64,000 bases of DNA from Ruaniaceae bacterium KH17 (lineage in GTDB: Bacteria; Actinomycetota; Actinomycetes; Actinomycetales; Actinomycetaceae): contig FZQV01000001.1 in assembly GCA_900199505.1 (NCBI GenBank), forward strand, positions 1 through 64,000, in the 5' to 3' direction. The position numbers and the translations under genes were made by a program. The notes beneath the pieces were generated by a model. The model was not told the DNA's origin. It saw only the letters and a program-made list of their open reading frames with translations, and did no database searches. Of this stretch, positions 1 to 64,000 are shown piece after piece (positions within the stretch are counted from its first letter, which is position 1; each line of letters starts with the position of its first letter).

Positions 1-56
1 CCCCACTGCTCCGCAGCGGGAGGTGCCCCCACTCGATTCCCGGCAACACTTCCCAG

Positions 57-89
57 AAATGAAATAGGCCCACCACAAGGGCGGGCCTA
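57..89 (-). terminator. Rho-independent terminator of tmRNA
   Basis: Just beyond the tmRNA 3' end, read on the minus strand, a stem pairs TAGGCCC with GGGCCTA (positions 83-89 with 65-71) and continues inward after one mismatch. It is followed by TTTCATTT (57-64). Position, stem and T-rich tail fit an intrinsic terminator. Confidence 0.75.
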
Positions 90-99
90 CTTCATTTAG

Positions 100-470
100 T
101 GGAGATGGCGGGAATCGAACCCGCGTCCGATGACGGAAAACCAGGTCTTCTCCGGGCGCATTCTGCGAGGTGGCTTTTCTCAGCCTTCACCCTATTCCGC
201 AGACAGAGTGGTGAACAGGCTCAGTCACGTAAGAGTCCCTCCGATCCCCGTGACATGGATCGAAAGCAGTGGCTTTCTAGGCGACGCCAGGATCCAGGTC
301 GAAAGCATCCCTGGTCTGACGGACTGCTACTACGCCTTAGGCGGCGAGAGCGAAGTCGGTGCTCTTAGAGTCGGCACCTAATTGGTTTGCACAGAGCGTT
401 AACGAGATAACTGCGCATCCTCGGCCCGCTTCTCCTGGTGAATCAATCACCGTCGAAACCGATCATCCCC
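100..470 (-). ncRNA. ssrA: Transfer-messenger RNA (tmRNA)
   Basis: tmRNA rescues stalled ribosomes together with SmpB and adds a degradation tag to the unfinished protein. Read on the minus strand, the RNA begins GGGGATGATCGGTTTCGACG (from 470), a typical tmRNA 5' end, and finishes with a tRNA-like T arm (GGTTCGATTCC) and encoded CCA at 102-100. The first seven bases pair with CATCTCC before the final A, closing the tRNA-like acceptor stem. An internal frame encodes ADSKSTDFALAA, a classic actinobacterial tag. The length of 371 nt is normal. smpB lies directly upstream on the same strand, so the two partners are adjacent. Confidence 0.96.
337..375 (-). other. tmRNA tag-peptide reading frame
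   Basis: The resume codon is GCC at 375-373 and the stop is TAA at 339-337. The frame reads ADSKSTDFALAA. The FALAA-type end is the known Clp-protease degron of bacterial tmRNA tags. It lies inside the ssrA RNA and is not a separate gene. Confidence 0.93.
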
Positions 471-490
471 TATGGAGTTGTTGAGCTTTC

Positions 491-496
491 ACTCTA
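491..496 (-). promoter_or_regulatory. Possible tmRNA -10 element
   Basis: TAGAGT on the minus strand lies about 20 nt before the mature tmRNA 5' end. That leaves a short 5' leader that RNase P would remove. No convincing -35 was found, so this is tentative. Confidence 0.35.
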
Positions 497-529
497 GTGG
501 TGCAACACCGGCTCGCGCCAGCGTATTCC

Positions 530-1003
530 CTACCGCTTGTTGGCCTCACGCATGGCGCGCTGCGCCTCACGATCATCCTGACGGCGCCGGATCGTCTCTC
601 GCTTGTCCCACTCAGCCTTGCCTCGGGCGAGCGCGATCTTGACCTTGGCGCGGCCATCCACGAAGTACAACTCGAGCGGCACGATCGTGTACCCCTTCGC
701 CTGCGTACGATGCCACAGCTTCGCAATCTCCTGCTTGTGCAGCAGCAGCTTCCGCTTCCGCTTCGGCGCGTGATTGGTCCACGTGCCCTGCGAATACACG
801 GGGATGTTCACCCCGTGTAGCCATGCCTCGCCACCGTCGATCTCGACCCAGCCATCGATCAGCGACGCCCGCCCAGCGCGCAGGCCCTTAACCTCGGTGC
901 CTTGCAGCACCATACCCGCCTCGTAGGTGTCATCGATGTGGTACTCGTGCAGCGCCTTCTTGTTCCGGGCGACAACGGAATCGGTCGTGGACTTGCTAGC
1001 CAT
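530..1003 (-). CDS. smpB: SsrA-binding protein SmpB
   Basis: This small basic protein binds the tRNA-like part of tmRNA and carries it into stalled ribosomes. At 157 aa it has the normal family length. Family hallmarks are visible: NKKALHEYHIDDTYEAG near the N-terminus, LQGTEVKGLRAGRASLIDGW, the YTIVPLELYF strand, and a highly basic C-terminal tail (KRETIRRRQDDREAQRAMREANKR, from about residue 134) that enters the mRNA channel. The ATG start is preceded on the minus strand by GAGAGGGG, a good ribosome-binding site. It lies between the ftsEX-hydrolase block and ssrA, the usual actinobacterial order. Confidence 0.97.
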   Translation of the reverse strand: MASKSTTDSVVARNKKALHEYHIDDTYEAGMVLQGTEVKGLRAGRASLIDGWVEIDGGEAWLHGVNIPVYSQGTWTNHAPKRKRKLLLHKQEIAKLWHRTQAKGYTIVPLELYFVDGRAKVKIALARGKAEWDKRETIRRRQDDREAQRAMREANKR

Positions 1004-1078
1004 GACAATCCCCTCTCACTCGACAACATGGCGGCGCACCAGTCTAGCCCGCGTGCCGCGGGCAGTTCCAATGAATAT

Positions 1079-2488
1079 CTAGAACCCAGCCAGGTTCATC
1101 GGGTTGATCGAAGACCCGTTCTTCCACACCTCATAGTGCACGTGGCAGCCGGTCACGTTGCCCGTGGCACCGGTGTAGCCAATGACCTGGCCCTGCTTCA
1201 CCGTGTCCCCCACGCTTACCGCGAACCGCGAGAGGTGGTTGTGTACGGTCTGATACCGGTTGCCGTTGATGCTCCCGTGGTTAATCATGACCTGGTTGCC
1301 GTGGGTACCATTCCCCACGGCCCCCCGCACTGCCGTGACCGTTCCCGATGCGGTGGCGTACTGCGGGTTGCCGCACGCACTGCGCAGGTCCACGCCGTTG
1401 TGCATGAACCAGCCGCCCGTGATGGGATACACCCGGAAGCCATATGCGGACGTCACATAGAGGGGCTTCGGCACGGGCGGCACAAAGATCGCCGACCCGC
1501 TACTACTGCCCGACGACGAACCACTGGATCCGCTCGACGAGGAACCGCTGGAGCTGCTCGAGCCGGAAGGACTACCGCTCGACGAGTTCGCTTTAGCCTC
1601 GGCCTCAGCCTTCTTCTTCGCCTCGGCCTCGGCCTTCTTCTTGGCCGCCTCTTCCGCCTTGCGCTGCTTCTCGGCCTCTTCGGCGTCGATTCGCCTAATC
1701 TCGGCACGCATCTCATCGTTGTCGGACTCGATCTTCACCTGCGAGGCTTCGATATCGGCCTTCGATGACTCCAGTTGCGCGGCGTAGTTCTGCTGCTGCA
1801 CTGCCAGAGTATCCAGCTCGCGCTTGCGGTCATCCGCCACCACGCGGGCCTCATCGGCGGCCACAACGGCGTCGTCGGCCTCGGCCTTCAGCTCCGTAAT
1901 CTTCTCTGCGACGGCCACCTGACGCGCCTCTGCGTTGCGCAGGACCGCGTCAAGATCGGTGAACTCGGCAAGAGATGACGTCTGCGAGCGGACCGCCGAT
2001 TCCATCGCCGAATACTGCGAGATGAAATCACCAGTGGACGCCGTCGAGAGCATGAGCACGGCCGGCGAAGGCGAAACGCCGGCCTGGTACGTGGTACGTG
2101 CAAGCTCACCCAGCGAGGTCTGGGACTCCTCGATCTGCGCCTTCGTGTCCACGATCTCGGTGTTGATGGTCTCCAGCTCGTTCTGTGCATACTCAAGCCG
2201 GGCGGCAATCTCTTCCTGCACGCGAACCGCGGCCTCGAGCGCCTCCTGCGCGAGCCGCAACTCTTCGCGCGCCACCACCAGCTGGTTCCGCGTGTTCTGG
2301 AGTTTGATGTACGTATCCTGCAGGCTCGAATCGACGCCCTCGAGCTGTGACTCGAGCTCTTCCATCTGGGCTTCGTTCTCGGCGATTTGGTCCCGCAGCT
2401 CATCGCGTTCGTCGGCGCTCGCTGCGAGCGCCCCGGTCATCGAGAGCACGAGCGCCAGTAGCACGGCAAGAAGTCGCTTCATCGTCAC
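1079..2488 (-). CDS. Secreted coiled-coil M23 (LytM) peptidoglycan hydrolase
   Basis: This is a predicted exported cell-wall endopeptidase, probably the hydrolase switched on by FtsEX during division. The protein of 469 aa has a signal peptide (residues 1-23, hydrophobic LLAVLLALVLSMTGALA), a long heptad-rich coiled coil (about 25-270), an Ala/Lys/Glu-rich stretch, a Ser/Gly-rich linker (about 290-335) and a C-terminal M23 domain. Zinc ligands are intact: His363 and Asp367 in HNGVD, and His449/His451 in HVH. The architecture resembles EnvC and the coiled-coil M23 proteins that bind the FtsX outer loop. GTG at 2488 overlaps the ftsX stop as GTGA; an ATG two codons later is an alternative. Coupling to ftsX supports joint function; the substrate bond is unknown. 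Confidence 0.9.
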   Translation of the reverse strand: MTMKRLLAVLLALVLSMTGALAASADERDELRDQIAENEAQMEELESQLEGVDSSLQDTYIKLQNTRNQLVVAREELRLAQEALEAAVRVQEEIAARLEYAQNELETINTEIVDTKAQIEESQTSLGELARTTYQAGVSPSPAVLMLSTASTGDFISQYSAMESAVRSQTSSLAEFTDLDAVLRNAEARQVAVAEKITELKAEADDAVVAADEARVVADDRKRELDTLAVQQQNYAAQLESSKADIEASQVKIESDNDEMRAEIRRIDAEEAEKQRKAEEAAKKKAEAEAKKKAEAEAKANSSSGSPSGSSSSSGSSSSGSSGSSSGSSSGSAIFVPPVPKPLYVTSAYGFRVYPITGGWFMHNGVDLRSACGNPQYATASGTVTAVRGAVGNGTHGNQVMINHGSINGNRYQTVHNHLSRFAVSVGDTVKQGQVIGYTGATGNVTGCHVHYEVWKNGSSINPMNLAGF

Positions 2489-3399
2489 ACCTTCGTGTAT
2501 CTGCCGAGAGTCAGGAAGGAGGAGAGCACCGCAAGCAGGATGGCCGCGAGCGCGAGGAATGGCGCGAGGAACCAGACGTCCGCCGTATCGACGAATCGAA
2601 TCATTGGCGCCCCCTCAGCCAACCACCCTTGAACCCCATACTCTACGGCAAACCACAGTCCACCAACAGCCAAAGCGGCTCCGACTAAAGCAGCAAATGC
2701 CCCTTCCAGCATGAACGGAAGTTGAATGAACATGTTCGAGGCGCCCACGAGGCGCATAATCGAGGTTTCGCGCTTGCGGCTCATCGCCGAGAGTCGAATC
2801 GTGGTGGTAATCAGCAGCACCGCCGCGACCACCATTATCAGGCCGAGTCCGATCGCCACGAGAGTGAGCCGGTTCATCACGAGGAACAACGGTTCGAGGG
2901 TCTCGCGCTGATCGATCACCGTATCCACGCCGGCCACGCCGGAGAGTTCATCGGCGATCACCTCGAACTGCTCAGGGTTCACCAGCTTCACACGGAACGA
3001 ATACTGCATCTGCTCGGGCGTCACCGAGGACACCCACGGCGAATCCGAGAGCATCTCGAGGAGGTTCTCGTACGCCTCCTCCGGAGTCTCGACGTACACC
3101 TCCTCCACGAAGCTCGCCATCGCACCGGATTTCAGGATCTGTTCGACGGCGTCCAACTGCTCCGCAGTCACGGCACCCGCGGCGCAGGCCGGGTTCGACG
3201 AGCGCTCGGGGCACATGAACACGCCCACCTCGACCTTGTCGTACCAGGTATCCTTCATGTTCCCGATCTGGTTCTGCAACAGCGCGGCAGCACCCACGAA
3301 GAACAGCGACACGAAGGTGACGATAATGACGGCGATCGCCATCGCGGTATTCCGGCGCAGTCCGGAGAACACCTGGGAGAGAACAAACCGAAGACGCAT
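2485..3399 (-). CDS. ftsX: Cell division protein FtsX
   Basis: FtsX is the membrane half of the FtsEX complex. It resembles an ABC permease but transmits ATP-driven conformational change to periplasmic or extracellular wall hydrolases. Its 304 aa match actinobacterial FtsX. A first transmembrane helix (about residues 20-42) is followed by a large outside loop, then three helices (about 175-200, 225-250, 275-298). The outer loop carries two cysteines eight residues apart (CPERSSNPAC) that could form a disulfide. ftsE ends 3 nt upstream and the M23 hydrolase start overlaps the ftsX stop, so the three are almost certainly co-translated. Confidence 0.95.
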   Translation of the reverse strand: MRLRFVLSQVFSGLRRNTAMAIAVIIVTFVSLFFVGAAALLQNQIGNMKDTWYDKVEVGVFMCPERSSNPACAAGAVTAEQLDAVEQILKSGAMASFVEEVYVETPEEAYENLLEMLSDSPWVSSVTPEQMQYSFRVKLVNPEQFEVIADELSGVAGVDTVIDQRETLEPLFLVMNRLTLVAIGLGLIMVVAAVLLITTTIRLSAMSRKRETSIMRLVGASNMFIQLPFMLEGAFAALVGAALAVGGLWFAVEYGVQGWLAEGAPMIRFVDTADVWFLAPFLALAAILLAVLSSFLTLGRYTKV

Positions 3400-3402
3400 C
3401 GC

Positions 3403-4092
3403 TTATCGACCCCCCTCGTAGACGCCACGATCCTGATCGCGGACCACGACGCCGTCGACCAGTTCGATCACACGCTTACGCATCTGGTCCACGATCTCGT
3501 CATCGTGCGTGGCCATCACGATCGTGGTGCCGGTGCGGTTGATCCGATCGAGCAGGCGCATGATGCCCACGGACGTCTTCGGGTCGAGGTTTCCGGTGGG
3601 CTCGTCCGCCAGCAGGATCGCCGGGCGGTTCACGAAGGCGCGGGCGATCGCCACGCGCTGCTGCTCTCCGCCGGAGAGCTCGTGCGGGAGCCGCCGCTCC
3701 TTGCCGTCAAGCCCCACCATCTCGAGCACCTCGGGAACCGTGGTGTTGATGTGGTGACGCGGCTTGCCGATCACCTGGAGCGCGATCGCCACGTTGTCGA
3801 ACACGTTCTTGTTCTGCAGCAACCGGAAGTCTTGGAACACAACGCCGATCTGGCGGCGCAGGTGCGGGACTTTGCGGGAGGAGACCTGGCGTAGGTCGCG
3901 GCCGAGCGCGAAGACCTGACCCGAGGTGGGGTATTCCTCGCGCAGCACGAGACGCAGGAAGGTGGATTTTCCGGATCCCGACGCGCCCACAAGGAACACG
4001 AACTCACCGCGCTCGACGTCCACTGAGACATCGTCAAGCGCGGGCCGTGCGCCTCGCTGGTACACCTTTGAGACGTTCTGGAAACGAATCAC
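3403..4092 (-). CDS. ftsE: Cell division ATP-binding protein FtsE
   Basis: FtsE is the cytoplasmic ATPase of FtsEX. The 229 aa from GTG at 4092 begin [14 protein letters not shown], the standard FtsE N-terminus, and give the usual family length. The frame stays open about 105 codons further upstream, but that extension runs into the preceding gene and has no homology-like character. Visible motifs are Walker [11 protein letters not shown]-loop VVFQDF, signature [14 protein letters not shown], Walker [12 protein letters not shown] and the switch His in MATHDDE. Shine-Dalgarno support is weak. A TAACCT/TAGGCT-rich stretch near 4145-4165 may hold a promoter. Confidence 0.95.
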
Positions 4093-4157
4093 GTTCAACC
4101 AATCGACCGGGGTAGACGATGGGGAAGGGCTCCCGCCGGTCCCGCTAAGCCTAAAGG

Positions 4158-5093
4158 TTAGGTTGAGGGTGAGGCAAAGGACACGCCCAGTTGATGCGAG
4201 AGTGTGTCCTGCATGTGTGCCGCCGCCCAACGCTGCGCGGGCGTGCCATTCAGCGCGTAATGGATCGAGGAGAAGAGCCGATCCATGGCGATCCACACAT
4301 CCCGGCGAGTCGCCAGATCCGCCCGCTCGGAGAGCGTCAGCCCGCGGGCGGCCGCGTATCGCGTGACCAACTCGGCGCCTTGCTCCTCGGTGAGCGGCAC
4401 GTACCACTCGCCGCCGTAGACCGTCCCGCCGATGAGGGCTAGGTCGCGTGCAACATCATCCACCTCTGCCCACTCCCAGTCGACGAAGCGTGGCTCACCC
4501 TCCTCGAGCAGGACGTTGCTGGCAACGAGATCCCCGTGCACCAGCGCCACTTCGGTGAGCCGATCGAAGGCCCCCTCCCGCTCGCGCACGAACGCGTCCA
4601 CCGCGGACACGAGGCTCGCCAGCGGTTCGGCGGCCAGGGTTTCGGGGGCGGTTTCGCGCCAGTACTCCAGCGACCCGTCCAGCCAGCCCACGCCCGACGA
4701 CGTCCCCTCCCGTGCCGTCGCCGCGTGCAGCTGGGCGGCCCGATCGATCACGGCACACACCTCGGCAAACGTCCACTCCTCCGGTGCTTTCACCGCGCCC
4801 GGCTCGAAAGAGGTCACGATCAGGAGATCACCGATCGCGGCCTCCGGCGAATCGTCGACGAGGTAGAGCTTCGGGGCGAGCCCCGTGCCGTCGAGTTCGC
4901 GCAGTGCCGCGATCTCGAGGTCCACCGGCTTAGGCATGTCCCTGCGCCGTGCCACCCGTGCGATCAGGGGCGGGAGGACGCCGTCGGCATCGGATAGCTT
5001 CCACGCATCGAAGCTCTGGCCGTGGCCCACATAGGAGATCTCGCGCTCACGCGCCTCCCAGCCGGGGATCGCGAGTTCCTGGAGCTGCTCCAT
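4158..5093 (-). CDS. APH-type phosphotransferase, substrate unknown
   Basis: This protein of 311 aa belongs to the aminoglycoside-phosphotransferase/choline-kinase fold family. It shows the Brenner loop [12 protein letters not shown] (catalytic Asp, then Asn) and the metal-binding Asp in [11 protein letters not shown]. There are no membrane segments or signal peptide. Its ATG overlaps the prfB stop by one base (TAATG), so it is translationally coupled to release factor 2. The substrate could be a sugar, amino alcohol or antibiotic; nothing here points to true drug resistance. ftsE follows 65 nt downstream. Confidence 0.82.
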
Positions 5094-6205
5094 TACGAGG
5101 CTTCGTTTTCCTGCTGGCGACGCCAGCGGATGCCGGCGTCGATGAAGCCGTCGAGATCGCCGTCGAACACGGAGGACGTGTTGCCCACCTCGTGCTCTGT
5201 GCGCAGATCCTTCACCATTTGGTACGGATGCAACACATAGGAGCGCATCTGGTCACCCCACGAGGCCTTCACGTCGCCGGCGAGCGCCTTCTGCTCGGCA
5301 CGCTCCTGCTCCTGGCGCAGCAGGAGGAGTCGCGACTGGAGCACGCGCAGCGCCGCGGCGCGGTTCTGAATCTGGGACTTCTCGTTCTGCATCGAGACCA
5401 CGATCCCGGTGGGGATGTGGGTCATCCGGACCGCAGAATCCGTGGTGTTGACCGACTGCCCGCCGGGGCCCGAGGAGCGGAACACGTCCACCTTGATCTC
5501 GGATTCGGGGATCTCCACATGATCGGTTTGCTCGATCAGCGGGATCACCTCCACCGCGGCGAACGAGGTTTGGCGGCGGCCCTGGTTATCGAAGGGCGAG
5601 ATCCGCACGAGGCGGTGCGTGCCGGCCTCCACCGAGAGCGTTCCGAAGGCGTAGGGGGCGTTCACCTCGAAGGTGGCGGACTTAATGCCGGCCTCTTCGG
5701 CGTAGGAAGTGTCGAGCACCTTCGTGGCGTAGCCCCGGCGCTCGGCCCAGCGCAGGTACATGCGCAACAGCATCTCGGCCCAATCCGCGGCATCCACTCC
5801 CCCGGCGCCGGAACGGATGGTCACGACGGCGTCGCGCTCGTCGTAGGGGCCATTCAGGAGAGTGCGGATCTCCATCTGGGCGAGATCGTCCTTGAGCGAG
5901 TTGAGCTCACGCTCGGCCTCGGCGAGGGTATCGGCGTCATCCTCCTCGGTCGCCATGGTGGCGAGCGTCTCGACGTCGTCGATCCGCTCCTCCATCTTGG
6001 CGAGCTTCTCGAGCTCACCCTGCGCGTGCGAGAGCTGTGAGGTGACCTTCTGCGCCGAATCCGGATCATCCCAGAGGTCCGGCGCCGCTGCCTGTTCGGA
6101 GAGATCCGCCACGCGCGCGGCAATCGCCTCCGGATTCATCACAGCGCTGATGGAAGCGTAGGTGGTACGGGCGGCACTCAGTTCGGCCGAGAAATCAGTG
6201 GACAC
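5093..6205 (-). CDS. prfB: Peptide chain release factor 2
   Basis: RF2 recognises UGA and UAA and triggers peptide release. Both class-defining motifs are present: the anticodon-like SPF tripeptide (VRISPFDNQ) and the catalytic GGQ loop ([16 protein letters not shown]). The frame of 370 aa is continuous. The programmed +1 frameshift that autoregulates prfB in many bacteria is absent. GTG at 6205 begins [13 protein letters not shown] -10-like TAACCT lies exactly 6 nt upstream, so prfB may have its own leaderless promoter even though the upstream transporter gene ends only 9 nt away. Confidence 0.97.
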
Positions 6206-6211
6206 ACGTCA

Positions 6212-6217
6212 AGGTTA
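6212..6217 (-). promoter_or_regulatory. Candidate leaderless -10 of prfB
   Basis: TAACCT on the minus strand is separated by 6 nt from the prfB GTG, so transcription would begin at or next to the start codon. The hexamer overlaps the last codons of the upstream transporter gene. Confidence 0.5.
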
Positions 6218-7411
6218 CGCGACGCGAGGGCGCAGTTGTGGGCGCGGGCCGCTGAGGAAGAAGGTCAGCGCAATGACAAGCGCGCCGAGCGCGACGATCG
6301 CAAAGGCCCGCACGTCTCCACCAAACACGCCCACGAGCGGCGAAAGCAGGCCACCGATTCCACTCTGGAAGGCGCCGAGGAGTGCCGCCGCCGTGCCCGC
6401 TCTGTGCCCCTGCTCTGCAAGCGCGAGTGAGGCACCATTCGGCATCGTGACGGCGTTCACTGAGACAAGCAGGAAGGTGGCGATCGCGAACACCCACACG
6501 TTGACCAGGCCGAGTAGCGCGAGCACCAGCAACGTTGCCGCGATCACGGCTTCCGTGCTGAGTGCAACGAGCAGGATCTGCGGCGAGCCCGCCCGGTAGA
6601 CGAGGCGCGAGTTGAACTGAGAGGCGGAGATAATGCCGATGCCGTTCAGCGCGAACGCGGCCGCGAACATGCCCGCCGAGAGGCCAAAGTGTTCCTGGTA
6701 GGTAAACGACGCGGAGGAGACGAAGCTCATCAGCACCACCATCGAGAATGCCGGAATCAGCGCCACGCGGAGGAAGGACCAGTCCGTGAGGAGCGGGAGA
6801 TACGCGCGGAGGAAGGGTTCGCCACGCTTGGTGCGACGCTCGTGCGGGTGCGTCTCCGGCAAGAACCTCCACACCCCAAAAAGCATCACGACGCCGAACA
6901 GGGCCAACGCCGCGAACACGCCTTGCCAGCCAAAGTAGTTCGCAAGGAAACCGCCGATGGCCGGGGCGATGATCGGGGCGGCGGAGACCACCATCATGTT
7001 GCGGGAGATTCCGGCGGCGACGGCCGGACCGGTAAAGCGATCGCGGATCACGGCCATTGCGGCCACAGCCGCAGACGCATTGCCGATGCCTTGGAGGAGC
7101 CGGAACGCGATCAGCGCCTGGATATTCGGCGCAAACATGCAGGCGATCGACATCAACACGTGCAAGCCCACGCCAAAGAAGAACGGCAGGCGGCGTCCGA
7201 ACCGGTCCGAGACTGGGCCATTCACGAGCTGTCCGATACCCGCGCCGATCAGCGTGGCGGAGATCGTGCCTTGGACCAGTGCCTGCGTGGTGTTCAGGTC
7301 AATGGCGATCTGCGGCATCGAGGGCAAATACATGTCCATCGTGACGGCCGGAATTGCCGCCATTGCGCCCACGAGCATGCTGAACTTCAGCGAGGGGCGG
7401 TTTTCGGTCAC
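6215..7411 (-). CDS. Bcr/CflA-type MFS drug exporter
   Basis: This is a 12-helix major facilitator transporter of 398 aa, most like the Bcr/CflA multidrug-efflux subfamily, which works as a proton antiporter in the cytoplasmic membrane. The N-terminus AAIPAVTMDMYLPSMPQIA and loop 2-3 motif GPVSDRFGRR are characteristic. The GTG start at 7411 has no Shine-Dalgarno sequence but carries TAGACT 6 nt upstream, suggesting leaderless expression. It precedes prfB by 9 nt and may be partly co-transcribed with it. The exported substrate cannot be read from sequence. Confidence 0.9.
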   Translation of the reverse strand: MTENRPSLKFSMLVGAMAAIPAVTMDMYLPSMPQIAIDLNTTQALVQGTISATLIGAGIGQLVNGPVSDRFGRRLPFFFGVGLHVLMSIACMFAPNIQALIAFRLLQGIGNASAAVAAMAVIRDRFTGPAVAAGISRNMMVVSAAPIIAPAIGGFLANYFGWQGVFAALALFGVVMLFGVWRFLPETHPHERRTKRGEPFLRAYLPLLTDWSFLRVALIPAFSMVVLMSFVSSASFTYQEHFGLSAGMFAAAFALNGIGIISASQFNSRLVYRAGSPQILLVALSTEAVIAATLLVLALLGLVNVWVFAIATFLLVSVNAVTMPNGASLALAEQGHRAGTAAALLGAFQSGIGGLLSPLVGVFGGDVRAFAIVALGALVIALTFFLSGPRPQLRPRVA

Positions 7412-7417
7412 CCGAGC

Positions 7418-7423
7418 AGTCTA
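7418..7423 (-). promoter_or_regulatory. Candidate leaderless -10 of the Bcr/CflA exporter
   Basis: TAGACT on the minus strand lies 6 nt before the GTG start, with no ribosome-binding site between them. Confidence 0.55.
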
Positions 7424-7563
7424 GTATCGAGCCTGCCCTACCCCGACCACGAGACTCCGCACGTCGGCGTGCCGCTGAAGACTGGGGACGGTGAACCGGC
7501 CCCTCGGACGCGGTTCTTGCACCAAGTTCCGGCACGGCCGAATGTACTCGATCGCGCAACATT

Positions 7564-7721
7564 ATCGGGAACCCGAACGTTCGATCCGGCGCCTTCACCA
7601 TTCATCGGGAACCCGGATGTTCGTTTTTGGGACATTCCGCTTCCCGATAACCGCCATGAGCTTCAGATCAAACGTTCGGGTTCCCGATCAGGCGCTTGAA
7701 TGCACATTCCGACTCCCAATG
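7564..7721. repeat. Cluster of intergenic repeat family B
   Basis: In this 388-nt gap without a gene (7412-7799), the motif ATCGGGAACCCGAACGTTCG recurs. There are near-exact copies at 7564-7584 and 7604-7624, an inverted near-exact copy at about 7667-7688, and two diverged inverted copies at about 7628-7650 and 7705-7721. Another copy lies far away at 49003-49040. The core CGAACGTTCG is itself a palindrome. No coding frame in the gap looks real. Confidence 0.7.
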
Positions 7722-7742
7722 ACCCCTTCGCACCATCCCTAG

Positions 7743-7782
7743 CCATCGAGCGGGACGTATCGGAGCCCGCCGCTCGATGGAT
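7743..7782. terminator. Hairpin at the 3' side of the membrane-protein gene
   Basis: CCATCGAGCGG pairs with CCGCTCGATGG across a loop of about 18 nt. It lies just past the stop of the minus-strand gene that ends at 7800. No T-run follows, so it may be a weak terminator or an RNA-stabilising 3' hairpin. Confidence 0.4.
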
Positions 7783-7799
7783 TCGGGCTTGGCGATCTC

Positions 7800-8684
7800 T
7801 TAGGCCGGGAGGAGGCCTGCGGGGGTCTCGATCAGGAACTCGAGCTCGTCCGGTCTCGGCCAGCGCGTGATCTCCTGGGTGCTGCGATCGGCGTCGTACC
7901 AGGCGTTGTTCTCGTCCTCGCTCCAGTCGGCACCCGTCTGGATATCGAGCGTGCCGAGCCTGCCCTCCTGGACGTAGAGCCGCACATCGAAGGTGCGTCC
8001 CTCGATGGGGCGATAGCGGCCAATCACCGGGAAGTTTGCGTCACCAGGTACCGCGCGCGGAAGTTCCCTGGGAACCTCAAATCCGATGCCGGGATAGAAC
8101 TCGTCTTCCTTCTCACCGATGTAGAGATGCGCCCGCGCATGTGCGAGTTGCGCGCGCAACTCCGGCGCACCGAAGCTCTCGGTTCGCTCCAGCAGCGCAG
8201 AGGTGAGCGCACGCACGTGCTCCGGCACGTCGACGTACTCGGGCTCCTCGAACTCGTCCTCCTCGTACTCCTCCGCTGTGCCGTCGTCGAGCTTCTTCGC
8301 GAACCACCACGCACCCACGCTCAGCACAGCGGCCCCCGCGGCCATCAGCCTACGCGGCCGCTTGACTCCGGCTCGCACGAGCGCATCGTGGATGACGCCG
8401 TCGAGCTTCTCGTCCGCCTCGGCGAGGCCGAGCGCAAGGCCCGAGGCCGCGGCCACGTATCCCCACTTAGCCGGGCCGGGAAGCATGTACTCGGGCGTAC
8501 CACGCAGGCCGGACCAGGCGACCCAGCCCGTCAGCGCGGCCACCGCGCTGCGATAGACCACTCTGCCTCCGGTCCCGAGGCGGCGCGGCTCGATCAAGGT
8601 GAGCCCAGAGACGGCGGCGGTCAGAACAGCGGCGTTCTCGACGCTCTCGGGATCGTTCACGCGGGAAAGGTTCAGTTCGGTCAT
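7800..8684 (-). CDS. Hypothetical protein with short hydrophobic segments
   Basis: I do not recognise a named family. The 294-aa protein has hydrophobic stretches near residues 45-60, 75-90 and 110-130. An acidic block follows (EEYEEDEFEEPEYVDVPEHV, about 137-156), then a soluble-looking C-terminal half with conserved-looking GRYRPIEGRTFDVRLYVQEG. The ATG at 8684 has TAGGTT 6 nt upstream and no Shine-Dalgarno sequence, pointing to leaderless translation. It lies 33 nt downstream of the RNB ribonuclease gene on the same strand. Confidence 0.65.
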   Translation of the reverse strand: MTELNLSRVNDPESVENAAVLTAAVSGLTLIEPRRLGTGGRVVYRSAVAALTGWVAWSGLRGTPEYMLPGPAKWGYVAAASGLALGLAEADEKLDGVIHDALVRAGVKRPRRLMAAGAAVLSVGAWWFAKKLDDGTAEEYEEDEFEEPEYVDVPEHVRALTSALLERTESFGAPELRAQLAHARAHLYIGEKEDEFYPGIGFEVPRELPRAVPGDANFPVIGRYRPIEGRTFDVRLYVQEGRLGTLDIQTGADWSEDENNAWYDADRSTQEITRWPRPDELEFLIETPAGLLPA

Positions 8685-8690
8685 GCCCCA

Positions 8691-8696
8691 AACCTA
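8691..8696 (-). promoter_or_regulatory. Candidate leaderless -10 of the 7800-8684 gene
   Basis: TAGGTT on the minus strand, 6 nt before the ATG at 8684. Confidence 0.5.
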
Positions 8697-8717
8697 TGTG
8701 CGCACCGCCATTCGCAC

Positions 8718-10139
8718 CTAACTGAATTCGAGGGTTCCCGTGGCGATATCGGCATCGGCGAGGGTGAGGGTGACGACGTCACCCGGCAGGGCACCGGCCG
8801 GGGTGTGAATCGTGTGGGTGACCGGGGGTTCGGCGATCTGCACCACGGCGCGATCGCCGTCGTGCCCGCGAAGCTCGAGTACGGTGGCCTCGAACTGCTG
8901 CCCCACGTACGGCCGTAGCAACGCCGCCTCCACGGTGTTCAGCGTTGCCGAGCCGAGCTGACCCGCGCGCCGGCTAGAGGACTGCATGATCTCCGGGAGT
9001 TCGGCGAGGCTCGCCCGCGCCCACTCCGGTGCCTCGCGCCCCTGGCTCACGTCGAGGCAGATCGCGAGCGCCCAGCGGTCCACGAGCCGACGCAGCGGCG
9101 CGGTGGCGTGTGCGTATGGCGCGGCGATGGCGGCCTGAATCGTCTCGGCGGGGACATCGCCGTCGAAGGTCAGATAGCCCGCGCCCCGGAATAGGGACGC
9201 GGCCGCCTGGAGCACCGGGAGCGTGTGTGGATCATCGCGGTCGAGGCTACGGAGGTACTCCCCGTAATCACCTTCGCGCCAGGGGACTTCGAGGGCGCGG
9301 GTCTGCCGCCGGAAGGTCTCGAACGCAGCCTGGTCCGGGCGCGGCATAGTGCGCAGGATTCCCACACCGGCCTCGAGCATCATGCGGGCGGCGCCCATGC
9401 CGGTCATCAGCGAGAGTTGCGCGTTCCATTCCTCGACGGCCAGCGGGCTCTCCCGCACGATCCCGCACGTGCCGTCCTCGTTGCGCACCACCACCTCGTC
9501 CGGCAGGCTGAGACTGGCGCCGCCACGATCGGCCTCGATCTCGGCGCGAAGCGGGCCGATCACCGCGAGCAAAGACGCGGGCGAATCCTCCCCGCGGTCG
9601 AGCGCGGCCTGCACGCTCACGTAATCGAGCTTGGCACGCGAGCGGATCAGCGCGCGCTCAAGCCGGAAGTCATCGACCGAGCCGGCGCTGTCCATCTCAA
9701 ACGTCCACACGAAAGCCGGGCGATCGACGTCGGGCAGGAGGGATGCACGGTCCTCGCTCAAGGTGCGGGGGTGGAGCGGGATCGAGCCATCGGCGGCGTA
9801 GAGCGTTTGGCCCCGCTCGCGGGCCGCGGCGTCGACATTGCCCTCCGCGCTCACGAATCCGGGGACGTCCGCGATCGCGTAGCGGACCGTGAAGCCCTCC
9901 CCTGAGCGCTCCAGGTAGAAGGCCTGATCGAGATCGCGGGAGGAGGCCGGATCGAGCGTGGCGAACGGGACATCGCGCAGATCGAGCTCCGGCTCGGGTG
10001 CGCGGGCGGCCTCCGCTTCCGCGAGCGCCTCCGGCGTGAACTCGAGCGGCACATCCAGTTCGGCTTTCAGCGCGGCGAGCGCTGCAGCGAGCTCGCTCTG
10101 GGCGGCGGACTGGGCGAGGCGGGAGGAACGCAACGGCAT
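8718..10139 (-). CDS. RNB-domain ribonuclease (RNase II/R family)
   Basis: This is a 3'-to-5' exoribonuclease of the RNase II superfamily. In 473 aa it shows the RNB active-site signature TLDPASSRDLDQAFYLE (the clustered Asp residues bind Mg2+), YAIADVPGFV and YAHATAPLRRLVDRW. A short C-terminal beta-rich region may be an S1/OB remnant. There are no N-terminal cold-shock domains, so it is the compact actinobacterial form rather than full RNase R. The ATG at 10139 follows TAGGCT at a 6-nt distance, a leaderless arrangement. The physiological RNA substrate is unknown. Confidence 0.88.
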   Translation of the reverse strand: MPLRSSRLAQSAAQSELAAALAALKAELDVPLEFTPEALAEAEAARAPEPELDLRDVPFATLDPASSRDLDQAFYLERSGEGFTVRYAIADVPGFVSAEGNVDAAARERGQTLYAADGSIPLHPRTLSEDRASLLPDVDRPAFVWTFEMDSAGSVDDFRLERALIRSRAKLDYVSVQAALDRGEDSPASLLAVIGPLRAEIEADRGGASLSLPDEVVVRNEDGTCGIVRESPLAVEEWNAQLSLMTGMGAARMMLEAGVGILRTMPRPDQAAFETFRRQTRALEVPWREGDYGEYLRSLDRDDPHTLPVLQAAASLFRGAGYLTFDGDVPAETIQAAIAAPYAHATAPLRRLVDRWALAICLDVSQGREAPEWARASLAELPEIMQSSSRRAGQLGSATLNTVEAALLRPYVGQQFEATVLELRGHDGDRAVVQIAEPPVTHTIHTPAGALPGDVVTLTLADADIATGTLEFS

Positions 10140-10145
10140 GGGGTC

Positions 10146-10151
10146 AGCCTA
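10146..10151 (-). promoter_or_regulatory. Candidate leaderless -10 of the RNB ribonuclease
   Basis: TAGGCT on the minus strand, exactly 6 nt before the ATG at 10139. Confidence 0.55.
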
Positions 10152-10164
10152 CGGGCGATCCTCG

Positions 10165-10611
10165 TCACCCGCGCGGTGACCAATTGCCGGCGCGGGCTCG
10201 GGAGGTCACGGTGAGGTTGACCGCGCTCGGGAGGTCGAGGAGCGCGGGAATCAGGATCACGTCTGCGGGCATCGTGAGGGTCACGACGGCGGTGCGGCCG
10301 TCCGGGGCGCCCGTGGGCGAGGCGACTCGCGCCCCAGGAACGCCGATCTCGGCGCCATAGAGCGCCAGATACTCGCCCGCCGCCTCGGTGACGCCTTGAT
10401 CGGTGAGGCGGACGACGCCGTCGGGGTTGAGGTAATAGGTATCGGAGAGTCGAGAGGCGGCGTCCGCGGCGATCGCGTCGGCAGCGGCCTGGAGGGCCTT
10501 GCGATCGAGGTAGATCGCCGAGACCGAGACCACCACGAAGACGAGCGCGATCGCCACCACCGCGAGTCCGATGCTGAGGATGGTGATCTGGCCGTCATCG
10601 TCGCGCGTCAT
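10165..10611 (-). CDS. TadG/Rv3654c-like pseudopilin
   Basis: This 148-aa protein has a short charged N-terminus (MTRDDDGQITILSIG) followed directly by one hydrophobic helix (about residues 9-33). That is the organisation of TadE/TadG pseudopilins and of the Rv3654c-like proteins ending actinobacterial tad operons. The rest is a small extracytoplasmic domain. ATG at 10611 overlaps the previous stop (ATGA) and has GGGAG just upstream. A longer frame exists upstream but overlaps the preceding gene. It is the last gene of the Tad operon. Confidence 0.78.
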   Translation of the reverse strand: MTRDDDGQITILSIGLAVVAIALVFVVVSVSAIYLDRKALQAAADAIAADAASRLSDTYYLNPDGVVRLTDQGVTEAAGEYLALYGAEIGVPGARVASPTGAPDGRTAVVTLTMPADVILIPALLDLPSAVNLTVTSRARAGNWSPRG

Positions 10612-11018
10612 GGGAACTCCCGGTGGCGATCGACGACCCCCGTGGCGTGTGCCGAGACGCCAACGCTGGCGCGCTCCGTGAGGAAGTCCGGCACGAGCGG
10701 GAGCGGCACTCGCGCCGAGACCGTGACGCGCACGAGGCTGCCGGGCTCGGCGCATCCCTCCGCGCAGGTGACCGAGACATCGGGTGCCACATCGAGCCCG
10801 AAGTCTGCGAAGGCGAGCGCCGCGCCGGCCCGAACTGTTCGCTCAGCCGGGTCACCCGCGGTGGCGACGATCCGGGCCGCGTCGCGCGCGGCGCCTGCGG
10901 CCGCGAAGCTCGCTCCCTGGATCGTGAACGCCGTGATCACGAGATAGACGATCGGGATGAACAGCAGCAGCGTGAGCGCCAGGAACTCGACCACGGCCGA
11001 GCCGTCGTCGTCCTTCAT
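10608..11018 (-). CDS. TadE-like pseudopilin
   Basis: This is a 136-aa TadE-family protein. The N-terminal MKDDDGSAVVEFLALTLLL carries the small-residue run before the conserved Glu, typical of prepilin-like sequences, followed by one transmembrane helix. Two cysteines (CAEGC) in the middle may form a disulfide outside the membrane. ATG at 11018 overlaps the end of the preceding TadE-like gene by 4 nt, and the stop overlaps the next gene, so it is translationally coupled on both sides. Its role is likely assembly of the Flp/Tad pilus. Confidence 0.82.
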   Translation of the reverse strand: MKDDDGSAVVEFLALTLLLFIPIVYLVITAFTIQGASFAAAGAARDAARIVATAGDPAERTVRAGAALAFADFGLDVAPDVSVTCAEGCAEPGSLVRVTVSARVPLPLVPDFLTERASVGVSAHATGVVDRHREFP

Positions 11019-11395
11019 AGCGAACCCTCGGCGACGGCGCGGCCGGTCACCACCAGCGCGTCCGAGGGGCCGTAGAGCCACACGAGCGGGAGCGGCGCGC
11101 GGACCGTGACCTCGATCGTCTCGGTGCCGTTGACGTTGCCGCGGGCCACGGCGATGTCGGCTGCGTATCGGGAGCTCAATGACTGAGCGATCAGTGCCCG
11201 GGTGCGCGCGGTTGCCTGGGCCGAACTGTTGCCGTCGAGCGCGCCGTAGCGGGCGCCGTCGGCGGCAGAATCGATCAGCACATTGCGCACGTGCAGCGCG
11301 AGCGTGAGCTGGATGAGCGCCACGAAGAGCAGCACCACCAGCGTGCCCACGAGCACGAAATCGACAACCGCGCTGCCCTCATCGCGACTCCCTAC
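11015..11395 (-). CDS. TadE-like pseudopilin with unclear start
   Basis: The conserved part, SRDEGSAVVDFVLVGTLVVL, is a standard TadE N-terminus with a transmembrane helix. It is followed by HVRNVLIDSAADGARYGA, also typical of the family. No ATG, GTG or TTG occurs in frame close to this N-terminus. The nearest ATG (around 11377, behind GGGAG) is in a different frame. The in-frame ATG at 11596 would force complete overlap with the DUF4244 gene. The next in-frame GTG (11356) would remove the conserved N-terminus. I therefore mark the frame from 11395; a non-standard start, a frameshift or a base error are all possible. Confidence 0.65.
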   Translation of the reverse strand, partial: VGSRDEGSAVVDFVLVGTLVVLLFVALIQLTLALHVRNVLIDSAADGARYGALDGNSSAQATARTRALIAQSLSSRYAADIAVARGNVNGTETIEVTVRAPLPLVWLYGPSDALVVTGRAVAEGSL

Positions 11396-11580
11396 GCGCC
11401 GAGAATCCGATCGATGGCGGTGGTGAAGACGCGCTGCAGGAGGCCGTCGGCCAGGCCCCAGATCACGATCACTAAACCTGCGGTCATTAACGTGATCAAG
11501 ACCCAGCCCGGAACGTCGCCGCGGTCGTCGTCCGCTAGCCAGAGGCGCAGGCGCACCAGGTAGCGCTGTAAGGGATTCAT
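11392..11580 (-). CDS. DUF4244 protein, candidate Tad pilin
   Basis: This 62-aa protein has an N-terminal charged part (MNPLQRYLVRLRLWLADDDRGD) and one central hydrophobic helix (GWVLITLMTAGLVIVIWGLA), then a short tail. It matches the DUF4244 proteins found in actinobacterial tad operons. Its size and layout resemble Flp pilins, and no other Flp-like gene is present here, so it may be the major pilin (inference). ATG at 11580 follows AAAGGAG, the best ribosome-binding site in the operon, consistent with high expression. tadC ends 12 nt upstream. Confidence 0.8.
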   Translation of the reverse strand: MNPLQRYLVRLRLWLADDDRGDVPGWVLITLMTAGLVIVIWGLADGLLQRVFTTAIDRILGA

Positions 11581-11592
11581 CGGTGGCTCCTT

Positions 11593-12501
11593 TCATAAGC
11601 CGATCTCCAAGGTCGCGAGCCCTGGGAAGAGTGCAAAGGCAACGGTGATGGGCAAAATGAGGAAGACGACGGGCACCATCATTGCCAATTCCTTGGTTCC
11701 GCCAATCTCCATGAGGTGTTGGCGGGCGTTTTCGCGGGTGTCGCGGGCCTGATCGCGCAGGACGTCCGCGAGTGGGGTGCCGCGCTCGATCGCCACCACG
11801 AGGGCGTCCGCGAGCCGCGCGAGTTCAGGTGAGCCCGATACCGCACCCATGTCCGTGAGCGCCGTGGTGAGCGAAGTGCCAGTGTGGACACGCGCTACGA
11901 GGTCGCCGAACTCCGTGGCGATAGCGCCATCCGAAATCCGCGCGATGCGCTCCAGCGCCTTGATCGGCGGCTCCCCCGCCCCGACGGCGAGTGCAACGAG
12001 ATCCGCCGCGTCTGGCAGTTCTTCAGCCAGGTGGGCCTGGCGCCGTTTCGCGGCACTGCTCAGCGCCATGTCGCGCAGCATCGCCCCGGCGATCGCGCCC
12101 AGAGCCACGATCGCCACGCTCAGGATGGGTGACGAACCACGCGCGATCGCGGCCAGCCCCACCACGAGTCCCACTGCCGCACCGAGTGCGGACCAGAGCA
12201 CCTGCTCCACTCGGAACTGCTCGAGCGTGGTGCGCCGAGCCGATTGCTGCAACCGCCGCTCCACGGATGCGGCGGTGGAACCGATTCCCTCGAACGCGCG
12301 GCCAAGATCCCGCGCCAGCGGCGAGATGATGCGTTCGCCGAGGCCGCGATTGGAGGTATCCATCAGGAGCCGCGAAACCCGCACCGACGGCCGCACATAC
12401 GGCGCCACACGATCGAGGAGCGTGACCCGGCGGCGCGCAAACGCCGAGACGATCAGGAGCAACCCGACGCCCCCCACCAGCCCGATCGCGCCGCCGATCA
12501 T
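11593..12501 (-). CDS. tadC: Tad pilus membrane platform protein TadC
   Basis: This type II secretion F-domain protein has 302 aa, beginning MIGGAIGLVGGVGLLLIV. Hydrophobic helices lie at the N-terminus, near the middle (LVVGLAAIARGSSPILSVAIVALG) and at the C-terminus (LAMMVPVVFLILPITVAFALF). The cytoplasmic region LPDAADLVALAVGAGEPPIKAL is the conserved GSPF-like part. ATG at 12501 overlaps the tadB stop (ATGA); the longer upstream frame would lie entirely inside tadB. It forms the inner-membrane platform with TadB, driven by TadA. Confidence 0.88.
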   Translation of the reverse strand: MIGGAIGLVGGVGLLLIVSAFARRRVTLLDRVAPYVRPSVRVSRLLMDTSNRGLGERIISPLARDLGRAFEGIGSTAASVERRLQQSARRTTLEQFRVEQVLWSALGAAVGLVVGLAAIARGSSPILSVAIVALGAIAGAMLRDMALSSAAKRRQAHLAEELPDAADLVALAVGAGEPPIKALERIARISDGAIATEFGDLVARVHTGTSLTTALTDMGAVSGSPELARLADALVVAIERGTPLADVLRDQARDTRENARQHLMEIGGTKELAMMVPVVFLILPITVAFALFPGLATLEIGL

Positions 12502-13349
12502 CGCCACACCCGCCGTTCCTGCGGGAGCGCGCCGAGCCGCAGCATCAGCCAGTACGCGAACGCACAGGCCGCGGCACCGATCAGCAGGATCACCGTGCCG
12601 GTGGGCGTGTTGAAGGCCTGCGCCGCCTCCGAACGTAGCGAAATCATCGCGAGGACCAGCCACGGGGCCGCCACCGCTAGCCGCGCCGCCCCCACGGTCC
12701 AGGACTGCCGCGCCATCAGCTCACCCCGGGTCCGCTGCTCCTCGCGTAGCATCGCCGCGAGCGTGCGCAACGTGACGCCCAGATCGCGCCCGCCAACGTC
12801 CCGCGTGAGGCGCAGCGCCTCGGCGATACGATCCGCCACCGGATCCGCCAAGCGGTCCTTCAACCGATCGAGCGAATCGTCAAACCGCGCCGAGACCTGG
12901 TAATCGAGCGCGAACGCCTGGAACGCTTCCCGTAACGGCTCCGGCCCGCGCTCCGCGAGCGCCGCAAGAGCCTCGGGCAGGCTCATCCCGGCGCGTACCG
13001 AGGAGAGCAGATCGTCGAGCGCATCCGGCCACAGCTCCCGCAGTGCCTGCCGCCGGGATGACGCGCGCGTCCGGACCACCGCATAAGGGATGGCGGCAGC
13101 GATCAGAGCGAACGCCGTCGGGATGATCACGGCATCGGTCAACACCCACAACACGATCCAGGTGACGGCGAAGACGCCGATGGTCAGCGCCACATACCCG
13201 CGCGCCCCCACGCCGTGCCAGCCGGCCTGGGTGAGCAGATCGGCGAGGGGGTTCGCCCGCACCCGCCGCACGCGCGGGGCCGCCGGGAAGCACGAGAGCC
13301 AGATCAGTAGCAGCCCCGCTCCCAGAATCAGACCGATGATCACGCCCAT
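12498..13349 (-). CDS. tadB: Tad pilus membrane platform protein TadB
   Basis: This 283-aa type II secretion F-domain protein has an N-terminal helix (residues 2-22), a pair of helices at about 52-95 and C-terminal helices at about 225-270. The cytoplasmic segment ALDDLLSSVRAGMSLPEAL is the hallmark of TadB/TadC proteins. It overlaps the end of tadA by 10 nt and the start of tadC by 4 nt, fitting an operon under translational coupling. Confidence 0.88.
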   Translation of the reverse strand: MGVIIGLILGAGLLLIWLSCFPAAPRVRRVRANPLADLLTQAGWHGVGARGYVALTIGVFAVTWIVLWVLTDAVIIPTAFALIAAAIPYAVVRTRASSRRQALRELWPDALDDLLSSVRAGMSLPEALAALAERGPEPLREAFQAFALDYQVSARFDDSLDRLKDRLADPVADRIAEALRLTRDVGGRDLGVTLRTLAAMLREEQRTRGELMARQSWTVGAARLAVAAPWLVLAMISLRSEAAQAFNTPTGTVILLIGAAACAFAYWLMLRLGALPQERRVWR

Positions 13350-14509
13350 TGCGCGTCCCTCGCCCGGAGCACCCCGTCCTCGCGTTCGAAGATGGTGTTC
13401 GTCTCGATCACGGTGCCCTCGATCCGCCCGCTCACGCCCACAATCTCGCGCACCGAGCGCCGCCCGTTGGGGTCCAGATCGAGATGGACGACGACGTCCA
13501 GCGCCTGGGCCAGTGTGGGCGTCACAAACGCTGCGGTCACGTTCTCCCCGGCGAGCAGCGGAAGCGTGGCGAGCTTCGTGACCGCCTCCCGCGCCGAGTT
13601 CGCGTGAACCGTGGACATCCCCGGGAGCCCCGCGTTGAGCCCAATCAGGAGATCGAAGGCCTCGGCCTCGCGCACCTCACCCACGATGATCCGGTCCGGG
13701 CGCATCCGCAAGGCCTCTTTCACCAGGCGTCGCAACGGAACCTCGCCAGAGCCCTCGAGCGACTCCTGGCGGCACTGCAACGCCACACAGTCGCGGCTTG
13801 CGATATTCAGTTCGAAGACTTCTTCGCACGTGATCACACGCTGCCCCGCCGGAATCGCACCCGCCAACGCGCCAATCATCGTCGTCTTGCCAGCCTGCGT
13901 GGCACCGCTGACAACGATGTTCCTACCCGAGCGGACGGCGTCGGCCAGGAAATCGGCGGCCTCCTGCGTGAGCGAGCCACGCGCCACGAGATCGCCGAGA
14001 TGCCGCGCGCGGGCGATGAACTTGCGGATGTTGACCGCCCAGGACTTCCGCGTGATCGGTGGGATGACCACGTGCAAGCGCTCCCCGTTCGGCAGCGAGG
14101 CATCCACGAAGGGCTGGCTGAGATCGAGCCGGCGGCCGCTCGTGCGGAGCATCCGCTCCACCAGATCCTTCACGCCCTGCTGATCGAGGATCGTGGGCGT
14201 GAGCTCCGCAACCCCTGACCGGGCCACGAAAACCTTGCCCGGCTCGTTGATCCAGATCTCCTCGATCGAGGGATCGTCCAGATACTGCTGGAGCGGGCCG
14301 AACCCCGCCACGGCGTCCACGATGTCCTTCTGCGTGGCCGCGGGATCAATCAGCGGGGTCACGTGCCCGGCAAGCGAACGGGACTCGTGATCGGCGACCA
14401 CCTCGGTGACGAGGCGCTGGAAGGCGGCAAGGTCCGCCGTGGGATCGAGGCCGCGGCGGCGCGCAAGCTCCCGGGCGTCACGCTCAAGCTGCACGATCAT
14501 GGCGTCCAT
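13340..14509 (-). CDS. tadA: Tad secretion ATPase TadA (CpaF family)
   Basis: This hexameric ATPase powers Tad/Flp pilus assembly. From ATG at 14509 it has 389 aa. Walker A is GATQAGKTTMIG, the Walker B region follows as RMRPDRIIVGEVREAEAFDLL, and the His-box region as GMSTVHANSAREAV. The start is supported by GGGAGG 6 nt upstream; the frame is open for another 99 codons but that part looks like non-coding translation. It is the first gene of the operon. No TadZ/CpaE or prepilin peptidase gene is in this window. Confidence 0.92.
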   Translation of the reverse strand: MDAMIVQLERDARELARRRGLDPTADLAAFQRLVTEVVADHESRSLAGHVTPLIDPAATQKDIVDAVAGFGPLQQYLDDPSIEEIWINEPGKVFVARSGVAELTPTILDQQGVKDLVERMLRTSGRRLDLSQPFVDASLPNGERLHVVIPPITRKSWAVNIRKFIARARHLGDLVARGSLTQEAADFLADAVRSGRNIVVSGATQAGKTTMIGALAGAIPAGQRVITCEEVFELNIASRDCVALQCRQESLEGSGEVPLRRLVKEALRMRPDRIIVGEVREAEAFDLLIGLNAGLPGMSTVHANSAREAVTKLATLPLLAGENVTAAFVTPTLAQALDVVVHLDLDPNGRRSVREIVGVSGRIEGTVIETNTIFEREDGVLRARDAQWA

Positions 14510-14819
14510 CACACACCTCCCTGGAGGTAAGAACCTACCGACTCTGCGGAAGCTAAGGGAAGAGGCCAGCGAAATCTGTGGATAACTCGGACATCGCGCG
14601 TGTTCATGGGTTGTGTGAACCCACTCATTGACGCACCCCACTGGCGAAGTGGTTGCACCGTTGGCGTACCGGAGCGCTGGGACGACAGAACCGCAACCAC
14701 ATCGTGAGTCGCAGTGCGGGGCGGGCGCGGCGTATGCGCGGCGGGACGAAGCTGGGCGAACCGGGAGCACGCCGCCCCGGTTTCTCGCATTTGGACGGGC
14801 CGCCAACTACCGTAGGAGT
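14510..14819. promoter_or_regulatory. Divergent control region with a perfect DnaA box
   Basis: This 310-nt gap separates the Tad operon and a divergent kinase-like gene. TGTGGATAA at 14577-14585 is, read on the minus strand, the full DnaA-box consensus TTATCCACA, about 70 nt before the tadA start. A good Shine-Dalgarno sequence (GGGAGG) lies before tadA, so this operon has a leader. No gene is apparent. Whether DnaA acts here is untested. Confidence 0.5.
14808..14813 (+). promoter_or_regulatory. Candidate leaderless -10 of the 14820 gene
   Basis: TACCGT lies 6 nt before GTG at 14820. AGGAG in the gap is too close to the GTG to serve as its ribosome-binding site. Confidence 0.45.
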
Positions 14820-15965
14820 GTGAAGGAGTCTCTGAAGCTGGCGGCGCTGGCGACCGTTGCGATCCCCAATCTCGACGTCGTTGCCACCCGCCCGCCGCAG
14901 CTCGCCACCTCCGACTATCGGTACGGTGGCGTGCTCGATGTGCATGGCCGCCACCTCGTGGTCCAAGAGCCGCTCCATGCCGACGCCGATCACGCCCTCC
15001 ACAAGGAGCGCACCTTCCTGGAATCCCTCCAGGGCCTGAGCCGGAAGGACGCGCTGCCGTTCGACGTGGTTGAGGTACTCGGCACCGCGCGGACCGATGA
15101 CGGCTTCGAGGCAGCGGTCTACGAGCACCTCTCCGGCAACGAACTCGACTACGACTTCCTGAAGCCTGGGCCGGGCGTCACGCGATCGCTCGGGCGTGCG
15201 ATCGCCGCGATCCACGAACTCCCATTCCCCGTGGTCCTCGAGGCCAAGCTACCGATGCTGGAGCCCGCAGCATGCCGCGAGGATCGGCTCGCCGAGGTGG
15301 ATGCCGCCGCCCGCACAGGGAAGGTTCCCACCACACTCCTCGCCCGCTGGGAAGCAGCGCTCGATGACGTCTCCAAGTGGAAGTTTGCGCCCGCCGTCGT
15401 CCATGGGGACCTCGCGCCCGAGAACGTGCTCACCGGTAACGGCCAGGTGATCAGCGTCCTCAACTGGTCCAATGCGCACATCGGCGACCCGGCGATCGAT
15501 CTCGCCTGGCTCTACTCCGGTGCGCCCGAGGACAGCCTCGACACGATTGAGGAGGCCTACTCGATTGGGCGCCACGAACGCCCCGATCCACACCTGGTGG
15601 AACGCGCCATGCTCTACTCGGAGCTGGCGGTGGCGCGCTGGCTACTGCACGGTGTCAAGATCAACTCGCGTGAGATCGTCATCGACGCCGAGCGCATGCT
15701 CGATGATTTGAACCGGCACGTGATCGCCGCGAGCTCCCCCTCTGCGCCCGCCTCCGCGTGGGAAGTGAGCGGCTCGATCAGCTCTGACCCTGTGGCCGAG
15801 ACCGCCGCCGTGGCGGCCGAGACCAGCGACGTGGCCGTGAGTCCCGAGGAGCTCTCTGCCTCGAGCGCGGAGGAGCTTTCCTCATCTCCGCTCGAGGATT
15901 CGTCCTCACCCTCTGCGGATTCCCCGAAGAGTCCCGAGGACACCGCGCCCCCGGTCTTCTCCTAG
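14820..15965 (+). CDS. Phosphotransferase-family protein with acidic tail
   Basis: This is a second APH/choline-kinase-fold protein of 381 aa from GTG at 14820 (VKESLKLAALATVAIPNLDV). The catalytic loop VVHGDLAPENVLT and the following GDPAIDLAWLYS are clear, but the usual metal-binding Asp of the IDW motif appears as LNWSNAHIGD, so Asn replaces Asp. The last about 70 residues are a Ser/Glu/Pro-rich acidic tail (SSAEELSSSPLEDSSSPSAD) of low complexity. It resembles macrolide-phosphotransferase-like proteins of actinobacteria; the substrate is unknown. A longer upstream frame starting at 14628 is unlikely. Confidence 0.75.
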   Translation: MKESLKLAALATVAIPNLDVVATRPPQLATSDYRYGGVLDVHGRHLVVQEPLHADADHALHKERTFLESLQGLSRKDALPFDVVEVLGTARTDDGFEAAVYEHLSGNELDYDFLKPGPGVTRSLGRAIAAIHELPFPVVLEAKLPMLEPAACREDRLAEVDAAARTGKVPTTLLARWEAALDDVSKWKFAPAVVHGDLAPENVLTGNGQVISVLNWSNAHIGDPAIDLAWLYSGAPEDSLDTIEEAYSIGRHERPDPHLVERAMLYSELAVARWLLHGVKINSREIVIDAERMLDDLNRHVIAASSPSAPASAWEVSGSISSDPVAETAAVAAETSDVAVSPEELSASSAEELSSSPLEDSSSPSADSPKSPEDTAPPVFS

Positions 15966-15973
15966 GTATCAAC

Positions 15974-16061
15974 GTCATTCTGCGCACTGTCGCGGGATCG
16001 ATGAGCTCGCGTCGGACCCAAGGCCTCGATTCTGCGATCCGCTACGCGGCCGCAGAAGGAC
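15974..16061. repeat. Dispersed repeat family A, copy 1
   Basis: This 88-bp element lies between two convergent genes. It begins with GTCATTCTGCG and ends with CGCAGAAGGAC, the inverted complement with one mismatch. Internal GATTCTGCGATCC is shared in style with the other copies at 29483 and 46510. Confidence 0.7.
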
Positions 16062-16076
16062 GAGTTGTCGTAGCAT

Positions 16077-19000
16077 TCAGTGCGCGGCAGCCCTGGCGAT
16101 CTTGGCGACGATCTGGGCCTCGGTGAGGCCTTCCGCCGGAATCTCTTCGCCTGCCGCGAGGTACACCAGCCGCGCACTGACGCTCTCGATCGGGATCTCA
16201 TAGCGGCGCGCGTAAGCGAGCCGGTAGAGCTCGAGTTGGAACGTGCGGATTGGTATCTCGTCGCCGCGCGGGACGCGGCCGGTCTTCCAGTCCACGATCT
16301 CCACGGCGCCTGTTTCGGCGTCGATGTAGATCGCGTCCACACGCCCGCTGATCCGGTGCCCGGCCACCTCGGTTTCGAGGGCATGCTCCACGAGCGCGGG
16401 CTTCACCTGCGCCCAGCGGGACGCCACGAATCGGTCGCGCAACTCCTCGAACGCGGCCGAGGAATCCTCGTCCAGGAGGTCGCCCGGATCGTCCTCAAAG
16501 ATGGCCGCGGGGACGTTGTAGTAGTTCTCGACCCACTCGTGGAGTTTCGTGCCGAGGGTGGCGGCCGACGGCGGCTCGGCGGGTAGCGGGCGACGGAGCC
16601 TGAGCGCAAACTCCTCCGGATCGGCCACGAGCGCGAGCGCCGCCGAGGCGGAGAGCCTCCGGCTGAGTTGCGCCGTGGGCTCGTGTGATGTCTCTTCGTG
16701 CAGCAGGGCCCGTGCAAGATCGGCCCGACGGCGAGTGGGCTCGCTGAGATCGCTCGCGAGCACCTCGTTCAGTGCCATGGGCGCGGCTTCCCGCACCGCG
16801 ACCACAGCGGCGTCGAGACGCTCGCGCCGCTCCCCCGCCGGATCGAGCACCGGATACGCGCCGAACACCTCGATGTCCTCTTCGACCTCATCGGGCTTCG
16901 GCGCGATTGTGCATCCTCCGGAGGCCTCGGCGATCTCACTCGATTCCTCCAGGAACCGCGAGATATCGCGGATCTTGCCCTTCGGCGTCCAGGAAGCGCT
17001 CAGGAGCAGCTCGCTCCTGGCCCGCGTCACGGCGACGTAGGCGAGCCTGCGCTCCTCGAGAATGTTGTGTTCCCAGTTCCGTTGCGCGAACTCCTCGAGC
17101 TCCTCCTGCTGCGCCGCATAGTCTGTCCGCTCCAGATCGACCTTGGGGAGCGATTCAGCGTCGCCACGAAGCGGATATGGGAAACCTCCATCGGCCGCGA
17201 GCCAGCCCGAGTTGGACCCCTGTTTCCGCTGGGGGTTGTAGGAGGGGAACTGGGATTCGCTCAGTCCCGCCACGGCCACCAGGTCCCACTCGAGGCCCTT
17301 CGCCGAGTGGACCGTGAGGACCTGTACTGCCTGATCTGTGGGCTCGGTGACGCCAAGCTCGAGTCCACGCTCGTTGCTCTCGGCGGCGTCGAGCCACTCA
17401 AGGAAGCCGCCGAGCGATGGGTTGAGCGAACCCGCCGCAAACGAGTCCGCGTGCCCGGCGAAGATGTCGAGGTTGGCACGCGCCGCAGTGGGATCGGTGC
17501 CTGCGCGCGCGGCCACTTCGATATCGAGGCCGAGGATTCGCTCGGCGCCGGCGATCGCATCGGCCATCGGATGTGAGAGGAGCCCTCGGATTCGGCGCAG
17601 TTGCTGCGAGAGCCGCCGGATCCGTTCCTGCGCCGCCGGAGTGAGCGCGCCGCGCCGCCAGTCCTCTGGAGGCGGGTTGTCTACGGCCTCCACGATGGAT
17701 GAGGATTCTTCGTCATCTCCCGCGAGCTCGCGCGCCCATCCCTGCAACACGGTCAGATCGGCGACGCCGAGCCGGGAGTTGGTGAGGAGCCGCATCATGG
17801 CGTCACCTCGGGAAGCGTCACTTGCCACAACCAGCGCACTGCGCAGATCCACAATCTCGGGCGCACGGAGCAACCCCGAGAGTCCCACGACTTCGGCCGG
17901 GAGCCCGGCCTCGCGCAGTGCGTGCAGCACCGGAGTGAATTGCCGGCGCGCGCGCACGAGCACCGCGGCCGTGGTCCCTGAGACTTGCCACCGGTCCGCC
18001 AGCCATCGCGCGATCGCGGCGGCTTCTTCCGCCTCGGTCACTTCAACGAGCGCGGTCACTCTGCCGTCGCCGACTCCCGGCCGCGCCGCCAGCGGTTCAA
18101 CATGCACGCGGGACTTCTCTCGCAGCGGCCCGGAAATCACGTTCGCCGCATCGAGGATCACCTGGTCGTTGCGCCACGAAGTGGCGAGCGAATACACCGG
18201 TACCTCGGCTTCGACGGTCCGGAAGGCCTCCCGGAATCCGTCGAGCGAATCCGCCGACGCCCCGCGCCACGAGTAGATTGCCTGGTTCGGATCACCGACA
18301 GCTGTAACCGCATGACCCCGCCCGAACAGGTTCGCGAGCAACCCGAGCTGGGCGAAGGAGGTGTCCTGGAACTCGTCGAGGAGCACCGCGCGGTGCCTCA
18401 TCCGTAGCCCCTCGCCGATGCTCGCGATCTGTTCGCCCAGCTGGTAAGCGATCGCCACCTGATCGGAGTAGTCCACGACCGAAAGCTCGCGTTTGCGTGC
18501 CTCGAAGGCCTCGACGAGGTCGAGCAGCGCGAGGCGGTTGCGTAGCGAAGTCGGCAGGCCAGCCAGTAGCCTGTGCTTGGTCACAAGGAGCTTTCCCGTG
18601 CGTTCCTCTTCTGCACTTCGAAGCAGTTCTTCGAGCTCCTCACGCGCCTGGGCCACCGTCAGCAGGTTGGCACGCAAGTCCCCCGCCATGTTGAGTGCAC
18701 GATCCACCACCGTGGTCGGGGCAAGGTCCACCTCGAGTTCACCGGTCCATCCCTGGACCACATCGGACATGATCTGCCACGCTGCTGCGCGCGTTATCAG
18801 CGCGGCATCCGGATCCGCACCGATTCGTAGCGCATGATCGCGCACCAGGGACCCGGCGAAGGAGTCATAGGTCGATATGGCCGGAGTGCCACTGGCTTCC
18901 GGCAGATTGAAGGCCAGCCGCGCCTTCACCAGTTGTGCTCGGACCCGCTCGGCGAGCTCGCGAGCCGCCTTACGGGTAAAGGTGAGTCCAAGCACTTCCT

Positions 19001-19190
19001 CCGGCTCCACGAGCTCATTCAGCACGAGGTAGACCACGCGTGCCGCCATCGTGGTTGTCTTTCCGGATCCGGCACCGGCCACCACGAGACCGGGCGTTAA
19101 GGGCGCTTCGATGACGGCGGTCTGCTCGGGTGTCGGCGCGAAGTCGCCCACGGCCTCGGCGATTTGGGCGGCCGAGATCAGCTCGCGCAT
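16077..19190 (-). CDS. adnB: AdnB-type helicase-nuclease
   Basis: This is one subunit of the actinobacterial AdnAB machine, which unwinds and resects double-strand breaks. In 1037 aa it has a complete UvrD-like motor: Walker A AGAGSGKTTTMAARV, motif II LLDEFQDTSFAQ, motif III GDPNQAIYSWRGA, motif V LTVHSAKGLEWDLV and motif VI YVAVTRARSELLLS. A C-terminal RecB-like nuclease follows, with GRVDAIYID then VEIVDWKTG and the QLELYRLAYA helix. The ATG at 19190 overlaps the end of adnA by 13 nt, so the two subunits are co-translated. In mycobacteria this downstream gene is the lead motor. Confidence 0.92.
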   Translation of the reverse strand: MRELISAAQIAEAVGDFAPTPEQTAVIEAPLTPGLVVAGAGSGKTTTMAARVVYLVLNELVEPEEVLGLTFTRKAARELAERVRAQLVKARLAFNLPEASGTPAISTYDSFAGSLVRDHALRIGADPDAALITRAAAWQIMSDVVQGWTGELEVDLAPTTVVDRALNMAGDLRANLLTVAQAREELEELLRSAEEERTGKLLVTKHRLLAGLPTSLRNRLALLDLVEAFEARKRELSVVDYSDQVAIAYQLGEQIASIGEGLRMRHRAVLLDEFQDTSFAQLGLLANLFGRGHAVTAVGDPNQAIYSWRGASADSLDGFREAFRTVEAEVPVYSLATSWRNDQVILDAANVISGPLREKSRVHVEPLAARPGVGDGRVTALVEVTEAEEAAAIARWLADRWQVSGTTAAVLVRARRQFTPVLHALREAGLPAEVVGLSGLLRAPEIVDLRSALVVASDASRGDAMMRLLTNSRLGVADLTVLQGWARELAGDDEESSSIVEAVDNPPPEDWRRGALTPAAQERIRRLSQQLRRIRGLLSHPMADAIAGAERILGLDIEVAARAGTDPTAARANLDIFAGHADSFAAGSLNPSLGGFLEWLDAAESNERGLELGVTEPTDQAVQVLTVHSAKGLEWDLVAVAGLSESQFPSYNPQRKQGSNSGWLAADGGFPYPLRGDAESLPKVDLERTDYAAQQEELEEFAQRNWEHNILEERRLAYVAVTRARSELLLSASWTPKGKIRDISRFLEESSEIAEASGGCTIAPKPDEVEEDIEVFGAYPVLDPAGERRERLDAAVVAVREAAPMALNEVLASDLSEPTRRRADLARALLHEETSHEPTAQLSRRLSASAALALVADPEEFALRLRRPLPAEPPSAATLGTKLHEWVENYYNVPAAIFEDDPGDLLDEDSSAAFEELRDRFVASRWAQVKPALVEHALETEVAGHRISGRVDAIYIDAETGAVEIVDWKTGRVPRGDEIPIRTFQLELYRLAYARRYEIPIESVSARLVYLAAGEEIPAEGLTEAQIVAKIARAAAH

Positions 19191-22100
19191 CGCTCCCCCT
19201 CATCCTGCGCGGGGCACGATGTGCGCACTGGGCAGTGCGAACAGCCCGGGTTCACGACCGGCGCAAACTCGCCTGAGCGCATCTGGCTGAGTGCGCGCGC
19301 GAAGTTGGCTCGAATCTCGCCACCGTCCTCGGGCAACCGCAACTGCGGACGTGGCTTCACATCGGCCGGCCCTGGCGTGAGATACACGAGCCGGGCCCCC
19401 GCGGACTGCTCACCGAGCGCGATTTGATAGGTGCCGAGCTGCATATCAACCAGTACGTCGTCATAGGACTTCGGGGCGCCCGTCTTCAGGTCCGCAACTC
19501 GAACCCCGTCATCCACGTGTTCCAACCGGTCCACCCGGCCGACGATGCGCACGTCTCCGAGATCGACGTTGACCTCCACTTCGGTCTCGACCTCCCCGGG
19601 GACCTGTTGCACATAGAGCGCGTACAAGTGGAGCATTCCTTGCGCCCGATCGTACTCACGCGCGGCGACCCAACCTTCCGGAAGCTCGAGCTCCGAGAAC
19701 TTCGTATCGAGCGCGGCCAGCAACTCATCCTCGGAACCGTGTGGGTACTCCGCCGCGATGTCGTGGATCAGGCTCCCTATGTTCGCCTCTATTCGGCCGG
19801 CTTCCTTGCCGCCGGCGGACTCGAGCGCCCACCGCAGCGGGCATTGCAACGCCAATTCCACCTTCGATGGCGAGAGAGTGCGCACCGCAAGCGGCGCCAA
19901 CGTGCTCGGCTCCCCCACACCGGCCCACTCCGCCGGATCCGCGCCGGGCACTCCCTGCCCCGCCAACGCGGCCAGCAGCGTGGCCGAATCGGAGCCGGGA
20001 TCGGCATCCAGATCCGCGCGCAACGCCGCCACGAGCCCGCGCAAATCGAGCCGCTCGATGGTCTCGGGGGCCTCGGCCCCGCCCGCCTCCCGCGCGACCA
20101 GATCAAACATCGCCGAGGGCACCGAATCGTCATCCCGCACCGCCGTCACCACGAGCTCGCGGCTCGCCCGCGACAGCGCGGAAATGAACAACCGCCACTC
20201 GTCACCCAACACTTCCCGACGGCGGTCGGCCTCCCTGTCGAGACCGAGCCGCCCAAGCTCGTGGTCGGCAAGGCGATTCGAACCGAGGAGCGAATCGCGC
20301 AACCGCGGATCCGGCCACTGCCCTTCCTGCACGCCTGCGATCACGACGACCGGCCACTCGCGTCCCGCCGCCTCGGCCGCCGTGAGGACGACGACGCCCG
20401 CTCCCCTCTGTCCCGTTCCCGCCAGCGAGTCCGTGGGAAGGGCAAGTTCGCGCACCCACTCGATGAACTGTGCGGGCCGCGATCCGGGATTGCGTTCTTC
20501 GTATGACTCGGCGGAAGTCATGAGGGCGATCACGGCATCGAGATCGTCGTCCGCCCGCGCGCCACGCGGACCCCCGGCGAGGGCGAGCTCACGCCAATGC
20601 GTGGCGAGTCCGGAGGCATCCCACGCTGCCCAGAGCACGCCACGCGGACTCGGTGCCGGCTCCGCGAGCGCCGAGCGAGCGGCGTCCACGACTCGCGCGG
20701 CGCGTTGCGCGGCGGAACGGAACTCGTTCGGTAGAGCGGCCGCGGCTTCGGGCTCGATGGCGACCGCAACGAGCGCGGAAGCCAGCGACTCGGCGGCGCC
20801 CTCACGCACCTGACCGCGTAAGTAACGCCGCAAGCGCCGGATTGCCACGGGATCGAGCCCGCCCACAGGTGAGGCGAGCAGTTGCACGGCCTGATCGGAC
20901 GTCACTTCGGCGGATCCCGCCATCTCTACCGCGAGCAGGAGCGGCGCCACGGCGCGCTCTTCGCGGAGGACCATGCGGCGCGACTCGGGCCGCGCCGGGA
21001 TCTCGATCCGCCGCAATTCGCCCACGAGAGTGTTGCGGAAGCCGTCCGAGCGCACGATCACGGCCAACTCGTCCCACGGCAAGCCCGCCTCGAGGTGCGC
21101 GGCGCGCAGAACGGAGGCAATGAACGAAGCCTGCGCCGCCTCGGACCGCAACTCCACGGCCCGCACCGTTCCGCCCGGTTGCCGCGCTTCGGCCCGCCGC
21201 CGAGCGGCAGCCGAGATTGGCGCCACCATCTGGCTCGCCGTCGCCACGACGTTCCGGAGCACGGCACCACCCCGATACACAGAGCTCAGCTCCAGCGTGG
21301 CCGCTCCAAACTCGCCACGCCCGCGATCGCCCGCGGCAGAGGCGACGAACTGGGGGCGCGCACCTCGGAAGGTCTGCACTGCAACATCCGGATCGGCCAG
21401 CAGCGTGAGCTGGGCGCCCCGGGAGGTCATCGCCTGCAGCAGCCGCACCACGGCGGCCGTGGCCTCCTGGTAATCGTCCACGATGATCCGGCCGAAACTC
21501 GGGGCGGGCGCTTCGGTCCGGTGTTCCCACTCCTCAAGAGCGAGCGCCGCCTCTGCCAGAATCCGCGCCGAATCGAAGCGCTCGCCACTCGTGATCGGCA
21601 GGTCCGCGAGCGCCACCACCTCGAGGTACTCCTCATAGAGCGCCCCGGCGAGCTCCCACTCGGGTTCGCCGAGTTCGCGGCCGAGCTCGCGCAGCTCCGT
21701 GCCGTCCAACCCAAACTCGGCGGCGCGCGCGAGGATGTCCCGCAGCTCGTTCCGGAACGCAGGGATCGAGAGGACGCTCTGCGGGAGGCCGGGCGGCCAC
21801 GGCAAAGCCCGCCCGACGCCGTCGGCCTGGCCAGCAAGCAACGCCGCCAAGATCTCGTCCTGGGCGGCACCGGTGAGCAGCCTGGGCGTCGGCTTGCCTT
21901 GGGCCACCGCGAGCGAACGCAGGATGGAGAAGGCCACGGCCGAGGGCGTGTGGACCTCGAGCGGCCGGGCCGGCGGAGCAAATGCCGAAATCTCCTCGCG
22001 AATCCGCGACGCCCCGATTCGAGTCGGCACCAGCAGCATCGCCTCGGGGTCGCGCAGCAGCGCGGCCTTCGCGGCCACCGATTTCCCACTCCCAGGCGGG

Positions 22101-22207
22101 CCAATCACGCGCAGGTGCCCGGCACTCCACGCCGCCACGTGCTCCTGCTCCGCACTGAGCGGCGGCAACGGCGCGGCGGGCGCCGGAGAGAGCAACGTGA
22201 CGGTCAT
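19178..22207 (-). CDS. adnA: AdnA-type helicase-nuclease with Fe-S cysteines
   Basis: This is the partner subunit of AdnAB, 1009 aa. The N-terminal motor has Walker A IGPPGSGKSVAAKA, but motif II reads VDDYQEA instead of DExQ. The C-terminal RecB-like nuclease has GRVDRLEHVDDG and VADLKTG. Four cysteines fit an AddB-type iron-sulfur staple: one before the nuclease core (ELALQCPLRW) and three at the end (GCSHCPVRTSC). It is transcribed away from the DUF3107 gene and sits upstream of adnB as in mycobacteria. Confidence 0.9.
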   Translation of the reverse strand: MTVTLLSPAPAAPLPPLSAEQEHVAAWSAGHLRVIGPPGSGKSVAAKAALLRDPEAMLLVPTRIGASRIREEISAFAPPARPLEVHTPSAVAFSILRSLAVAQGKPTPRLLTGAAQDEILAALLAGQADGVGRALPWPPGLPQSVLSIPAFRNELRDILARAAEFGLDGTELRELGRELGEPEWELAGALYEEYLEVVALADLPITSGERFDSARILAEAALALEEWEHRTEAPAPSFGRIIVDDYQEATAAVVRLLQAMTSRGAQLTLLADPDVAVQTFRGARPQFVASAAGDRGRGEFGAATLELSSVYRGGAVLRNVVATASQMVAPISAAARRRAEARQPGGTVRAVELRSEAAQASFIASVLRAAHLEAGLPWDELAVIVRSDGFRNTLVGELRRIEIPARPESRRMVLREERAVAPLLLAVEMAGSAEVTSDQAVQLLASPVGGLDPVAIRRLRRYLRGQVREGAAESLASALVAVAIEPEAAAALPNEFRSAAQRAARVVDAARSALAEPAPSPRGVLWAAWDASGLATHWRELALAGGPRGARADDDLDAVIALMTSAESYEERNPGSRPAQFIEWVRELALPTDSLAGTGQRGAGVVVLTAAEAAGREWPVVVIAGVQEGQWPDPRLRDSLLGSNRLADHELGRLGLDREADRRREVLGDEWRLFISALSRASRELVVTAVRDDDSVPSAMFDLVAREAGGAEAPETIERLDLRGLVAALRADLDADPGSDSATLLAALAGQGVPGADPAEWAGVGEPSTLAPLAVRTLSPSKVELALQCPLRWALESAGGKEAGRIEANIGSLIHDIAAEYPHGSEDELLAALDTKFSELELPEGWVAAREYDRAQGMLHLYALYVQQVPGEVETEVEVNVDLGDVRIVGRVDRLEHVDDGVRVADLKTGAPKSYDDVLVDMQLGTYQIALGEQSAGARLVYLTPGPADVKPRPQLRLPEDGGEIRANFARALSQMRSGEFAPVVNPGCSHCPVRTSCPAQDEGERCAS

Positions 22208-22273
22208 GACTCAATGCAATCACGAAGCACCGACACGCTTATGATCGAGAGAGGAACTCAGGAAGGAAATCGC

Positions 22274-22492
22274 ATGGACGTCACGATCGGCACACTGCAT
22301 TCTGCCCGCGAAATCAGCATCACCGTGGACCTCACCCCGGAGGAACTGAAGAAGAAGGTCGCCGCCGCGATCGCCGGCACCAGCCTCGAGCTCACCGACG
22401 AGAAGGGCCAGCTCGTGATCGTTCCGACGACGGCGCTCGCCTACGTTCTCGTGGGCTCCACGCCTCCCGCTCCGGTGGGCTTCCGGATCTAG
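22274..22492 (+). CDS. DUF3107 small protein
   Basis: This is a 72-aa protein, MDVTIGTLHSAREISITVDL at the N-terminus, of the actinobacterial DUF3107 family (TB9.4-like in mycobacteria). Its function is not known. ATG at 22274 follows GGAAGGAAAT at good spacing. It is divergent from adnA. Its TAG stop shares CTAG with the stop of the convergent ferritin-like gene. The adnAB/DUF3107/ferritin-like/DEAD-helicase neighbourhood is conserved among actinobacteria. Confidence 0.9.
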   Translation: MDVTIGTLHSAREISITVDLTPEELKKKVAAAIAGTSLELTDEKGQLVIVPTTALAYVLVGSTPPAPVGFRI

Positions 22493-23127
22493 GCGGCGAG
22501 GCCGAGGCGGTTCATCCGCCGCGAATGATCGGCCTGAAGCCGGCCGATCAGCGCCTGCACGTCCCCGCCCGCATACTCCACGAGCGCGGGGTGTTCGATG
22601 AACAACCTTTGCACGAGCAGGAGACACTCGCCCATCACGCGGCGCCCCCACAAAGCGAGCCGTGCCGCCAGTTGTGGCTCGGCGGCAAGCACTGACTCCA
22701 GCTGCTCCACCGTCCACTCGGTGTGATCGGCGGCGTTGAAGGTGCCCTCCGTGAGCTCGCGCACCCAGCCCGGAGCGGCGCCCACGAGCTCCACCAGGAG
22801 ATCTTCGAGCGTGTGGTAACCCACGTAACTGCGCACGAGCCGCTCCCACCAGTCCCGCGGGACGGCGCGGAGCAGGAAGTCGGAGATGAGATCGCGATAG
22901 CTCTCGAGAAGCGCGTCAAAATCGGCCACCGACTGCTGCCCGTACCGCTCGGCGCGGCGCATATCCTCCAGTTCGGCGGAGGCCATTCGGCTCAAGTAGA
23001 TCCGCTCGCCGATCGTGGGAGCGTTCGAAGCGTCTTGCGAAAGGAGCCCGAATGCGCCCACCGAGGCGTACACGAAAAGCCCGATGTACTCGTGGGCGGC
23101 GTCGGCCTCGTGCGCAATCTGAGTCAT
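22489..23127 (-). CDS. Ferritin-like fold protein (MiaE-like)
   Basis: This is a 212-aa helical protein from ATG at 23127 (MTQIAHEADAAHEYIGLF). It looks like the actinobacterial ferritin-like/MiaE-like family, which has a four-helix bundle. Glu-rich helices such as YIGLFVYASVGAF, LSRMASAELEDMRRAERYG and LEDLLVELVG are visible. Whether the di-iron ligands are complete is not clear. TAGGCT lies 7 nt before the ATG and no Shine-Dalgarno sequence is present. It overlaps the DUF3107 gene tail-to-tail by 4 nt. Confidence 0.78.
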   Translation of the reverse strand: MTQIAHEADAAHEYIGLFVYASVGAFGLLSQDASNAPTIGERIYLSRMASAELEDMRRAERYGQQSVADFDALLESYRDLISDFLLRAVPRDWWERLVRSYVGYHTLEDLLVELVGAAPGWVRELTEGTFNAADHTEWTVEQLESVLAAEPQLAARLALWGRRVMGECLLLVQRLFIEHPALVEYAGGDVQALIGRLQADHSRRMNRLGLAA

Positions 23128-23134
23128 GAAACAC

Positions 23135-23140
23135 AGCCTA
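23135..23140 (-). promoter_or_regulatory. Candidate leaderless -10 of the ferritin-like gene
   Basis: TAGGCT on the minus strand, 7 nt before the ATG at 23127. Confidence 0.5.
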
Positions 23141-23220
23141 CCGGCCTCGTGCCGCGGACCATTGCCCGGTAGGCTAGAGAGAAATACGGGTTGCCCGGTC
23201 GTCTCGGTAACTGACATTGA

Positions 23221-23282
23221 GTGCTCATGCTGCGAGCACATGAACTTTCACGATCGGCTGCCATTGGCCGATTGAAAGGTTC
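23221..23282 (+). promoter_or_regulatory. Double hairpin in the DEAD-helicase leader that buries the ribosome-binding site
   Basis: Hairpin 1 is GTGCTC pairing with GAGCAC (23221-23226 with 23234-23239). Hairpin 2 runs 23242-23282: GAAC, TTTCA and ATCGGC pair with GCCGAT, TGAAA and GTTC across an 8-nt loop, with a small bulge on each side. The only Shine-Dalgarno-like sequence, GAAAGG (23274-23279), lies inside the descending arm, 5 nt before the ATG. When folded, the ribosome-binding site would be closed. Confidence 0.7.
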
Positions 23283-23284
23283 AC

Positions 23285-24772
23285 ATGACCGCGCTTACAA
23301 CCGAAAATCTGACCGGCATCGTCGCGCACGCGGATGTCGATGAATACGAAGAGGCCCCGAGCCTCGAAGTCTCCGGCGTCACGTTCGCCGATTTCCCGAT
23401 CCGCGAGGAGATCATTGGCGCGCTCAAGGACGTCGGCATCGTGTCCCCGTTCCCGATCCAGGCGATGACCCTGCCAGTGGCGCTCGACCGCCGCGACATC
23501 ATCGGCCAGGCCAAGACCGGGACCGGAAAAACCCTCGGCTTCGGCCTGCCGCTACTCCACAACGTCGTAGCCCCCGGCGAGGACGGCTGGGACGAGCTGC
23601 GCGCTGCCGGCAAGCCCCAAGCCCTCGTGATCGTCCCCACCCGCGAACTCGCGCTGCAGGTGGCCGGCGACCTCGAAACCGCCTCTCGCCGGCGCAACGT
23701 GCGGATCGTGAAGGTCTTCGGCGGCCGCGCCTACGAGCCCCAGGTGGAGGCTCTGCAGAAAGGTGCGGAGGTCGTCGTCGGGACCCCTGGCCGAATGATC
23801 GATCTGATGAAGCACCGCATCCTCGACCTCTCCAAGGTCACGACCGTGGTGCTTGATGAGGCCGACGAGATGCTGGACCTCGGCTTCTTGCCCGACGTCG
23901 AAACCCTCCTTTCGAAGACCCCTGGCACTCGGCAGACCATGCTGTTCTCGGCCACCATGCCGGGCGCCGTCGTGGCCCTGGCGCGCCGCTACATGATCCA
24001 GCCCACGCACATCCGCGCGGCCGATCCGACCGACACCGCGAAGCACGTGGCCTCGGTGACCCAGATCGTCTACCGCGCGCACGCGCTCAACAAGGTGGAG
24101 ATGCTCTCGCGCATCCTGCAGGCGCGCGGCCGTGGCCTCACGATCGTGTTCGCCCGGACCAAGCGCACCGTGGCCCGCGTGGCCGAGGAGCTCACCGAGC
24201 GAGGCTTCGCCGTGGGTGCCATTCACGGCGATCTCGGCCAGGGCGCCCGCGAGCAGGCGCTGCGCGCCTTCCGCAACGGCAAGGTGGACGTGCTCGTTGC
24301 GACCGACGTGGCCGCCCGCGGTATCGACGTGGACGATGTCACGCACGTGATCAACTACCAGTGCCCCGAGGATGACAAGATCTACCTGCACCGCGTGGGC
24401 CGCACCGGACGCGCCGGCAACGCGGGCACCGCGGTCACGTTCGTGGACTGGGACGACACGCCCCGCTGGACGCTGATCAACAAGGCGCTCGGCTTCGGTA
24501 CCCCCGAGCCGGTCGAGACCTACCACACCTCCCCGCACCTCTACACGGACCTGAACATCCCCGAGGATGTCACCGGGCGCCTGCCCCGCTCCGAGCGCAC
24601 CCGCGCCGGTCTCGCGGCCGAGGAGCTTGAGGACGTGGAGGGCAAGCCGAAGCGCCAGAGCTCCGGCAACCGGGACGGCCGTGGTGGCCAGCAGCGCCAG
24701 TCAGACGCCCCTCGCAAGCGCCGCCCACGCCGTCGGACTCGTGGTGGAAACAGCGCCGCTGCAGCGAACTAG
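23285..24772 (+). CDS. DEAD-box RNA helicase
   Basis: This ATP-dependent RNA helicase has 495 aa, likely for ribosome assembly or RNA decay in the cytoplasm. All motifs are present: Q-motif region SPFPIQAMTLPVAL, motif I AKTGTGKT, Ia PTRELA, Ib TPGR, II DEAD (VLDEADEMLDLGF), III SAT and VI HRVGRTGRAG. The C-terminal tail is basic and Gly/Arg-rich (GKPKRQSSGNRDGRGGQQRQ onward), typical of RNA binding. The ATG at 23285 sits behind a structured leader. In other bacteria such helicases are cold-induced or autoregulated through their 5' leader; that is a plausible but untested reading here. The closest mycobacterial counterpart by context is rhlE. Confidence 0.94.
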   Translation: MTALTTENLTGIVAHADVDEYEEAPSLEVSGVTFADFPIREEIIGALKDVGIVSPFPIQAMTLPVALDRRDIIGQAKTGTGKTLGFGLPLLHNVVAPGEDGWDELRAAGKPQALVIVPTRELALQVAGDLETASRRRNVRIVKVFGGRAYEPQVEALQKGAEVVVGTPGRMIDLMKHRILDLSKVTTVVLDEADEMLDLGFLPDVETLLSKTPGTRQTMLFSATMPGAVVALARRYMIQPTHIRAADPTDTAKHVASVTQIVYRAHALNKVEMLSRILQARGRGLTIVFARTKRTVARVAEELTERGFAVGAIHGDLGQGAREQALRAFRNGKVDVLVATDVAARGIDVDDVTHVINYQCPEDDKIYLHRVGRTGRAGNAGTAVTFVDWDDTPRWTLINKALGFGTPEPVETYHTSPHLYTDLNIPEDVTGRLPRSERTRAGLAAEELEDVEGKPKRQSSGNRDGRGGQQRQSDAPRKRRPRRRTRGGNSAAAAN

Positions 24773-25401
24773 TACGCGGCGTCGATGAACGCGAAGATGG
24801 CGTCGGCCATCAGCTGAACCGCGATCGCGGAGAGCAGGAGGCCGGCGATCCGCGAGAGGAGCGAGACGCCGCCTTCTCCGAGCAGGTCGAATAGCTTCAC
24901 CGCGAAGCGCATCGTTGCCCACAGCACCGCATGCATGAGCAACACTGCAAGCACGACGGCGATCCAGCCGGCCACAGGACCGCCTGGCACATCCCAGGCC
25001 TGCTGGGCCGCGAGCATCCCCGCCACGATCGCGCCCGGGCCTGCGATGAGCGGCGTACCAAGCGGCACCAACGCCACGTTGACCTTCTGACCCGTGGCGG
25101 GATCTCCCCCCTTTCCCATCAGCAGCTGCATGCCCATGATCAGCAGGAGCAGGCCACCGGAAAGCTGCAGCGCGGGGAGCGAGATGTGCAGGAAGTCGAG
25201 GATGGCCTGCCCGAACAAGATGAACGCGACGATCACCCCGAATGACGTGGCAGTGGCCTGAATCGCGGCGGTCTTGCGCTGGTCCTTGGTCATCGTGTTC
25301 GTGAGGCTCAAGAACACCGGCAGCAGACCGGGCGGGTCCATGATCACGAACAGCGTGAGGAAGGTGGAGGCCAGCAGCGCGAGATCCACGTACTGGTTCA
25401 C
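24769..25401 (-). CDS. MarC-family membrane protein
   Basis: This is an integral membrane protein of 210 aa with about six helices, matching the MarC/YchE family. Conserved-looking stretches are FVIMDPPGLLPVFLSLT near the N-terminus and ALVPLGTPLIAGPGAIVAGM in the middle. The family is not a proven antibiotic-resistance determinant, and its function remains unclear. GTG at 25401 overlaps the stop of the PHP gene as GTGA, and its stop shares CTAG with the convergent DEAD-box gene. Confidence 0.9.
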   Translation of the reverse strand: MNQYVDLALLASTFLTLFVIMDPPGLLPVFLSLTNTMTKDQRKTAAIQATATSFGVIVAFILFGQAILDFLHISLPALQLSGGLLLLIMGMQLLMGKGGDPATGQKVNVALVPLGTPLIAGPGAIVAGMLAAQQAWDVPGGPVAGWIAVVLAVLLMHAVLWATMRFAVKLFDLLGEGGVSLLSRIAGLLLSAIAVQLMADAIFAFIDAAY

Positions 25402-26237
25402 TTGATGACCTCCAGATGCCCCTGGGCGGCCAGGGATTCGTACACGTCCGGCTCGGTGAGGTTTTCACCAAGCCGATTCAGTTTGCCAGATCCGTGGTAA
25501 TCCGACGAACCCGTGACGGGCACCCCCCAGCGCGCGGCGAGTTCGCGCACCTTTGCCCGGGTGGCGGCATCGTGATCGCGGTGGTCCGCCTCGAAGGCGG
25601 CAAGGCCCGCCTCGACCAGCTCGGCCATGGTCCCTTCGCCGATCACGCGCCCGCGCGCTGAGGCCAACGGGTGCGCGAGCACCGGCACCCCACCGGCGGC
25701 GCGGATCGCGCGCACGGCCTGCGCGGAATCGGGGACGTCGATCGGCACGTAGTACGGACCGGAGGCGTGCAGGATCGAGGCGAACGCTTCGTCGCGGCTC
25801 GGCACACTCCCTACGGCCACCAGCGCGTCTGCCATATGAGGCCGCCCGACGGCGTTCGCCGCCTGGGCCTGGGCCAGCACCGCTTCCCACGTGATCGGGA
25901 AGTCCCGGGAGAGGCCTTCGATCATGCGCCGCGCCCGCACTTCCCGCGCCGAGCGCGAGGAGGCCAGCAGCGTCGCGAGGTCGGCGTCGTCGGGATCGTG
26001 GAGGTAGGAAAGGATGTGCACGCTCATTCCCTCTGCACGAGTGGAGACCTCGGCCCCGCGCACCAGCGCCACACCGCTCCCCCGCGCGGCGTTGGCGGCC
26101 TCGGCCCAGCCGGCCGTGGTGTCGTGATCCGTGAGCGCAATGACATCGAGGCCCGCCGCGCGGGCATTGCCGATCAGCTCGGCGGGCGTATCGGTGCCAT
26201 CCGAGTACCGGGTGTGGGTGTGGAGGTCGATGCGCAC
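25398..26237 (-). CDS. PHP-domain phosphoesterase (TrpH/RNase AM-like)
   Basis: This is a 279-aa metal-dependent phosphoesterase of the PHP family. Metal-binding motifs are in order: IDLHTHTRYSDGT, ALTDHDT, a Glu in RGAEVST, HPLA, and SSDYHG near the C-terminus. Family members similar to YciV/TrpH hydrolyse 3',5'-nucleotide bisphosphates or 5' ends of RNA. GTG at 26237 starts exactly at the first beta strand. TACCCT stands 6 nt upstream, suggesting a leaderless mRNA. It is coupled to marC downstream. Confidence 0.88.
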   Translation of the reverse strand: MRIDLHTHTRYSDGTDTPAELIGNARAAGLDVIALTDHDTTAGWAEAANAARGSGVALVRGAEVSTRAEGMSVHILSYLHDPDDADLATLLASSRSAREVRARRMIEGLSRDFPITWEAVLAQAQAANAVGRPHMADALVAVGSVPSRDEAFASILHASGPYYVPIDVPDSAQAVRAIRAAGGVPVLAHPLASARGRVIGEGTMAELVEAGLAAFEADHRDHDAATRAKVRELAARWGVPVTGSSDYHGSGKLNRLGENLTEPDVYESLAAQGHLEVIK

Positions 26238-26243
26238 ACTCCC

Positions 26244-26249
26244 AGGGTA
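26244..26249 (-). promoter_or_regulatory. Candidate leaderless -10 of the PHP gene
   Basis: TACCCT on the minus strand, 6 nt before the GTG at 26237. Confidence 0.5.
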
Positions 26250-26461
26250 TCGGGCGCAATCCACCCGGCCGACCACGAGCGGGTAGCCCCATCCCTTCAC
26301 GCTTGTGCTGTAGGTGCATGGTGTGAGCGCTCCCGCCGCGGCGAATCGTGAACCCAAAGCACAAGTTTGGCCACGGCGCATGACGGCGCGGGCGATCTCG
26401 GCGGTGGCGCTGGGGCCGGCGGCGTGACGTGCGTCACGGGTGCAACCCGGGACCATTGCCC

Positions 26462-26467
26462 TATTGT
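26462..26467 (+). promoter_or_regulatory. Candidate leaderless -10 of the MFS transporter
   Basis: TATTGT lies exactly 6 nt before the ATG at 26474; no Shine-Dalgarno sequence is present. Confidence 0.55.
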
Positions 26468-26473
26468 GTACCT

Positions 26474-27802
26474 ATGACACATAACGTGGCGACCGAAGCC
26501 CTCACACGACCGGAACGTCTCGACCGGCTCCCGTGGACGCGCAAGCACTCGAAGCTGCTCGGCGGTTCCGGCATCGGCTGGGCGCTCGACGCGATGGACG
26601 TGGGCCTGATCTCGTTCATCCTTGCGGCACTCATCGCCGAATGGAACATCACGCAGGGCCAAGCTTCGGTACTCGGCTCGATCGGCTTCGTCGGAATGGC
26701 CGTGGGAGCCTCCCTCGGTGGCCTGATCGCGGACCGGATCGGCCGCCGCAACGTCTTCGCACTCACGCTCGTGGTCTACGGCCTCGCCACTGGCGCATCC
26801 GCGCTGGCGGGCGGCCTCGCGGTACTGATCGTGCTGCGTTTCTTCGTGGGCCTCGGCCTCGGCGCCGAACTCCCGGTGGCATCCACACTCGTCTCCGAGT
26901 ATGCGCCGGCACGAATCCGCGGCCGCGTCGTGGTCATCCTCGAGGCGTTCTGGGCGGTGGGCTGGCTCGCCGCCGCGCTCATCGGCTACTTCATCGTGCC
27001 GTTGGAGAACGGCTGGCGTTGGGCACTCGCCCTCGGCGCGATCCCCGCGATTTACGCGATCGTGGTGCGTTACGGCCTGCCCGAATCGGTGCGCTTCCTC
27101 GAGAGCCGCGGCCGTCATGAGGAAGCAGAGGCCGCCGTACGCCAGTTCGAGGAGGCCGCTGGAGTCGAAGCGGTTGTCTCGCCCCCGATCGAGGTGGCAC
27201 CGAAGCCGAACTGGCGCGTGCTGTGGACCCCGAAGTTCCGGAAGTGGACGATCGCCCTCTCACTGACCTGGATCGGCGTGAACTTCGCGTACTACGGCGC
27301 CTTCATTTGGCTGCCCGGTCTGCTCTATGCGGCCGGCCACGATCTCGTGCGGTCGTTTGGCTACACCCTCATCATCACGCTCGCCCAGCTCCCGGGCTAC
27401 GCCACCGCCGCCGTGCTGATCGAGAAGTGGGGCCGCCGCCCCACCCTCGCCACGTTCTTGGCCGGGTCCGCACTCTCCGCGATCGGCATGGGCTTTGCAC
27501 CGAGCACCGGATGGATCATCTTCGCCGGCTGCATGCTCTCCTTCTTCAACCTCGGCGCATGGGGCGCACTGTACGCGATCACGCCCGAGGTATTCCCCAC
27601 ATGGCTGCGCACCACCGGCTCCGGCACGGCAACCGCGTTCGGCCGCGTGGCCGCGATGATCGCGCCGCTCACGGTGCCGGTGCTGAACACTGTTGGCGGC
27701 TGGCCGTTGGTCTTCGGTGTCCTCGCCGCCGCGTTCGTGCTCGCGATGGTCTCCACGTTCTTCCTGCCCGAGCGCACCGGCGAGGTCCTCCAGGAGCAGT
27801 AG
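26474..27802 (+). CDS. MFS transporter of the metabolite:H+ symporter type
   Basis: This is a 442-aa, 12-helix transporter. It begins MTHNVATEALTRPERLDRLP, then GSGIGWALDAMDVGLISFIL with the Asp pair typical of aromatic-acid or sugar symporters. The loop 2-3 signature is GGLIADRIGRRNVF, and YAPARIRGRVV lies in the loop 4-5 region. ATG at 26474 is preferred over an upstream frame because a strong -10-like element lies 6 nt ahead. It stands alone, divergent from the PHP gene. The substrate is not predictable; niacin, aromatic acids or dicarboxylates are options. Confidence 0.88.
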   Translation: MTHNVATEALTRPERLDRLPWTRKHSKLLGGSGIGWALDAMDVGLISFILAALIAEWNITQGQASVLGSIGFVGMAVGASLGGLIADRIGRRNVFALTLVVYGLATGASALAGGLAVLIVLRFFVGLGLGAELPVASTLVSEYAPARIRGRVVVILEAFWAVGWLAAALIGYFIVPLENGWRWALALGAIPAIYAIVVRYGLPESVRFLESRGRHEEAEAAVRQFEEAAGVEAVVSPPIEVAPKPNWRVLWTPKFRKWTIALSLTWIGVNFAYYGAFIWLPGLLYAAGHDLVRSFGYTLIITLAQLPGYATAAVLIEKWGRRPTLATFLAGSALSAIGMGFAPSTGWIIFAGCMLSFFNLGAWGALYAITPEVFPTWLRTTGSGTATAFGRVAAMIAPLTVPVLNTVGGWPLVFGVLAAAFVLAMVSTFFLPERTGEVLQEQ

Positions 27803-27850
27803 CCGCTTCGCACCAGTAGCCCCTCGGGCACTCTGCTCGCCTATGGGAGG

Positions 27851-27889
27851 GCTGTGTCGTGCCAGTGCACCACAGTGTCACGACATAGC
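27851..27889 (+). terminator. Hairpin after the MFS gene
   Basis: GCTGTGTCGTG (27851-27861) pairs with CACGACATAGC (27879-27889), 11 pairs including one G-U. It lies about 50 nt after the transporter stop. It has no T-run, so termination efficiency is uncertain. A second, looser stem (GAGTGCG with CGCACTC) follows up to about 27958. Confidence 0.45.
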
Positions 27890-27969
27890 TCTCGAATGAG
27901 TGCGGCTCGGGCGGATGCGCGTGGGTCGTGATGCCGACGCACGATTTCGAGCGCACTCGGCGGAAAGAG

Positions 27970-27975
27970 TAACGT
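27970..27975 (+). promoter_or_regulatory. Candidate leaderless -10 of pepP
   Basis: TAACGT, 7 nt before the ATG at 27983, without a ribosome-binding site. Confidence 0.5.
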
Positions 27976-27982
27976 CATACAC

Positions 27983-29479
27983 ATGACGGACAAGCAACCT
28001 CTAGAAGATCGCGTCAACAATCGTTCACAGCGCCCCGAGAGCGCGGCCTTCCGTGAGTTCATCGCGGCGAATTGGGCCGAGCCCGACGGCGCTCTCCCGC
28101 CCCAGATGGAGGCGGCACCTTACGCAGCAACCCGCCGAGAGGTGCTCTCCACACGGTTCCCGGGCGAGCGACTGGTGATCCCCGCGGGCGAGCTCGTGGT
28201 CCGCTCGAATGACACCGATTACCGGTTCCGCCCGCACAGCGCCTTCGCGCACCTCACGGGCCTCGGCACTGATGAGGAGCCGGATGCGGTGCTCGTTCTT
28301 GAGCCCACCGAGACCGGCCACGATGCCACGCTGTACTTCCGCCCCGCTGCGGCCAAGGACACCGAGGAGTTCTTCGCGGACTCCCGCTACGGCGAACTCT
28401 GGGTGGGAGTCCGCCCCACGCTCGAGGAGATGAGCGCCCGCACCGGCCTGCCCACGGCGCACAGCGACGAGCTCGCGGACGCCATTTCGAAGGACGCCGG
28501 CCAGGTCCAGATCAGGCTCGCATCCCAGGCCGACTCAGCGGTCACGGCCCTCGTTCAGAAGGCCCGCTCGGAGGTGGGCGCCCACGCAGAGGGCGTGGAT
28601 GCGCCGTTCGCCGAGGCTCTCTCCGAGCTCCGACTCGTCAAGGACGAGTGGGAGATTCGGCAGATGCGCGACGCGGTCAACGCAACCCACAGAGGTTTCG
28701 ACGCATTGATCCGCCAGATTCCCCGATCCACCGAGCACTGGCGCGGCGAGCGCGTCCTTGAGGGCGCGTTCGAGGCGAACGCCCGAGAGGACGGCAACGG
28801 CCTCGGCTACGACACGATCGCCGCCGCGGGGAACCATGCGAACACGCTGCACTGGATCCGCAACGACGGCCAGGTCCGGCCCGGCGAGCTCGTGCTCGTG
28901 GACGCGGGCGTGGAAGTCGATTCGCTCTACACCGCGGACATCACCCGCACGATCCCCGTGGACGGCACGTTCACGGATGCGCAGAAGAAGGTCTACCAGG
29001 CCGTGCTCGACGCCTGCGAGGCCTGCCTCGCGAAGGCCGCGGAGATCGGTCCCGACGGCGAGCGCGTCCACTTCCGCGAGATCCACGCCGCCGCAATGGA
29101 GGTCCTCGCACACCGCCTCGACGAGTGGGGCCTGCTGCCCGTCTCGGCGGAGGAGTCACTGAAGCCGGAGGGCCAGTACCACCGCCGCTGGATGGTGCAC
29201 GGCACCTCCCACCACCTCGGTCTCGACGTGCACGATTGCGCCCAGGCGCGCCGCGAGATGTATCTCGACGCAAAGCTGGAGCCCGGCATGTGCTTCACGA
29301 TCGAGCCGGCGCTGTACTTCCGCGAGGACGATCTTGCCGTGCCAGAGGAGCTACGCGGCATTGGCGTACGCATCGAGGATGACATCCTCGTAACCGAGAG
29401 CGGCGTGGAGCGGCTCAGCGAGGATATCCCCCGCACGATCCCCGCGGTCGAGGCCTGGGTCCAGGGATTGCTTCAGTAA
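27983..29479 (+). CDS. pepP: Xaa-Pro aminopeptidase (M24B)
   Basis: This cytoplasmic metallopeptidase removes the N-terminal residue ahead of proline. It has 498 aa with an N-terminal creatinase-like domain (about 40-210) and a C-terminal pita-bread domain. Metal-binding and catalytic stretches are visible: VLVDAGVEVDSLYTADITRT (two Asp ligands), HGTSHHLGLDVHD, MCFTIEPALYF and IGVRIEDDILV. The full-length protein has every ligand motif. It ends at a convergent intergenic region that contains repeat A2. Confidence 0.92.
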   Translation: MTDKQPLEDRVNNRSQRPESAAFREFIAANWAEPDGALPPQMEAAPYAATRREVLSTRFPGERLVIPAGELVVRSNDTDYRFRPHSAFAHLTGLGTDEEPDAVLVLEPTETGHDATLYFRPAAAKDTEEFFADSRYGELWVGVRPTLEEMSARTGLPTAHSDELADAISKDAGQVQIRLASQADSAVTALVQKARSEVGAHAEGVDAPFAEALSELRLVKDEWEIRQMRDAVNATHRGFDALIRQIPRSTEHWRGERVLEGAFEANAREDGNGLGYDTIAAAGNHANTLHWIRNDGQVRPGELVLVDAGVEVDSLYTADITRTIPVDGTFTDAQKKVYQAVLDACEACLAKAAEIGPDGERVHFREIHAAAMEVLAHRLDEWGLLPVSAEESLKPEGQYHRRWMVHGTSHHLGLDVHDCAQARREMYLDAKLEPGMCFTIEPALYFREDDLAVPEELRGIGVRIEDDILVTESGVERLSEDIPRTIPAVEAWVQGLLQ

Positions 29480-29482
29480 CTC

Positions 29483-29589
29483 GTCATTCTGCGGCCACGA
29501 AGGGGATCGCAGAATCCAGATCGCACGGCAGGTCGCACGTACGTTCCTGGATCCTGCGATTCCGGGCTACGCCCTCCACGCAGGATGAC
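29483..29589. repeat. Dispersed repeat family A, copy 2
   Basis: This 107-bp element begins 3 nt after the pepP stop in a convergent gap. The ends are GTCATTCTGCG and CGCAGGATGAC, inverted complements with one mismatch. Inside, GATCGCAGAATCC and GGATCCTGCGATTCC form a second nested inverted pair. Confidence 0.75.
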
Positions 29590-29631
29590 ATTGAAGTACT
29601 GGGATCCCGCGCGCTTTCGTTCTGTCAGTTC

Positions 29632-30183
29632 CTAGGCCTCGGGCCCGGCCACGCGCTCGCCGTACGCCGGCGGCACGGAGAGGTCCACCGGCGCGGCAAC
29701 CGGAGCGAGCATGCCCTGTTCGGTCAGCAAGCGGCGGCACTCGGCTACAGACTCGCGGGCGCAGAGGATCGCGAAACTCGTGGGCGCCACGGTGGTCACC
29801 GAGGTGAAGTCGCGCTCGCCTCGTTGCATGAAGTACGGAATCGCGCCGAAGGCCGCGCCCCAGATGGCGCCCATGATGGCGCCCCACAGGATCGCGCCGG
29901 GCCCCATGCCAATGATCAGGAAGAGCAAGCCGATCATCACACCGAACCACGCGCCGCTCAGCGCGCCACCACCGATCGCCTTGCCGGCGGTGAGCCGGCC
30001 CGTGACGTTCTCGATGAGCCGCAGATCGCGCCCCACGATCTGCACGTTCTCGACCGGGAACTGGGCGTCGGCCAGAGCGTCGACCGCCTTCTGCGCTGCC
30101 GCATAGTCGGAAAAGACAATGACCTCGTCGCCAACCGGACCTGCGAACTTGCCTGCGGACTGGACTCCCTGTGTTACATTCAT
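29632..30183 (-). CDS. General-stress-17M-like membrane-associated protein
   Basis: This is a 183-aa protein from ATG at 30183 (MNVTQGVQSAGKFAG). The N-terminal part (VIVFSDYAAAQKAVDALADAQ, then NVQIVGRDLRLIENV) resembles the general stress protein 17M domain. A Gly/Ala-rich hydrophobic hairpin follows (about residues 80-120, IGGGALSGAWFGVMIGLLF and beyond), then a ferredoxin-like second half. Similar proteins occur widely in actinobacteria; their function is unknown. CATAAT stands 6 nt upstream of the ATG, so leaderless start is likely. Confidence 0.82.
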   Translation of the reverse strand: MNVTQGVQSAGKFAGPVGDEVIVFSDYAAAQKAVDALADAQFPVENVQIVGRDLRLIENVTGRLTAGKAIGGGALSGAWFGVMIGLLFLIIGMGPGAILWGAIMGAIWGAAFGAIPYFMQRGERDFTSVTTVAPTSFAILCARESVAECRRLLTEQGMLAPVAAPVDLSVPPAYGERVAGPEA

Positions 30184-30189
30184 GGCTCG

Positions 30190-30195
30190 ATTATG
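30190..30195 (-). promoter_or_regulatory. Candidate leaderless -10 of the stress-protein gene
   Basis: CATAAT on the minus strand, 6 nt before the ATG at 30183. It is the closest match to TATAAT among these elements. Confidence 0.55.
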
Positions 30196-30286
30196 CACCC
30201 CAAACCTGAATACCTCCTGGAAACCTGCTGAATGGGACGTCACTGTGCTCGCGCCGGTCTGCGTGTGCTTCCCCCACGCAACCAAC

Positions 30287-30292
30287 TAGGCT
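30287..30292 (+). promoter_or_regulatory. Candidate leaderless -10 of the MgtE-like gene
   Basis: TAGGCT, 7 nt before the GTG at 30300. With the element at 30190 it makes a compact divergent promoter of about 100 nt. Confidence 0.5.
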
Positions 30293-30299
30293 TAGGCGC

Positions 30300-31583
30300 G
30301 TGAGCATTTCCACCCGCATCTCGAGCCCCTCGCGCGTCTTCGTGGCGCGCCTGGCGGGCACGAAGGTCTTCGACCCCCTCGGCGACGAGGTGGGCCGCGT
30401 CCGTGACGTTGTGGTGCTCATCCGCCTCAAGGGTGAGCCGCGCGCCGTCGGCCTGGTTGTCGAGGTCCCCGGGCGACGGCGCGTGTTCCTCCCACTCACC
30501 CGCGTCACCGGAATCGATCACGGCACGGTCATCACCACAGGCCTGGTGAACATCCGCCGCTTCGAGCAACGCTCCACCGAGACCATCGTGATGGGTGAGC
30601 TCCTCGATCGGATCGTGAGCATGAAGGACGGCTCGGGCGAGGTCATCATCCATGACGTGGCGATCGAGCAGCAGCGCAACCTCGATTGGCACGTGACCAA
30701 GCTGTTCGTGCGCCGCCGGGAGAACTCTGGGCTCTTCCGCCGCGGGGAGTCGTTCCTCGTCTCTCCCGACGACGTTCGCGGCCTCGCGTCCACCCCCGAT
30801 CAGCAGGGCGCCACCACATTCTTGGCGTCGATGGATGACATGAAGCCCGCGGACCTCGCCGAAATGCTCCGCACGCTCCCGGACGAGCGCGTGGTCCAGG
30901 TGGCGCAGGAACTCACCAACGAACGACTCGCGGACGTACTTCAGGAGTCCGTGGAGGAAGACCAGGTGGCGATCCTCTCGGCGCTCCCTACGGAGCGCGC
31001 GGCCAACGTCCTCGACGAGATGGAGCCGGATGACGCCGCCGACCTCGTCCAGGAACTCCCGGACCAGATGGCCAACGAACTCCTTGCGCTCATGGAGCCC
31101 GATGAGGCCGCCGATGTGCGCCGACTCCTCGAGTACGGCGAGCAGACCGCCGGTGGTCTGATGACCACCGAGCCGCTGATTCTCGGGCCGGAGGACACCG
31201 TGGCGATGGCGCTCGCGCACGCCCGCAGGAGCGCCGTGAGCCCCGCGATCGCCACCGTGATCTTCGTGACCCGCCCACCGCACGAAACCCCGACGGGTCG
31301 CCTGGTCGGCGTGCTGCACCTGCAGCAGGCAATGCGCGAACCCCCGCACGCCCTGATCGGGAACTTCCTGGACAAGGACATCGAGGGTGTGGCCCCGCAC
31401 GATCACTTCTCCAAGGCGGCCCGCCTCATGGCCACATACAACTCCACGATCGTGCCCGTGCTCGATGAACAGCGCCGGCTCCTCGGCGCCGTTTCGGTTG
31501 ACGACGTACTCGATGAGATGCTGCCGGACAACTGGCGCGAGAGTGACGCGACCGAGCTTGATGAGAGGAGTGCCAATGGCTGA
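30300..31583 (+). CDS. Soluble MgtE-like protein (PRC barrel, MgtE-N, CBS pair)
   Basis: This 427-aa protein has an N-terminal PRC-barrel-like part (VFDPLGDEVGRVRDVVVLIR), an MgtE N-terminal superhelix (about residues 175-280, with repeated phrases such as MKPADLAEMLRTLPDERVVQ) and two CBS domains (about 285-410). The five-helix Mg2+ channel of true MgtE is absent, so it cannot transport by itself. It may sense Mg2+ or adenine nucleotides (inference from the domains). The GTG start is leaderless-like. It overlaps the DUF1003 gene by 8 nt; the order MgtE-like, DUF1003, mrp, tatB is conserved in actinobacteria. Confidence 0.88.
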   Translation: MSISTRISSPSRVFVARLAGTKVFDPLGDEVGRVRDVVVLIRLKGEPRAVGLVVEVPGRRRVFLPLTRVTGIDHGTVITTGLVNIRRFEQRSTETIVMGELLDRIVSMKDGSGEVIIHDVAIEQQRNLDWHVTKLFVRRRENSGLFRRGESFLVSPDDVRGLASTPDQQGATTFLASMDDMKPADLAEMLRTLPDERVVQVAQELTNERLADVLQESVEEDQVAILSALPTERAANVLDEMEPDDAADLVQELPDQMANELLALMEPDEAADVRRLLEYGEQTAGGLMTTEPLILGPEDTVAMALAHARRSAVSPAIATVIFVTRPPHETPTGRLVGVLHLQQAMREPPHALIGNFLDKDIEGVAPHDHFSKAARLMATYNSTIVPVLDEQRRLLGAVSVDDVLDEMLPDNWRESDATELDERSANG

Positions 31584-32082
31584 CGAGCGCCTCGACACCC
31601 CCCGCGGCGGACGCCGCCGCATCCTCCCCCGCTTCAACCTCCAGTCCGAAGGAGTCGGAAAGGTCTCCGAAGGAATCGCTCGATTCACCGGCACACCTCA
31701 GTTCCTCGTGTGGCTGACGATCTTCGTGGTCGCCTGGCTGCTGTGGAACTCGTTCGCACCGGAGAACCTGCGCTTCGACTCGGCCGCGCTCGGTTTCACC
31801 GCCCTCACGCTCATGCTCTCGTTGCAGGCCTCCTATTCCGCCCCGCTGATCCTGCTCGCGCAGAACCGGCAAGACGATCGCGATCGTGTGAGCGCCGAGC
31901 AAGATCGCCAGCGCGCCGAACGCAACCTGGCCGATACCGAGTATCTCGCCCGCGAGATCGCGGCGCTGCGCATAGCCGTCGGAGATCTGGCCACCCGCGA
32001 TTACGTGCGCGCGGAGCTGAGGTCACTTCTGGAGGAACTCCAGGCCGAGCCCGAGTCCGAGGACGAGCCCGAGGGTCGGTAG
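31576..32082 (+). CDS. DUF1003 membrane protein
   Basis: This is a 168-aa protein with two predicted helices (FLVWLTIFVVAWLLWNSFAP and LGFTALTLMLSLQASYSAPLILL). The latter carries the LQASYSAPLIL-type motif of DUF1003. A charged coiled-coil region (DRVSAEQDRQRAERNLADTE) and an acidic tail follow. ATG at 31576 overlaps the preceding gene. The function is unknown; the constant pairing with the MgtE-like protein suggests a joint membrane-linked role. Confidence 0.88.
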   Translation: MADERLDTPRGGRRRILPRFNLQSEGVGKVSEGIARFTGTPQFLVWLTIFVVAWLLWNSFAPENLRFDSAALGFTALTLMLSLQASYSAPLILLAQNRQDDRDRVSAEQDRQRAERNLADTEYLAREIAALRIAVGDLATRDYVRAELRSLLEELQAEPESEDEPEGR

Positions 32083-32085
32083 AAT
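32080..32085 (+). promoter_or_regulatory. Candidate leaderless -10 of mrp
   Basis: TAGAAT, 6 nt before the mrp ATG. Its first three bases are also the stop codon of the DUF1003 gene. It would let mrp be transcribed separately from the upstream pair. Confidence 0.5.
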
Positions 32086-32091
32086 CAAGCC

Positions 32092-33210
32092 ATGCCCCTG
32101 ACCCTTGATGCAGTTCGCGCCGTCCTAGCGGAGGTAATCGATCCCGAGATCCGCCGCCCCATCACCGATCTGGACATGGTCCGTTCGGTCGATATCGAGG
32201 GCGGGGACGTCGTCGTCGGGATCGATCTGACCACTCAGGGGTGCCCGCTGCGCGATGTGATCACACGCGACGTGACCGAGAAGGTCTCCGGGCTTGAGGG
32301 CGTCTCGAACGTCCGCGTCGAGATGGGCGTGATGAACGACGAGCAGAAGGCGGCATTGCGCACCAAGCTCCGCGGTGGCACGCCCGAGCCGGTGATTCCG
32401 TTTGCCCAGCCGGGATCGCTCACGCGCGTCTATGCGATCACCTCGGGCAAGGGTGGCGTGGGGAAGTCCTCCGTCACCGCAAACCTCGCCGTGGCGCTGA
32501 AGAACCAGGGCCTCAAGGTGGGTGTGCTCGACGCCGACATCTACGGCTTCTCAATCCCGCGCATGCTGGGCGTGGAGAACCCGCCCACGAAACTCGATGA
32601 CATGATCATCCCGCCTGTCGCGGACGGCGTGAAGGTGATCTCGATCGGCATGTTCGCGGCCCCCGGCACGCCCGTGATCTGGCGCGGGCCGATGTTGCAC
32701 CGCGCGATGCAACAGTTCCTCGGGGACGTGTTCTGGGGCGATCTCGACGTGCTACTCCTCGACCTGCCGCCCGGCACCGGCGATATCGCGATCTCCGTGG
32801 CGCAACTCCTGCCGAACTCGGAGATCATCGTGGTGACCACGCCGCAGGTGGCCGCCGCCGAAGTCGCCCAGCGCGCGGGAATCATCTCCGCCCAAACTCG
32901 GCAGCACGTCGTCGGCGTGGTGGAGAACATGTCCTACCTCGAACTGCCGGATGGCTCGCGCCAAGAAATCTTCGGCACCGGTGGCGGCGAGGAGGTCTCG
33001 CATTCTCTTTCGGTGGAGCTCGGCTACGAGGTGCCGTTGCTCGCGCAGATTCCGATCGACATCGCGCTGCGCGAGGGTTCGGACAAGGGCCGTCCCGTTG
33101 TGGCCGACGGCGGCACTCCCGGAGCAGAGGCACTCACCAAGGTGGCTGAAGCTCTGGCGAGCCGTGCGCGCGGCCTTGCCGGGCGGCCCCTGGGGGTCAC
33201 ACCGAAGTAA
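32092..33210 (+). CDS. mrp: Mrp/ApbC-type iron-sulfur carrier ATPase
   Basis: This P-loop ATPase of 372 aa is thought to carry or insert Fe-S clusters. The N-terminal MIP18/DUF59 domain (residues about 5-85) precedes a deviant Walker A, GKGGVGKSSVTANLAVAL. DADIYGFSIPRMLG, LLLDLPPGTGDIAIS and ENMSYL are typical Mrp motifs. The usual CxxC of the C-terminal domain is not visible after ENMSYLELPDG, which some actinobacterial Mrp proteins also lack. Its stop overlaps the tatB start as TAATG. Confidence 0.93.
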   Translation: MPLTLDAVRAVLAEVIDPEIRRPITDLDMVRSVDIEGGDVVVGIDLTTQGCPLRDVITRDVTEKVSGLEGVSNVRVEMGVMNDEQKAALRTKLRGGTPEPVIPFAQPGSLTRVYAITSGKGGVGKSSVTANLAVALKNQGLKVGVLDADIYGFSIPRMLGVENPPTKLDDMIIPPVADGVKVISIGMFAAPGTPVIWRGPMLHRAMQQFLGDVFWGDLDVLLLDLPPGTGDIAISVAQLLPNSEIIVVTTPQVAAAEVAQRAGIISAQTRQHVVGVVENMSYLELPDGSRQEIFGTGGGEEVSHSLSVELGYEVPLLAQIPIDIALREGSDKGRPVVADGGTPGAEALTKVAEALASRARGLAGRPLGVTPK

Positions 33211-33536
33211 TGGGCGGCAGTGGGTTCCTGAACATCAACGGTGGTGAGTTTCTTCTTCTCCTCCTCATCGTGCTGATCGTGGTGGGTCCCGAACGTCTTC
33301 CCGAGGTCGCCAAGCAAGGCGCCATTTGGCTGAAGAAGGCCGTGCGTTACGTGCGCGACGCCAAGGACGCGCTTACCGACGAGTTCGGCGACGAGCTGGC
33401 CGATCTGAAGGACTTCGACCCGCGCCAGTATGATCCGCGCAAGATCGTGCGGGACGCGTGGAACGAGACGGCCGAGCCCACCCCGAAGAAGAAGGACCCG
33501 GCCGCCCCCACACCCTACGACGACGAAGCGACCTGA
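33210..33536 (+). CDS. tatB: Twin-arginine translocase subunit TatB
   Basis: This is a 108-aa single-helix protein: a membrane segment (EFLLLLLIVLIVVGPERLPE), an amphipathic helix (VAKQGAIWLKKAVRYVRDA) and an acidic soluble tail. The GPERLPE element after the helix is the TatB hallmark. The start is coupled to mrp by TAATG. Its TGA stop abuts the TGA of the convergent xylosidase, forming the palindrome TGATCA. Confidence 0.9.
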   Translation: MGGSGFLNINGGEFLLLLLIVLIVVGPERLPEVAKQGAIWLKKAVRYVRDAKDALTDEFGDELADLKDFDPRQYDPRKIVRDAWNETAEPTPKKKDPAAPTPYDDEAT

Positions 33537-35822
33537 TCAGCGGTGGACGCGCACGTCGGCGGTCTCTCCGGTCTCCGCCGTCGCCGTCGCTGACGTGCCG
33601 GAGCCCGTCACTCGGAACACCACGCGGGTTCCTTCTGCCGTCACAACATCCACCGTGGTGTCGATCTCGTCAGCATCCGGATACGCGTCGAGAATCAAGC
33701 CCTCCAGGTAGTCGTAGTCCGGCCGATCGGTGCGTGCACCACGCGGGATCACGGCTCCCGGCCGCACATACAGCGGCAGTGAGTCGTACGCGTGAACCTC
33801 GCGGATCCACCGCCCACCCATTACGGGAACCCCGGTAATCAACGACGTCCAGGTCCCCTCGGGCAGGTAGAAGTCGACGACTCCGTCCGGATCCATCACC
33901 GGCGCAACGAGTAGGTCCGGTCCCAGCATGTACTGCCGATCGAGATAGCCAACGGCGGGGTCGTCCGGGAACTCGAAGAACATGGGCCGCGCGATACCCA
34001 CGCCCGTGGCCGCCGCCTCGGCACCCGCCGTGTAGAGGTACGGCATGAGTGAGTTCTTCCGCTCCACGAACCAGCGTGACGTCTTCACTGCTTCGTCGTC
34101 AAACATCCACGGCACGCGGTACGAGCCCGAACCATGCAACCGCGAGTGCGATGACATCAGGCCAAACGCCAGCCATCGCTTGAACACTCCAGGATCGGGA
34201 GTGCCTTCGAAGCCGCCGATATCGTGACTCCAGTAGCCGAATCCGGAGCACGTGAGCGAAAGCCCACCGCGGAGCGTCTCGGCCATTGAGGGGAAGCTTG
34301 AGGAGTTGTCGCCGCCCCAGTGCACAGGCATCGCCTGTCCACCCACAGTGGCCGAACGAGCGAACAGAATCGCTTGATCTTCACCGCGCTCCTGCGAGAG
34401 CACCTCCCAGACGGCCTCGTTGTACAGCTGCGTGTAGAGGTTGTGCATGGTCTCGGGTGACGCCCCGTTATGCCACACGACGTCGGTGGGAATCCGCTCA
34501 CCGAAGTCGGTCTTGATCGCGTCAACCCCTTGCCTGATGACGGTCCTCAGCCGCTCCTGGAACCACGAGCGGGCCTCGGGATTCGTGAAATCCACGAGTC
34601 CCATGCCCGCTTGCCACTCATCCCACTGCCACACGTAGCCGTCGGGCCGCTTGACGAGGTAGCCGTGCTCCATACCCTCCTCGAAGAGTGCAGATCGCTG
34701 CGCAATGTATGGATTGATCCAAATCGAGACTCGCAGATCCTTCTCATCATGGAGCCGCTTCAGCATGCCTTCGGGATCGGGGAAGGTCCGCGAATCCCAC
34801 TCGAAGTCGGTCCAGTTGAACTCACGCATCCAGAAGCAGTCGAAGTGGAACACGCTCAACGGAATATCGCGCTCACGCATGCCATCGATGAACTCCGAGA
34901 CGGTGGCTTCGTCGTAACTGGTTGTGAACGACGTCGAGAGCCACAACCCGTAGGACCACGCCGGCACGCGGGCCGGACGCCCGGTGAGCCGCGTATACTT
35001 CTCGATCACTTCCTTGGGAGTGGGCCCGTCGATGAGCAGGTACTCGAGCGACTCCCCCGCCGTCGAGAACTGGACCCGCTGGACCACCTCGGAGCCAATC
35101 TCGAATGAGACGTGCTCCGGCTGGTTCACGAGGACTCCATAGCCCCGAGAGGACATGTAGAACGGGATGTTTTTGTACGAGAGTTCCGAACTCGTCCCGC
35201 CGTCAGCATTCCAGATGTCGACAACCTGCCCGTTCTTCACGAACGGCCCAAACCGCTCGCCAAGTCCGTAAATCAGCTCACCGACCCCAAGGTCCAATTG
35301 CTCGTGGACGTATGTCTGCGAGGGCGCGAGTCCAGTGGTGGTGTACCCCGCGCACCCGGCCGGGTCGGCCGAGACAGTGGCTCCTGAAGCCAGCGTCATG
35401 TGCCCCACCGACTTGTGTCCGGAACCGGTGATGCGATCTCCGTTCCGGAGGAAGTCGAGACTCCACGGTGCGCCCGCAGAAATTCGCGCTTCGAGAGACC
35501 CGGTGACGAGAGAGGCTCCCTCGTCGTCGATCGTGACCGTCGCGGCGCCGGGCTCCGTAGCGATTCGGAACCCAGGCGACGTCGGTGCACCCTGGTGCCG
35601 CACGATCCTCACTCGTACGACCCCCTTCATCGGCGATGAGAGGGTCACCGTGATGAGCGGACGGGACAAGGTGTTGCCGCGGGACTCGATCACTCCAGTC
35701 GGCGCGTGGATGAGCACTCCCGCGCCATCCGTCGTGGATGTTTCGGCGATGTCATAGGCCTCCGCTGCATAGAGTGCCGAGACACCGGGACGGTGCATCC
35801 AGTAACCATCGGTAAACTTCAC
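33537..35822 (-). CDS. yicI: GH31 alpha-xylosidase (YicI-like)
   Basis: This 761-aa cytoplasmic glycoside hydrolase has no signal peptide. The catalytic nucleophile is Asp439 in IKTDFGERIPTDVVW, which closely resembles YicI. The acid/base region is FGYWSHDIGGFEGTPDPGVF. YicI-like enzymes release alpha-xylose from isoprimeverose and related oligosaccharides. It is the last gene of the ABC importer operon (the ATGA overlap with the permease), so the imported sugar is probably an alpha-xyloside, such as a xyloglucan fragment; other alpha-glucosides cannot be excluded. Confidence 0.92.
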   Translation of the reverse strand: MKFTDGYWMHRPGVSALYAAEAYDIAETSTTDGAGVLIHAPTGVIESRGNTLSRPLITVTLSSPMKGVVRVRIVRHQGAPTSPGFRIATEPGAATVTIDDEGASLVTGSLEARISAGAPWSLDFLRNGDRITGSGHKSVGHMTLASGATVSADPAGCAGYTTTGLAPSQTYVHEQLDLGVGELIYGLGERFGPFVKNGQVVDIWNADGGTSSELSYKNIPFYMSSRGYGVLVNQPEHVSFEIGSEVVQRVQFSTAGESLEYLLIDGPTPKEVIEKYTRLTGRPARVPAWSYGLWLSTSFTTSYDEATVSEFIDGMRERDIPLSVFHFDCFWMREFNWTDFEWDSRTFPDPEGMLKRLHDEKDLRVSIWINPYIAQRSALFEEGMEHGYLVKRPDGYVWQWDEWQAGMGLVDFTNPEARSWFQERLRTVIRQGVDAIKTDFGERIPTDVVWHNGASPETMHNLYTQLYNEAVWEVLSQERGEDQAILFARSATVGGQAMPVHWGGDNSSSFPSMAETLRGGLSLTCSGFGYWSHDIGGFEGTPDPGVFKRWLAFGLMSSHSRLHGSGSYRVPWMFDDEAVKTSRWFVERKNSLMPYLYTAGAEAAATGVGIARPMFFEFPDDPAVGYLDRQYMLGPDLLVAPVMDPDGVVDFYLPEGTWTSLITGVPVMGGRWIREVHAYDSLPLYVRPGAVIPRGARTDRPDYDYLEGLILDAYPDADEIDTTVDVVTAEGTRVVFRVTGSGTSATATAETGETADVRVHR

Positions 35823-36700
35823 TTCACTGCTCCTGCCGTAATTCCGCGAGTCAATGTGCGCTGGAAGATCAAGAAGAAGATGATCGTCGGAATGATGCTA
35901 ATCAGCGTTCCGCCGACGAGCGTTGTCGTCTCCACCTGACGCTCACCGTTCAGCTGCTCAAGGATGAGCGGAATGGTCAATGAGTCCGGTTGGTTTAGGA
36001 ATGCCAACGGCAACATGAACTCGTTCCAGGTCCAGATGAAGAAGAACACCATCAGAACGGAGAGTGTTGGCCGGATGATTGGCACAACGACCGAGACGAG
36101 CGTCCGGAAACGTGAAGCTCCATCGACAGCGGCCGCGTCGAGAATCTCCTTCGGGAAGGTCCCGAGAACGGACGAGAGGAGGTATGTCCCAAAGGCCGAC
36201 TGAATCACCACAAATGTGAGAATCACGGACCACGGCGTCGAGAGTAGCCCGAGCCGGTCGTAGAGCCGGAACAGCGGATCGAACAGCATTTCCTGTGGCA
36301 CGAGGTTCGCCAACATGAACAGCAACACGATCCAGGTGCGGCCCCGCACGCGGCCGATCCCGATCGCGAATGAGTTCAGAACCGAGATTACGACGGCGAA
36401 GACGGCCACCATCGTCGAGATGAAGACGGAGTTCCACAGGGCTCGCGGGAAGTTCATCTGATTCCAGAAGGTGATGATTCCCGTGAAGTCCAGCGCTCGC
36501 GGCAGATCGAGCGGTCCGGAGGTCGCGTAATCGGCCGGCGACTTGAAAGCGTTGATCAGCAGGAGGAGGAGCGGGAAGAACACCACGAGCGCCCCTGCCA
36601 CCGCGAGGAGCATCATGATCCAGTCGACGACGCTACGGTGCCTACGCCGTTTAGTGGAGACTGCCTGCGCGTGAGTCATCGTTGCAGTCATCTCACGCAT
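35819..36700 (-). CDS. Sugar ABC importer permease (MalG type)
   Basis: This inner-membrane permease of 293 aa has six predicted helices. The cytoplasmic EAA loop is visible as EILDAAAVDGASRFRTLVSVVVPIIRPTLS, where the Gly of EAA...G contacts the ATPase. It belongs to the CUT1 carbohydrate class. It overlaps the upstream permease by 8 nt and the xylosidase by 4 nt. Confidence 0.92.
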   Translation of the reverse strand: MREMTATMTHAQAVSTKRRRHRSVVDWIMMLLAVAGALVVFFPLLLLLINAFKSPADYATSGPLDLPRALDFTGIITFWNQMNFPRALWNSVFISTMVAVFAVVISVLNSFAIGIGRVRGRTWIVLLFMLANLVPQEMLFDPLFRLYDRLGLLSTPWSVILTFVVIQSAFGTYLLSSVLGTFPKEILDAAAVDGASRFRTLVSVVVPIIRPTLSVLMVFFFIWTWNEFMLPLAFLNQPDSLTIPLILEQLNGERQVETTTLVGGTLISIIPTIIFFLIFQRTLTRGITAGAVK

Positions 36701-37658
36701 CCTTCTTCTCGTAGTGGTTTTGAACGCGGATGAAGATGATCGAGACGATGATCACGAGGATCGTGATTGCCGTTGCGATCGTGGCCGCGTAGCCCTTGTT
36801 CGCACCACGAATGAACTCCTGATACGCGTAGAACGACGGGACGTACGTGGACTTCGCGGGCCCACCCATCGTCAGAATGAACACCGGCGCGAAGACCTTC
36901 AGCGCGGCGATCGTGGTGGTCAACGCGACCACGAACAGCTCGGGGCGAATCATCGGAAGTGTGATCGCCTGGAATCGGCGGAACCAATTGGCACCGTCGA
37001 GTTCGGCCGCTTCATAGAGTTCCGGGTCCACACGCTGCAATGCGGCCATAAAGATCACCACGGGGTAGCCGATCTGGATCCAGATCATGAGCAGCATCAC
37101 CGAGGACATTGCCGTTGTGTAGGAGCCACCGAGCCAGTTGATGGCGACATCGTCGCCCGTCACCATCGAGAGCACCGTATTCATCACACCGGAGTTATTC
37201 GGTCTCAGAATCCAGCCAAAGAGCACACCAGCGACGGCAATCGGAAGGATCTGCGGTAGGTAGTACGTGGCGCGAAGGAAGCTCGAGAGCTTGGTCGAGA
37301 ACTTCCGGCCAACGAGGTCAAAGAGCAACGCCGAGAGGATGAGGCCGAACAAGGTTGGGATGATCACCATCGCCAGAATCACCAGAATGATGTTCTGGAA
37401 CGATCGGATGAACTCTGCGTCCTGGAACAGTTGCCTCCAGTTGTCGAGCCCCACAAACGTCTCCTCCGCGCGGCCGCCGCGCCAGTTGAAGAAGCTCAGT
37501 CGTAGGTTTCGGACGAGGGGGTACAGGATCACGATCGATATCAGGATGAGACCCGGAACGAAGTACAACCAGTACCCCAGTTTGCTCCCGCCCGGCTCTG
37601 GGATGCGTGCGGGATCGTCAGTACGCCGTCGACGTTTGGTGGGCGTCGAAGTGGTCAT
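36693..37658 (-). CDS. Sugar ABC importer permease (MalF type)
   Basis: This is a 321-aa permease with an N-terminal basic cytoplasmic segment (TPTKRRRRTDDPARI) and six helices. The EAA loop is ELYEAAELDGANWFRRFQAITLPMIRPEL. It is the partner of the MalG-type protein, preceded by the binding protein 52 nt upstream. No ATPase gene is in the operon, so a shared MsmK/MalK-like ATPase elsewhere is expected. Confidence 0.92.
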   Translation of the reverse strand: MTTSTPTKRRRRTDDPARIPEPGGSKLGYWLYFVPGLILISIVILYPLVRNLRLSFFNWRGGRAEETFVGLDNWRQLFQDAEFIRSFQNIILVILAMVIIPTLFGLILSALLFDLVGRKFSTKLSSFLRATYYLPQILPIAVAGVLFGWILRPNNSGVMNTVLSMVTGDDVAINWLGGSYTTAMSSVMLLMIWIQIGYPVVIFMAALQRVDPELYEAAELDGANWFRRFQAITLPMIRPELFVVALTTTIAALKVFAPVFILTMGGPAKSTYVPSFYAYQEFIRGANKGYAATIATAITILVIIVSIIFIRVQNHYEKKDA

Positions 37659-37710
37659 GAGAACTCCTCAGACTGTGCGGCCCTGGCGGGAACCAGGGCC
37701 GCACTAGTGA

Positions 37711-39057
37711 TTAGTCGCGCAACGGCGCGACGTGATTCTCGTAGTAGGACTCGAGCTGAGTCTGTGCCTCGGCCACAGTGGTCGTGCCATTGATGAGACC
37801 CTGAAGGACACCATTGAGGTCGCCGTAGAAGCTTGGCGTGGGCCAGTCCGGGTAGAACGCTAGGCCATCGCGGTCATTGACCTCATTGAAGAGCTCGATG
37901 AGTGCCTTTGCGTCATCGTTCGAGATGTCATCCGCGTTCGCCGCAACGGGCAAGCCACCGGACTCACCCAGGAGCGCCTGCACCTCGGGACGCATGGTGA
38001 TGTCCATGAAGATTCCCGCCAGCTCAGGCTGCTTCGACTCGATCGGAATCACCCACATGTTTCCACCAGATCCCGGAGTCAGTTCGGTCGAAGGCCAGTT
38101 CGTGATGCCCAGTTCGAAGTCGGAGATATCGCCAAGGAATCGGCCATACCACCAGGAGCCGGAAAGGAACATCGCGGCATTGCCGTTGATGAACTCGAGT
38201 CCGGCCTGCTCCGCCGTCATTCCCGTGCTCTCTGCAGGGATGTACCCGGCATCGGTCCAGTCGCGGACGGTTTGGGTGGCGTACGAGATCTCGGGGCCAT
38301 TCCAGTCGACCGGAGCCGTGTAGAGCTGGTAAGCGTCGACCCAGTCACGGTCCGCCTGGCTGAGTGCGAGCTGGTACCACATCTGACCCATCGGGTACTC
38401 CTGGGCAGATGTGGTGAAAGGCTGCACTCCTGCCGCCTTGAACGTCTCCGCTGCCGCGACGACGTCGTCGATACTTTGGGGAATCTCGACTCCGTGCTCC
38501 GCAAAGAGATCGGCGTTGTAGTAGAGGAACACAAACTCGCCGTAGTTCGGCAGACCGTAGAAGTCTCCCGATCCCATGACACCGTTCTCGTCATAGCGAG
38601 CCGTGGTCTGGATCGAGTCCGCGAGACTGTCTTCCCATCCGAACTCCGAGTACAAGTCATTCAGGTTCTGGATGACACCGATCGCCGCGAGCTGGCCCGC
38701 GGTTCCGTTGCCCTTATTGAACTCCGAGACGTCCGGAGCATCGGACGAGTCGAAGAGTTGCCCCGCCGAGACCTGTAGGTCTTCGAAGGCCGTGATCTGA
38801 AGGTCAACCGTGGCACCCGTCTCTTCCTCGAAGATCTCGATAGCCTTGTCCCAGGCGATACCCATCGCGGAGTCCGTGCCCTCGTAGTGCATCACAACGA
38901 GGGTCTCGCCAGAGAAGTCTCCCGAACCGCCACCTGCACCGGCACCGTCAGTAGACTCGCCTCCCTCCGAGCCACCCGTGCCACCCGACGAACAGGCTGC
39001 CAACGCGACTGTCGCGGCAGTCATTGCCACGCCAATAGTCCAACTCTTTCTTCTCAT
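37711..39057 (-). CDS. Sugar-binding lipoprotein of the ABC importer
   Basis: This extracellular solute-binding protein has 448 aa. The N-terminus MRRKSWTIGVAMTAATVALA is followed by the lipobox LAAC, so Cys is the lipidated residue, then a Gly/Ser linker. The body has the type 1 (CUT1) look, with GNAAMFLSGSWWYGRF. ATG at 39057 follows AGGAAAGAG with good spacing; a longer frame from 39132 would put extra polar residues before the signal peptide. It captures the oligosaccharide for the MalF/MalG-type permeases. Confidence 0.92.
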   Translation of the reverse strand: MRRKSWTIGVAMTAATVALAACSSGGTGGSEGGESTDGAGAGGGSGDFSGETLVVMHYEGTDSAMGIAWDKAIEIFEEETGATVDLQITAFEDLQVSAGQLFDSSDAPDVSEFNKGNGTAGQLAAIGVIQNLNDLYSEFGWEDSLADSIQTTARYDENGVMGSGDFYGLPNYGEFVFLYYNADLFAEHGVEIPQSIDDVVAAAETFKAAGVQPFTTSAQEYPMGQMWYQLALSQADRDWVDAYQLYTAPVDWNGPEISYATQTVRDWTDAGYIPAESTGMTAEQAGLEFINGNAAMFLSGSWWYGRFLGDISDFELGITNWPSTELTPGSGGNMWVIPIESKQPELAGIFMDITMRPEVQALLGESGGLPVAANADDISNDDAKALIELFNEVNDRDGLAFYPDWPTPSFYGDLNGVLQGLINGTTTVAEAQTQLESYYENHVAPLRD

Positions 39058-39106
39058 CTGAATCTCTTTCCTAGTCGTGGCCCGAAGGCCGCTGGTGATA
39101 CTTGCA

Positions 39107-39142
39107 GTTATCGGAGTGCTGAATTGCCCCACTCAATGAGTG
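39107..39142 (-). promoter_or_regulatory. Promoter of the sugar operon with a palindrome over -35
   Basis: Read on the minus strand: -35 TTGAGT (39136-39131), an 18-nt gap, then -10 GATAAC (39112-39107). The -35 lies inside a perfect 13-nt palindrome, CACTCATTGAGTG (39130-39142). This differs from the LacI operator upstream of lacI, so a second regulator is possible. Confidence 0.45.
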
Positions 39143-39155
39143 CGTTATGGGTGGC

Positions 39156-40178
39156 TCACCCACCCTCTTGTGCTGGCGGGCGACGACGCACGGATCCTCT
39201 CTCGACGTAACTGGGCGGGATTAACGTGACTTCTTGAGGTGCTGGGCGCTTCTCAATCTGGTCGACAAGCATCTGAACGGCGAGCTCGCATGACGCGGTC
39301 GCATCGAGTGGGATCGTGTCAAACGGGATGGGGAAGCGGTCTACCGAGTACGGCACACCCGCCGCAATGATCGAAATATCTTCGGGAACAGTTCGATCGA
39401 GCGACTCGAGGACTGGCACAACCCGCCACGCCACCTCTGGCCCCGCATTCACGATCAGACCATCCAAGGATGGGAGGCGCTCCAGTAACGCCGATATCTC
39501 GGCCGAGGTACTGTCCGCAGACGGATGGATCACCGCGAACTCCACGCCGCGCTCTGCCGCATACTCGCAGAACCGCTTGCTGAACCGAAGTGGGAAGTTT
39601 TGTTGCCGTTCGATCACTTCGCGGGAATGTGAAATCAGAGCGATGCTGCGCCGCCCCGCCTCGATGAGCCGGTCGATAGCCATTTCGGCAGCAGTCTCAA
39701 AGTCGAGGTCGACGCAGATCAGACCGGTTGTGTCGGAGGGAACCCCAACAAACACCGTGGGGCATGCGATCGTCCGCGCCAACGTGACCCGCTCATCGTT
39801 GGCATCGACATCGAGGACGATGATGCCATCCGCCAGCGAAGTAGCGGCCGTTCGCCGGATCCCCTCAATGGCATCATCGTGGACGAGTAGCAATGTGTCA
39901 TAGTCGTGGGTCCGCGCTGCCCGAGTCACTTCAAGCGCAAAGCTCATGTGCGCTTCGCGATCGGTGTCATCGTGAATGGGAGCCGTCACCGCGATGATCT
40001 GAGAGTGTTTCGAGGCCAGCATCCTCGCAGACGCCTTCGGCTGATAGCCCATGCGCTGCGCGGCCTCCTGAACGCGGCTCCGAGTGGACTCACTGATGGC
40101 ACGCTTCCCACTGAGCGCATAGGACACGGTGCTGATGCTGACACCAGCTTCCCGAGCCACTTCCTCAATACTCGCCAT
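39156..40178 (-). CDS. LacI-family repressor of the sugar operon
   Basis: This transcription regulator has 340 aa from ATG at 40178 (MASIEEVAREAGVSISTVSY). The N-terminal helix-turn-helix and hinge are clear: SIEEVAREAGVSISTVSYAL and YQPKASARMLAS. The sugar-sensing core has DGIIVLDVDANDERV and DGLIVNAGPEVAW. The start has AAGGAG closely upstream. It lies upstream of the importer and xylosidase genes on the same strand and most likely controls them and itself. Confidence 0.93.
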   Translation of the reverse strand: MASIEEVAREAGVSISTVSYALSGKRAISESTRSRVQEAAQRMGYQPKASARMLASKHSQIIAVTAPIHDDTDREAHMSFALEVTRAARTHDYDTLLLVHDDAIEGIRRTAATSLADGIIVLDVDANDERVTLARTIACPTVFVGVPSDTTGLICVDLDFETAAEMAIDRLIEAGRRSIALISHSREVIERQQNFPLRFSKRFCEYAAERGVEFAVIHPSADSTSAEISALLERLPSLDGLIVNAGPEVAWRVVPVLESLDRTVPEDISIIAAGVPYSVDRFPIPFDTIPLDATASCELAVQMLVDQIEKRPAPQEVTLIPPSYVERGSVRRRPPAQEGG

Positions 40179-40227
40179 GCTCCTTCGACACCTTCGTCCG
40201 GCCAGGTAGCGCCTCATCATCGAGCGA

Positions 40228-40245
40228 TGTCGAAACGCTTCGACA
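40228..40245. promoter_or_regulatory. LacI-type operator
   Basis: TGTCGAAACGCTTCGACA is a near-perfect 18-bp palindrome: seven-base arms match exactly and a central CG is present, as in LacI/GalR-family operators. It lies 5 bp downstream of the -10 element, where repressor binding would block transcription. This points to autoregulation of lacI. Confidence 0.75.
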
Positions 40246-40250
40246 ATCGG

Positions 40251-40280
40251 AGCTTAGGCGGATACTGCGACGTAGATCAA
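40251..40280 (-). promoter_or_regulatory. Promoter of lacI
   Basis: On the minus strand TTGATC (40280-40275) and TAAGCT (40256-40251) are 18 nt apart, a reasonable -35/-10 pair, with the LacI operator immediately downstream. Confidence 0.55.
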
Positions 40281-40348
40281 GGATTGTTATTGTTTTGCAA
40301 CAATACAAACACGCTCGGCGTCACGACGAACGTCTGTCGCGGATCACG

Positions 40349-40392
40349 GTGTCAGTAGATGGCGCGCGGAAGCGCGGACCGCATCGTGACAC
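40349..40392 (-). terminator. Hairpin downstream of the phosphohexomutase gene
   Basis: GTGTCA and TGACAC (40349-40354 with 40387-40392) enclose a GC-rich inner segment that can pair weakly. It lies about 30 nt after the stop of the minus-strand mutase gene. There is no T-run; it may end the transcript before the lacI promoter. Confidence 0.35.
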
Positions 40393-40422
40393 GGGCGCTA
40401 CCCTCGCTCGAGCTCAGGTTGC

Positions 40423-42099
40423 CTAACCGATGGCGTCGATGATACTCGCGAGATCCGTGCGTACCGCCTCGACCCGAGCCTTCGCTGCGGCGCGCGACGC
40501 CGCGAGGTTCCCGGCCTTCGAGATCGACTCCAGGTAGCACTTCAACTTCGGCTCGGTCCCGGAGGGCCGTACCACCACGCGATCGCCGGCGGCGGTGAGG
40601 AAGTACAAGCCGTCCGTGGGCGGGAGCTTCTTCCAGCCGTCCGAGAGATCGGCGAACTCCACCACGGGCGAACCAGCGAGCGCCTCCGGCGGCGCCACGC
40701 GGAGTGCCGCCATGACGCTGGAGATCCGCGAGAGATCGGTGACGCGGATCGTCAGCGGGTTGGTGGCGTGCGCGCCGTGCCGAGACTCGAGCCGATCGAG
40801 CAGATCACCGAGGGTGTCGCCCTGGTCGTCAAGTTGCGAGGCGAGGAGTGCGAGCCGCACGCCCGCGCTGATGCCATCCTTGTCACGGACGTACTGCGGG
40901 TCCACGCAGTAGCCGAGCGCCTCTTCGTACCCGAACACGAGGCCCGGCACGCGCGAGATCCACTTAAAGCCGGTAAGCGTGTACTCGTGCTCCAGGCCGT
41001 GGCTCGCGGCAATCGAGGCGAGCATCCGCGAGGAGACGATCGAGCAGGCGAGCACGCCCTTTCCCGTGTATGCGGCGAGCGCGCCGGCCTGATCGCCGAG
41101 CAACCAACCCACCTGATCACCCGTCAACTGAACCCACCCATTGGCGGTCGGAATCGCGGCAGCGCAGCGATCGGCGTCGGGATCGTTGGCGATAACCAGA
41201 TCCGCACCCACCTTGCGCGCGAGCGCCAACGAAAGATCGAGCGCTCCCGGCTCCTCTGGGTTCGGAAACGAGACCGTGGGGAACTCGGGATCCGGCTGGA
41301 ACTGCTCGCGCACCACGTGGACATCACGGAATCCGGCCCGCTCCAGCGCCGTCTTCATGGTCTCGCCGCCCACGCCGTGTATGGAGGTGAGCACGATCCG
41401 CAGCTGGCTCGCACGGCCATACGGTACGAGCGAGACAACGCGGTCCAGGTAGGACTGGCGAATCTCGTCGCCAAGCTGCTCCCAGCCGCTCTCGGCCATC
41501 GGTACTTCCGCCACCGAGCGCACTTCGGCGATCTTCGCCGCGATCTGCGAGTCGTAGGGCGGCACGATCTGGACGCCGCGAGCCTCCGCCCCGACGGCGT
41601 TCCCACCCAGGTAGACCTTGTACCCGTTGTCTTGGGGCGGGTTGTGCGAGGCGGTCACCATCACCCCGGCATCCGCGGCGAGGTGTCGGACGGCGTAGGC
41701 GAGCACGGGAGTGGGCTGTGCCGCGGGCAGGACCAGGGCGCGGCCGCCGGCTGCGGTGACCACGGCGGCGGTATCCAGCGCGAACTGGGCGGAGCCGTGG
41801 CGAGCGTCGCAGCCGATCACCACGGTGAAGGTCCCCAGCTTCTCGTTGAGCCACGCCGTCAGGCCCGCTGCTGCACGGATGACCACGGCGCGGTTCATCC
41901 GGTTCGGCCCGCCACCCATGGCACCGCGAAGCCCGGCGGTGCCGAACTCGAGGGTCCCGGAAAAGCGGTCCGCCAATTCGTCGTCGGCCTCGGCGTTGCC
42001 CGCCTGGGCTTGGGCGAGCAGAGCCACAAGCTCGGCAGCAGTGGTGGGATCCGGATCGTCATCGATCCATGCTTGGACGGCCTCGAAATCAGCGCTCAC
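40423..42099 (-). CDS. Phosphoglucomutase/phosphomannomutase
   Basis: This alpha-D-phosphohexomutase has 558 aa. The active-site phosphoserine loop is VMVTASHNPPQDNGYKVY. The Mg2+ loop is NDPDADRCAA. The phosphate-binding loop near the end is VRPSGTEPKLKCY. GTG at 42099 has AGAGG 7 nt upstream; an ATG 27 nt earlier is less supported. It overlaps the nucleoside phosphorylase gene by 11 nt, which links ribose/deoxyribose 1-phosphate production with hexose/pentose phosphate interconversion. It could interconvert ribose, glucose or mannose phosphates. Confidence 0.9.
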   Translation of the reverse strand: MSADFEAVQAWIDDDPDPTTAAELVALLAQAQAGNAEADDELADRFSGTLEFGTAGLRGAMGGGPNRMNRAVVIRAAAGLTAWLNEKLGTFTVVIGCDARHGSAQFALDTAAVVTAAGGRALVLPAAQPTPVLAYAVRHLAADAGVMVTASHNPPQDNGYKVYLGGNAVGAEARGVQIVPPYDSQIAAKIAEVRSVAEVPMAESGWEQLGDEIRQSYLDRVVSLVPYGRASQLRIVLTSIHGVGGETMKTALERAGFRDVHVVREQFQPDPEFPTVSFPNPEEPGALDLSLALARKVGADLVIANDPDADRCAAAIPTANGWVQLTGDQVGWLLGDQAGALAAYTGKGVLACSIVSSRMLASIAASHGLEHEYTLTGFKWISRVPGLVFGYEEALGYCVDPQYVRDKDGISAGVRLALLASQLDDQGDTLGDLLDRLESRHGAHATNPLTIRVTDLSRISSVMAALRVAPPEALAGSPVVEFADLSDGWKKLPPTDGLYFLTAAGDRVVVRPSGTEPKLKCYLESISKAGNLAASRAAAKARVEAVRTDLASIIDAIG

Positions 42100-42886
42100 T
42101 GGTAATCCTCTCAACGATGGCGGCAAGGAGAGTTGCGAGCCGCGGTGCGGCGGCCTTGCCCGCCTCCAGTACCTCGGCGTGATTGAGTGGCGTGGGCGAA
42201 ATGCCCGCGGCCGGGTTGGTCACGAGGGAGAGACCGAGGAGTTCCAGGCCGGCCTCACGGGCGGCGATCGCCTCCAGTGCGGTGGACATGCCCACGAGAT
42301 CGGCGCCAAGGGTCTTCGCCATCCGCACCTCGGCCGGGGTCTCGTACTGCGGCCCCGTGAACTGGCAGTAGACGCCCTCGTCGAGCGGCTCGACCGTGCG
42401 CGCAATCTCGCGCAGGCGGGACGAATACAGATCGGTCAGGTCGATGAAGGTGGCGCCCGCAAGCGGGGTGGCGCCGGTGAGATTGAGGTGGTCCGAGATC
42501 AGTACGGGGGTTCCGGGACCCCACTCCGGGCGCAGCCCTCCGCAGCCGTTGGTCAGCACAAAGACCTTCGCGCCGCACGCCTTCGCGGTGCGGGCGCCGT
42601 GCGCCGTGGCGGCCGCATCGCGGGACTCGTAGAAGTGGATCCGTGGGAGCACCAGCGCGTGGGCACCCGTGGCCGCCACCTCGATCGAACGGATCACGCC
42701 GCCATGCCCCTCCACCGCGGGTGCCGGGAATCCGGGAACGTCGGTGGCCGGAATCTCGGCGATCACCCGCCCCAGCTTCTCGGCCGCCCCACCCCAGCCG
42801 GAGCCAAGGACCAATGCAATGTCGTGCTGCTCTATTCCGGTGCGGGCGGCGATCATCTCGGCCGCCTGCAATGCAAGCTCCCTCAT
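42089..42886 (-). CDS. punA: Purine nucleoside phosphorylase
   Basis: This trimeric-type PNP has 265 aa from ATG at 42886 (MRELALQAAEMIAARTG). LVLGSGWGG is the phosphate-binding start. ALVLPRIHFYE and LTNGCGGLRPEWGPG are characteristic, and CQFTGPQYETPAEVRM with LVTNPAAGIS are close to the family motif. It cleaves purine nucleosides with phosphate. The frame is open far upstream, but that part lies on the back of the divergent lpdA gene. TAGCCT stands 7 nt before the ATG. Confidence 0.93.
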   Translation of the reverse strand: MRELALQAAEMIAARTGIEQHDIALVLGSGWGGAAEKLGRVIAEIPATDVPGFPAPAVEGHGGVIRSIEVAATGAHALVLPRIHFYESRDAAATAHGARTAKACGAKVFVLTNGCGGLRPEWGPGTPVLISDHLNLTGATPLAGATFIDLTDLYSSRLREIARTVEPLDEGVYCQFTGPQYETPAEVRMAKTLGADLVGMSTALEAIAAREAGLELLGLSLVTNPAAGISPTPLNHAEVLEAGKAAAPRLATLLAAIVERITSER

Positions 42887-42893
42887 ACTCTCC

Positions 42894-42899
42894 AGGCTA
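42894..42899 (-). promoter_or_regulatory. Candidate leaderless -10 of punA
   Basis: TAGCCT on the minus strand, 7 nt before the ATG at 42886. A GGAGAG in the gap is too close to serve as a normal ribosome-binding site. Confidence 0.45.
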
Positions 42900-42943
42900 T
42901 CGCGTGAACGTGCCGATTTCCGAGCAGATGGAACAATAGACTC

Positions 42944-44386
42944 GTGGCAACAGAGCAGATCAGCAAGGAAACCGTGCGCGCCTCCTCCGTGCGCGAAGGA
43001 TCGCGTGTGGTGGTGATCGGTGGCGGCCCCGGTGGCTATGAGGCGGCGCTGGTGGCACGCCAACTCGGCGCACAGGTGACCATCGTGGAGCGCAACGGTG
43101 TGGGCGGCTCGGCGGTGCTGACGGACGTGGTCCCCTCCAAGACCTTGATCGCCACCGCCGACTGGATGACCATCACCGAAAGCGCGGAGGAACTCGGCAT
43201 CAAGACCGGGGCGGATCACTTCCCGGTGGACATCGAGCGCGTCCACGAGCGCATCCTGGACCTCGCACAGAAGCAGTCCGATGACATTCGCGGCCGACTC
43301 GACGCCGAGGGTGTCACGACACTCGATGGCACCGGCCGACTCGGCCCCACGCACGACGGCGTGCGCACGGTCCTCGCCGAGACGGCCGAGGGGGAGCTGG
43401 AACTGCACGCGGAAATGGTGCTGCTCTCCGTTGGCACGCACCCCCGCACCCTGCCGGAAGCCGTCCCGGACGGCGAACGCATCCTCACGTGGGACCAGAT
43501 CTATGACCTGCGGGAGCTGCCCGAGCACCTGATCGTCGTCGGTTCCGGTGTCACCGGCGCCGAGTTCGCCGGCGCCTACAACGTGCTCGGCTCGAAGGTC
43601 ACGCTGGTTTCCTCCCGCGAGCGCGTGCTGCCTGGCGAAGATGCCGAGGCGGCCGAACTGATCGAGACCGTGTTTGCCCGCCGCGGCATGAACATCCTCG
43701 CCGGCGCCCGCGCCGCCGGGGCCCGCCGCACCGAGCACGGCGTGGTGGTCTCCTTGACCGACGGCCGCGAGATTGAAGGCTCGCACTGCCTGATCGCGGT
43801 TGGCTCCATCCCCAACACGAGCGGAATTGGGCTGGAGGAAGCGGGAGTTGCCCTCACGCCGTCGGGCCATGTCCAAGTGGACCGCGTCTCCCGCACCACG
43901 GCCTTCCGAGTGTACGCTGCGGGTGACTGCACGGGAGTGCTCCCACTTGCCTCAGTCGCCGCCATGCAGGGCCGCATCGCGATGTATCACGCGCTGGGCG
44001 ACGCCGTCGCGCCGCTCGACACGCGCACCGTCTCCGCCAACATCTTCACCCTCCCCGAGATCGCCACGATCGGCGTCACGGAACAGGACATCCGCTCCGG
44101 CAAGGTGGACGGCGCCATTACCCGGCTGCCGATCGCCCGCAACCCGCGCGCCAAGATGCTCGGCCTGCGCGAGGGCTTCATCAAACTGTTCTCGGACCGC
44201 TCTTCTGGCGTGATCCTGGGTGGCGTGGTGGTGGCACGCAACGCCGGTGAACTAATCTTCCCTGTGACGCTCGCCGTCGCCCACCGGCTCACCGTGGACC
44301 AGATGGCGCAGGCATTCACGATCTATCCCTCGCTCACCGGCTCGCTCACCGAGGCGGCCCGGCAGCTCCACACCGAGAGGAACTGA
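42944..44386 (+). CDS. lpdA: LpdA-type NAD(P)H-quinone reductase
   Basis: This flavoprotein disulfide-reductase homologue has 480 aa. FAD binding: VVVIGGGPGGYEAALVARQLG. NAD(P) binding: LIVVGSGVTGAEFAGAY. The second FAD motif is VYAAGDCTGVLPLA. The redox-active CxxxxC is missing: the position reads GVGGSAVLTDVVPSKTL, as in mycobacterial LpdA (Rv3303c), which reduces quinones and not lipoamide. The start is GTG; AACAAT 6 nt upstream may be a weak -10. It overlaps dapE by one base (TGATG). Confidence 0.9.
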   Translation: MATEQISKETVRASSVREGSRVVVIGGGPGGYEAALVARQLGAQVTIVERNGVGGSAVLTDVVPSKTLIATADWMTITESAEELGIKTGADHFPVDIERVHERILDLAQKQSDDIRGRLDAEGVTTLDGTGRLGPTHDGVRTVLAETAEGELELHAEMVLLSVGTHPRTLPEAVPDGERILTWDQIYDLRELPEHLIVVGSGVTGAEFAGAYNVLGSKVTLVSSRERVLPGEDAEAAELIETVFARRGMNILAGARAAGARRTEHGVVVSLTDGREIEGSHCLIAVGSIPNTSGIGLEEAGVALTPSGHVQVDRVSRTTAFRVYAAGDCTGVLPLASVAAMQGRIAMYHALGDAVAPLDTRTVSANIFTLPEIATIGVTEQDIRSGKVDGAITRLPIARNPRAKMLGLREGFIKLFSDRSSGVILGGVVVARNAGELIFPVTLAVAHRLTVDQMAQAFTIYPSLTGSLTEAARQLHTERN

Positions 44387-45456
44387 TGGCCCTTGAACTG
44401 AGCGGAGACGTGGTGGCCCTCGCGGCCGCCCTCTGCGATAGCCCCTCCCCCTCCGGTGAGGAGACCGCACTCGCCGATGCCATCGAGACCGCGCTCAGCG
44501 CGTTACCGCACCTCACGGTGTTGCGCGACGGCGACGCCGTGGTGGCCCGCACCGATCTGGGCCGCGCGCGCCGCGCAGTGATCGCCGGGCACATCGACAC
44601 CGTGCCGATCGCCTCGAATGTCCCGTCCTGGCAGGCCGACGGCATGCTCTGGGGCCGCGGATCCGTGGACATGAAGGGTGGGGTCGCGATGGCACTGCAC
44701 CTCGCCGCCACGCTCAGCGCGCCGCGCTGGGACGTCACCTGGGTGTTCTACGACCACGAAGAGGTCGCGGCAGAGCTCAACGGCCTCGGCCGGATCGCCC
44801 GAAACCACCCCGAATGGCTCGCGGGCGATTTCGCGATCCTTGGCGAACCCACCGGCGCCCAAGTCGAGGGCGGCTGCAACGGGACACTGCGCGTGGAGGT
44901 CCGAACGAAGGGCGTGACCGCGCACTCGGCGCGGCCGTGGATGGGCGTCAACGCGATCCACAAAGCGACTGAGATTCTCGCGGCACTGGACGCGCACGAG
45001 GCGGCGGACATCGAGGTGGACGGGCTCGTCTATCGCGAGGCGCTCAGCGCCGTGAAGATCGAGGGCGGGCGGGTGCTGAACTCGGTGCCGGATTCCTGCA
45101 CCGTGACCGTGAACTACCGCTTCGCGCCGTCGAAAAGTGTCGAGGCCGCACTGGCATACGTGCATGAGGTACTGCCGGGCCACGAGATCGTGCTGATGGA
45201 TGCCGCCGCGGGGGCGCGCCCGGGACTCGACTCCCCCGCCGTCCAGGAGTTCCTCTCCGCCGTGCACGCCCATACGGGAGGCGAGGTCGGCCCGAAATAC
45301 GGCTGGACCGACGTCGCGCGGTTCAGCGAACTCGGCATCCCGGCAGTGAACTTCGGGCCCGGTGATGCCCTGCTCGCCCACGCCGACGACGAACGCTGCC
45401 CCACCGATCAGATTCGTGCCTGCACCGCAGCACTCGGCGCTTGGTTGACGTTGTAG
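44386..45456 (+). CDS. dapE: Succinyl-diaminopimelate desuccinylase
   Basis: This M20-family zinc hydrolase of the lysine/meso-diaminopimelate pathway has 356 aa. Ligand motifs: AGHIDTVPI (His and catalytic Asp), GRGSVDMKGGVAMAL (bridging Asp), YDHEEVAAELNG (catalytic Glu) and LGEPTGAQVEGGCNG. The dimerisation domain includes TAHSARPWMGVNAI. The actinobacterial form is about 355 aa, which matches. The start is coupled to lpdA by TGATG. Confidence 0.92.
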   Translation: MALELSGDVVALAAALCDSPSPSGEETALADAIETALSALPHLTVLRDGDAVVARTDLGRARRAVIAGHIDTVPIASNVPSWQADGMLWGRGSVDMKGGVAMALHLAATLSAPRWDVTWVFYDHEEVAAELNGLGRIARNHPEWLAGDFAILGEPTGAQVEGGCNGTLRVEVRTKGVTAHSARPWMGVNAIHKATEILAALDAHEAADIEVDGLVYREALSAVKIEGGRVLNSVPDSCTVTVNYRFAPSKSVEAALAYVHEVLPGHEIVLMDAAAGARPGLDSPAVQEFLSAVHAHTGGEVGPKYGWTDVARFSELGIPAVNFGPGDALLAHADDERCPTDQIRACTAALGAWLTL

Positions 45457-45488
45457 AGTCGTTCACCACGACACACTAGAAAGAAACT

Positions 45489-46253
45489 ATGGCATCACAC
45501 GCATATCGAAAAGGCCCGCTGCTGCTCCGTGGTGAGCAGATTCCCACGCAGACGGCGGACACTGCCCTTCTCAGCCCCCAGGACGATCACGACTGGCTCC
45601 ACAAGGACCCATGGCGAGTCATGCGGATCCAGGCCGAGTTCGTGGAAGGATTTGGCGCCCTGGCAGAGATCGGCCCCGCCATCTCGATCTTCGGATCCGC
45701 ACGGACCCGACCGGACCAGCCGGATTACCAGTTGGCTCGCCAGATCGCCACGGAACTCGTCGCTGAGCGCTTCGCCGTCATTACGGGAGGCGGTCCCGGC
45801 ATCATGGAGGCGGCGAACCTGGGTGCCTCCGAAGCCGGCGGCATCTCGGTGGGACTCGGGATTGAGTTGCCTCATGAGCAGGGCCTGAACGAGTACGTGA
45901 ACCTCGGCATCAACTTCCGCTACTTCTTCGTGCGCAAGACCATGTTCGTGAAGTACTCGCAGGGATTCGTGGTGTGCCCCGGTGGCTTCGGCACGCTGGA
46001 TGAGCTCTTCGAGGCGATCACGCTCGTGCAGACACACAAAGTGCTTGGTTTCCCGATCGTTCTCGTGGACTCGGAGTACTGGGGTGGACTTCTGGAATGG
46101 ATCACGTCCACCATGCTTCGCGAGGGCCTGATCTCCCCCGGAGACACCGATCTCTGGACGGTGGTCGATACGCCCGAAGAGGCCGTGACCGCGCTCAAGG
46201 CGGGACTCAAGCGGCTGGCGGACTCCGCGAATTCAGCCACCTCTGCCGAGTAA
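45489..46253 (+). CDS. LOG-family protein (TIGR00730 type)
   Basis: This is a 254-aa Rossmann-fold protein of the lysine-decarboxylase-like/LOG family. Motifs: ITGGGPGIMEAANLGA and the nucleotide-binding VVCPGGFGTLDELFEAITLVQ. Homologues act as cytokinin-nucleotide phosphoribohydrolases or related nucleotide 5'-monophosphate hydrolases. ATG at 45489 follows AGAAAG. It lies downstream of dapE, an arrangement also found in mycobacteria. Confidence 0.9.
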   Translation: MASHAYRKGPLLLRGEQIPTQTADTALLSPQDDHDWLHKDPWRVMRIQAEFVEGFGALAEIGPAISIFGSARTRPDQPDYQLARQIATELVAERFAVITGGGPGIMEAANLGASEAGGISVGLGIELPHEQGLNEYVNLGINFRYFFVRKTMFVKYSQGFVVCPGGFGTLDELFEAITLVQTHKVLGFPIVLVDSEYWGGLLEWITSTMLREGLISPGDTDLWTVVDTPEEAVTALKAGLKRLADSANSATSAE

Positions 46254-46260
46254 CTCCCAC

Positions 46261-46286
46261 GCGCGGCGGGCGGTACTCCGCCGCGC
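46261..46286 (+). terminator. Strong hairpin after the LOG-family gene
   Basis: GCGCGGCGG (46261-46269) pairs perfectly with CCGCCGCGC (46278-46286) around an 8-nt loop. It starts 7 nt after the stop. No T-run follows. It separates this gene from the DUF3117 gene. Confidence 0.55.
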
Positions 46287-46290
46287 AGTC

Positions 46291-46296
46291 TAGAAT
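46291..46296 (+). promoter_or_regulatory. -10 element of the DUF3117 gene
   Basis: TAGAAT lies 33 nt before the ATG at 46330, leaving room for a short leader with the AAAGGGG ribosome-binding site. Confidence 0.5.
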
Positions 46297-46329
46297 GGTT
46301 CCTAGGAGTCAGTCCGAAAGGGGATGCAC

Positions 46330-46494
46330 ATGGCAGCCATGAAGCCGCGAACTGGTGACGGACCTTTGGAGGTCACCAAGGAGGGTCGCAGCCTCGTCAT
46401 GCGCGTACCACTCGAAGGCGGTGGCCGCCTCGTGGTCGAGTTGAACGCCGCCGAAGCCGAAGCACTGAAGGAAGCCCTCGAAGGCGTCGTCTAG
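46330..46494 (+). CDS. DUF3117 small protein
   Basis: This is a 54-aa protein starting MAAMKPRTGDGPLEVTKEGR and continuing with the highly conserved VMRVPLEGGGRLVVELN. The family is almost universal in actinobacteria and its function is unknown. ATG at 46330 is 6 nt after AAAGGGG; an ATG two codons earlier is possible. It stands alone between two hairpin or repeat structures. Confidence 0.93.
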   Translation: MAAMKPRTGDGPLEVTKEGRSLVMRVPLEGGGRLVVELNAAEAEALKEALEGVV

Positions 46495-46509
46495 GCCCGC
46501 AACAACCAA

Positions 46510-46588
46510 GTCATTCTGCGCGGAGTCGCAGAATCGAGCATCCTGCATTGCACCGCAGTATAGATCCCGCGACCGCGCGCAAGATGAC
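46510..46588. repeat. Dispersed repeat family A, copy 3
   Basis: This 79-bp element lies between the convergent DUF3117 and O-methyltransferase genes. It begins GTCATTCTGCG and ends CGCAAGATGAC, an inverted complement with two mismatches; GTCGCAGAATCGAG is inside. Confidence 0.7.
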
Positions 46589-46609
46589 GAGTCTTCCGTT
46601 GACGAGTTC

Positions 46610-47248
46610 TCAGCTCGTCTTCTTGAGCGCGGCGATCACGCCGTCGCCAGTGGGCACCAACGTCACGACGGCGTCTTCCCGCTCCCGCAGATCCCGCACC
46701 ACTCCACGCGCGGCAACCGTAATCGGGTCGCGGCGTGCCGGATCCGCGACCTGCCCGCGGGCGAGCGCGTCATTGATCACGAGCAGGCCACCCTGCCGAA
46801 GCAAACGGAAGGCCTCGTCCACGACCTGCGCGGTCTCAGCCGGATCGCCGTCGATCACCACCATGTCGTAGGCGCCATCCGCGAGCCGCGGGAGCACGTC
46901 CAGTGCGCGCCCCGCGATCAGTCGGGCTCGCGCCGCGCGTACGCCCGCCGAGGCGAACGACTCTCGGGCGACCCGCTGGTACTCCGGTTCGATGTCGATC
47001 GAGGTGAGGACGCCGTCGTCGGCCATGCCCTCGAACAGCCAGAGCCCGGAGACGCCGGTCCCGGTGCCGACTTCGACCACGCTCCGCGCGCCAACCGATG
47101 CCGCAAGCAACCGCAGTAACGATCCCGTCGCGGGGCTGATTGCGTCCACGCCAAGCTCCGCGGCGTGCGCCCGCGCCAACTGCGCGCCCGATGACTCGGC
47201 GGGGTACTCCTCGGTGAACGACCAGGAGAGGTTCTTGTCCACTGCCAT
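46610..47248 (-). CDS. Class I O-methyltransferase
   Basis: This SAM-dependent methyltransferase has 212 aa, beginning MAVDKNLSWSFTEEY. Motif I VVEVGTGTGVSGLWL, the acidic motif LTSIDIEPEY and the metal/SAM motif YDMVVIDGDPAE fit the catechol-O-methyltransferase-like family (Rv1220c-like). ATG at 47248 follows GAGGAGG. In mycobacteria the neighbour would be sigE; here it is directly divergent from htrA. The substrate is unknown. Confidence 0.9.
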   Translation of the reverse strand: MAVDKNLSWSFTEEYPAESSGAQLARAHAAELGVDAISPATGSLLRLLAASVGARSVVEVGTGTGVSGLWLFEGMADDGVLTSIDIEPEYQRVARESFASAGVRAARARLIAGRALDVLPRLADGAYDMVVIDGDPAETAQVVDEAFRLLRQGGLLVINDALARGQVADPARRDPITVAARGVVRDLREREDAVVTLVPTGDGVIAALKKTS

Positions 47249-47482
47249 GCGTGCCTCCTCGTGCGGTTGTGCCCATCTTCTCACGCCCGTAGCACCATGC
47301 CCCGCGCCACACACCGCGCACTTCTCACCGCGCTTCGGTTGGAGAGGACGCATCGTGCACTCCGTAACCTCTTCGTGGTGCGGACTACCGTGATAGTTCG
47401 GAACTTGCTCGGTGATCCGCTCCGACAGTGGCATTGCGGCCGAGTGAGGCGCTCGGCTTGACGTGGTGGGGCGGCGCGCGGT
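47249..47482. promoter_or_regulatory. Divergent region between O-methyltransferase and HtrA genes
   Basis: This is a 234-nt intergenic stretch that must hold two divergent promoters. I see no convincing -35/-10 pair, no conserved small gene and no remnant of the sigE/anti-sigma pair often found at this place. Confidence 0.4.
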
Positions 47483-48850
47483 GTGATCGGTTATGTGACT
47501 TCTCCCTGGCAGCCTCCATCGCAGTACCAGCCCGGCTCACCGATCACTCGCGAGAGCCCATGGGATATCCCGCCCGCTGCCGGGGTGGAGCCGCCCGCGC
47601 CACCCGTTCCGCCCGTAGCCCCTGCAGCCACGTCGCAGTACGGCCGGAACGACACGGTGCCGCTCACACCGGGAGTCACGAACCCCACGCAGCCGATCGC
47701 CGTCGGGCCGAACGTTCCGCCCGCGATCCCGCCGGCCGCGCCGAAGAGGCCCCGCCGCCAGGGCATGGGCAAGCCGGTCGTCGCGCTCATTGCCCTGCTC
47801 GCGCTCCTGAGCGGATTCCTGCTGGGCTCCGCGTTTGGTCCCTCGATCTTTGCGCCGGGCGTGACCAGCTCCGTGGCTCCCGATGGCGGCACCGGACCAG
47901 CGACTCCGCCTACCGTGGTCGAGGCGAGCCCCATCAGTGACGTGGCGGAGGCGGTGCTCCCCTCAACGGTGTTCATTCAGGCGCGTTCGGGCAGTTCCAG
48001 CGCTACCGGCACCGGCATGGTACTGCGCGCCGACGGCTACATCGTCACCAATAATCACGTGATCGCAGGCGCCGTGGACAACGGCACGGTGATCGTTGCC
48101 TTCTCGGACGGGCAGAGCCTGGAGGCCGACGTCGTCGGGCGGACTCAGGACTACGATCTCGCCGTCCTGAAGGTGGAGCGGGATGACCTCGTGCCGCTCC
48201 CGCTCGCAGATTCGGACTACGTCAAGGTGGGCGAGACCGTGGTGGCCGTGGGTGCCCCGCTCGGACTCAACGGCACCGTCACTTCGGGGATCGTCTCTGC
48301 TTTGAACCGTGCCGTCACGGCGGGTAACGGCGAGGACCTCTCGTTCATCAACGCCATCCAGACCGACGCCGCCATCAACCCCGGCAATTCGGGCGGACCT
48401 TTGGTCAACCTTGCGGGCGAGGTGATCGGGATCAACTCTGCGATCGCACAGCCGCCCGGCGCCACGAGTGCGACAGGAAGCATCGGCCTCGGCTTCGCGA
48501 TCCCCTCGAATCAGGTAGCGCGCACGAGCCAACAGATCATCGAGACCGGGCACGCCACCTATCCTGTGATCGGGGTCTACCTCGATCGCACGCACACCGG
48601 ACGCGGTGCACTCGTAGCGGCCGATCAACCCACTCAGCCCGCTGTGAATCCAGGCGGACCCGCCGATCAGGCCGGGATCCGTTCTGGCGACCTCATCCTC
48701 GCGATTGATGGGACACCGGTCATCGGCGCTGACGAAGCGATCGTGACGATTCGCTCCAACGCACCCGGGGATACCGTGACGCTCACGATCGAGCGCGGTG
48801 GCGCCCAACGGGACGTCCAGCTCACACTCGGCGAGTCCGAGGCGAACTAG
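47483..48850 (+). CDS. HtrA-family membrane-anchored serine protease with PDZ domain
   Basis: This is a DegP/HtrA-type quality-control protease of 455 aa. The first about 90 residues are Pro-rich and cytoplasmic, followed by one helix (PVVALIALLALLSGFLLGSAF). The protease domain has the His (VTNNHVIAGAV), Asp (DYDLAVLKV) and Ser (TDAAINPGNSGGPLVN) triad. The PDZ domain is at the C-terminus (NPGGPADQAGIRSGDLILAI). The start is uncertain: GTG at 47483 or GTG at 47495 (VTSPWQPPS). Its active site faces outside the cytoplasm. Confidence 0.93.
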   Translation: MIGYVTSPWQPPSQYQPGSPITRESPWDIPPAAGVEPPAPPVPPVAPAATSQYGRNDTVPLTPGVTNPTQPIAVGPNVPPAIPPAAPKRPRRQGMGKPVVALIALLALLSGFLLGSAFGPSIFAPGVTSSVAPDGGTGPATPPTVVEASPISDVAEAVLPSTVFIQARSGSSSATGTGMVLRADGYIVTNNHVIAGAVDNGTVIVAFSDGQSLEADVVGRTQDYDLAVLKVERDDLVPLPLADSDYVKVGETVVAVGAPLGLNGTVTSGIVSALNRAVTAGNGEDLSFINAIQTDAAINPGNSGGPLVNLAGEVIGINSAIAQPPGATSATGSIGLGFAIPSNQVARTSQQIIETGHATYPVIGVYLDRTHTGRGALVAADQPTQPAVNPGGPADQAGIRSGDLILAIDGTPVIGADEAIVTIRSNAPGDTVTLTIERGGAQRDVQLTLGESEAN

Positions 48851-48852
48851 CA

Positions 48853-48886
48853 CATCCCGCCACCTCACGGTCTCAGGCCCGGGATG
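48853..48886 (+). terminator. Hairpin after htrA
   Basis: CATCCCG (48853-48859) pairs with CGGGATG (48880-48886) immediately after the htrA stop, with a 20-nt loop. No T-run is present. It is weak evidence for termination. Confidence 0.35.
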
Positions 48887-49002
48887 GCGGCGGCACAGCC
48901 GTTGGCGGGCTTCCCGCGTCGCCCCAGAACGCACGGCTTCAAGCTGGGGATGACAGGACAGCCTCGGATGATCAACGCGGCTGGAGACGTTCGCCCCCGA
49001 CG

Positions 49003-49040
49003 GGTTATCAGGAACCCGAACGTTCAGATGCCCGATAACC
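49003..49040. repeat. Family B repeat, distant copy inside a hairpin
   Basis: GGAACCCGAACGTTCAGATG (49011-49030) matches the core of the repeats at 7564-7721. It is flanked by GGTTATC and GATAACC, perfect inverted arms. CCCGATAACC also follows the diverged copy near 7643. It lies in a 421-nt gap (48851-49271) between convergent genes, with no gene visible. Confidence 0.65.
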
Positions 49041-49090
49041 CCGCCACTGCACCCTCCCCAGCCTGAAACCGTGAGTTTCCGCCAACGGCG

Positions 49091-49178
49091 GCGCAGGCTC
49101 TATCCCCAGCCTCGCATCCTACGCCCGCGCCGTGTCCACGAGACCCACCAACGGGAGCGCAGGCCTCATCCCCAGCCT
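49091..49178. repeat. Short direct repeat pair
   Basis: Two 22-nt copies lie at 49091-49112 and 49157-49178, both of the form GCGCAGG, four variable bases, ATCCCCAGCCT. An inverted shorter match, AGCTGGGGATGA, lies at 48942-48953. It is a non-coding stretch of the 48851-49271 gap. Confidence 0.55.
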
Positions 49179-49254
49179 TTCAGCCATTCCGGGGTGCGTC
49201 GCGCGAGCGGCGCCAACCGGATCTCACCTCCGCGGCACCGCTCAACCAACGAGG

Positions 49255-49300
49255 GCGCCGTCCTCGACGGGCTACTCCGGGAGCCCGTCGAGGACGGCGC
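49255..49300 (-). terminator. 19-bp perfect inverted repeat over the deoC stop
   Basis: The arms 49255-49273 and 49282-49300 are exact reverse complements (19 bp) around an 8-nt loop. The structure contains the deoC stop codon (49274-49272) and the last coding triplets. It is the strongest hairpin in the window. It has no T-run. It probably ends or protects the 3' end of the long nucleoside operon. Confidence 0.65.
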
Positions 49301-49922
49301 GGGTGCCGGACAGGCCGAGGCGCGTGGCGCCAGCGGCCACCATCGCGAGGGCTGCCTCCGTGGTGCGGATACCACCCGAGGCCTTGACCCCGAGCCGGCC
49401 GCCAACGGTCTTGGCCATGAGCGCGACGGCGTGCTCCGAAGCGCCTCCGGCCGGGTGGAATCCGGTGGACGTCTTCACGAAGTCCGCGCCGGCCGCCTCG
49501 GAGGCCTCACAGCAGGCCACGATCTCCTCATCGGTGAGCGCTGCGGACTCGATGATCACCTTAAGCAGCGCGCCCTCGCAGGCGGCACGCACCGCGGCGA
49601 TGTCCGCCTGGACGGAGTCGAAATCGCCTTCCTTCACCAGCTTGAGGTTCACGACCATGTCTACTTCGTTGGCACCTTCGGCCACGGAACGGGCGGCCTC
49701 GGCGGCCTTAACCTCGGACTTGTGGGCACCCGACGGGAAGCCGCACACTGTCGCAACGGCGAGCCCCTCCGGCACCTCAATGGGAAGCTGGTTCGGGCTC
49801 ACGCACACCGAGAACACGCCAAGATCGGCGCCCTCAGCGATCAGTGCGGCCACATCGCTCGCGGTGGACTCGGGCTTCAGCAGGGTGTGATCGACGAGTG
49901 CGGCGAGTTCGGTGCGGTTCAT
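49272..49922 (-). CDS. deoC: Deoxyribose-phosphate aldolase
   Basis: This class I aldolase of 216 aa splits 2-deoxyribose 5-phosphate into glyceraldehyde 3-phosphate and acetaldehyde. [43 protein letters not shown] (Schiff-base Lys) and [14 protein letters not shown] are family motifs. ATG at 49922 has AAGGA 7 nt upstream and overlaps the preceding gene by 4 nt. It is the last enzyme of the deoxynucleoside catabolic route in this operon. Confidence 0.95.
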
Positions 49923-50599
49923 GACATTCCTTCTTTCGATGCGGGAACGGGCAGGACGAGCCATTGGATATGTGTCCAATGACCAAGTGCGGTGTGGGGT
50001 GTGGTGCGGTCGCGGAGTTCGGAAATCGGGACCTCGTACACGAGCCCGGCGGAGGGCTCGTAGATCGAGATAACCTCGTCACCGTCCGTCGTGACACGCG
50101 GCCGCGAGCCGGGCACGGCGAGCACCACGTGACGCGGTAGCGCCGTGGTGGCGCCACCGCGCGTGTCGCCGCCGGTGTAGAGGAGCACGGGATATCCGCG
50201 GCGGAGCGCGTTGACGAGCTGGCTCGTCATCTGTTCGCCCCGTGCACCGCGGTCCGAGACGGCGCGGTGTAGGTATCGAACCCCCGGGAAGCGGGCGTCG
50301 CGTGCGGCAGTCCACGGCGGAGTGCCGAGGCTCTTCGGCCATTTCGCCGGGCCCACGCCGCGTTGCACGGAGTGGCGTTGGATCCGCCACTGCGCCGCTG
50401 CGATCCGCTCGTCCGCGTTCGCGTACCGACCAGGCGGAACCTCGGGTGGCAAGATGCCCTCGCACTCCCCCGTCTCTAGCCACTGCATCACGCGGGAATC
50501 ACCCGTGGCGGCGAGCATCAGGAGACAGGCCGAGCCGCAGGTAGTCTCGTCCACTTGGCGCACGCGGGCGCCACCGATCTCGACGGGGGCGGTCCGCAA
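49919..50599 (-). CDS. C39-like cysteine-protease-fold protein
   Basis: This is a 226-aa protein with the papain-like/C39 signature at the N-terminus: [19 protein letters not shown], with the oxyanion-hole Gln and candidate nucleophile Cys. A His lies in [11 protein letters not shown] and a third-position candidate is Glu in ISIYEPSAG, where Asp or Asn is usual. There is no signal peptide, so it seems cytoplasmic. The start is TTG at 50599 with weak support. It lies between the small acidic gene and deoC. No proteolytic role in nucleoside metabolism is known to me; the function is unknown. Confidence 0.7.
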
Positions 50600-50691
50600 T
50601 TCGGTGACGAGGTGCGCGCCCCCAAGCCCTGCTGGGTGCGTGCGAACGCGCCGCGTAAACCACGCGGCGACCTCACCGACGCTTCGAGGCT

Positions 50692-50883
50692 TCAGAGCTC
50701 GTCCTCGCTGTCGCCGCGGCCGGAATCATCGAGCGGGACGTCGATGCGCTGCTCGGCCACGTCCACCGGATCGGCCTCGGGCGTCTCGTCGCCCTCGGGC
50801 ACATACTCGACCGGCTCGGCGTCGGAGCGAGTGTCCTCCTCCGGCGCATACTCGTCGATGGGCTCAAAATCGGCACTGGTCAC
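50692..50883 (-). CDS. Small acidic protein
   Basis: This 63-aa protein is rich in Asp, Glu and Pro (MTSADFEPIDEYAPEEDTRS, ending SEDEL), probably disordered. I do not recognise it. Its ATG overlaps the deoA stop as ATGA, which supports real expression. The next gene, the C39-like protein, begins 92 nt further on. It could be a regulator or substrate of that protein, but this is speculation. Confidence 0.6.
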   Translation of the reverse strand: MTSADFEPIDEYAPEEDTRSDAEPVEYVPEGDETPEADPVDVAEQRIDVPLDDSGRGDSEDEL

Positions 50884-52160
50884 GGTGCGATCCTCTCGAA
50901 GACGACATTCGTGCTCGGCGGAGCCTCAGCTCCGACGTCGATCGCCCCCTTCAGGACCTCCTTCGCCCGCTCGAAGCGCTCCGGAGTGTCCGTGTGGAGC
51001 GTGAGCAGCGGATCGCCCGCCCTGACCTTGTCGCCACGCGTGGCGTGCAACTCGATGCCGGCAGCAAGTTGGACCGGGTCCTCCTTACGCGCACGGCCCG
51101 CGCCGAGCCGCCAGGCGGCCACGCCGACGGCGAGCGCATCCATCCGAGTGATGTAGCCATCCGCTGGGGCCACGAGAGTCTCGGTCTCACGAGGCGTGGG
51201 CAGCGGCGCGTCCGGATCACCGCCCTGCGCGCGAATCATGGCATTCCACGAGTCCATGGCCCGGCCATCTGCGAGCGCCTCCGCCGGATCGGCATCCACG
51301 CCGGCGGACTGCAGCATCTCGCGGGCAAGCGCCACGGTGAGATCCACGACGTCCTTGGGGCCGCCTCCGGCCAGCACCTCGACCGATTCGCGGACCTCGA
51401 CGGCGTTACCGGCCGTGAGGCCGAGCGGCGTGTCCATGTCGGTCAGGAGCGCCACGGTCTTCACACCGGCGTCCGTTCCAAGATCCACCATGGTGCGCGC
51501 GAGTTCACGCGCCTGATCGATGGTCTTCATGAAAGCGCCCGAGCCCACCTTCACATCGAGCACCAGCGAATCGGTGCCCTCTGCGATCTTCTTCGACATG
51601 ATCGAGGAGGCAATCAGTGGGACGCACTCGACCGTTGCCGTGGTGTCTCGCAGTGCGTAGAGCTTCTTGTCGGCGGGAGCGAGACCGGAGCCGGCAGCGC
51701 AGATCACCGCGCCGACGTCGGCCAGCTGGGACATGACTTCCTCGTTGGAGAGCGCGGCCCGCCAGCCCGGAATCGCTTCCATCTTGTCCAGCGTGCCGCC
51801 CGTGTGCCCGAGGCCGCGGCCGGAGAGCTGCGGCACCGCGACCCCGTAGGACGCCACGAGCGGCGCGAGCGGGAGCGTGATCTTGTCCCCCACGCCCCCG
51901 GTCGAGTGCTTATCCGCCGTGGGCTTGCCGAGGCGGGAGAAGTCCATCCGATCGCCGGAGGCGATCATGGCGCCGGTCCAGCGGGCGATCTCGCGGCGGT
52001 TCATGCCGTTCAGGAAGATCGCCATGGCGAGCGCACTCATCTGCTCTTCGCCCACGGCGCCGCGGGTGTAGGCATCGATCACCCAGTCGATCTGCTCGTT
52101 GCTCAGCTCGCCGCGATCGCGCTTGGTGCGAATCACGTCTACCGCGTCAAAGAGCTCCAT
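50880..52160 (-). CDS. deoA: Thymidine (pyrimidine nucleoside) phosphorylase
   Basis: This enzyme of 426 aa cleaves thymidine/deoxyuridine with phosphate. From ATG at 52160 it starts MELFDAVDVIRTKRDRG. The phosphate/substrate motif KHSTGGVGDKITLPLAPLVA and the family SGRGLGHTGGTLDKMEAIPG are intact. It overlaps the cdd stop by one base (TGATG). A longer upstream frame is the back of cdd. The product deoxyribose 1-phosphate feeds a phosphomutase and then DeoC. Confidence 0.95.
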   Translation of the reverse strand: MELFDAVDVIRTKRDRGELSNEQIDWVIDAYTRGAVGEEQMSALAMAIFLNGMNRREIARWTGAMIASGDRMDFSRLGKPTADKHSTGGVGDKITLPLAPLVASYGVAVPQLSGRGLGHTGGTLDKMEAIPGWRAALSNEEVMSQLADVGAVICAAGSGLAPADKKLYALRDTTATVECVPLIASSIMSKKIAEGTDSLVLDVKVGSGAFMKTIDQARELARTMVDLGTDAGVKTVALLTDMDTPLGLTAGNAVEVRESVEVLAGGGPKDVVDLTVALAREMLQSAGVDADPAEALADGRAMDSWNAMIRAQGGDPDAPLPTPRETETLVAPADGYITRMDALAVGVAAWRLGAGRARKEDPVQLAAGIELHATRGDKVRAGDPLLTLHTDTPERFERAKEVLKGAIDVGAEAPPSTNVVFERIAP

Positions 52161-52546
52161 CACTCCTCCAGTTTCTCCGGGCCGAATGCCTGAGGCAGAA
52201 CCTCGGCCATGGTGGTTTCGCCTTCGGGCATGAGTAGTCGTAGATTCGCGCCGCCATGCTCCCAGAGGAGTTGACGGCAACGGCCACAGGGCATGAGCGC
52301 GGAACCGTGGCCGTCCACGCAGGCAAACTCGACGAGGCGCCCGCCACCCGAGTTGATCAGCGCCGAGATGAGGCCGCACTCGGCGCAGAGTGTGACGCCG
52401 TATGCCGCATTCTCCACGTTGCATCCGGTCACGATGCGGCCGTCATCAACGCGAGCTGCCGCACCTACCGGGTACTTCGAATACGGCACGTAGGCACGTT
52501 CCATCGCCGCCGTGGCGGCGGCCGTGAGTTCGTCCCAGTTACTCAT
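52160..52546 (-). CDS. cdd: Cytidine deaminase
   Basis: This small tetrameric zinc enzyme of 128 aa converts cytidine to uridine. Zinc and catalytic residues: CNVENAAYG, LCAEC (Cys ligand and catalytic Glu), PCGRCRQ (two Cys ligands). ATG at 52546 overlaps the stop of the permease (ATGA). It feeds imported cytidine toward the phosphorylase. Confidence 0.95.
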   Translation of the reverse strand: MSNWDELTAAATAAMERAYVPYSKYPVGAAARVDDGRIVTGCNVENAAYGVTLCAECGLISALINSGGGRLVEFACVDGHGSALMPCGRCRQLLWEHGGANLRLLMPEGETTMAEVLPQAFGPEKLEE

Positions 52547-53823
52547 TGCTTGATGTACGGGATGTTCTCGGAGGCGGGGGCACGTACCTTGCCCACGAAT
52601 CCGGCGACGGCGAAGATCGTCACGAGGTAGGGAAGCATCAGCAGGATCTCGGACGGCACCGGCGTACCGATCACGTTGAGCGTGTTGCCGAGGTTGCGCG
52701 CGAAGCCGAACAGCAACGCCGCGCCGAGCGCGCCGAGCGGAGTCCAGTTGCCGAGGATCATCGCCGCCAGCGCGATATAGCCCTGACCGGCGCTCATGTC
52801 CTTCGCAAACGCGAGGCCCGCGCCCACCGTAAAGAATGCGCCACCGAGGCCGGCGATCATGCCGGCACCGATCGTGTTGATAACGCGCGTGCGGTTCACG
52901 TTGATGCCCACGGTGTCCGCAGCCTTCGGGTGCTCACCCACGGCCCGCATCCGTAGGCCCCACCGGGAGCGGAACACGAAGACGGCCAGCAGTGCGACCA
53001 CCAGGTACATGAGGTACACGAGGATCGTCTGGTTGAAGAAGACCGGGCCGATGATCGGGACTTCGCTCAGACCCGGGATCGGAAGCGTCGCGAGTCGTGG
53101 CGGCTTGTTGAGCCCCGCCGCGTTCTCGGTGAGCACCGTCGAATAGAAGAAGCCGGTGAGGCCCGCAACGAGCACATTGAGCACCACACCAATGATGATC
53201 TGGTCCACCCAATACTTCACGGCAAACCACACGAGGAGTGCACCCACAATGCCGCCGCCGATTGCCGCGGCCACGAGCCCAGCAAGTGCGCTTCCCGTGA
53301 TCGTGGCCGTGATCGCCGCGGCGAACGCGCCCATCAGGAGCTGGCCTTCGATCGCAATGTTCACGATTCCGGAGCGCTCGCCGATCAGACCACACATGGC
53401 ACCGAACACGAGGGGCACGGACAGCGCGAGCGAGCCCGCCAGGAGTTGTGGAACGGGAATGAGCCGTCCCGTTCCCGCGCCGGCATACACGAGGAAGCCC
53501 ACGATGAACAGGACACCGAATGTGGTCGGGAGCCACATTCCAGCGGGCGTGCGGTTCTTCGTCATCCAGAATGAGAAGGCGGCGAGAGCCACGAGTAGCG
53601 CCGCGATGACCAGCCCGACGGCGCGCGCTGGCAGCTCGGCCGACGGCAACTGGAAGGCATCCTTGAGCGTCGAGAACTGGAATGTCGTGTGCGCATCGCC
53701 CGCGATGGTCAGGGAGAGCACGAGAATCGCCGCGGCAAGCACCGCGTACATCACGGAGAATTTCCACACCCGCGGCGGCGCAACCACGTCCTGCGAGATG
53801 CTCGTGGTGTCGATGGCGCTCAT
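52543..53823 (-). CDS. Nucleoside ABC permease (second)
   Basis: This is a 426-aa permease of the branched-chain/purine-type family, NupQ-like, with about ten helices. The family stretch MCGLIGERSGIVNIAIEGQLLMGAF is typical, as is WGLRMRAVGEHPKAADTVGINVNRTR for the ATPase-coupling loop. It overlaps the first permease by 4 nt and cdd by 4 nt. Confidence 0.93.
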   Translation of the reverse strand: MSAIDTTSISQDVVAPPRVWKFSVMYAVLAAAILVLSLTIAGDAHTTFQFSTLKDAFQLPSAELPARAVGLVIAALLVALAAFSFWMTKNRTPAGMWLPTTFGVLFIVGFLVYAGAGTGRLIPVPQLLAGSLALSVPLVFGAMCGLIGERSGIVNIAIEGQLLMGAFAAAITATITGSALAGLVAAAIGGGIVGALLVWFAVKYWVDQIIIGVVLNVLVAGLTGFFYSTVLTENAAGLNKPPRLATLPIPGLSEVPIIGPVFFNQTILVYLMYLVVALLAVFVFRSRWGLRMRAVGEHPKAADTVGINVNRTRVINTIGAGMIAGLGGAFFTVGAGLAFAKDMSAGQGYIALAAMILGNWTPLGALGAALLFGFARNLGNTLNVIGTPVPSEILLMLPYLVTIFAVAGFVGKVRAPASENIPYIKQ

Positions 53824-55040
53824 GCCGCGACCTCCTTCCGGCTACGGGCAGTGGGTTTCGGTAGTCGGAACACCCATCTCACGAGCGGCGGTGCGGCCAC
53901 GAGGAGCACGATCACCGACTGCACCACGAGCACAATGTCCACAGGAAGGTGGGTCTGGCTCGCCATCGAGATCGCTCCGGCGCGCAGCGCGCCGAAGAGG
54001 ATACCCGCGAAGACCACACCCAGCGGGCGTGACTTTCCAAGGAGCGCCACCGTAATCGCATCGAACCCAATCGACCCTGCGACTCCGGTGGTCAGTGCCG
54101 CCTCAGTGCCAAGGAGCTGATTGGCGCCCGCCATGCCGGCGAGGGCACCGGCGATCACCATGACGAGCACGGTGGAGCGGAACACCGAGATGCCAGCAGT
54201 GCGTGCGGCGGCCGGGTTTGCTCCCACCGCGCGGAACTCGAATCCAAGCGTGGAGCGCTCGAGTAGCCACCACACCCCGAATGCCGCGAGGAGGGCGACG
54301 ATAAACCCGAAGTGCAACCGGAACGGATCCGGTAACAGCTTGGCGAACTTCACGGTTGATTCGACGTTTGCCGACTTCGGGTTAGGGCTATCCATATGGG
54401 AGAACCAGCTCTGTTTGAGCAGGTACAAGATGAGGTACGCGGCGATGTTGTTCAACATGATCGTGACGATCACCTCGTTGGCGCCGGTCTGCGCCTTCAG
54501 CCAGCCAGCGATGCCGGCCCACAGGGCACCCGCTGCCATTCCGCCGAGCAGCGCCACCAGCATGTGCACCACGATCGGCATCTGGAATGCGTAGCCAATG
54601 TATCCGGCGGTCATCGCACCCACGATCACCTGACCGTTGCCACCGATGTTGAACATGCCAGCGCGGAACGGGATCGCCACAGCGAGGCCCGCCATGATGA
54701 GCGGCGTCGCGTAGACCAGCGTCTCCGTGATCGGCCGGATCATTCGAGTAGTGCTACTGGCCTTCCAGTCGAAGATTGCGCCGCGGAACAGAGCGGAGTA
54801 CGCAGAGGAGACCGATTGCCAGGCCGCCGAGAAGAAGTCTCCCGGCCGAGCAAAGAAGTAACTCAGAGTATCCGTGACGTCCGGATCGGAGAAGATGATC
54901 AGCAGACCACCGACGATGAGCGCCAACACGATCGCCATCACGGTGACCATGGCGCTCGAGGAGAGCATTTCGCGGATCAAGCGATTCTGCGTGGGTTCTG
55001 GCGCTTCCGACGCTTCTGGCGTCTCTACCGCGGTACTCAC
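53820..55040 (-). CDS. Nucleoside ABC permease (first)
   Basis: This is a 406-aa permease, NupP-like, with a longer cytoplasmic N-terminus (TPEASEAPEPTQNRLIREML) and about nine helices. FNIGGNGQVIVGAM and LGFEFRAVGANPAAARTAGI match the family. It is a partner of the downstream permease; the start overlaps the ATPase stop by 4 nt. Confidence 0.93.
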   Translation of the reverse strand: MSTAVETPEASEAPEPTQNRLIREMLSSSAMVTVMAIVLALIVGGLLIIFSDPDVTDTLSYFFARPGDFFSAAWQSVSSAYSALFRGAIFDWKASSTTRMIRPITETLVYATPLIMAGLAVAIPFRAGMFNIGGNGQVIVGAMTAGYIGYAFQMPIVVHMLVALLGGMAAGALWAGIAGWLKAQTGANEVIVTIMLNNIAAYLILYLLKQSWFSHMDSPNPKSANVESTVKFAKLLPDPFRLHFGFIVALLAAFGVWWLLERSTLGFEFRAVGANPAAARTAGISVFRSTVLVMVIAGALAGMAGANQLLGTEAALTTGVAGSIGFDAITVALLGKSRPLGVVFAGILFGALRAGAISMASQTHLPVDIVLVVQSVIVLLVAAPPLVRWVFRLPKPTARSRKEVAA

Positions 55041-56605
55041 ATCGACTCCTCAGCCATCTGCGCCATCAAGGTGTGGTGTTCGGCGGCCTCAGTCTCGGCT
55101 TCTGCAAGCGGAACGCCAGCCATCATCAGGCCCAAGACATCCCGCGAGGTATCCCCCGGCACGATTCCGACGATGTTGCCGCGGTACATCACCGCGATGC
55201 GATCCGCGAGGTTGAGCACCTCATCCAGTTCGGTCGAGACGATCACGCACGGCGTCCCGGTATCTCGCTCAGCAATGATCCGTTTGTGCATGAACTCGAT
55301 GGAGCCGACATCGAGGCCACGAGTCGGCTGCGAGGCCACCAGTAGGCGTAGTGGCCGGGACATCTCGCGGGCAATCACGACCTTCTGCTGGTTGCCTCCG
55401 GACAGAGTGGAGATCGGATCATAGATCGAGGTGAGCCGGACATCGAACTCCTCGGCACGCTGCGTCGCGTTCTCGGCCACCTTCTTTGGCGACATCGAGA
55501 TGCCGGAGGCGAACTCCGCCGTGTCGTAGAGATCGAGGATCAGGTTCTCGGCGATCGAGAAGGAGGCGATGATGCCGTCCGTGGAGCGGTCCTCGGGGAC
55601 GAAGCCGAGGCCATGATTCTGAAGCCGGTCCTTCACGCCCTTCTTCAGCAGATCCGTCCCATCGAGCACGATCTCTCCCGAGACGGGAGTGGCGAGACCG
55701 AGAATGGACTCGGTGAGTTCGGTCTGGCCATTGCCCTGCACACCCGCGATAGCGAGGATCTCGCCGCGGCGGACGTCGAAGGAGATGTCGTTGACGGCAA
55801 CGTGACCGGCATCGTCAACCACGGAAAGCCCGCGCACACTGAATGTGGCGTCACCGGGCTCGGCCGGGTCCTTCTCCGTGGTGAGGGAGACCTCGCGGCC
55901 CACCATCAGTGAGGCGAGCTCCTTCTCGGTGGAGGTGGGCGACGCCTCGCCGACCACCTTGCCACGCCGGATCACGGTGATGCGATCGGCGATTGCGCGA
56001 ACCTCGCGGAGCTTGTGGGTGATGAACACGATCGACGTGCCCGACTCCTTCAACTGCCGCATGATCTCGATGAGTTCATCGGTCTCCCGCGGCGTGAGCA
56101 CGGCAGTCGGCTCATCGAGAATCAGAATCTTCGCATCCCGCGAGAGCGCCTTGATGATCTCGACGCGCTGCTGGGCACCGACAGGCAGGTCCTCGATGAT
56201 CGCATCGGGATTGATGTCGAACCCGAACTGAGCTGACAGGTCACTCACCCGTTTCCGGGCGTCGTCGAAGTTGATCAGACCAGCCGCCTTGGTGGGCTCA
56301 TACCCGAGGACAACGGACTCGGCCACGGAGAAGATGGGGACCAGCATGAAGTGCTGGTGCACCATTCCGATGCCAGCGGCCACGGCGTCGCCGGGGCCCG
56401 TGAACTGGACGGGGACGTCGTCGAGCAAGATCTCACCGCCGTCGGGCTGGTAGAGCCCGTAGAGGACGTTCATGAGAGTGGACTTGCCTGCGCCATTCTC
56501 GCCGAGAAGTGCGTGGATCTCTCCTGGCTCAATGACCAGATCGATGTGGTCATTAGCCACGAGTGGCCCGAATACCTTGGTGATGCCGCGGAGCTCGAGT
56601 TTCAT
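55037..56605 (-). CDS. Nucleoside ABC importer ATPase (two ABC domains)
   Basis: This is a fused-domain ATPase of 522 aa. Domain 1 has Walker A LLGENGAGKSTLMNVL, a degenerate signature (LPVGAQQRVEIIKAL) and Walker B LILDEPTAVLTP. Domain 2 has an altered P-loop (GVQGNGQTELTE) and signature LSGGNQQKVVIAREM, the usual asymmetry of RbsA/NupO-type proteins. ATG at 56605 lies 19 nt past a strong hairpin. Confidence 0.94.
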   Translation of the reverse strand: MKLELRGITKVFGPLVANDHIDLVIEPGEIHALLGENGAGKSTLMNVLYGLYQPDGGEILLDDVPVQFTGPGDAVAAGIGMVHQHFMLVPIFSVAESVVLGYEPTKAAGLINFDDARKRVSDLSAQFGFDINPDAIIEDLPVGAQQRVEIIKALSRDAKILILDEPTAVLTPRETDELIEIMRQLKESGTSIVFITHKLREVRAIADRITVIRRGKVVGEASPTSTEKELASLMVGREVSLTTEKDPAEPGDATFSVRGLSVVDDAGHVAVNDISFDVRRGEILAIAGVQGNGQTELTESILGLATPVSGEIVLDGTDLLKKGVKDRLQNHGLGFVPEDRSTDGIIASFSIAENLILDLYDTAEFASGISMSPKKVAENATQRAEEFDVRLTSIYDPISTLSGGNQQKVVIAREMSRPLRLLVASQPTRGLDVGSIEFMHKRIIAERDTGTPCVIVSTELDEVLNLADRIAVMYRGNIVGIVPGDTSRDVLGLMMAGVPLAEAETEAAEHHTLMAQMAEESM

Positions 56606-56623
56606 CGTTTCCCTACTGAGTGT

Positions 56624-56656
56624 GAAGCGGCCCGGCCAATATGGCCGGGCCGCTTC
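56624..56656 (-). terminator. 14-bp attenuator hairpin between the BMP lipoprotein and ATPase genes
   Basis: GAAGCGGCCCGGCC pairs perfectly with GGCCGGGCCGCTTC around AATAT. It lies after the BMP gene and before the ATPase start. It has no T-run and so probably cuts expression of the downstream genes or protects the upstream mRNA, giving more binding protein than transporter. Confidence 0.75.
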
Positions 56657-56688
56657 ATCCTATCGCTGATGTGACGTGCGTCGCTCGT

Positions 56689-57810
56689 CTACGGAGCGTG
56701 CTGCGTCTCCACCACAATCTCACCGGCGATGATCGCCTCGCGTAGCGCGTCGATCTCAGCCTTCAGCTCGTCCGGAACGGCGTCCTCAAAGTCGTGGAAC
56801 GGAGCGATGTCGACACCCTCGTTCTCGAGCGTGCCAATGTACGGCTCGGAGGTGAAGGTGCCCTCGACGCCCTCCTTCAGCGACTCGAACACGGCCTCGT
56901 CCATCTTCTTCACCACAGAGGTGAGGATGATGTCGCCGTACTCGGTCGAGTAGAAACCGTCGGTGTCAACCCAGATGATCTTGGCGCCGGCATCGCGGGC
57001 GGCAGCGGCGGCACCGAGGCCCACCGGACCAGCAACGGGCATGATGATGTCCGCACCCTGGGCAATGAAGCCTTTGGTGAGGATCTGGCCCTGGTTCGCG
57101 TCATCGAAGCCACCGGAGTTTGCACCGGTCTCGGGCGAGTTCTTGTCCCAACCGAGGAGTTCGACGTTCGTGCCCTTCTCCTCGTTGTACTTCGCAACGC
57201 CGTCGTAGAAGCCATCCATGAAGATGTTCACCGAGGGGATCAGCAGACCACCGAAGGTGGCGACCTTGCCGGTCTCGGTCATGCCAGCGGCCAGGTAACC
57301 GGCGAGGTAGCCGGCCTCTGCCGTGTTGAAGACCAGGGCCTTACCGTTCTCGGTGCCCTCGGCGAAGCCGGAGTCAACGAGCGCGAACTGCAGGTCCGGG
57401 TTCGCATCGGCAGCCGCCTGCGCCGCATCCGCGAGCAGGTAGCCGACGCCAATGATCTGGTCGCAGCCCTGCTGCACCATGGCGTCAACGTTCGGCCCGA
57501 ACTCGTCGTCCGAGTTGGACTCGATGTCCGCGGTCTCGATGCCGAGCTCGGCGGCCGCACGGACGAGGCCGTCGTGCGAGGTCTGGTTGAAGGACTGGTC
57601 GTCCCAACCACCGGCGTCGGAGACCATGCAGCCCTTGAAGTCAACGGCTTCTGCCGGCGGCTCGACGGCGTCTTCGGTCTCTTCCTCAGCGGCTTCCGTC
57701 GTGGGGGCGGCGTCCTCCGTGGCGGGTGTGTCATCGGGGGCCGAGCCACATGCTGCGAGCGAAAGGGCGGCGGTGGCCGCAACAACGCTCATCATCAGTC
57801 TTCTTTTCAC
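56689..57810 (-). CDS. BMP-family nucleoside-binding lipoprotein
   Basis: This surface lipoprotein of 373 aa binds nucleosides for the ABC importer. The signal peptide VKRRLMMSVVAATAALSLAA is followed by Cys (lipobox LAAC) and an acidic linker. BMP family motifs: DAGGWDDQSFNQTSHDGL, VDAMVQQGCDQIIGVGYLLA and IIMPVAGPVGLGAA. GTG at 57810 has AGGAGAG upstream. It is the first gene of the operon, which continues through ATPase, permeases, cdd, deoA and deoC. Confidence 0.94.
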   Translation of the reverse strand: MKRRLMMSVVAATAALSLAACGSAPDDTPATEDAAPTTEAAEEETEDAVEPPAEAVDFKGCMVSDAGGWDDQSFNQTSHDGLVRAAAELGIETADIESNSDDEFGPNVDAMVQQGCDQIIGVGYLLADAAQAAADANPDLQFALVDSGFAEGTENGKALVFNTAEAGYLAGYLAAGMTETGKVATFGGLLIPSVNIFMDGFYDGVAKYNEEKGTNVELLGWDKNSPETGANSGGFDDANQGQILTKGFIAQGADIIMPVAGPVGLGAAAAARDAGAKIIWVDTDGFYSTEYGDIILTSVVKKMDEAVFESLKEGVEGTFTSEPYIGTLENEGVDIAPFHDFEDAVPDELKAEIDALREAIIAGEIVVETQHAP

Positions 57811-57915
57811 AGATACTCTCCTGTGTCATTGCCGCGGGAATGCGGCGTTTGGTCCTTCCGATCTTATCGATCTCTGCGCACCGATCTGACCAAGATAGGG
57901 GTGCGTGATCAAAGC

Positions 57916-57942
57916 GTTATAGCAACTCAAGTAGAACTTGAG
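57916..57942 (-). promoter_or_regulatory. Palindrome and -10-like element before the nucleoside operon
   Basis: CTCAAGTTCTACTTGAG (57942-57926) is a perfect inverted repeat with seven-base arms and a 3-nt spacer, followed on the minus strand by TATAAC (57921-57916). It looks like a regulator site overlapping the promoter. The regulator is not encoded nearby. A -35 match is poor. Confidence 0.55.
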
Positions 57943-57980
57943 GCTTGTTCGGAAAGTCAATACCCGCGCTTGACCAAGGG

Positions 57981-59144
57981 CTAACGCTCGGCGGCGAGGG
58001 CGGTCAGCGTCATCACCTGCGCGCCAATAGCGATGGCGCGCTCGTCAAATTGCGCGTCGCCCTGGTGCAGTTCATACGAGCGCCCGTTCGGCGTACGCGT
58101 GCCCAGCCGGATGAGTGCGCCGGGCACCTCCTGCAGGAACCAGGCGAAGTCTTCGCCCCCCATCGACTGCTCGGTGGAGACGACGTGGTCCGCACCGACG
58201 ACTTGGCGGGCGGCGGCCTCGATGCGCGCGGTTGGCCCGGGCGCATTGACCGCCGGCGGCAAGCCGCGATTGTGCTGCACCTCGACCTCCACATTCAGCG
58301 GCGCGAGAATCTCCTCGATGATCGGAACGATCACCTCGCCAGCCTCGTCCCAGCCTCGCATGTCGAGACACCGCAGCGTTCCGCGCAGAACGCCGTCGGC
58401 CGGAATGATGTTGGGTGCGGAACCGGCCCGCACCATCCCCCACGTGAGGTTCACGCCGTAGCGGAGGTCCACGCGACGGGAGAGGATCGAACCGGCCTGA
58501 GCAATTACCTGGCCGAGCGCGTTCACCACGTCGCCGGTGAGGTGCGGCCGCGAGGTGTGCCCACCGCCTCCGCGAACGGTCACCTTGATCGCGTCCGAAG
58601 AGGCCGTGATCGCGCCCGTCCGCGAACCGATCGTGCCCACATCCTCCTTGGGATCGCAGTGCACGGCGTAAATCTCATCGAGGCCGTCCAGCACTCCCTG
58701 CGGCAGGATCGAGAGCGCCCCACCCGGTTGCGACTCCTCGGCGGGTTGGAAGATCACGCGCGTGCCGCCGTCGTACAGACCCTCGTCATGCATGCGCTTC
58801 AAGGTAAGCGCGGCGCCGAGCGCGATCGCCGTGTGCAGGTCGTGGCCGCACGCGTGCGCGGCGCCGGGAATCGTCGAGGCGTACGGCAGATCGGTGGTCT
58901 CCGGGAGGGGAAGGGCATCGATGTCGGCACGCAGGCCCACCGTGGGATTCTCGCCGATCTCACACACCAGCCCCGTCCCTTCGAGCAGCTGCGGCCGGAT
59001 CCCCGCGGCCTCGAGCCGATGCGCGATCTTCTGCGTGCTCCGGTACTCACTCCACGCCACCTCGGGCTGGGCATGCAGATCCCGCCTCAGCGCGATCAAC
59101 TCGCTCTCGTAGCCCGCCACGATCTCGTGGACGCGTTCCTTCAC
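57981..59144 (-). CDS. M20-family amidohydrolase
   Basis: This metal-dependent amidohydrolase of 387 aa (hippurate hydrolase/N-acyl-amino-acid hydrolase type) is cytoplasmic. Motifs: LRADIDALPL, ACGHDLHTAIALGAA (metal His/Asp), FQPAEESQPGGA (catalytic Glu), HTSRPHLTGDVVNALGQ in the lid domain and MGGEDFAWFL. It overlaps the manC gene by 4 nt (ATGA). Its substrate could be an acylated amino acid or a wall fragment. Confidence 0.9.
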   Translation of the reverse strand: MKERVHEIVAGYESELIALRRDLHAQPEVAWSEYRSTQKIAHRLEAAGIRPQLLEGTGLVCEIGENPTVGLRADIDALPLPETTDLPYASTIPGAAHACGHDLHTAIALGAALTLKRMHDEGLYDGGTRVIFQPAEESQPGGALSILPQGVLDGLDEIYAVHCDPKEDVGTIGSRTGAITASSDAIKVTVRGGGGHTSRPHLTGDVVNALGQVIAQAGSILSRRVDLRYGVNLTWGMVRAGSAPNIIPADGVLRGTLRCLDMRGWDEAGEVIVPIIEEILAPLNVEVEVQHNRGLPPAVNAPGPTARIEAAARQVVGADHVVSTEQSMGGEDFAWFLQEVPGALIRLGTRTPNGRSYELHQGDAQFDERAIAIGAQVMTLTALAAER

Positions 59145-60148
59145 TTCAGTTCCTCCGGCACTTGCTCCGAGGCGGCCTTCGCGCCGCTCGCCTCATGTGT
59201 GGTCACAAAAATCACATCATCCATCTCGATGACGACGGCGTCCGGGACCCCAGCGACAACCACCGGTTTGGAGGCGCTCACCCAGGTACCCGGCGACTCG
59301 ACCGTGACCGCGGCGGGGCTGGGCGAGATCTCGGAGAGAGCGGCGAAATCGCCCACGTCACTCCAACCCATGGAGGCGGGGACGGTGGTGACCAGCCCGT
59401 CGTCGGCCAACGGCTCGGCAATCGCGCGATCGATCACGAGAGCGGGCAACGTGGGCCACACCTCATCGAGCACGCTAGCTCGCAGCTCGGTGTCCCAGGC
59501 ATCGCCGATCGCGGTGAGGCCAGCGTGGAGCCTGGGCTGCAGTTCGGCCAGCGCGCCGAGAAGCACGCCCGTTCGCATCACGAACATGCCCGCGTTCCAG
59601 AGGTACTCGCCGGTGGCGAGATACTGCCGCGCCGTCTCGGCGCCAGGCTTCTCTTCGAAGGCGAGCGCGAGCCGCGCGGCGCCCTGCTCGGGGCCAGCGT
59701 GAATATAACCATACGCGGAGGATGGCTCGGTGGGCGTGATGCCAATCGTTGCCACATACCCGTCCTCTGCTGACGCGATTGCCGCGCGAACGGCATCGTG
59801 AAAGGCGGCCTCATCGGCGATCGCATGATCGGCCGCAAAGGAGCCAACGACGCTGTCCCCGTGGCGGCGGTGCACGATCGCGGCGGCGAGCCCTATCGCG
59901 GCCATCGAATCCTTGGGCGACGGCTCGGCGACGATCTCGACGCCGCCGCACTGGGCGGCAACCGCATGCTCGTGGGCACGCCCGGTCACGATCGTCACGG
60001 ACTCGGAGACGGGGCTGAGGCGGCGCACCGTGGACTGGATCAGGGACTCCCCCGCTCCCGTCAGATCGCGTAGGAACTTAGGGTTCGCACGGCGCGAGAG
60101 CGGCCAGAGGCGTGTACCGGCACCGCCGGCGGGGATCAGTGCGTGCAT
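59141..60148 (-). CDS. manC: Mannose-1-phosphate guanylyltransferase
   Basis: This enzyme of 335 aa makes GDP-mannose from mannose 1-phosphate and GTP. It has the nucleotidyltransferase start MHALIPAGGAGTRLWPLSRR with a catalytic Lys in PKFLRDLTG, then VGSFAADHAI and FEEKPGAE. ATG at 60148 has AAGGAGAT upstream. There is no isomerase domain, so it is the short actinobacterial form. It overlaps the amidohydrolase. Confidence 0.92.
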   Translation of the reverse strand: MHALIPAGGAGTRLWPLSRRANPKFLRDLTGAGESLIQSTVRRLSPVSESVTIVTGRAHEHAVAAQCGGVEIVAEPSPKDSMAAIGLAAAIVHRRHGDSVVGSFAADHAIADEAAFHDAVRAAIASAEDGYVATIGITPTEPSSAYGYIHAGPEQGAARLALAFEEKPGAETARQYLATGEYLWNAGMFVMRTGVLLGALAELQPRLHAGLTAIGDAWDTELRASVLDEVWPTLPALVIDRAIAEPLADDGLVTTVPASMGWSDVGDFAALSEISPSPAAVTVESPGTWVSASKPVVVAGVPDAVVIEMDDVIFVTTHEASGAKAASEQVPEELK

Positions 60149-60165
60149 ATCTCCTTGCTTTCGCG

Positions 60166-61365
60166 CTAGCGATAATAGGACTCGCGCGCGCGGTCCAGCT
60201 TACGCTCCAAGCGCTCCATCCGAAGAGTCTGGCACTTCCCGATCAGGCCACCCCACCGCGGCACCGGCTCGGGCTCCGGCTCGGGAGGCGGCGGTGCATT
60301 GGGGTTCAGGGACGGGTCCGGGATGACGGCGCCGGTGACCGGCTGGAAATCCCACTCGAGCGTCTCGGGCGCGGAGAGAGTTACGAAGTTGGGACGTTCA
60401 TAGAAGTGCACCTCGGCGGGATCGTCCGGCTTCACCGTTGCCGGCGGATTCGCGATAAACGCCGAGACGTACAGCGAAACCCGGGCCATCAGGTTCACGA
60501 AAATAAGCAACGTTCCCACGGTGGCGAGTGACTTGAACACCGGGCTGTTAGGAATGGAAATCACCGCGGTACCGAGGTAGCGGATCGCGCCACTGGCGAC
60601 GGCCCCGAGCGCCGCACCCAGAAGAAGATCCTTCCGCAACGGCTTCGCGCCCGCCACGAAGCGGATGACCATGACGTACAGCAACATGTCCATCAGCAAA
60701 GTCACCGCAACCGATCCGATCCGGATGAGCCATTTGGACACCGAGCCCTCGATGCCCACAAAGTCAAAGAACGCCGTACCGATCGAGTTCACGCCAATCG
60801 AGAGGACCGAGGTCAGCAGCACCACCAGCGCGAAAATGGCGAACCCCACAAGGTCCCGCCCCTTCTGCAGGAGGAAATTCTCTGGGATGGCGGCGATCCC
60901 GAAGACCTGCCGGATCGACATCCGCAACGCCCCCATGAGTGCGAGGGCCGACCACAGGAGCGCAAGCGCGGTCGCGATCGAAACCAGATTCACCGCTGAG
61001 TTCAGCACCAGTGAACTGGGGCTGATCACGTAGTCATCGCCGTAGCCAATGAGCCCGGGAATGATGTCGTTGATCGTCTCGATCACCGTTGTCTGGAGCT
61101 CCTCGTTCCCACCAAGCACGGCCATAAAGACCGTCCAGCCAATCACCAACGCGGCGAAGATCGAGATCAAGGCCGTGTAGGCGATGCCGCCTGCAAGCAG
61201 GTTGGAGCGTGCGATCGTGTACCGCCCGATGACGCGGACAATCCGAGTGGACTGAACCCACAGCACAATTGCGGCGAAGGTCGCCTTCGCACCGGACGCG
61301 CCTTCTACTGACGCGCGCAATGACTCGTCGTCGAGCGCGCGTTCGGTGGCTTCGTCGATGAACAT
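60166..61365 (-). CDS. YihY/BrkB-family membrane protein
   Basis: This integral membrane protein of 399 aa from ATG at 61365 (MFIDEATERALDDESL) has about six helices. The family stretch includes RSNLLAGGIAYTALISIFAAL and LRKDLLLGAALGAVASGAIRYLG. A Pro/Glu-rich cytoplasmic tail follows (PNAPPPPEPEPEPVPRW). TAGTTT stands 7 nt before the start, so leaderless translation is likely. The family was first annotated as RNase BN but is not a nuclease; the true function is unknown. Confidence 0.88.
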   Translation of the reverse strand: MFIDEATERALDDESLRASVEGASGAKATFAAIVLWVQSTRIVRVIGRYTIARSNLLAGGIAYTALISIFAALVIGWTVFMAVLGGNEELQTTVIETINDIIPGLIGYGDDYVISPSSLVLNSAVNLVSIATALALLWSALALMGALRMSIRQVFGIAAIPENFLLQKGRDLVGFAIFALVVLLTSVLSIGVNSIGTAFFDFVGIEGSVSKWLIRIGSVAVTLLMDMLLYVMVIRFVAGAKPLRKDLLLGAALGAVASGAIRYLGTAVISIPNSPVFKSLATVGTLLIFVNLMARVSLYVSAFIANPPATVKPDDPAEVHFYERPNFVTLSAPETLEWDFQPVTGAVIPDPSLNPNAPPPPEPEPEPVPRWGGLIGKCQTLRMERLERKLDRARESYYR

Positions 61366-61755
61366 GCACCTAAAACTACCGCTCGCGCGGCCGTCGTGCC
61401 CGATCGCCCGCCTTCCCCGGCGCCAGCCCCGCCCCACCCTCTCCTCGAACTCGTGCTGCTCACGCGCGATATCAAGCTGTGTGGAGTCACGCGGCGGTTA
61501 CTAGTCTCTGAGTCTTGCGGAGGTTGATGCCGACGGTCTCATGTGGCGTAGGCGTGGTGGGGCGCGAGCGAGCGGTGGCAGGCGCCGTCGGGCAGCGGCC
61601 GAGAAAACTCCAGCGCGGCTTCTGTAACGAATGGCCCGGATCCGGAAATAGACAGGATGACACACCCTGATTTGACCCTGAGATCGCCATCAAAGTCGCA
61701 GGCAGCGATGGAAAACCTCGATAAGCTCGGCTCGTCACCACGAAAGGGCCCCTCA
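61366..61755. other. Intergenic region, no gene seen
   Basis: This 390-nt divergent gap lies between the BrkB-family gene and the adaptor gene. Several short frames are open on both strands but none has a convincing start, length or composition. No repeat of family A or B was found. It must contain the promoter for the export operon; GAAAGGG lies before its ATG. Confidence 0.4.
61373..61378 (-). promoter_or_regulatory. Candidate leaderless -10 of the BrkB-family gene
   Basis: TAGTTT on the minus strand, 7 nt before the ATG at 61365. Confidence 0.45.
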
Positions 61756-62841
61756 ATGAACGTCCTCACCAAAGCGATCTTCCCCGCGCTACGAATCATC
61801 CTGTGGGCGATCATCGCCATCGCGCTCGTCAAGATCGGCTTCTTCCCGCCGAGCGATGAGACGGCGAACCCCGACGACGATCTCTTCCCGGGCTCAGACT
61901 TCTCCCAGCCCACCACCTTCGTGGAGCGCACCACCATTACCGATGACATCGCCGCCCCGGCCACGGTCATCGCCGATCCCTCGCGCGAGCAGAAGACAAA
62001 CGTGAGCGGCTATGTGGGCTATTGGGCGCGCGCCAACGGCGAGCGCGTCGCGCAGGGCCAGCCGATCGTCGAAGTGCGTGTGCCGCTCGACGAGAACAAC
62101 CCCAACCTGTGGACCCGCCACACGTTCGAGGCGCCCATTGGCGGCATCCTCACCCGTTCGGTGGCGCTCAACGCGGACGTGAACGATGGTGATGTGTTGT
62201 TCACGATCTCTCCCACCACCATGTCCATCGAGGCGACGCTCTCCCCCGAGGAGCGCTACCGCCTCGAGGAGGACCCCACGAGTGCCCAGATCCGCATCAA
62301 CGGCGGCCCCGAGCCCTTCGAGTGCACCACGATTCGCATGGGTGACCCGGTGACGTCCGACGACACCACGCCGCCGAATGACGATGAGTTCCCCGAGGAG
62401 ACCGCCGGTGACACCACGTCGTTCACGATGAGTTGCGCGGCACCCACGGACATCCGGCTCGTGGTGGGTCTCACCGGCTCTATGGTGGTCTCCGCCAGCG
62501 AGGCCAAGGACATCCTCGTTGTGCCCACCACTGCCGTCCAGACCGACGGCGTCACCTCGCAGGTCTTCCAACTCGACCCCGCCACGGGCGAGACCACCTC
62601 GATCCAGGTCACGCTCGGCATCACCGATGGCTCCGTGATCGAGGTCGTGGACGGCCTGGCCGAAGGCGATGAGATCCTGATGTTCGCGCCTGGCAACCTC
62701 GAGCCGCTTCCCAGCGAGGACTTCAACGGCGACGGAATCATTGACGATGGCGACATCATCTACGAGGACGAAGGCGTGGTCGAGGAAGGCGAGGTCATCA
62801 TCGACGAGGGAGAGGTCGAGAACTTCGAGGACGAAGGATGA
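61756..62841 (+). CDS. HlyD/MacA-like membrane-fusion adaptor with EF-hand-like tail
   Basis: This 361-aa adaptor has one N-terminal helix (IFPALRIILWAIIAIALVKIG) and a long extracytoplasmic region. Lipoyl/barrel-sandwich features are visible in VSGYVGYWARANGERVAQGQ and APIGGILTRSVALNADVNDG. SEAKDILVVPTTAVQTDG and GLAEGDEILMFAP are typical of the final domain in MacA-like proteins. The acidic C-terminus contains the Ca2+-loop-like sequence DFNGDGIIDDGD (322-333). Coupled to the ATPase gene by a 4-nt overlap, it forms a MacAB-type export set. Confidence 0.85.
   Translation: MNVLTKAIFPALRIILWAIIAIALVKIGFFPPSDETANPDDDLFPGSDFSQPTTFVERTTITDDIAAPATVIADPSREQKTNVSGYVGYWARANGERVAQGQPIVEVRVPLDENNPNLWTRHTFEAPIGGILTRSVALNADVNDGDVLFTISPTTMSIEATLSPEERYRLEEDPTSAQIRINGGPEPFECTTIRMGDPVTSDDTTPPNDDEFPEETAGDTTSFTMSCAAPTDIRLVVGLTGSMVVSASEAKDILVVPTTAVQTDGVTSQVFQLDPATGETTSIQVTLGITDGSVIEVVDGLAEGDEILMFAPGNLEPLPSEDFNGDGIIDDGDIIYEDEGVVEEGEVIIDEGEVENFEDEG
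62719..62754 (+). other. EF-hand/dockerin-like loop in the adaptor
   Basis: Residues Asp322, Asn324, Asp326, Ile329 (the hydrophobic position), Asp330 and Asp333 follow the 12-residue pattern D-x-N-x-D-G-x-I-D-x-x-D of calcium-binding EF-hand and dockerin loops. It is followed by a strongly acidic tail. Confidence 0.6.
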
Positions 62842-63554
62842 TGATCTCGTTGCGGGACATTGCCCGCACGGTCACCCTCGCGGACGGTAGTCCGTTGCAC
62901 ATCCTGAAGGGCGTCAACCTGGAGGTCGACGGGGGTGAGTACGTCTCGATCGTCGGCCGCTCCGGTACGGGCAAGACCACGCTCCTGAACATCCTCGGCA
63001 TGCTCGATAAGCCCACCTCGGGTGTTTACGAGTTCGAGGGCAAGAACGTGGTCAAGATGGGCGAGCGCCGCCGCACAAAACTGCGCGGCAACAACTTCGG
63101 CTTCGTGTTCCAGCAGTTCAACCTGCTGCCCAAGCGCACGGCGCACGATAACGTTGTCGCCCCGCTGATGTACGCCAAGGGCATGCAGTTCTGGCAGCGC
63201 AACACTCTGGCCCGCGAGGGGTTGGAGCGGCTCGGGCTGGGCGAGCGGCTCGACTCGATGCAGCAGCACCTCTCCGGTGGTGAGCAACAGCGCGTGGCGA
63301 TCGCCCGCGCGCTCGTCCGCCAACCCAACGTGATCCTGTGCGACGAGCCCACCGGCGCGCTGGACGTGGAGACCGGCGCACACATCATGGACACGCTGCG
63401 GCAGGTGGCACAGGAACAGAATGCGGCGCTAATCGTGATCACCCACGATCTCGCGATCGCGGCCCGCGCGGATACCACCTACACCCTGGCCGACGGCGTT
63501 CTCCACCGCGCAGTAGACATCCAACAGATGGTGGAAGAGATGGTGGAATCATGA
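62838..63554 (+). CDS. ABC transporter ATPase (MacB/LolD type)
   Basis: This is an export-type ATPase of 238 aa. Walker A GRSGTGKTTLLNIL, Q-loop FVFQQFNLLPKRT, signature [15 protein letters not shown], Walker B ILCDEPTGALD and switch His (VITHDLA) are complete. The start overlaps the adaptor stop (ATGATGA) and the stop overlaps the permease start, so three genes form one translational unit. Confidence 0.94.
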   Translation: MMISLRDIARTVTLADGSPLHILKGVNLEVDGGEYVSIVGRSGTGKTTLLNILGMLDKPTSGVYEFEGKNVVKMGERRRTKLRGNNFGFVFQQFNLLPKRTAHDNVVAPLMYAKGMQFWQRNTLAREGLERLGLGERLDSMQQHLSGGEQQRVAIARALVRQPNVILCDEPTGALDVETGAHIMDTLRQVAQEQNAALIVITHDLAIAARADTTYTLADGVLHRAVDIQQMVEEMVES

Positions 63555-64000
63555 CGACCATCATTGGTGCATTGATCGAAGCTCGCGACGAGCTTCGGAT
63601 TCAGAAGTTGCGTGTGCTGCTCTCGCTCGTGGGCGTGGCCGCCGCCGTGATGGCGATGACCGCCGTTCTCGCGATCGGGCAAATGGTCGCTCAGGCGCAG
63701 CGGGAGATGATGGAGCAGTGGGCCGGGCGGGACACCACGCTCGAGGTGTGGGTGAGCCCCGAGAACCCCGAGGAGACCGATGTGATGGAGGCGATGACGG
63801 AGTACGTGGATCGCTTCCATATTGACTACTCCACCCGCACCATCAACACGTGGGGCGAGTTCACAACTCGCGCTGGGGCTGCATCTGGCGAGATCCGCGC
63901 CGTCGATCCGGGCTACAACGTGATCCGTCCCGTCACGATGACCGCGGGCGAGTGGTTTGGCCCCGGGGACACCCAACGGCTCGCGCCGGCCGCAATCGTC
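63551..64000 (+). CDS. MacB-like ABC permease, cut by the window end
   Basis: Only the first 150 codons are visible. The N-terminus (MTTIIGALIEARDELRIQKL) is followed by one transmembrane helix (LLSLVGVAAAVMAMTAVLAIG) and the start of a large extracytoplasmic domain, as in MacB/FtsX-type permeases. ATG at 63551 overlaps the ATPase stop as ATGA. The rest of the gene lies beyond the window. Confidence 0.88.
   Translation, partial: MTTIIGALIEARDELRIQKLRVLLSLVGVAAAVMAMTAVLAIGQMVAQAQREMMEQWAGRDTTLEVWVSPENPEETDVMEAMTEYVDRFHIDYSTRTINTWGEFTTRAGAASGEIRAVDPGYNVIRPVTMTAGEWFGPGDTQRLAPAAIV

Follow-up and report, generated by a model that had tools for sequence, protein, structure and literature searches.

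A conserved pair of sequence blocks in the leader of an actinobacterial DEAD-box helicase gene and its possible role in a translational switch

Introduction

Is the synthesis of a DEAD-box RNA helicase controlled through the leader of its own mRNA and, if so, by which part of that leader? The question is raised by a locus of Ruaniaceae bacterium KH17, contained in a stretch of 64,000 nucleotides (contig FZQV01000001.1, positions 1 to 64,000 of the forward strand) which we call the window and to which all positions given below refer. A sequence-only reading of this locus had described two hairpins immediately upstream from a helicase gene, the second one hiding the ribosome-binding site, and had considered it possible that the leader is opened by the helicase itself or acts as a temperature switch. 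To our knowledge, the control of DEAD-box helicase levels in bacteria is not well known, and we know of few leader elements of actinobacterial RNA-metabolism genes beyond Actino-pnp.

The analysis described here points to a leader in which two conserved sequence blocks could pair into a stem, P1, competing with the hairpin that covers the Shine-Dalgarno (SD) sequence. The features concerned are collected in Table 1.

Table 1. Features of the helicase gene and its leader in the window.
Feature	Position	Strand	Remarks
Predicted -10 element, TAGGCT, of the helicase promoter	23170-23175	+	From sequence; transcription start expected at about 23181-23184
Block 1, GGTTGCCCGGTCGT	23189-23202	+	Proposed 5' strand of stem P1; just after the predicted promoter
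Hairpin 1 (P2)	23221-23239	+	Within the loop of P1; in relatives varies in sequence and length, sometimes very short
SD-masking hairpin (hairpin 2)	23241-23283	+	Mutually exclusive with P1; counterparts in relatives
Block 2, CACGATCGGCTGCC	23249-23262	+	Proposed 3' strand of P1; also a large part of the SD hairpin's 5' arm
Shine-Dalgarno sequence, GAAAGG	23274-23279	+	From sequence; in the 3' arm of hairpin 2; 5 nt separate it from the ATG (23285)
DEAD-box RNA helicase gene, 495 aa	23285-24772	+	Pfam DEAD 2.2e-45, Helicase_C 1e-32

Results

The helicase gene and its promoter region

The best NCBIfam model for the protein encoded downstream from the leader was CshA, with 413 bits, which is below the cut-off of that model (646). 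Of 145 distinct upstream regions, 99 have a TANNNT sequence 8 to 16 nt ahead of block 1, and the next two intervals of 9 nt farther upstream contain one in 9 and 8 of the 145. Given this enrichment and the -10-like TAGGCT of the window, a transcription start downstream of 23242, with which the leader of the sequence-only reading would not be compatible, appears unlikely.

On the minus strand, a divergent gene of the MiaE_2 family has its own -10-like TAGGCT (23140-23135) 7 nt before its ATG (23127-23125). With so short a distance, the MiaE_2-family mRNA may be leaderless, opposite a structured leader across the same promoter region.

Two hairpins upstream from the helicase gene

Both hairpins of the sequence-only reading were recovered. 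In hairpin 1, GTGCTC (23221-23226) pairs with GAGCAC (23234-23239) to give six pairs and a 7-nt loop, ATGCTGC; its energy was -7.7 kcal/mol (z -1.9), 10 of 200 shuffles were equally good, and taken alone this hairpin could be of chance origin. Hairpin 2 is far beyond chance (-20.6 kcal/mol, z -5.2, none of 200 shuffles as good). It is formed by the pairing of 23241-23248 with 23276-23283 and of 23251-23259 with 23266-23274, leaving a small internal loop and a 6-nt terminal loop, GCCATT; its 17 pairs correct the earlier count of about 15. As had been described, the SD sequence is buried in its 3' arm. For the stretch 23200-23300 as a whole, z was -2.5, with 3 of 200 shuffles as good.

These hairpins could in principle constitute an RNA thermometer, either because the SD hairpin melts when warm or because P1 prevails in the cold. 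DEAD-box helicases are a class that is often cold-induced, and the gene encodes one of them. Two relatives fold in the manner expected: the best fold of L186 is P1 at 10 °C and an SD-masking fold at 37 °C, and in L194 P1 lies above the minimum by 0.4 kcal/mol at 10 °C and by 2.7 kcal/mol at 37 °C. In the window, however, the disadvantage of P1 grows in the cold, from 13.1 kcal/mol at 37 °C to 17.2 kcal/mol at 10 °C, and no common trend was seen among nine leaders: cooling from 37 to 10 °C widened the gap in seven and narrowed it in two. Folding at several temperatures also went against the temperature switch of the sequence-only reading: five of the six SD bases were predicted to be paired from 10 to 50 °C, with unpaired probabilities of at most 0.20, the sixth, A23275, being a bulge. 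We regard a thermometer as quite improbable.

A leader peptide was considered as well. An 11-codon frame, MNFHDRLPLAD (23240-23275), spans the SD hairpin, and a ribosome stalled on it would open the SD sequence. Some relatives have an ATG shortly before block 2, often yielding RDRLP or HDRLP, a likeness that follows from the conservation of block 2 itself. Against attenuation, 37 of 109 distinct leaders lack an ATG, GTG or TTG within the 18 nt before block 2, and the 52 ATGs found (two in some leaders) fall into differing frames (32, 19 and 1) with peptides of differing length and end. Such a mechanism seems to us highly improbable.

A conserved block pair upstream from helicase genes

Upstream sequences were assembled in two sets: a search of 200 family genomes, of which 195 matched, with loci taken from the best 30, one of them being the window; and 80 named loci. 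Scanning with up to 2 and 1 mismatches located the block pair ahead of the orthologous helicase gene at 81 of 112 loci; counted among the 112 are the locus of the window, which has the pair, and two paralogs of the same genome, which do not. The consensus of block 1 is GGNTG[C/A]CCGGTCG, usually located right behind a -10-like TANNNT, and that of block 2 is CGATCGGCTNCC.

The two blocks would form a single stem of 12 pairs with one bulge, and hairpin 1 would sit in its loop. Its outer part consists of two G-C pairs, a variable pair, a U.U mismatch, a G-C pair and a bulged C or A; after the bulge follow C-G, C-G, G-C, G.U, U-A, C-G, G-C and an inner variable pair. The deeply conserved part of the leader is the pair of 23189-23202 with 23249-23262 and not the two hairpins as such. 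The hairpins of the sequence-only reading stand, and its picture missed the main feature, an upstream strand that can compete for the same arm.

In the scanned loci the blocks are separated by anything from 3 to 141 nt, which favours an RNA stem and argues against a DNA site of fixed geometry. The outer variable pair is a standard pair in all of the 107 distinct exact-pattern sequences, drawn from 160 loci (U-G in 67, A-U in 23, C-G in 11 and U-A in 6, after a shift by one position for 11 sequences whose 3' side is a base shorter), and the inner variable pair in 103 of them. Six of the 81 loci (L026, L039, L048, L055, L062 and L074) lie outside this collection, being off the exact pattern or the distance rule; inspected by eye, four of them have a standard outer pair, and L039 and L048 do not. 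The G.U pair is replaced by A-U in L039 and L062.

Alignment A3 comprised 77 of 90 reference sequences; the 13 excluded were mainly those with a shifted register or a very short loop, and L038. In A3, 100% of the cells pair, against 99.5% in shuffles. Most P1 positions are invariant there, which is partly imposed by the search pattern that fixed them. The covariation score was higher than that of all 500 shuffles. When the strands were slid against each other, at most 63.6% of the cells paired; one of these controls reached a covariation score of 0.076, compared with 0.077 for P1, with 59% of its cells paired. Four tree-aware tests, each with too few independent pairs, gave pairs in the expected direction in 2 of 2, about 3 of 5, 0.5 of 4 and 1 of 2 cases (p = 0.5, 0.25, 1 and 1, respectively). 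Without guidance, RNAalifold selected P1 in two of four lineage alignments, Cellulomonas-like (12 pairs) and Arthrobacter (10 pairs), and did not choose it in those of Streptomyces (15 sequences) and Actinomyces (5 sequences).

The sixth base of block 1 (23194 in the window), which is the bulged one, is mostly C, with A in 27 of the 107 distinct sequences, and has changed at least nine times on the tree. Mimicry of rRNA was examined and rejected: neither block occurs within 3 mismatches on either strand of the 16S and 23S loci of the genome, flanks included, where only two shared 8-mers were found.

Distribution of the block pair

Exact patterns with a gap of 31-61 bases matched 76 of 213 family genomes and those with a gap of 1-30 bases matched 30, once in each genome and never both in the same one; the reversed pattern, used as control, gave no match in the 213 genomes. 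Sixty of these 106 matches were retrieved, and all 60 lie upstream of a helicase gene on the same strand. For the other 46, the coordinates agree with those of the helicase search in 41, and the remaining five (G005, G014, G056, G103 and G112) were not comparable. The earlier notion of a structured, SD-covering leader particular to the helicase gene is supported.

A covariance model built from 37 sequences and run on 23 of the 31 loci lacking the pair added three correctly placed matches: L044 (36.4 bits), L069 (18.8 bits) and L061 (13.4 bits; partial, E 0.17). Searching 394 genomes of the class with this model, a search that is insensitive and scored 11 candidates per listed genome, gave matches in 20 genomes, three of them with E < 1e-9, one of which was the window; the genome of the window had this single match. 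The short-gap pattern matched 51 of the 394 genomes. Thirty of these loci were retrieved, 22 with a helicase gene and 8 without, so that class-wide matches of the latter kind look like chance. By the scan, the block pair is missing from loci that include those of Mycobacterium, Amycolatopsis, Frankia and freshwater actinobacteria. The predicted leader RNA is present in many, not all, of the actinobacteria examined.

Competition between P1 and the SD hairpin

Bases 23249-23259 belong to P1 as well as to the SD hairpin, and only one of the two can form at a time. The window RNA ending at 23268 folds as P1 (-24.7 kcal/mol), and the RNA ending at 23287 folds as the SD hairpin; in stability, the P1 fold of the short transcript did not surpass shuffles, of which 90 in 200 were as good (z -0.12). 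Among six near leaders, P1 was the best fold of the short transcript in four (L001, L004, L005 and L006, not L007 and L008). In all six full leaders folded, its predicted probability was 0.0.

At 37 °C the overall minimum in the window, with the SD hairpin, was ahead of P1 by 13.1 kcal/mol, or by 4.4 kcal/mol when block 1 was kept unpaired, so that P1 would need kinetics or a factor in order to stand. The gap between the overall minimum and P1 was about 3 kcal/mol at 37 °C in L032, L186, L191 and L194. Of nine short leaders picked for their SD match, eight had an SD-masking fold as the best one at 37 °C, the exception being L007. An upstream alternative hairpin of block 1, visible in the window fold, is not a general feature: over 82 leaders the mean z was -0.09.

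In several short leaders (for example L191, L032, L004 and the group L195-L202), the bases before block 2 fit the leader's own SD region through lineage-specific bases. SD regions were swapped among 21 dissimilar leaders in which no more than 70 nt separate block 2 from the start: the mean energy was -10.8 kcal/mol with the own SD and -9.1 kcal/mol with swapped ones, a difference that none of 5000 permutations reached (with the window left out, p = 0.0022). At 70-140 nt (20 leaders) the own SD was not favoured (p = 0.65). The distance cut-offs of this test were set after the pairing data had been viewed; L219, L220 and the weak-SD leaders were excluded, 21 of 41 and 20 of 50 leaders were kept after removal of similar ones, and the starts of L011, L053, L080 and L083 are doubtful.

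The nearest relatives differ in this respect. The own SD ranked first of 21 in L004, fourth in L005, fifth in L007 and twelfth in L006; L008, with 84 nt between block 2 and the start, ranked 9 of 20 in the 70-140 nt group. No special SD match was seen in L006 and L008, and the best fold of L007 leaves the SD unmasked. Several lineages with short leaders thus mask the SD with the corresponding arm, each through bases of its own, and L006 and L008, two of the five nearest relatives, do not.

These results bear on the simplest interpretation, namely that static masking of the SD merely lowers translation, without any switching, and that the conserved blocks serve something else. In the window the SD state is by far the stabler one and P1 is not predicted at equilibrium, as this interpretation would have it. 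It leaves unexplained, however, why the promoter-near block 1 complements the very same arm, and we consider it unlikely.

Leaders of Streptomyces

Streptomyces leaders have 3 nt between the blocks, which lie about 180-230 nt ahead of the start, provided that a CTG start is correct. Seven of these loci (L067, L073, L081, L085, L086, L087 and L089) have no in-frame ATG, GTG or TTG before the conserved helicase domain, and a CTG behind a conserved AGAAGAGGCA stretch looks like their start. Between block 2 and the start, Streptomyces leaders such as L073, L075 and L086 contain a second conserved stretch, approximately CTCAGCGGTACGAGCGCTNGAGCGTCGGCAGTGGTCCCG, which may be the output structure of that lineage. 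RNAalifold favours a stem other than P1 in these leaders.

The position of the Streptomyces blocks, together with the lack of an SD match at 70-140 nt, implies that masking of the SD is not the general function of the element. In the lineage of the window, the best reading of the sequences is that the leader RNA would act by masking the SD.

Most P1 positions, including the bulged C or A and the U.U mismatch, hardly vary, which exceeds what base-pairing requires. This constraint, and the persistence of the blocks where the SD is 100-230 nt away and where, as in Streptomyces, they are 3 nt apart, is what would be expected if the block pair were bound by a protein, be it the helicase, a nuclease or a ribosomal protein, that controls transcription, translation or the stability of the mRNA. 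The SD hairpin would then be a separate, lineage-specific brake. The window and other short leaders use the same bases for both structures, which such a separate arrangement would not need. We give this explanation an appreciable chance, well below even.

Discussion

The interpretation that we prefer, with a probability of roughly 0.55, is that the leader works as a two-state translational switch between P1 and the SD hairpin. Early in transcription, block 1 (23189-23202) would pair with block 2 (23249-23262) into P1, with P2 in the loop. As long as P1 stands, the SD hairpin would be blocked and the ribosome-binding site would be open, the ON state. Once the SD region has been transcribed, block 2 and its flank could leave P1 and pair with the SD (23241-23283), closing the gene. 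The likeliest trigger would be feedback: ample helicase, or a partner linked to unwinding, would resolve P1 so that the SD hairpin forms, and when unwinding capacity is short P1 would persist and the helicase gene would be translated. Formation of P1 in cells, its role as the ON state and the exchange between the two states are what we infer from the sequences and predicted folds.

Conservation of the blocks beyond the needs of pairing, and their retention where the SD is distant, suggests that P1 is read by a trans-acting factor. Such a factor may have lineage-specific outputs, by analogy with riboswitches and ribosomal protein leaders. For the control itself, autoregulation by the helicase is a natural candidate.

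A more far-reaching version of the proposed switch, which we put forward as speculative and rather doubtful, would have the helicase sensed through its own substrate. P1 would be a calibrated duplex whose unwinding frees the SD-masking strand and shuts the gene, distant lineages would have kept the sensor and attached other outputs to it, and the whole would constitute a new family of leader RNAs spread over many lineages of actinobacteria. If this were true, the production of helicase would track the unwinding capacity of the cell. Occurring once per genome before one gene wherever the patterns match, the block pair is a defined RNA that could serve as bait in a search for the regulator, and it would allow one to ask directly whether a helicase senses its own activity by way of its mRNA.

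The design proposed here resembles the anti-sequestor/sequestor arrangement of translational riboswitches and ribosomal protein leaders. They have in common a conserved 5' element, one strand of which also takes part in an SD-masking hairpin, and an output that depends on the lineage; the leader of the window differs in having one bulged stem of 12 pairs instead of a multi-helix aptamer, and no known ligand or protein.

Autoregulation of a DEAD-box helicase has been described for CrhR of Synechocystis, with effects on transcript accumulation and protein stability (PMC3485376). The likeness lies in a DEAD-box gene under its own control, partly post-transcriptional; the accessible parts of that report mention no leader stem. 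In actinobacteria, the RNAs targeted by ANTAR proteins are described as two stems with hexanucleotide loops carrying A at position 1 and G at position 4 (PMC8164766), a rule that the two hairpin loops of the window, of 7 and 6 nt, do not fit.

Searches for known families were consistent with an undescribed element. At gathering score, Rfam 15 (4227 families) matched nothing in the whole window other than the tmRNA gene (RF00023) at 97-470 on the minus strand. No match was obtained for 23150-23330 with E up to 5, and the loci of eight relatives, with E up to 1, gave two implausible minus-strand matches (a microRNA and an lncRNA), well under the gathering scores. Among the titles and abstracts listed by searches of the open-licence literature of PubMed Central, none pointed to this motif, and the words 'helicase' and 'dead' do not occur in the accessible main text of the 2010 survey of 104 candidate RNAs (PMC2864571). 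The leader RNA is undescribed in the sense that it was found neither in Rfam 15 nor in these sources, and it belongs with the structured regulatory leaders.

Its closest analogue is Actino-pnp (RF01688), a structured leader RNA of Actinomycetales that Table 1 of the 2010 survey lists as cis-regulatory (PMC2864571). The Actino-pnp model gave no match in the window leader and a match above the family cut-off elsewhere in the same genome (G000:C44:153215-153271, locus L169). An element shared with pnp leaders was looked for and not found: in eight pnp leader loci, model R1 gave nothing convincing, the best E being 0.014 for a partial match located off the leader. The two leaders differ in sequence and structure; what they share is a conserved, structured leader placed before a gene of RNA metabolism.
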